Source: Candidatus Neomarinimicrobiota bacterium
Lineage (GTDB): Bacteria; Fidelibacterota; Marinisomatia; Marinisomatales; TCS55
DNA: 15,676 nt
Assembly: GCA_018651745.1 (NCBI GenBank)
Contig: JABIDL010000006.1
Coordinates: forward strand, 1-15,676
Direction of reading: 5' to 3'
A program made the translations under genes and the position numbers. Below are positions 1 to 15,676 of this stretch, in pieces (the first letter of the stretch is position 1; each line of letters starts with the position of its first letter). The notes under the pieces were generated by a model that searched no databases, had not been told where the DNA came from, and saw only the letters and a program-made list of their open reading frames with translations.

Positions 1-2
1 AA

Positions 3-3000
3 AAATGGGTTTATTTCGGATTTAATGGAACGATGTCGGACACTGTAACGACCAGTGTAACGATTGAAGAATTTTCCGAATCAGGTCTTTGGGAATTACA
101 GTATGGGTACGGGTATGACATAGTAAATAATCAAGTCTGGTTTTATGATACTGACTTAGACACCCTCGGAATAGATGCACAATTCTTTGTGATTAACCGG
201 AATGATGATTATTCCGGTCCAACATGGCACGTATCCACTTCCGGCTCGGACAACACCGGCGACGGTTCCTATGATTTTCCCTTTGCTTCCATCCAGACGG
301 CGATTGATTCATCCAGCGATGGCGACAGCATCTTGGTGGCGGAAGGAACATATAATGTGAACGATTTGACTGTTTCGGACAAATCCCTGACATTGAAAGG
401 TGTGTACGGCCGCGATTTCACCATTCTCGATGGGGAGGATGCTCATCGGATTCTGACCGTTAACAATGCAAGTACCTATACTTTTAACATGAGTGGTTTT
501 ACGGTGACAGATGGTGACGCGCTGTCAAACTCCGGTTACGTGATGAGTGTGGAAGGCGGAATGGCGACATTCTCTGATATGATCCTGGAAGACAGTGGAC
601 AGAATACTGGGAACACACTTTTTCGGGGGAATGATCCTGATTCAACCACCTTTAAGAATTGCATTGTCAGAAACAATTCAGCAGAAAACGCCGCCGGTGT
701 AGGATATGCAACATTAAAATATTGCCTTGTGTACGGTAATTCAGGATGGAACAACACGAATCCTGTTGAGGAATGTATCGTGATTAACTGTACTATTGTA
801 AACAATGGTGGCGGTGCAGGAAATTCGTGGACGACTGGCGGGGCTACAAACAGCCAGATCGTGAATTCCATTATCCGTGAAAATGGAGGTGCAGGACAGA
901 TCTATTATTATTCCGGATCAACACTGACTGGTGTCACTTATTCAAATATTGAGGACGGATATACAGGAACTGGAAACATAGATGCTGATCCGCTTTTCAC
1001 CGATCCTGATAGCGGTGACTTTTCACTTCAAGCAGAATCACCGGCGATAGACGCCGGCGACCCTAATTCCGATTATGATCCGGACGGCACCATCGCCGAC
1101 ATGGGCGCCTATTATTATCATCAATCAGCACAGCCTTCCAATGATAACTACTCCCTCAGCTTCGATGGGGTAGATGATTATGTAGATATTCCAAACCTGG
1201 TTGATGGCAGTACCAGTCTCACGATTGAAGCTTGGTTCAAATACGAAAATACGGATACATGGAGATGGATCTACGGCGGCGGTTCGGACTGGGTTGATGT
1301 TGGGGCCAGTGTTGCCAGTGGCGGGAATACAATCAGATATCATTTCAAGACCACAGACGGCAGCTTTTCCAATGGTGACGGGTCCATCCAACTTTCACCC
1401 TATAGGTGGTACCATTTTGCAATGACCTACGATGGCTCTGCTGTGAAGGGATACATTGACGGCCAGCTTGATTTTGAAACTTCATTTTCAGGGTCTGTTG
1501 AAACCAACCAAAACCAGATGATTGGCGCCGGTTACACCAATGCCGGTGAATTTTTCAAGGGCAATTTAGATGATGTCAGAATTTGGGGTTATGACAGATC
1601 CCAATCAGAAATTCAGGATAATATGTTTGATGTGGACCCAGCATCTGAGATCTACCTCGAAGGGTGCTGGACGTTTAACGAAGGAACAGGAGACACTACT
1701 TACGGACAAAGTAGCAACCCTCACGAAGCCGTAATCTACGGCGCTTCGTGGAGTACGGATGTGCCGGATTCATCAGTTAGTATTAGTCCGGAGCCAAACC
1801 TGCGAGTGAATTGGATGGAATCCATTTATCATGTCCAACCCGGTGACGAAATTGGCGATTCTATTTATGTGGAAATAATCAATGTTGGCGAAGCCGATGC
1901 CTCTAATTTTGATGTCGGGTTTTACATTTCAGAAGATAGTATTATAACAACTTCAGATCATCTCTTAACCGATGGGCGCGTAAATGTTACTTTTCTAGCC
2001 TCCGGTGATACGACGGTGATAGATTTACCTACCGATGTATCTGTCCCGAATGATTTACCTGACGGCATTTACTATTTCAGTCCTATCGTGGACGAATTCA
2101 ATGTGGTTCAGGAATACGATGAGTCCGACAATTTCTGGCTGCATCACATGCGTATCGGCGATCCGGATTTTTCCCTCAGCTTCGATGGGGTGGATGATTA
2201 TGTTGTCATCGCTGACGACCCCAGCCTAAATCCTTCTGATGCGATTACTGTCAGTGCTTGGATCAAGCCCTATTCCTGGGACGGCAACCGACGCGTTCTG
2301 CAAAAAGGTGCCGGAGACGAATTTATTTTGGAAGGCGAGGATAGCGATCATTTTGAATTTGTAGTAAACGGTCAGGGATATTCGGTGGAAACTGTGCTCC
2401 CACCCCTGAATGTTTGGACGCACGTGGCTGGTGTTTACAATGGCGATTACGCTTTTCTGTATATTGATGGACAGCTACAAGCAAGCACGTTTATTGGCCA
2501 AACTTTAACCACCACCACCGATCCGCTTTACATCGGCACCAAAAATGAAACATCACCGGACACTGATCATTTCAATGGATTAATTGATGACGTTCGTCTG
2601 TGGGGCCGCGCGCTGGATGAATCTGAAATTTTACCAAATATGTATTTTGAACCAAATTGGGATGATGATTTGCGACCAATCGCTTTTTGGCCTTTTCATG
2701 AGGGCGGTGGCGATTCTGTATATAGCTGGACTGAAAATATGCATCATGGATCAATTAACGGTGCTTCGTGGAGTGCTGATGTCCCGGATAAACCCACCGG
2801 ATCCATTAATATAGAGTTCACCTCAGTCCGCCCCGATTCCGGCTACCTGTGGGTGGGGCTCTGGTTTCCCGGAAGCGATATTTATAATCGTGGTCCCGAT
2901 GTTGGTCGAGATTCTATTTATGTCAATTTTGCAAGTCAATCCATGCAGACCATGTTATTTAACGGTCTTCCTGATGCCGAGGGATATATTGTCCGATCAC

Positions 3001-6000
3001 GTTTTGATGCCATTGATTCTCCCACCAACGGCCCGGACGACTGTGATAACGGGTATGACCTGGAAGGCATTACCGATCCCATAAACATTTACCTTGGCGG
3101 CACAGTTTATTCCGATCTGGCACTGGATGAATGCTCCGGACCATACGAGGCTGGATCATCGTATTTTGGTACCGATTTCAGCCGCATTCGCGTATGGGAA
3201 GGAAATCCGGTCAATCCCGATGCAAACCAAAATGCTTTTGCCATTACCGGAGATCAAATCACAGTAGAAGCGTGGGTGTATCTCATGAACCTTCCGGTTG
3301 GCGATGGGTACGATATTGTTTTGCGTCCTTTCGGTGGAGGGGAAGCCCGCGGGTCCTATGGTCTGCATCTTCAATACGATGAACAGGGAAATCCGGTGTG
3401 GGCATTCAGCATTTCTGATACCGTTTCCAATATCGGTTATGTTTCAAGTTCGATGGTTTCGCAGGGAAGTTGGACCCACGTGGCCGGGACGTATGATGGT
3501 ACCAGTATGAAACTTTATTTAGATGGAAACTTGCAGGCTGAAGTTCAATATACGGGTACGATTGGCTATGGTGACACCGGGTTTTATATCGGTGGATACT
3601 TGGGCGGACAAGATGATTTTTTTCACGGCATTATCCGGGATGTCAGCATTTGGGATGTATCTCGGCCCGGGGCAAGTATTCTGATAGATTTAACCACCCC
3701 GCCTACCGGGTCAGAACCCAATCTGCAAGGGTATTGGCCTTTGAATGAATTCACGGAATTCAATGGAAATTATCCAATTTCTGAGGATCATTCTCCAAAT
3801 GAAAATCATTTATTTGTTCAGGGCAATGTTTCCATGGTGGATGCAGCGATTGGTGATCCAAATATTCTAATTGAACCTTGGGGTAACAATTATTATCAAG
3901 GAAATGGCGTTGAAAATGAACCGTTCAGGTTTGGTCCCGTTGTAGATGGCTGGCCACTGACATGGTCGTTATCAAGCGCACCGTCAGGAATGACTATTGA
4001 TGCCAATGGACATATCGATTGGACACCATCAAGTAATCAAGATGGAACGTACATTGTGTATGTTCATGGTAGTAATTCCATATCTTCGGCCCAAAGTGAA
4101 TTAAGAATTTTTGTAGATGAATTTCCGGTGGATTCCCGGGAACACAATAATAACAATGTTTCTTATAGCGTTATGAATAACGGCGTGCTTGGCGCTGACA
4201 GAGGAATCGGTACGGGATTCCAATTCAATGGGGAATTTGGGTTGTATGAAGGAAGCTTGATTATTGGGCAAACCGATTACCAGATTTCCGGTGCATTGTA
4301 TGAACGTGAATTCGCCACCCGCAGCATGATGTCTGAAAGAACAAGCCCATTCAACGGATTCGACCAGGCATTTCAATCCGATTTTGATGACAGCCGGGTA
4401 CAAAACCCCATTGGCGTGCACGTCTTCCAGAATTCTTATTCCAAATCCAATGCGCCTGATAATGATTATGTGATTATGGATTATGAGTTGATGAATACAT
4501 CAGGCCAAGATCTTACAGGAATTTATATAGGGCTTGCAATGGACTGGGATGTGGGCGATTACCTCAACAATTCCGGCGGATTCGATCCGGATAGAAATCT
4601 CAGTTATGTGTATGAAACTTCAACCGGGCCCAATCGTGTCCAACGCTCAGAAGATGAAGGAATGCTGAAAAAAAGGAATTCTACTGATCGCAATGCTCGA
4701 ACCTCACCAACATATTTCGGTGTATCTGCGCTAACGGATAGTGTTTCAGGTCATTATATTCAAATAGGGCAATTTGATTCGACTTATTTTTACCTCATGA
4801 CGCACATCGAATCTCAAGACTCCGTGGGCGATGCAAGAGCATACTTATCAGTCGGCCCGTTTGATATTCCCGCTTACGACACGATTTCCACAATGTTTGC
4901 GGTGCTCGGAGGCGAAAACTTGGCGGATCTTCAGGCCAATGCCGATGCAGCCAAAATGGCGGTCATGTCTTCAGGCCCCGTCATTTCCGTTTATCCGGAT
5001 TCACTTAATTTCACTGTATTCCCGCCGGAGAATGAGCAGTCGCAAACATTAACAATAGAGAATACCGGGAATGCGCCATTGGAAGTGCAAATAAGTACAG
5101 GCACACTTCCCGTCACCGATATAGATGGGAATGTCTATCAAACTATACAAATCGGCGACCAAGTATGGATGGCGGAAAATTTGAAAGTAACCAAATTTCG
5201 GGATGGAACTGACATTCCTACAGGCTACAACAACACAGATTGGTCAAATCTTTCAACCGGAGCCTATGCGGTTTACAATGATGACGAAACGAACGCCGAC
5301 ACCTACGGCTACCTTTATAATTGGTACGCCGTGGACGACAGCCGCATTATCGCCCCGGAAGGATGGCACGTATCCACGAATGATGAATGGACAGAATTAA
5401 CAAATTATCTTGGGTTTAATGCAGGAAGTATACTTGCCGGTAATGCAGATTTATGGACTGATGGAAATTTAAAAAATAACGCAGAATTTGGGTCAAGCGA
5501 CTTTATGGCCCTTCCGGGTGGCTACCGCAGTGGCTATATTGATAATTACAACTCTTTAGGAATGAATGGCAAATTTTGGACTTCAACGGAGGATTACAAT
5601 GCTAACAATGGTTTTAGTTGGTATCTGAATTACAGTCAATCGTCGGTCATTTATTCTGCTAGCGGCAAGTCGTACGGACAATCTGTTCGTTGCGTCCAAG
5701 ATCAAACTGCTGTAACTGCGGTAGTCGTATCGTCCCAGCGAGAAATTGCCAAGGATAAATCCGGCGTCTCAACAACCAATACCCAATTCCCAATACCCAA
5801 TACCCGAACTTCCCGCACCGACTGGCTCACCCTTTCGGCTGACACGCTTACTATTCAGCCGGGAACTTCCGCTGACGTAACGGTAACGGTTAACGCCGCC
5901 GGCTTAGATCCCGGGGATTACAGCGACAATATAATGATCACCAGCAACGATTCCACAAACAGCAGTGTGAATATCCCGGTGAATATGAGCGTACTTTACA

Positions 6001-9000
6001 GTGGACCTTCAACATGGCATATCTCTACCGACGGTGATGATGCCGCCGGTGACGGCTCAGCAGAGTTGCCTTTTGCCAGCATTCAACACGGAATTGATAT
6101 GGCAAATGACGGAGACAGCATTCTGGTTGATTCCGGAGATTTTAATGAAAATATATTTATGGGTAAAGATTTAGTATTAAAAAGTTTGTATGGACCGCAA
6201 ATAACATCCATCATTCATTCTAGTGTGGATTATGCCCTTGTAACATTTTATGGCGGTGGTAATTCTAATTTGTCCGGGTTTTCTTTAAAAAATGGAAACC
6301 GGACAGGGCAGGGCGGTTCCGCAATTGATATCTATTCATCTGTCACAGATGTCTTTATTGATAACTGTATCCTTGAAAATAATGTTGCGCAATCTGCAGA
6401 TGCTTGGGGTGGAACAATCCTTGTACATGGTGACAGTGTATCTTCTAACATTAAAATTTCAAATTCAATCCTTCGGAATAATACCAATAGCAATGGCTGC
6501 TCGGCCATCCGCATAGGCGATAATCTTGATCCGGTAAAAATAGTTAATACATTAATTGCTGATAATGACGGCCCGGCTGTTCATTTAAACAACGGGAAAA
6601 TAAATATGGTCAATTGCACTATTGTCGGTCAATCGGATAACCCTGATGTTTTTATCCTCAATTCAAATTCCTATGGATTGCTGATTAATTCGATTTACGC
6701 CAACGCCGCCCAAGGTCCCGAAGTAACCAATAATTCGTTATTGGATGTCGTTTATTCAAACATTGAAGGCGGATGGACAGGTGCAGGGAATATTGATTTC
6801 AATCCATTATTTTCAGATACAGCCAACGGCGATTACCGACTTTCTGATTCATCTTCCTGCATAGGCGCCGGAATTGATTCGATAGAAATTGCCGGCATTT
6901 GGTATGTCGCCCCCGATTATGATCTTGACAACAATTCTCGTCCCAACCCTGAGAACTCAAACCCGGACATAGGCGCCTACGAAAATCCGCTTGGAATTAC
7001 GTCCAACAATGCGCCTTCTGTCTCTTTAAATATGACGTTGGAAGAACAGCATGGATTTGTTTTATTTAATATAGATATGAGCGATCCGGACGGAGATGAA
7101 CTCAATGCTGTCCTGTATTTTTCAACCGATTCAAGTAACTGGATTGAAGCGTCGGCGCAACCAATAGGAGCTTCAAAATCCGAACCATCTAATGATCAAA
7201 CTAAATCTTTGGCAATGGGTGGAATTGATCTTCCCCAGAATTCGCGATCGTCTTCAAGGTCTTGGATGTCGTGGGATTCTCAATATGATCTGGGTGATGT
7301 AATGGTCAACGATGTGTGGCTCAAAGCAGAAGTGAATGATGGTTTTATAGCGGTTAACGGATTTCTTGGACCTTTTGCAGTGGATAACCACATCGGAACT
7401 GTAGTGTTTTATAATCCGCCAACAGAAGAAATTTCCGGTGAGGTTGAGGTGAACTACCTGATTTCAGATTCAACCAATGACGAATATAATATGACAGTTT
7501 CTTATTCCGCGGACGGCGGGTCTTCTTGGATGGAACCGACCCTAATCAATCCAATCTCGGATCCGCTGACTCCGTCGGATTATTCCGGCAACTTTACCTG
7601 GAATACGACAACAGATTTGGCAAATTATGATGGCCAAATACTTCTCGCTCTTTCATTATCGGACGGATGGGAATATGGAAATGCCGATACAATTGATTTT
7701 ACCGTGGACAATCAGGATCTCATCAATTTGGTAAGTTATTCCCCGGACACCTCGGCACTTTTGAATTGGTACGACTCATTTTTGCTGTTTTTCCCGGGGG
7801 AATTAGATCAGTCAACGGTGGATTCCGGCATCACACTTTCCGGAAGTATAAGTGGCCCAATTTCAGTATCAACCAATATAATGACAATAGGTTCTCAGGT
7901 TCGGGTTTCACTAATTCCTGATGATAATTTTTACGCAGGCGAAACCGTAACGCTTATCATTTCTACTCAATTAAAAGATACACTTGGCAATCCGTACGAC
8001 GGAAATATGAATGGTGATCAGGATGATGATTTGGATATCACAATCCTTGAATATGATACGCCTTACCTCGCCGATTATGACAATTCTGCTCTTGTTGATT
8101 TTTCAGATCTCTTGGCGTTTCAGCAAGCATGGTGGGAACCGACCAATTATGGCGAACGTGAAACAGGTCCGGCCGAAGGGACTGCTCCGAATTTAAGGAT
8201 TGTTCCCGATGGCAAAATTGATTTTGAAGATCTCATGGTTTTTGTCCAAATGTGGAACTGGTCTGCAGGATTTATTCCAAACGACGGCTGGATGACGAAT
8301 GCTCGTACCACAGAAAATTCCGGAATTTCCGTCGAAACGACGTTCCCGAAAAAACAAGTCGGTGTCGAGGTCGAATCTCTTTATTTGAACATTAATGTTG
8401 ATTCGTTAGCGCGCGTCGGCGCAGGGGAGTTACTTATTGCTTACGATCCATTGGCTCTTGAATTTAAGAACGCAGTTGCCGCACAGCATGCTAACTGGAT
8501 CGTTCTTGCCAGTGCGTCAGAAACAGAAGGCATTCTTCGTATAAATCTCGCAGATTTCAGTACAGATTTAACCCTAGGATCTGCATTGGCATCAATTGAG
8601 TTTCGGACACTTCAGGATGTGGAAACATCCATTAATTGGCAAGCAGATATCCGCGACCGCTCCGGAATGATCTGGGAAAAGGCCTCTGGGCAAACTGATT
8701 TCTCCACGGTTCCGCCATTGCCAATTGTGTTTGCATTGCACCAGAATTTCCCGAACCCGTTTAATCCCACAACAACAGTTCGCTACGATCTTCCTGAAGA
8801 TTCCCGTGTTCGTTTGACTGTTTACGATATTCAAGGAAGGGAAGTCACTATCATTTCTAATGATATTCAGCCTGCAGGATTCCGCTCAATTATTTGGAAT
8901 GGTCGCGATTCTCACGGGCGTTCCGTTGCCGCCGGTATGTATTTTCTGCGTTTGGACACGCCGTCCTATCACGATACGCGGAAAATGATTTTACTGAAAT

Positions 9001-9002
9001 AA
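3..9002 (+). CDS. Giant multidomain T9SS-exported surface protein, 5'-partial
   Basis: The frame is open to the left edge, and the first Met (nt 33, residue 1 here) starts a non-hydrophobic stretch without a signal peptide, so the N-terminus lies outside the window. Domains by resemblance: right-handed beta-helix with a choice-of-anchor-Q-like end, SPAIDAGDP (about 64-365); LamG (371-581); CARDB-like Ig (586-710); LamG (712-923); unrecognised (923-1065); LamG (1067-1275); putative Ig (1276-1366); a module seen in FCB secreted proteins (1367-1648); HYDIN/BACON-like Ig (1649-1989) interrupted by a FISUMP domain (1692-1892); second beta-helix (1993-2320); two Ig/Fn3-like domains (2323-2564); SbsA-like Ig (2564-2675); dockerin-like pair (2676-2745); cohesin-like (2766-2887); T9SS type A/FlgD-like tail (2899-2989). 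I see no membrane segment and no enzyme signature. Export through the outer membrane by T9SS, with cleavage or anchoring of the tail, follows from family knowledge. An adhesive or carbohydrate-binding role is inferred from LamG and FISUMP. The gene, export route and tail are secure; the exact function is unknown. Confidence 0.93.
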   Translation, partial: KWVYFGFNGTMSDTVTTSVTIEEFSESGLWELQYGYGYDIVNNQVWFYDTDLDTLGIDAQFFVINRNDDYSGPTWHVSTSGSDNTGDGSYDFPFASIQTAIDSSSDGDSILVAEGTYNVNDLTVSDKSLTLKGVYGRDFTILDGEDAHRILTVNNASTYTFNMSGFTVTDGDALSNSGYVMSVEGGMATFSDMILEDSGQNTGNTLFRGNDPDSTTFKNCIVRNNSAENAAGVGYATLKYCLVYGNSGWNNTNPVEECIVINCTIVNNGGGAGNSWTTGGATNSQIVNSIIRENGGAGQIYYYSGSTLTGVTYSNIEDGYTGTGNIDADPLFTDPDSGDFSLQAESPAIDAGDPNSDYDPDGTIADMGAYYYHQSAQPSNDNYSLSFDGVDDYVDIPNLVDGSTSLTIEAWFKYENTDTWRWIYGGGSDWVDVGASVASGGNTIRYHFKTTDGSFSNGDGSIQLSPYRWYHFAMTYDGSAVKGYIDGQLDFETSFSGSVETNQNQMIGAGYTNAGEFFKGNLDDVRIWGYDRSQSEIQDNMFDVDPASEIYLEGCWTFNEGTGDTTYGQSSNPHEAVIYGASWSTDVPDSSVSISPEPNLRVNWMESIYHVQPGDEIGDSIYVEIINVGEADASNFDVGFYISEDSIITTSDHLLTDGRVNVTFLASGDTTVIDLPTDVSVPNDLPDGIYYFSPIVDEFNVVQEYDESDNFWLHHMRIGDPDFSLSFDGVDDYVVIADDPSLNPSDAITVSAWIKPYSWDGNRRVLQKGAGDEFILEGEDSDHFEFVVNGQGYSVETVLPPLNVWTHVAGVYNGDYAFLYIDGQLQASTFIGQTLTTTTDPLYIGTKNETSPDTDHFNGLIDDVRLWGRALDESEILPNMYFEPNWDDDLRPIAFWPFHEGGGDSVYSWTENMHHGSINGASWSADVPDKPTGSINIEFTSVRPDSGYLWVGLWFPGSDIYNRGPDVGRDSIYVNFASQSMQTMLFNGLPDAEGYIVRSRFDAIDSPTNGPDDCDNGYDLEGITDPINIYLGGTVYSDLALDECSGPYEAGSSYFGTDFSRIRVWEGNPVNPDANQNAFAITGDQITVEAWVYLMNLPVGDGYDIVLRPFGGGEARGSYGLHLQYDEQGNPVWAFSISDTVSNIGYVSSSMVSQGSWTHVAGTYDGTSMKLYLDGNLQAEVQYTGTIGYGDTGFYIGGYLGGQDDFFHGIIRDVSIWDVSRPGASILIDLTTPPTGSEPNLQGYWPLNEFTEFNGNYPISEDHSPNENHLFVQGNVSMVDAAIGDPNILIEPWGNNYYQGNGVENEPFRFGPVVDGWPLTWSLSSAPSGMTIDANGHIDWTPSSNQDGTYIVYVHGSNSISSAQSELRIFVDEFPVDSREHNNNNVSYSVMNNGVLGADRGIGTGFQFNGEFGLYEGSLIIGQTDYQISGALYEREFATRSMMSERTSPFNGFDQAFQSDFDDSRVQNPIGVHVFQNSYSKSNAPDNDYVIMDYELMNTSGQDLTGIYIGLAMDWDVGDYLNNSGGFDPDRNLSYVYETSTGPNRVQRSEDEGMLKKRNSTDRNARTSPTYFGVSALTDSVSGHYIQIGQFDSTYFYLMTHIESQDSVGDARAYLSVGPFDIPAYDTISTMFAVLGGENLADLQANADAAKMAVMSSGPVISVYPDSLNFTVFPPENEQSQTLTIENTGNAPLEVQISTGTLPVTDIDGNVYQTIQIGDQVWMAENLKVTKFRDGTDIPTGYNNTDWSNLSTGAYAVYNDDETNADTYGYLYNWYAVDDSRIIAPEGWHVSTNDEWTELTNYLGFNAGSILAGNADLWTDGNLKNNAEFGSSDFMALPGGYRSGYIDNYNSLGMNGKFWTSTEDYNANNGFSWYLNYSQSSVIYSASGKSYGQSVRCVQDQTAVTAVVVSSQREIAKDKSGVSTTNTQFPIPNTRTSRTDWLTLSADTLTIQPGTSADVTVTVNAAGLDPGDYSDNIMITSNDSTNSSVNIPVNMSVLYSGPSTWHISTDGDDAAGDGSAELPFASIQHGIDMANDGDSILVDSGDFNENIFMGKDLVLKSLYGPQITSIIHSSVDYALVTFYGGGNSNLSGFSLKNGNRTGQGGSAIDIYSSVTDVFIDNCILENNVAQSADAWGGTILVHGDSVSSNIKISNSILRNNTNSNGCSAIRIGDNLDPVKIVNTLIADNDGPAVHLNNGKINMVNCTIVGQSDNPDVFILNSNSYGLLINSIYANAAQGPEVTNNSLLDVVYSNIEGGWTGAGNIDFNPLFSDTANGDYRLSDSSSCIGAGIDSIEIAGIWYVAPDYDLDNNSRPNPENSNPDIGAYENPLGITSNNAPSVSLNMTLEEQHGFVLFNIDMSDPDGDELNAVLYFSTDSSNWIEASAQPIGASKSEPSNDQTKSLAMGGIDLPQNSRSSSRSWMSWDSQYDLGDVMVNDVWLKAEVNDGFIAVNGFLGPFAVDNHIGTVVFYNPPTEEISGEVEVNYLISDSTNDEYNMTVSYSADGGSSWMEPTLINPISDPLTPSDYSGNFTWNTTTDLANYDGQILLALSLSDGWEYGNADTIDFTVDNQDLINLVSYSPDTSALLNWYDSFLLFFPGELDQSTVDSGITLSGSISGPISVSTNIMTIGSQVRVSLIPDDNFYAGETVTLIISTQLKDTLGNPYDGNMNGDQDDDLDITILEYDTPYLADYDNSALVDFSDLLAFQQAWWEPTNYGERETGPAEGTAPNLRIVPDGKIDFEDLMVFVQMWNWSAGFIPNDGWMTNARTTENSGISVETTFPKKQVGVEVESLYLNINVDSLARVGAGELLIAYDPLALEFKNAVAAQHANWIVLASASETEGILRINLADFSTDLTLGSALASIEFRTLQDVETSINWQADIRDRSGMIWEKASGQTDFSTVPPLPIVFALHQNFPNPFNPTTTVRYDLPEDSRVRLTVYDIQGREVTIISNDIQPAGFRSIIWNGRDSHGRSVAAGMYFLRLDTPSYHDTRKMILLK
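1152..1183 (+). repeat. Direct repeat, copy 1 (LamG module 1 start)
   Basis: These 32 nt encode the LamG opening SLSFDGVDDYV and match 2172-2203 at all but one position (a/g at 1172/2192). The pair lies exactly 1,020 nt (340 codons) apart. It marks the start of two LamG modules of equal length within the giant gene and suggests a fairly recent internal duplication or gene conversion. Confidence 0.8.
2172..2203 (+). repeat. Direct repeat, copy 2 (LamG module 2 start)
   Basis: Partner of 1152-1183. A second matched stretch, gcttcgtggagt, occurs at the module ends (1743-1754 and 2763-2774) with the same 1,020-nt offset. The two LamG modules therefore keep register from end to end, although their interiors have diverged. 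Confidence 0.8.
5097..5819 (+). other. FISUMP (C-type-lectin-like) domain inserted inside an Ig-like domain
   Basis: This part of the giant gene encodes a complete Fibrobacter-succinogenes-major-paralogous domain. It begins TDIDGNVYQTIQIGDQVWMA, continues through YGYLYNWYAV, APEGWHVSTNDEW and ALPGGYRSG, and ends SYGQSVRCVQD. It is followed by a Ser/Thr-rich linker. The residues before it (LTIENTGNAPLEVQIS) and after it (DWLTLSADTLTIQPGTSADV) read as the two halves of one BACON/HYDIN-like Ig domain, in which the first half normally runs directly into the W-L-x-L-S strand. The domain identity is confident. The insertion reading rests on how well the two flanks fit together. Confidence 0.75.
5776..5803 (+). 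repeat. Four tandem heptanucleotides (ccaatac/ccaattc)
   Basis: Four consecutive 7-nt units (ccaatac, ccaattc, ccaatac, ccaatac) lie in the linker between the inserted FISUMP domain and the second half of the split Ig domain. Seven is not a multiple of three, so the units are read in shifting frames and give a non-periodic peptide, NTQFPIPNT. A change of one unit would shift the frame, and a change of three units (21 nt) would keep it. Confidence 0.8.
8058..8265 (+). other. Dockerin-like double calcium-loop segment
   Basis: Two Asp-rich loop-helix segments, ADYDNSALVDFSDLLAFQQA and VPDGKIDFEDLMVFVQMWNW, are separated by about 30 residues. They have the D-x-D/N-x-x-x-x-D-F-x-D-L pattern of dockerin type I repeats, which is common in secreted proteins of FCB bacteria. 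The second loop is degenerate, lacking some acidic positions. A cohesin-like domain follows. Calcium binding is inferred from the family. Confidence 0.6.
8727..8999 (+). other. T9SS type A / FlgD-Ig-like C-terminal sorting domain
   Basis: The last roughly 90 residues begin FALHQNFPNPFNPTTTVRYD, continue through VRLTVYDIQGREV and AAGMYFLRL, and end KMILLK. This is the conserved tail of T9SS cargo in FCB bacteria (Por secretion system type A or the related FlgD-like Ig fold). It is a beta-sandwich recognised by the outer-membrane translocon and usually removed or used for anchoring. It identifies the giant protein as exported even though its signal peptide is outside the window. Confidence 0.9.
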
Positions 9003-9191
9003 TCTATAATCTTTGTCCATTGTCATCCTTATTCTGGCAAGATCAATAGAATAATTATTGTTCTCTCTCTCTAAGTTGAGGACAGGCTGGTCCAACATAT
9101 CAGCATTCCCATTTTTTTTCATCCATTCCGACAAAAAACATTACATGAACCATTTCTGTCCTATATAAAAAAGCAGTAATTTTCAAGTCTT
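9003..9191. other. Intergenic gap with weak regulatory candidates only
   Basis: I see no gene here. A GCTG/CAGC pair (9086-9089, 9101-9104) precedes an 8-T run (9112-9119) at a distance of 7 nt, and a GGAC/GTCC hairpin (9080-9093) overlaps it. Either could be a poor intrinsic terminator for the giant gene. A TATATAAA stretch at 9162-9169, 22 nt before porX, could be a -10 element, but no convincing -35 is present. A TATAAT at 9005-9010 also lacks a partner. No Shine-Dalgarno precedes porX. Confidence 0.3.
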
Positions 9192-10751
9192 ATGGAAACC
9201 CAATATCGAGGTAAAATCCTTTGGATCGATGACGAAATTGATCATCTAAAACCACATATTCTTGCGCTGGAAGAAAAAGGGTATGATATCCGCACAGCAA
9301 CAAATGGAAGTGACGGGATTGCATTTGCAGAAGATGAACCGTTTCATTTAGCGCTTATTGACCAATTCATGGCGGGGATGGATGGAATGGAAACGCTTAG
9401 ACGTCTCAAAGAATCTTGTCCGGCTTTGCCCGTTGTCATGATTACCAAGAGTGAAGAAGAATGGCTAATGGATGAAGCCATTTCTGAACAGGTAGAACAA
9501 TTCCTAATAAAACCGGTAAATCCAAGTCAAGTCTTCATGGCATGCAAGCAGGTGCTGGAAAAACATAAGATTCAAGAAGAAAAGGCAACGAGCGGATATC
9601 TTCAAGAATTTCAGGATATCGAATCGAAACTATCATCCGATCCATCCTTTGCTGGTTGGTGGGAAATTCATAATAAACTCGTTAAATGGCAGCTCAATTT
9701 TGATGAACATTCAGATACCGGGTTGGGAAATATTCTTGCTGATCAAATCCAGTCGGCCAATAGGGCTTTTATCCAATTCATCGAAAACGGATATTCAAAT
9801 TGGGTGGTAGGTCAAAACCGTCCCCAAATGGTTCACGATACCATTCCAATTGCAGTTGCACCAAAGCTCAACGAAGGAAAAAAAGTGTGCCTTTTGGTTC
9901 TGGATTGTATGCGTCACGATCATTTCATGACACTTATGACAGAACTTCGATCCCTATTCGACATTGTCATTGATCCTAGTCTTGCATTACTTCCATCTGC
10001 AACACCCTATAGCAGGAATGCTATATTTTCCGGAATGTTTCCGAACGAATTTTGCAAGAAATATCCTGAACAGGTCGAAGCCATGCAACAGGAAAAAGGT
10101 GTCAATCGTTTTGAAGAAATATTTTTATCGGATCAACTTTCCCGATTAGATTTAGCCAATGTAAAACTGCATTTTAAAAAAATATGGAAAGTATCTGAGG
10201 GGAATAATTATCAATCTCATGTCGGCGATTATCTTGATTCGGATTTAATGGCAATTGTTGTGAATTTCATTGACATTTTAGCTCATGCGCGGTCTGAATC
10301 AGAAGTTCTGCAGGAAATGGTTCCGGATGAGTCCGGTTATAGAAGCTCCGTCAAAACATGGTTCAAAAATTCATGGCTGTTAAAAGTTTTGAAAACACTC
10401 AAAGAAACTGGCTTTACAGTTGTGATTACAAGTGATCATGGCAGCATCCGGGTTGGTAAAGGCGTTTTGGTTGGTGCCGATAAAGAGACATCTAGCGGAA
10501 TCCGATATAAAATGGGGCGCAATCTGAATTGCAATGAAAAGCACGCACTTATTATTAGAAAACCTTCAGATTATGGCCTTCCCGAACTTGTGCATCAGAC
10601 AAATTATCTCATTGCGAAAGACGATGTATATTTTCTTTACCCGAACCAGCAGCATCGGTATGAGAAAAAAATAAAAAACAGTTTCCAGCATGGCGGGATT
10701 TCTATGGACGAAATGTTGGTTCCGCTTGCAACTCTTACTCCACTTACTTGA
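9192..10751 (+). CDS. porX: PorX: T9SS response regulator with PglZ phosphatase domain
   Basis: This 519-residue protein has the PorX architecture. The N-terminal receiver (about 8-122) has acidic pair D13/D14, phospho-acceptor D57, T85 in VVMITKSEEE and K107 in LIKPVNP. A helical linker follows, then a C-terminal PglZ/alkaline-phosphatase-superfamily domain (about 225-519) with metal-ligand-type motifs LVLDCMRHD (D238), SATPYSRN (T271, at the nucleophile position), DILAHARSE, TSDHGS and QHGG. In Bacteroidota, PorX acts with histidine kinase PorY and sigma factor SigP to control T9SS genes, and its PglZ domain is a zinc-dependent phosphodiesterase. All key residues appear present. The receiver has MAGMDG where MPGMDG is usual. 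The stop is one nucleotide from tsaE, so the two are probably co-transcribed. The gene directly upstream encodes a giant T9SS substrate. No porY or sigP is seen here. Confidence 0.95.
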   Translation: METQYRGKILWIDDEIDHLKPHILALEEKGYDIRTATNGSDGIAFAEDEPFHLALIDQFMAGMDGMETLRRLKESCPALPVVMITKSEEEWLMDEAISEQVEQFLIKPVNPSQVFMACKQVLEKHKIQEEKATSGYLQEFQDIESKLSSDPSFAGWWEIHNKLVKWQLNFDEHSDTGLGNILADQIQSANRAFIQFIENGYSNWVVGQNRPQMVHDTIPIAVAPKLNEGKKVCLLVLDCMRHDHFMTLMTELRSLFDIVIDPSLALLPSATPYSRNAIFSGMFPNEFCKKYPEQVEAMQQEKGVNRFEEIFLSDQLSRLDLANVKLHFKKIWKVSEGNNYQSHVGDYLDSDLMAIVVNFIDILAHARSESEVLQEMVPDESGYRSSVKTWFKNSWLLKVLKTLKETGFTVVITSDHGSIRVGKGVLVGADKETSSGIRYKMGRNLNCNEKHALIIRKPSDYGLPELVHQTNYLIAKDDVYFLYPNQQHRYEKKIKNSFQHGGISMDEMLVPLATLTPLT

Positions 10752-10752
10752 G

Positions 10753-11208
10753 ATGACGTCAAATCAAACGTATCGATTATCATCCACAACCGAAACCCAG
10801 AAACTTGCTGAGACGTTTGGTGAATCCGTTCAGCAGGGAACAGTTCTTGCGCTCATTGGTGATCTTGGAAGTGGGAAAACAACCTTTACGCAGGGATTCG
10901 CAAAAGGATTTGGCGTTACTGAGAGCGTCGGATCACCAACCTTTAAAATTGTAAGCGAGTATAACTGTAGAAAAGGAAAGTTGGTGCATGTGGATTGCTA
11001 CCGCCTTAAAGGGTCCGACGATTTTCTGAATATTGATGGTGAATCAATTTTGAATGCGGTGGATGCTGTAACGCTTATCGAATGGGCAGATATCATTCAG
11101 CCAATTTTACCGCCAGATACGGTTTATCTTCGTTTTTCGCATTGTTATGATGATATGAATTCAAGAAATCTAACTATTAATCCCAACTTAGTTTTTGGAA
11201 AAAATTGA
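10753..11208 (+). CDS. tsaE: TsaE, ATPase of the t6A37 tRNA-modification complex
   Basis: TsaE is the P-loop ATPase that works with TsaB and TsaD to place threonylcarbamoyl on A37 of ANN-decoding tRNAs. The 151-residue product has Walker A GDLGSGKTT (36-44), the switch-like SPTFKIVSEY (61-70), HVDCYRL with D81, and the family signature LIEWAD (108-113). Length is normal. The ATG at 10753 is preferred to an upstream in-frame ATG at 10690, because the earlier start would add 21 residues that read porX codons in another frame and align with nothing in the family. The gap to porX is 1 nt, which suggests translational coupling. To my recollection porX-tsaE adjacency is also found in Bacteroidota. 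Confidence 0.95.
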   Translation: MTSNQTYRLSSTTETQKLAETFGESVQQGTVLALIGDLGSGKTTFTQGFAKGFGVTESVGSPTFKIVSEYNCRKGKLVHVDCYRLKGSDDFLNIDGESILNAVDAVTLIEWADIIQPILPPDTVYLRFSHCYDDMNSRNLTINPNLVFGKN

Positions 11209-11211
11209 ATA

Positions 11212-11376
11212 ATGTCACAAATTTATCTCAATTTCGATGACCCATCATTTATTATCCCCCGTGCCAAGGGAGACCTTCGGTGGAATAATTTTGGTGCCCC
11301 GTTTTTTCCCTGCAATAGCGAAAACAAAATGGGGTTTAAAAATGCAGTTGGTTTGAGCAGAATAATTATCAAATAA
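11212..11376 (+). CDS. Possible 54-aa small protein filling the tsaE-tsaB gap
   Basis: An ATG 3 nt after the tsaE stop opens a frame of 54 codons that ends 5 nt before tsaB, so it fits the gap almost exactly in an operon with 0-5 nt spacings. The product starts MSQIYLNFDDPSFIIPRAKG and ends NAVGLSRIIIK. It is slightly basic and aromatic, with one Cys, no signal peptide and no membrane segment. I do not recognise it. A weak 'gga' lies about 12 nt before the ATG, and there is no clear Shine-Dalgarno, as for the neighbouring genes. The same DNA contains two possible hairpins, so it may instead be a noncoding spacer or repeat element that is open by chance. Confidence 0.35.
   Translation: MSQIYLNFDDPSFIIPRAKGDLRWNNFGAPFFPCNSENKMGFKNAVGLSRIIIK
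11263..11281 (+). repeat. Hairpin with GAGA tetraloop
   Basis: GCCAAGG (11263-11269) pairs with CCTT-C-GGT (11274-11281) across a GAGA loop of the GNRA type, with one bulged C (11278) and a terminal G-T wobble. It resembles the short 'ccttcgg' palindromic elements scattered between genes in many bacteria. Whether other copies exist cannot be seen in this window. Confidence 0.45.
11297..11334 (+). other. Imperfect hairpin before tsaB
   Basis: CCCCGTTTT (11297-11305) can pair with AAAATGGGG (11326-11334), a 9-bp stem with one G-T wobble and a 20-nt loop. Only three T follow, so a terminator is doubtful. It could be an attenuator, an mRNA-processing site before tsaB, or chance. Confidence 0.3.
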
Positions 11377-11381
11377 TCGTT

Positions 11382-12023
11382 ATGAATATATTAGCAATAG
11401 AAACCGCAACCGACATATGCAGTGTTGCTTTTTGTGTGGACGGAATCACGAGAGCAATAAAAGAAGATTCCATTCCTAGAAAGCACGCTGAAATACTACC
11501 ACTATTTTTTGAAGATGTGAAAAAAACCGGAAATTTTAAATTGGCAGATTTAGATGGGATTGCTGTTTCGATTGGACCGGGTAGTTTTACAGGTTTGCGT
11601 ATCGGACTTAGCTATTCAAAGGGGTTGGCATTTAGCCAAGGACTTCCACTCATTCCTGTACCGACTTTACTTGCAATGGCAGAAAATGCGGCTAATAAAT
11701 CAGAATCAGCAAACGTTTTACTTTTTTCTCATAGAGATATTTTATTTCATCAAACAGTAAACAATTCGAATGATTTTCCGAAACCAATAAACGAACCAAG
11801 TTCCCAAACATGGAGTGATGTAGAACTCGAACTAAATGGGTCTCGTGATGATGTCATCCAATGGAATTGTGAACGCTTTCTTGGAAATCAAGGTAAAACT
11901 CAACCGTCGGCTACTTCCGTTGGAAGACTTGCCGATACACACTTTAAGGGATGGGTAAATTATGAGCCATTCAAACTTGTACCTGAGTATATTTCACCCT
12001 TTAAAATAGAGGAAAATAAATGA
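11382..12023 (+). CDS. tsaB: TsaB, scaffold subunit for t6A37 tRNA modification
   Basis: TsaB is the inactive ASKHA-fold paralogue of TsaD. It forms the dimer core of the bacterial threonylcarbamoyl-transferase complex and recruits TsaE. The 213-residue product starts MNILAIETATDICSVAF, has KHAEILP (34-40) in the region where TsaD carries its HxxxH iron site, and the diagnostic SIGPGSFTGLRIG (63-75). The N-terminal lobe is well conserved and the C-terminal half is divergent, as is usual. The length is slightly below the E. coli protein (231). The stop overlaps rimI as ATGA. TsaE lies just upstream; tsaD and tsaC are not in the window. Confidence 0.95.
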   Translation: MNILAIETATDICSVAFCVDGITRAIKEDSIPRKHAEILPLFFEDVKKTGNFKLADLDGIAVSIGPGSFTGLRIGLSYSKGLAFSQGLPLIPVPTLLAMAENAANKSESANVLLFSHRDILFHQTVNNSNDFPKPINEPSSQTWSDVELELNGSRDDVIQWNCERFLGNQGKTQPSATSVGRLADTHFKGWVNYEPFKLVPEYISPFKIEENK

Positions 12024-12451
12024 TTGAGGTACGACCAGCAAACGTTGCAGATTTGGATGCAATGGCGGGAATTGAAGCGCGTGTATTCCAACACCCGTGG
12101 ACTCGAAACCAAATTTCCGAATTCTTATTTGTTCAGGACATATCAATCAATTTGGTAGTTACGTGTAATAAAAAAATAGTTGGATACGTATTTGCAATCG
12201 ACACAGAGCAGGAAGCGCAAATTTTGAATATTGCAGTTGATTTGCCTTTTCAGCATAGAGGTTTTGGACAAAAACTCATGACAGCATTTTTTAATTCCAT
12301 CAACAAGAATTCGCATATTTCGCTGGAAGTTCGGAAGTCCAATATCCCTGCTATAAAACTATATTCCGATTTTGGATTTGAATCTGTAGGGAAGCGTGAA
12401 CAATATTATCCCGACGGTGAAGATGCATTAATTATGACTAAAGTAGCCTAA
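12020..12451 (+). CDS. rimI: RimI-type GNAT N-terminal protein acetyltransferase
   Basis: This 143-residue GNAT protein matches RimI, which acetylates the N-terminus of ribosomal protein bS18 and sometimes other proteins using acetyl-CoA. Visible features are the HPW motif near residue 25, the acetyl-CoA pyrophosphate loop QHRGFG (78-83), E103 in SLEVRKSN and Y115 in KLYSDFGFE, which match the catalytic Glu and Tyr of enterobacterial RimI, and the C-terminal REQYYPDGEDALIM. The start overlaps the tsaB stop by 4 nt (ATGA). The tsaB-rimI pairing is widespread in bacteria and supports the call. Confidence 0.93.
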   Translation: MIEVRPANVADLDAMAGIEARVFQHPWTRNQISEFLFVQDISINLVVTCNKKIVGYVFAIDTEQEAQILNIAVDLPFQHRGFGQKLMTAFFNSINKNSHISLEVRKSNIPAIKLYSDFGFESVGKREQYYPDGEDALIMTKVA

Positions 12452-13287
12452 TGGTTTGGTTTAAACGAAAAGATAAAAAAATTACCGAGACGGATAAAAA
12501 AGATATTCCGGGCGGGTTGTGGATAAAATGTCAATCCTGCTCCGAAATTCTCTATCAACCGGAAATCGAAAAACGAAATTCAGTTTGCCATCATTGCAAC
12601 CACCACTTTCGGGTAAACCCTCAGTATTATTTAGATCTTTTGTTGGATGATGAACCGGAAACGGAATTGTTTGCTAACTTGAAATCGAGTGATCCACTGA
12701 ATTTTAAAGCGGAAAAAAAATATACTGATCAACTGAAGGTTGCAGAATCAAAGGCAGGAGATAAAGATGCAATCTCTATTTATGAGGGTAAAATACAAAC
12801 ACACGATGTTATTCTCGGGATTATGAATTTCAAATTTATCGGTGGAAGTATGGGCTCAGTTTTGGGTGAAAAACTGTTTAGAGCAATTGATAGGGCGCAG
12901 GAAAAAAATATTCCGCTGATTGTAATTTGCGCATCTGGTGGAGCTCGGATGCAGGAAGGTGCATATTCACTTATGCAGCTTGCAAAAATTAGCGCCAAAC
13001 TTTCTCAATTTTCCGAAAATGGCGGTTTGTATATTCCAATTTTAACGGATCCTACTACGGGAGGGGCAACAGCCAGTTTCGGAATGCTTGGAGATATTAT
13101 ATTAGCCGAACCCGGGGCGCTCATCGGGTTTGCCGGCCCGCGCGTCATCAAACAAACCATCGGCGAAGATTTGCCGAAAGGATTTCAACGATCCGAATTT
13201 CTTTTGGATAAAGGCTTTATCGATCATATTGTTTCTCGAGAATCAATGAAAGAAACTCTACACAATCTAATTAGCAACCTAACCTAA
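12451..13287 (+). CDS. accD: AccD, acetyl-CoA carboxylase carboxyltransferase beta subunit
   Basis: AccD with AccA transfers the carboxyl group from carboxybiotin to acetyl-CoA, giving malonyl-CoA for fatty-acid synthesis in the cytoplasm. The 278-residue product has the N-terminal zinc ribbon (C27, C30, C46, C49, seen as CQSC and CHHC). A crotonase-like core follows with VICASGGARMQEGAYSL (about 157-173) and DPTTGGATASFGMLGD (about 201-216), the oxyanion-loop regions. It ends normally. The start ATG shares one base with the rimI stop (TAATG). accA and folC, frequent partners elsewhere, are not in the window. Confidence 0.97.
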   Translation: MVWFKRKDKKITETDKKDIPGGLWIKCQSCSEILYQPEIEKRNSVCHHCNHHFRVNPQYYLDLLLDDEPETELFANLKSSDPLNFKAEKKYTDQLKVAESKAGDKDAISIYEGKIQTHDVILGIMNFKFIGGSMGSVLGEKLFRAIDRAQEKNIPLIVICASGGARMQEGAYSLMQLAKISAKLSQFSENGGLYIPILTDPTTGGATASFGMLGDIILAEPGALIGFAGPRVIKQTIGEDLPKGFQRSEFLLDKGFIDHIVSRESMKETLHNLISNLT

Positions 13288-13289
13288 CT

Positions 13290-14048
13290 GTGCCAACCAT
13301 TTTTGTAACCAATGACGACGGGATTCACGCTCCCGGTATTTACGCCCTTTGGGATGCGGTACAATCTTTGGGAAATGTCATTGTAGTTGCACCCAACACA
13401 GAGAAAAGTGCCGTAGGGCATGCCATTACCATCGCCGATCCAATTCGAGTTGAGCCTCTAAATAGAACCAATGGATTTCAGGGATTCGCAGTAAACGGAA
13501 CACCGGCAGATTGCGTAAAAATTGGCGTACAGGCGCTGATGGACACCAAACCGGATATCATTGTATCCGGAATTAATATGGGATCAAATACAGGGAATAA
13601 CGTGATTTACTCCGGGACCGTATCGGCTGCAACTGAAGGAACGATCCTGAATATTCCATCCATTGCTTTTAGTTTGGATGTTCTTAGAGAAGGCGATTTT
13701 ACTTACGCAAAAATTGTAGCACAAAAAGTTGTATCGCGTGTGATGGAAACTGGATTGCCTCAAGGAACACTTCTCAATGTTAATATCCCGGGCATACCTG
13801 AAGTCGAAATAAAGGGGACAAAAATAACTCGACAGGGAAACGTGTATTTTCGAGACCATTTTGAGAAAAGAGAAGACCCGAGAGGACGTATTTATTATTG
13901 GATGACGGGAAATCTCGAAGATCCTGACACAGATTCTGATTTAGATGGGCAGGCAGTAAAAGACGGTTTTGTGAGCATTACACCCATCCGCCATGATTTA
14001 ACCGATGAATCGTATTTGCCTACACTTCAAAATTGGAATTTGGAATGA
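13290..14048 (+). CDS. surE: SurE, 5'/3'-nucleotidase
   Basis: SurE is a metal-dependent phosphatase that removes phosphate from nucleoside monophosphates (also 3'-nucleotides and short polyphosphate) and is linked to stationary-phase survival. The 252-residue product has the metal ligands in register: D9/D10 (TNDDGIHAPG), S40 (EKSAVGHAIT) and N96 (SGINMGSNTG), followed by the conserved YSGTVSAATEG. Translation must begin at GTG (13290), because there is no in-frame ATG before the essential TNDDG motif. The gap after accD is 2 nt and the stop overlaps guaA as ATGA. Confidence 0.96.
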   Translation: MPTIFVTNDDGIHAPGIYALWDAVQSLGNVIVVAPNTEKSAVGHAITIADPIRVEPLNRTNGFQGFAVNGTPADCVKIGVQALMDTKPDIIVSGINMGSNTGNNVIYSGTVSAATEGTILNIPSIAFSLDVLREGDFTYAKIVAQKVVSRVMETGLPQGTLLNVNIPGIPEVEIKGTKITRQGNVYFRDHFEKREDPRGRIYYWMTGNLEDPDTDSDLDGQAVKDGFVSITPIRHDLTDESYLPTLQNWNLE

Positions 14049-15595
14049 ATGAATCTCATAAACACGGTGTTGTCGTACTCGATTTTGGCTCGCAGTACAC
14101 CCAACTAATTGCTCGGAGAATACGCGAAAATAATGTGTTTTCAGAGATTTTACCCCATAATGCATCTATCAATGACATTATGGAACGAGCCCCAAAAGCA
14201 GTCATTTTATCGGGCGGTCCATCCAGTGTTTTTGATGACTCTGCCTATGCGTTTGACCCGGAAATTTTTACTTCGGATTTCGCTGTGTTAGGAATTTGTT
14301 ACGGACTTCAACTCATGGTACATCATTTTAAAGGAACCGTGGAACCGGGAACCCATGGCGAATATGGATTTGCGAGTGTCAAAGTTCTTGAAAAAAACAA
14401 CCTTTTTGAAGATGTTCCTGAAGAAAGTAAAGTCTGGATGAGTCACATGGATCGGGTATCAAAAATTCCGGCCGGATGGGAAAAACTCGCAGAATCTTCT
14501 AACGGAATCGTGGCTGCCATGTGTAATGTATCGGAAAAATTATATGCTACCCAATTTCATCCTGAAGTAGCTCATACTGAGTTTGGGCTTGATATTATTC
14601 AAAATTTCTTATTCAAAGTTGCAGGATGCGCGCCGACATGGACACCGGGATTATTTATAGATGAACAAGTTGCGTTGATTCGAAAAAAAATAGGCGATGC
14701 ACATGTACTCTGTGGCGTGAGTGGAGGGGTAGATTCTTCTGTAGTAGCAGCACTTTTACATAAAGCGATTGGAGATCAATGCACTGGGGTTTTGATTGAT
14801 CATGGTATGATGCGGAAAGATGAAGCTGATTCCTGTGTAGCTGCATTGAAAAAGGGACTTGGGATGCAAATTGAATCATATGATGAGTCAGAGATTTTTT
14901 TACATAAATTAGATGGAATCTCAGAACCTGAGCAAAAAAGAAAAATCATTGGTGAACAGTTCATTCGATCATTTGAACGCATTTCAAAATCACTGGGGGA
15001 GTTCAAATTTTTAGCGCAAGGTACGTTATATCCTGACGTTATTGAAAGCGGGATGAGTATAAATGATTCAGCAGAAACTATTAAAAGTCATCATAATGTC
15101 GGAGGTCTTCCTGACAATATAAAATTTCAATTGATTGAACCTCTCAAGGAATTATTTAAAGACGAAGTTCGTGAAGTTGGAAGAGAATTGGGATTGCCAG
15201 AATCTCTTGTGGGAAGACATCCGTTCCCCGGTCCCGGTCTTGGCATTCGAATTATGGGAAATATCACAAAGGACAGACTGAAAACTTTGCGTGAGGCTGA
15301 TTATATTTATATGTCTATTTTAAGGGATGAAAATTTGTACGATGAAATTTGGCAAGCATTTTCAGTTTTGCTCCCGGTAAAAACAGTAGGAGTAATGGGC
15401 GATCAACGAACCTATGAAGATGTTTTAGCAATTCGCGCTGTTACAAGTACAGATGGAATGACAGCAGATTGGTATCACATGCCGGATGAAGTACTTTCGA
15501 AAATTGCGAATAAAATTGTGAATTCGGTGCGTGGCATAAATCGGGTTGTGTATGACATAACATCTAAACCGCCCGGAACCATTGAATGGGAATAA
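14045..15595 (+). CDS. guaA: GuaA, glutamine-hydrolysing GMP synthase
   Basis: GuaA converts XMP, ATP and glutamine to GMP, the last step of guanine nucleotide synthesis. The 516-residue product has a class I amidotransferase domain with catalytic C85 (GICYGLQ), H172 and E174 (TQFHPEV). An N-type ATP-pyrophosphatase domain follows with the PP-loop SGGVDSS (226-232), then the C-terminal dimerisation domain with PFPGPGLGIRIMG and the ending PPGTIEWE. Length is typical. I choose ATG 14045, which forms an ATGA overlap with the surE stop, over an in-frame TTG at 14033, because nearly all junctions in this run are of that kind and the family motif VVLDFGSQY starts soon after. No guaB is visible nearby. 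Confidence 0.97.
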   Translation: MNESHKHGVVVLDFGSQYTQLIARRIRENNVFSEILPHNASINDIMERAPKAVILSGGPSSVFDDSAYAFDPEIFTSDFAVLGICYGLQLMVHHFKGTVEPGTHGEYGFASVKVLEKNNLFEDVPEESKVWMSHMDRVSKIPAGWEKLAESSNGIVAAMCNVSEKLYATQFHPEVAHTEFGLDIIQNFLFKVAGCAPTWTPGLFIDEQVALIRKKIGDAHVLCGVSGGVDSSVVAALLHKAIGDQCTGVLIDHGMMRKDEADSCVAALKKGLGMQIESYDESEIFLHKLDGISEPEQKRKIIGEQFIRSFERISKSLGEFKFLAQGTLYPDVIESGMSINDSAETIKSHHNVGGLPDNIKFQLIEPLKELFKDEVREVGRELGLPESLVGRHPFPGPGLGIRIMGNITKDRLKTLREADYIYMSILRDENLYDEIWQAFSVLLPVKTVGVMGDQRTYEDVLAIRAVTSTDGMTADWYHMPDEVLSKIANKIVNSVRGINRVVYDITSKPPGTIEWE

Positions 15596-15665
15596 GGTCG
15601 AGGTTGCCTTTTTTGGGAACTTGAATTATATTCAGCCATTAGAGGATTATTAAAGGCAAAAATTT
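15596..15665 (+). promoter_or_regulatory. Short spacer with possible ribosome-binding site
   Basis: These 70 nt form the largest gap in the housekeeping run. A purine-rich aaagg (15652-15656) lies 9 nt before the ATG at 15666 and is a plausible ribosome-binding site, with another, agagg, at 15641-15645. GCCTTT (15606-15611) could pair distantly with AAAGGC (15652-15657), which would cover that site. The stem is short, so regulation is only a possibility. Confidence 0.3.
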
Positions 15666-15676
15666 ATGTGCGGAAT
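15666..15676 (+). CDS. Start of a probable class II glutamine amidotransferase, 3'-partial
   Basis: Only ATG TGC GGA AT is present, reading Met-Cys-Gly-(Ile or Met). Met-Cys-Gly-Ile is the classic start of Ntn-type amidotransferases (PurF, GlmS, AsnB, GltB), in which Cys2 becomes the nucleophile after Met removal. A likely ribosome-binding site and the purine-synthesis neighbour guaA fit this. Eleven bases cannot prove it, and the family member cannot be told. Confidence 0.45.

Follow-up and report, generated by a model that had tools for sequence, protein, structure and literature searches.

A complete FISUMP domain apparently nested in a loop of an Ig-like domain of a Neomarinimicrobiota protein, and the recurrence of this loop as an insertion site

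The window, that is the whole stretch of 15,676 nucleotides that was analysed, is a contig of a 1.86-Mb assembly. Its forward strand carries an open frame of 2999 residues (3..9002), the 5' end of which lies beyond the contig. This frame holds LamG_3 stretches, a CARDB domain, the Ig-FISUMP module that is the subject of this report, choice-of-anchor Q stretches and a C-terminal sorting signal. The latter is a type A sorting domain of the type IX secretion system (T9SS; residues 2916-2996, 8748..8990, forward strand), recognised by TIGR04183 with 32.2 bits against a cut-off of 23; with PF18962 the score was 23.3 bits, which is below the cut-off of 27. The segment directly downstream, 9192-10751, encodes a response regulator that includes a PglZ domain (PF00072 and PF08665). 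This is the composition of PorX, which regulates type IX secretion.

The module occupies 4977 to 5993 of the forward strand and is made up of five segments. The first of these (residues 1659-1698, 4977..5096, PVISVYPDSLNF..APLEVQIS) resembles the first half of an Ig-like domain and matches positions 1-42 of the 100 in PF22544, or 1-44 of the intact-only model described below. A short linker, TGTL (5097..5108), lies between this half and the match to a complete FISUMP domain (residues 1703-1900, 5109..5702), which is followed by a second linker of 39 residues (QTAVTAVVV..NTRTSRT, 5703..5819), the length of which is variable among relatives. The last segment (residues 1940-1997, 5820..5993) starts with DWLTLSADTLTIQPG and resembles a second Ig half of what we call the W type (PF22544 49-96 of 100; intact-only model 41-98). 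The original prediction, made from the letters alone, had placed a FISUMP domain within a single Ig-like domain at 4979-5998, with roughly 240 residues between the flanks. These coordinates prove to be correct within a few bases, and by position 241 residues separate LTIENTGNAPLEVQIS, which ends at 5096, from DWLTLSADTLTIQPG, which starts at 5820.

Taken alone, the N flank matches PF22544 with E 1.2e-4 and 22.7 bits, by itself below the cut-off of 25.5, and the C flank does so with E 1.3e-5 and 25.8 bits; the whole protein reaches 35 bits against 25.5, as two stretches. PF22544, the HYDIN/CFA65/VesB-like Ig family, is modelled as an uninterrupted domain of some 100 residues, nearly the whole length of which is matched by the two halves, whereas the host described here has an insert of 241 residues near position 43. 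The halves are not one continuous domain but become continuous once joined, as in an interrupted member of the family, the relatives of which include choice-of-anchor D (NF012200), DUF1573 and BACON-type domains. The intact-only model has 99 positions and was derived from 77 intact units, all nested sequences being excluded. With this model the nested stretch yields two pieces, 1-44 (1.1e-11) and 41-98 (3.4e-17), and when the flanks were joined in a script a single match to positions 1-98 resulted, with 92.7 bits. The intervening FISUMP is complete, since it matches PF09603 from 1 to 187 of 187 (E 2.5e-37, 129.4 bits against a cut-off of 33.9) and TIGR02145 from 7 to 176 of 176 (113.3 bits against 41.65). 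In most of the relatives that were found this domain, also known as Fib_succ_major, is C-terminal or in plain tandem, whereas here it sits inside another domain. On these profile matches, 4977-5096 and 5820-5993 are the two halves of one Ig-like domain with a whole FISUMP inside. The proposal of such nesting is upheld by the complementary matches of the halves and by the existence of both uninterrupted hosts (the 77 intact units) and stand-alone FISUMPs, as a nested insertion (A1-B-A2) requires.

An AlphaFold2 model of the window stretch was obtained with 50 FISUMP homologues in the alignment and has a mean pLDDT of 70.8. The FISUMP domain is mostly above 85, the C linker is disordered (31-47) and the Ig halves are low, because the alignment contained no Ig homologues. 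Strands appear in the Ig flanks of the model at 26-31 and 38-43 before the FISUMP and at 294-296, 301-309, 323-327 and 340-342 after it. When the FISUMP was compared with known structures by VIA-align, the matches included the C-terminal domain of Legionella Lcl (8q4e, Z 8.0), Bdellovibrio Bd2740 (Z 7.7) and many C-type lectins, and the domain is accordingly predicted to have a C-type-lectin-like fold. The N and C ends of such folds are close together, which suits insertion into a loop. VIA-align also returned beta-sandwich chains over the model range 3-344 (SIDT1, Z 6.4); these matches are weak, with Z of 6.4 or less and ranges that are end points only, and they would fit one sandwich formed by both flanks without proving it. 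Foldseek alone gave no PDB match to the model with E <0.001. The original prediction had further supposed that the host fold survives around the insert. The sequence matches favour this, the model being of low confidence in just this region, and the host Ig may fold around the FISUMP.

The second Ig half is present in 130 of the 245 genomes of the phylum. N and C halves were paired within fetched regions, which gave 171 units, and the gap between the halves is bimodal, with 77 units at 5-15 residues and 94 at 40-426 residues (median 242), proportions that provide no population estimate because the regions were picked by the strongest W-type second halves. In a reversed-sequence control the half-domain models produced 0 N and 4 C matches, compared with 233 and 253 in the forward direction. 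Every one of the 90 units with an insert of more than 100 residues matches the intact-only model with both halves, which meet near position 43, and the four inserts of 40-81 residues resemble loop expansions and look unstructured. Homologues lacking the insert, to which the original prediction had looked as a check, do exist, with 5-7 residues at the site, and some belong to the window's own family (L034, that is G010). It had also considered that all homologues might share the arrangement. They do not, since nesting is not universal; neither is nesting confined to the window gene, which instead exemplifies a recurrent design with cargo in a loop.

The inserts themselves are diverse. There are 92 distinct ones, and these fall into 31 clusters (about 27 without the four short inserts), some of which probably share folds. 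The Pfam names that exceed the cut-off are MAM, LamG_3, DUF4394 (barely), M43 peptidase, LVIVD, nidogen-like, ALK/LTK glycine-rich, subtilase S8 and lactonase-type propeller, and several large clusters have no match to Pfam. The longest insert in an Ig loop, the 426 residues in L236 (G042:C179), comprises an entire subtilase including a prodomain of the fervidolysin-like kind; in L221, L218 and L247 (G138, G118 and G122) inserts of 280-286 residues match PF12810, ALK/LTK glycine-rich (38.8 bits, cut-off 24.5). Of the 94 nested units, 92 are of the W type, and in 37 of 41 cases an adjacent F-type unit is directly followed by a nested unit. Giant proteins show an alternation of nested W-type and intact F-type Igs, which in L215 amounts to five of each in turn. 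L215, L029 and L222 (G225:C57, G037:C17 and G183:C13) are 2300-2500 residues long, alternate strictly between nested and intact Igs and carry inserts that are nearly all different.

Among the 245 genomes, end-to-end Ig-FISUMP-Ig matches were found, besides the window, in G037:C8, G225:C217 and G231:C2, and reading of the flanks adds G241:C117 and G025:C89, the latter cut at its 5' end. A nested FISUMP is therefore present in about 6 of 245 genomes, distributed over four families (f1, f2, f14 and f30, with three of the genomes in f30). The N junction is similar in the five complete cases and consists of LEV or LEA, I or L, a few residues and [VI]TDIDGN. The linker that follows the FISUMP is variable and in G241 consists of no more than ISINQST, and many stand-alone FISUMPs end at VRCV[RK]D, the residue at which the linker of the window protein starts. 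In a tree of 33 FISUMPs, the closest neighbour of the domain from the window belongs to the same family (G022), and two nested FISUMPs of f30 are placed elsewhere. One clade for the five nested FISUMPs was rejected, at a cost of 56.9 log units (AU p = 1.7e-6), in alignments that recombination may have affected. One clade for the five hosts, in a tree of 115 hosts and 95 columns, was not rejected (p = 0.67), the constrained tree being 20 units better than a quick free tree. The lineages of host and FISUMP appear to have had different histories, which argues for exchange of the cargo, in frame, at a fixed site. The simplest reading of the trees suggests a single FISUMP-bearing host lineage in which the cargo was replaced by other FISUMPs, presumably by cassette exchange. 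Gene conversion, or the export of FISUMPs out of Igs, would leave the same pattern, and export would also break up the FISUMP clade. The idea of an in-frame acquisition, as first put forward, is consistent with the discordance between host and cargo trees. Scans of viral contigs for Ig hosts gave no confirmed relative; viral contigs from IMG/VR (L131-L146) do encode large proteins with several consecutive FISUMP pieces, which are often truncated or permuted.

Comparable pairs of halves were found beyond the phylum. The genomes reached via FISUMP loci contain 32 pairs, of which 14 have a gap of at least 100 residues. One of these is false: in L275, with a gap of 107, the insert opens with a WL motif and is an intact Ig that had been missed. 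In the class of an Ignavibacteriales genome 20 of 36 pairs have a gap of at least 100, and in the phylum of a Delongbacteria genome 25 of 33 pairs reach that length, mostly with two insert types. Judged by these pairings, the nested-Ig architecture is also present in Ignavibacteria and Delongbacteria.

As a whole, these results make it probable, in our judgement, that the window encodes a nested-domain module built on a recurrent W-type acceptor design, with in-frame exchange of cargo at a fixed site and lateral display of the FISUMP. The host would be a HYDIN/choice-of-anchor-D-like Ig of the W type, in which the second half opens with a WL motif, and the FISUMP would interrupt its loop between the third strand and the WL strand. 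W-type Igs may act as acceptors, each with folded cargo in one loop, and the neighbouring intact F-type Igs would usually be spacers. The cargo would be swapped in frame at the fixed site. A type IX system would export the 2999-residue protein, the C-terminal signal would anchor it at the cell surface and the Ig backbone would form a stalk from which the cargo juts sideways, held at both ends. The FISUMP would thus be presented to the side as a probable ligand-binding head, although its resemblance to C-type lectins and to the C-terminal domain of Lcl does not by itself imply a function.

Three other explanations may be compared with this one. The flanks could be separate units in ordinary tandem, the N flank being the truncated remnant of one Ig and the C flank an independent, incomplete Ig, with the FISUMP between them. 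The low confidence of the Ig halves in the model would fit such an arrangement, as would the lack of a strong Pfam match to either half alone. However, in each of the 90 nested units the two halves complement each other within one family and hardly overlap, the joined flanks score like one intact domain, and intact forms of the same Ig, with 5-15 residues at the site, are common, so that we regard this explanation as very improbable. An old Ig-FISUMP-Ig family, inherited vertically without recent insertion or exchange, would account for the occurrence of the same junctions in six genomes of four families and for the compatibility of the FISUMP hosts with one clade. It is less easily reconciled with the restriction of the arrangement to about 6 of 245 genomes, with the failure of the nested FISUMPs to form one clade and with the many other domains at the same host site; we think it unlikely, but it retains more weight than either of the others.

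It might also be argued that the loop is merely a permissive, neutral site at which drift tolerates insertions, and that the cargo has no displayed function. The four inserts of 40-81 residues, which resemble unstructured loop expansions, and the simple heptamer repeat in the window's linker are what one would expect if this were so. Against it are the constancy of the site (90 of 90), its near restriction to W-type Igs, the regular alternation with intact Igs and the nature of the inserts, which can be recognised as complete domains (subtilase, M43 peptidase and LamG, for example). These features leave a neutral site as a distinctly poor explanation. The acceptor reading may be extended to propose that in Marinimicrobia, Ignavibacteria and Delongbacteria the W-type Igs serve as dedicated acceptors, in which in-frame swaps produce a T9SS-exported 'charm bracelet' with interchangeable lateral heads between intact spacer Igs. 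We consider the case for this broader proposal to be evenly balanced.

Domain nesting as such is known. A survey by Schaeffer et al. (2026, PMC13114784) recorded 48,551 domain insertions, in 77% of which the insert is smaller than its host. The median insert there is 115 and the median host 199 residues, positions are evenly spread along the host, and the choice of partner is highly specific in some insert families. The A1-B-A2 topology is common to that survey and to our data, but here a host of about 100 residues receives inserts with a median of 242 at a fixed site and with varied cargo. The main text of the survey contains none of the words 'Immunoglobulin', 'Ig-like' and 'PapD'. The integrin alpha-I domain (PMC12422189 and PMC10659397) is likewise a binding domain in a loop of an extracellular domain, where it widens the range of ligands; it represents one insert family in one chordate host family, whereas many insert families share one small Ig host here. 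None of the open-access papers searched was found to describe bacterial Igs with entire domains in their loops, an absence that proves little, and a promiscuous small Ig acceptor is likewise missing from them. It is contrary to the published insertion trends that so small a domain, of about 100 residues, accommodates at a single site inserts that are 1-4 times as long as itself and come from many unrelated families. If our reading is true, these Igs constitute a natural scaffold for the surface presentation of enzymes and binding domains, and surface proteins could swap heads while the backbone stays. It would also help to explain the poor annotation of such proteins, since each host scores as just two weak half-domains.

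The C linker of the window protein contains an in-frame heptamer repeat, (CCAATAC)x4.3, at 5776..5805 of the forward strand. Derivation of this linker from a dispersed repeat was considered and dropped, since the pattern, with one mismatch allowed, occurs only in the C linker and in one weak match elsewhere in the genome. A change in the copy number of CCAATAC would shift the frame and remove the second Ig half together with the sorting tail, and phase variation through the repeat is therefore conceivable.
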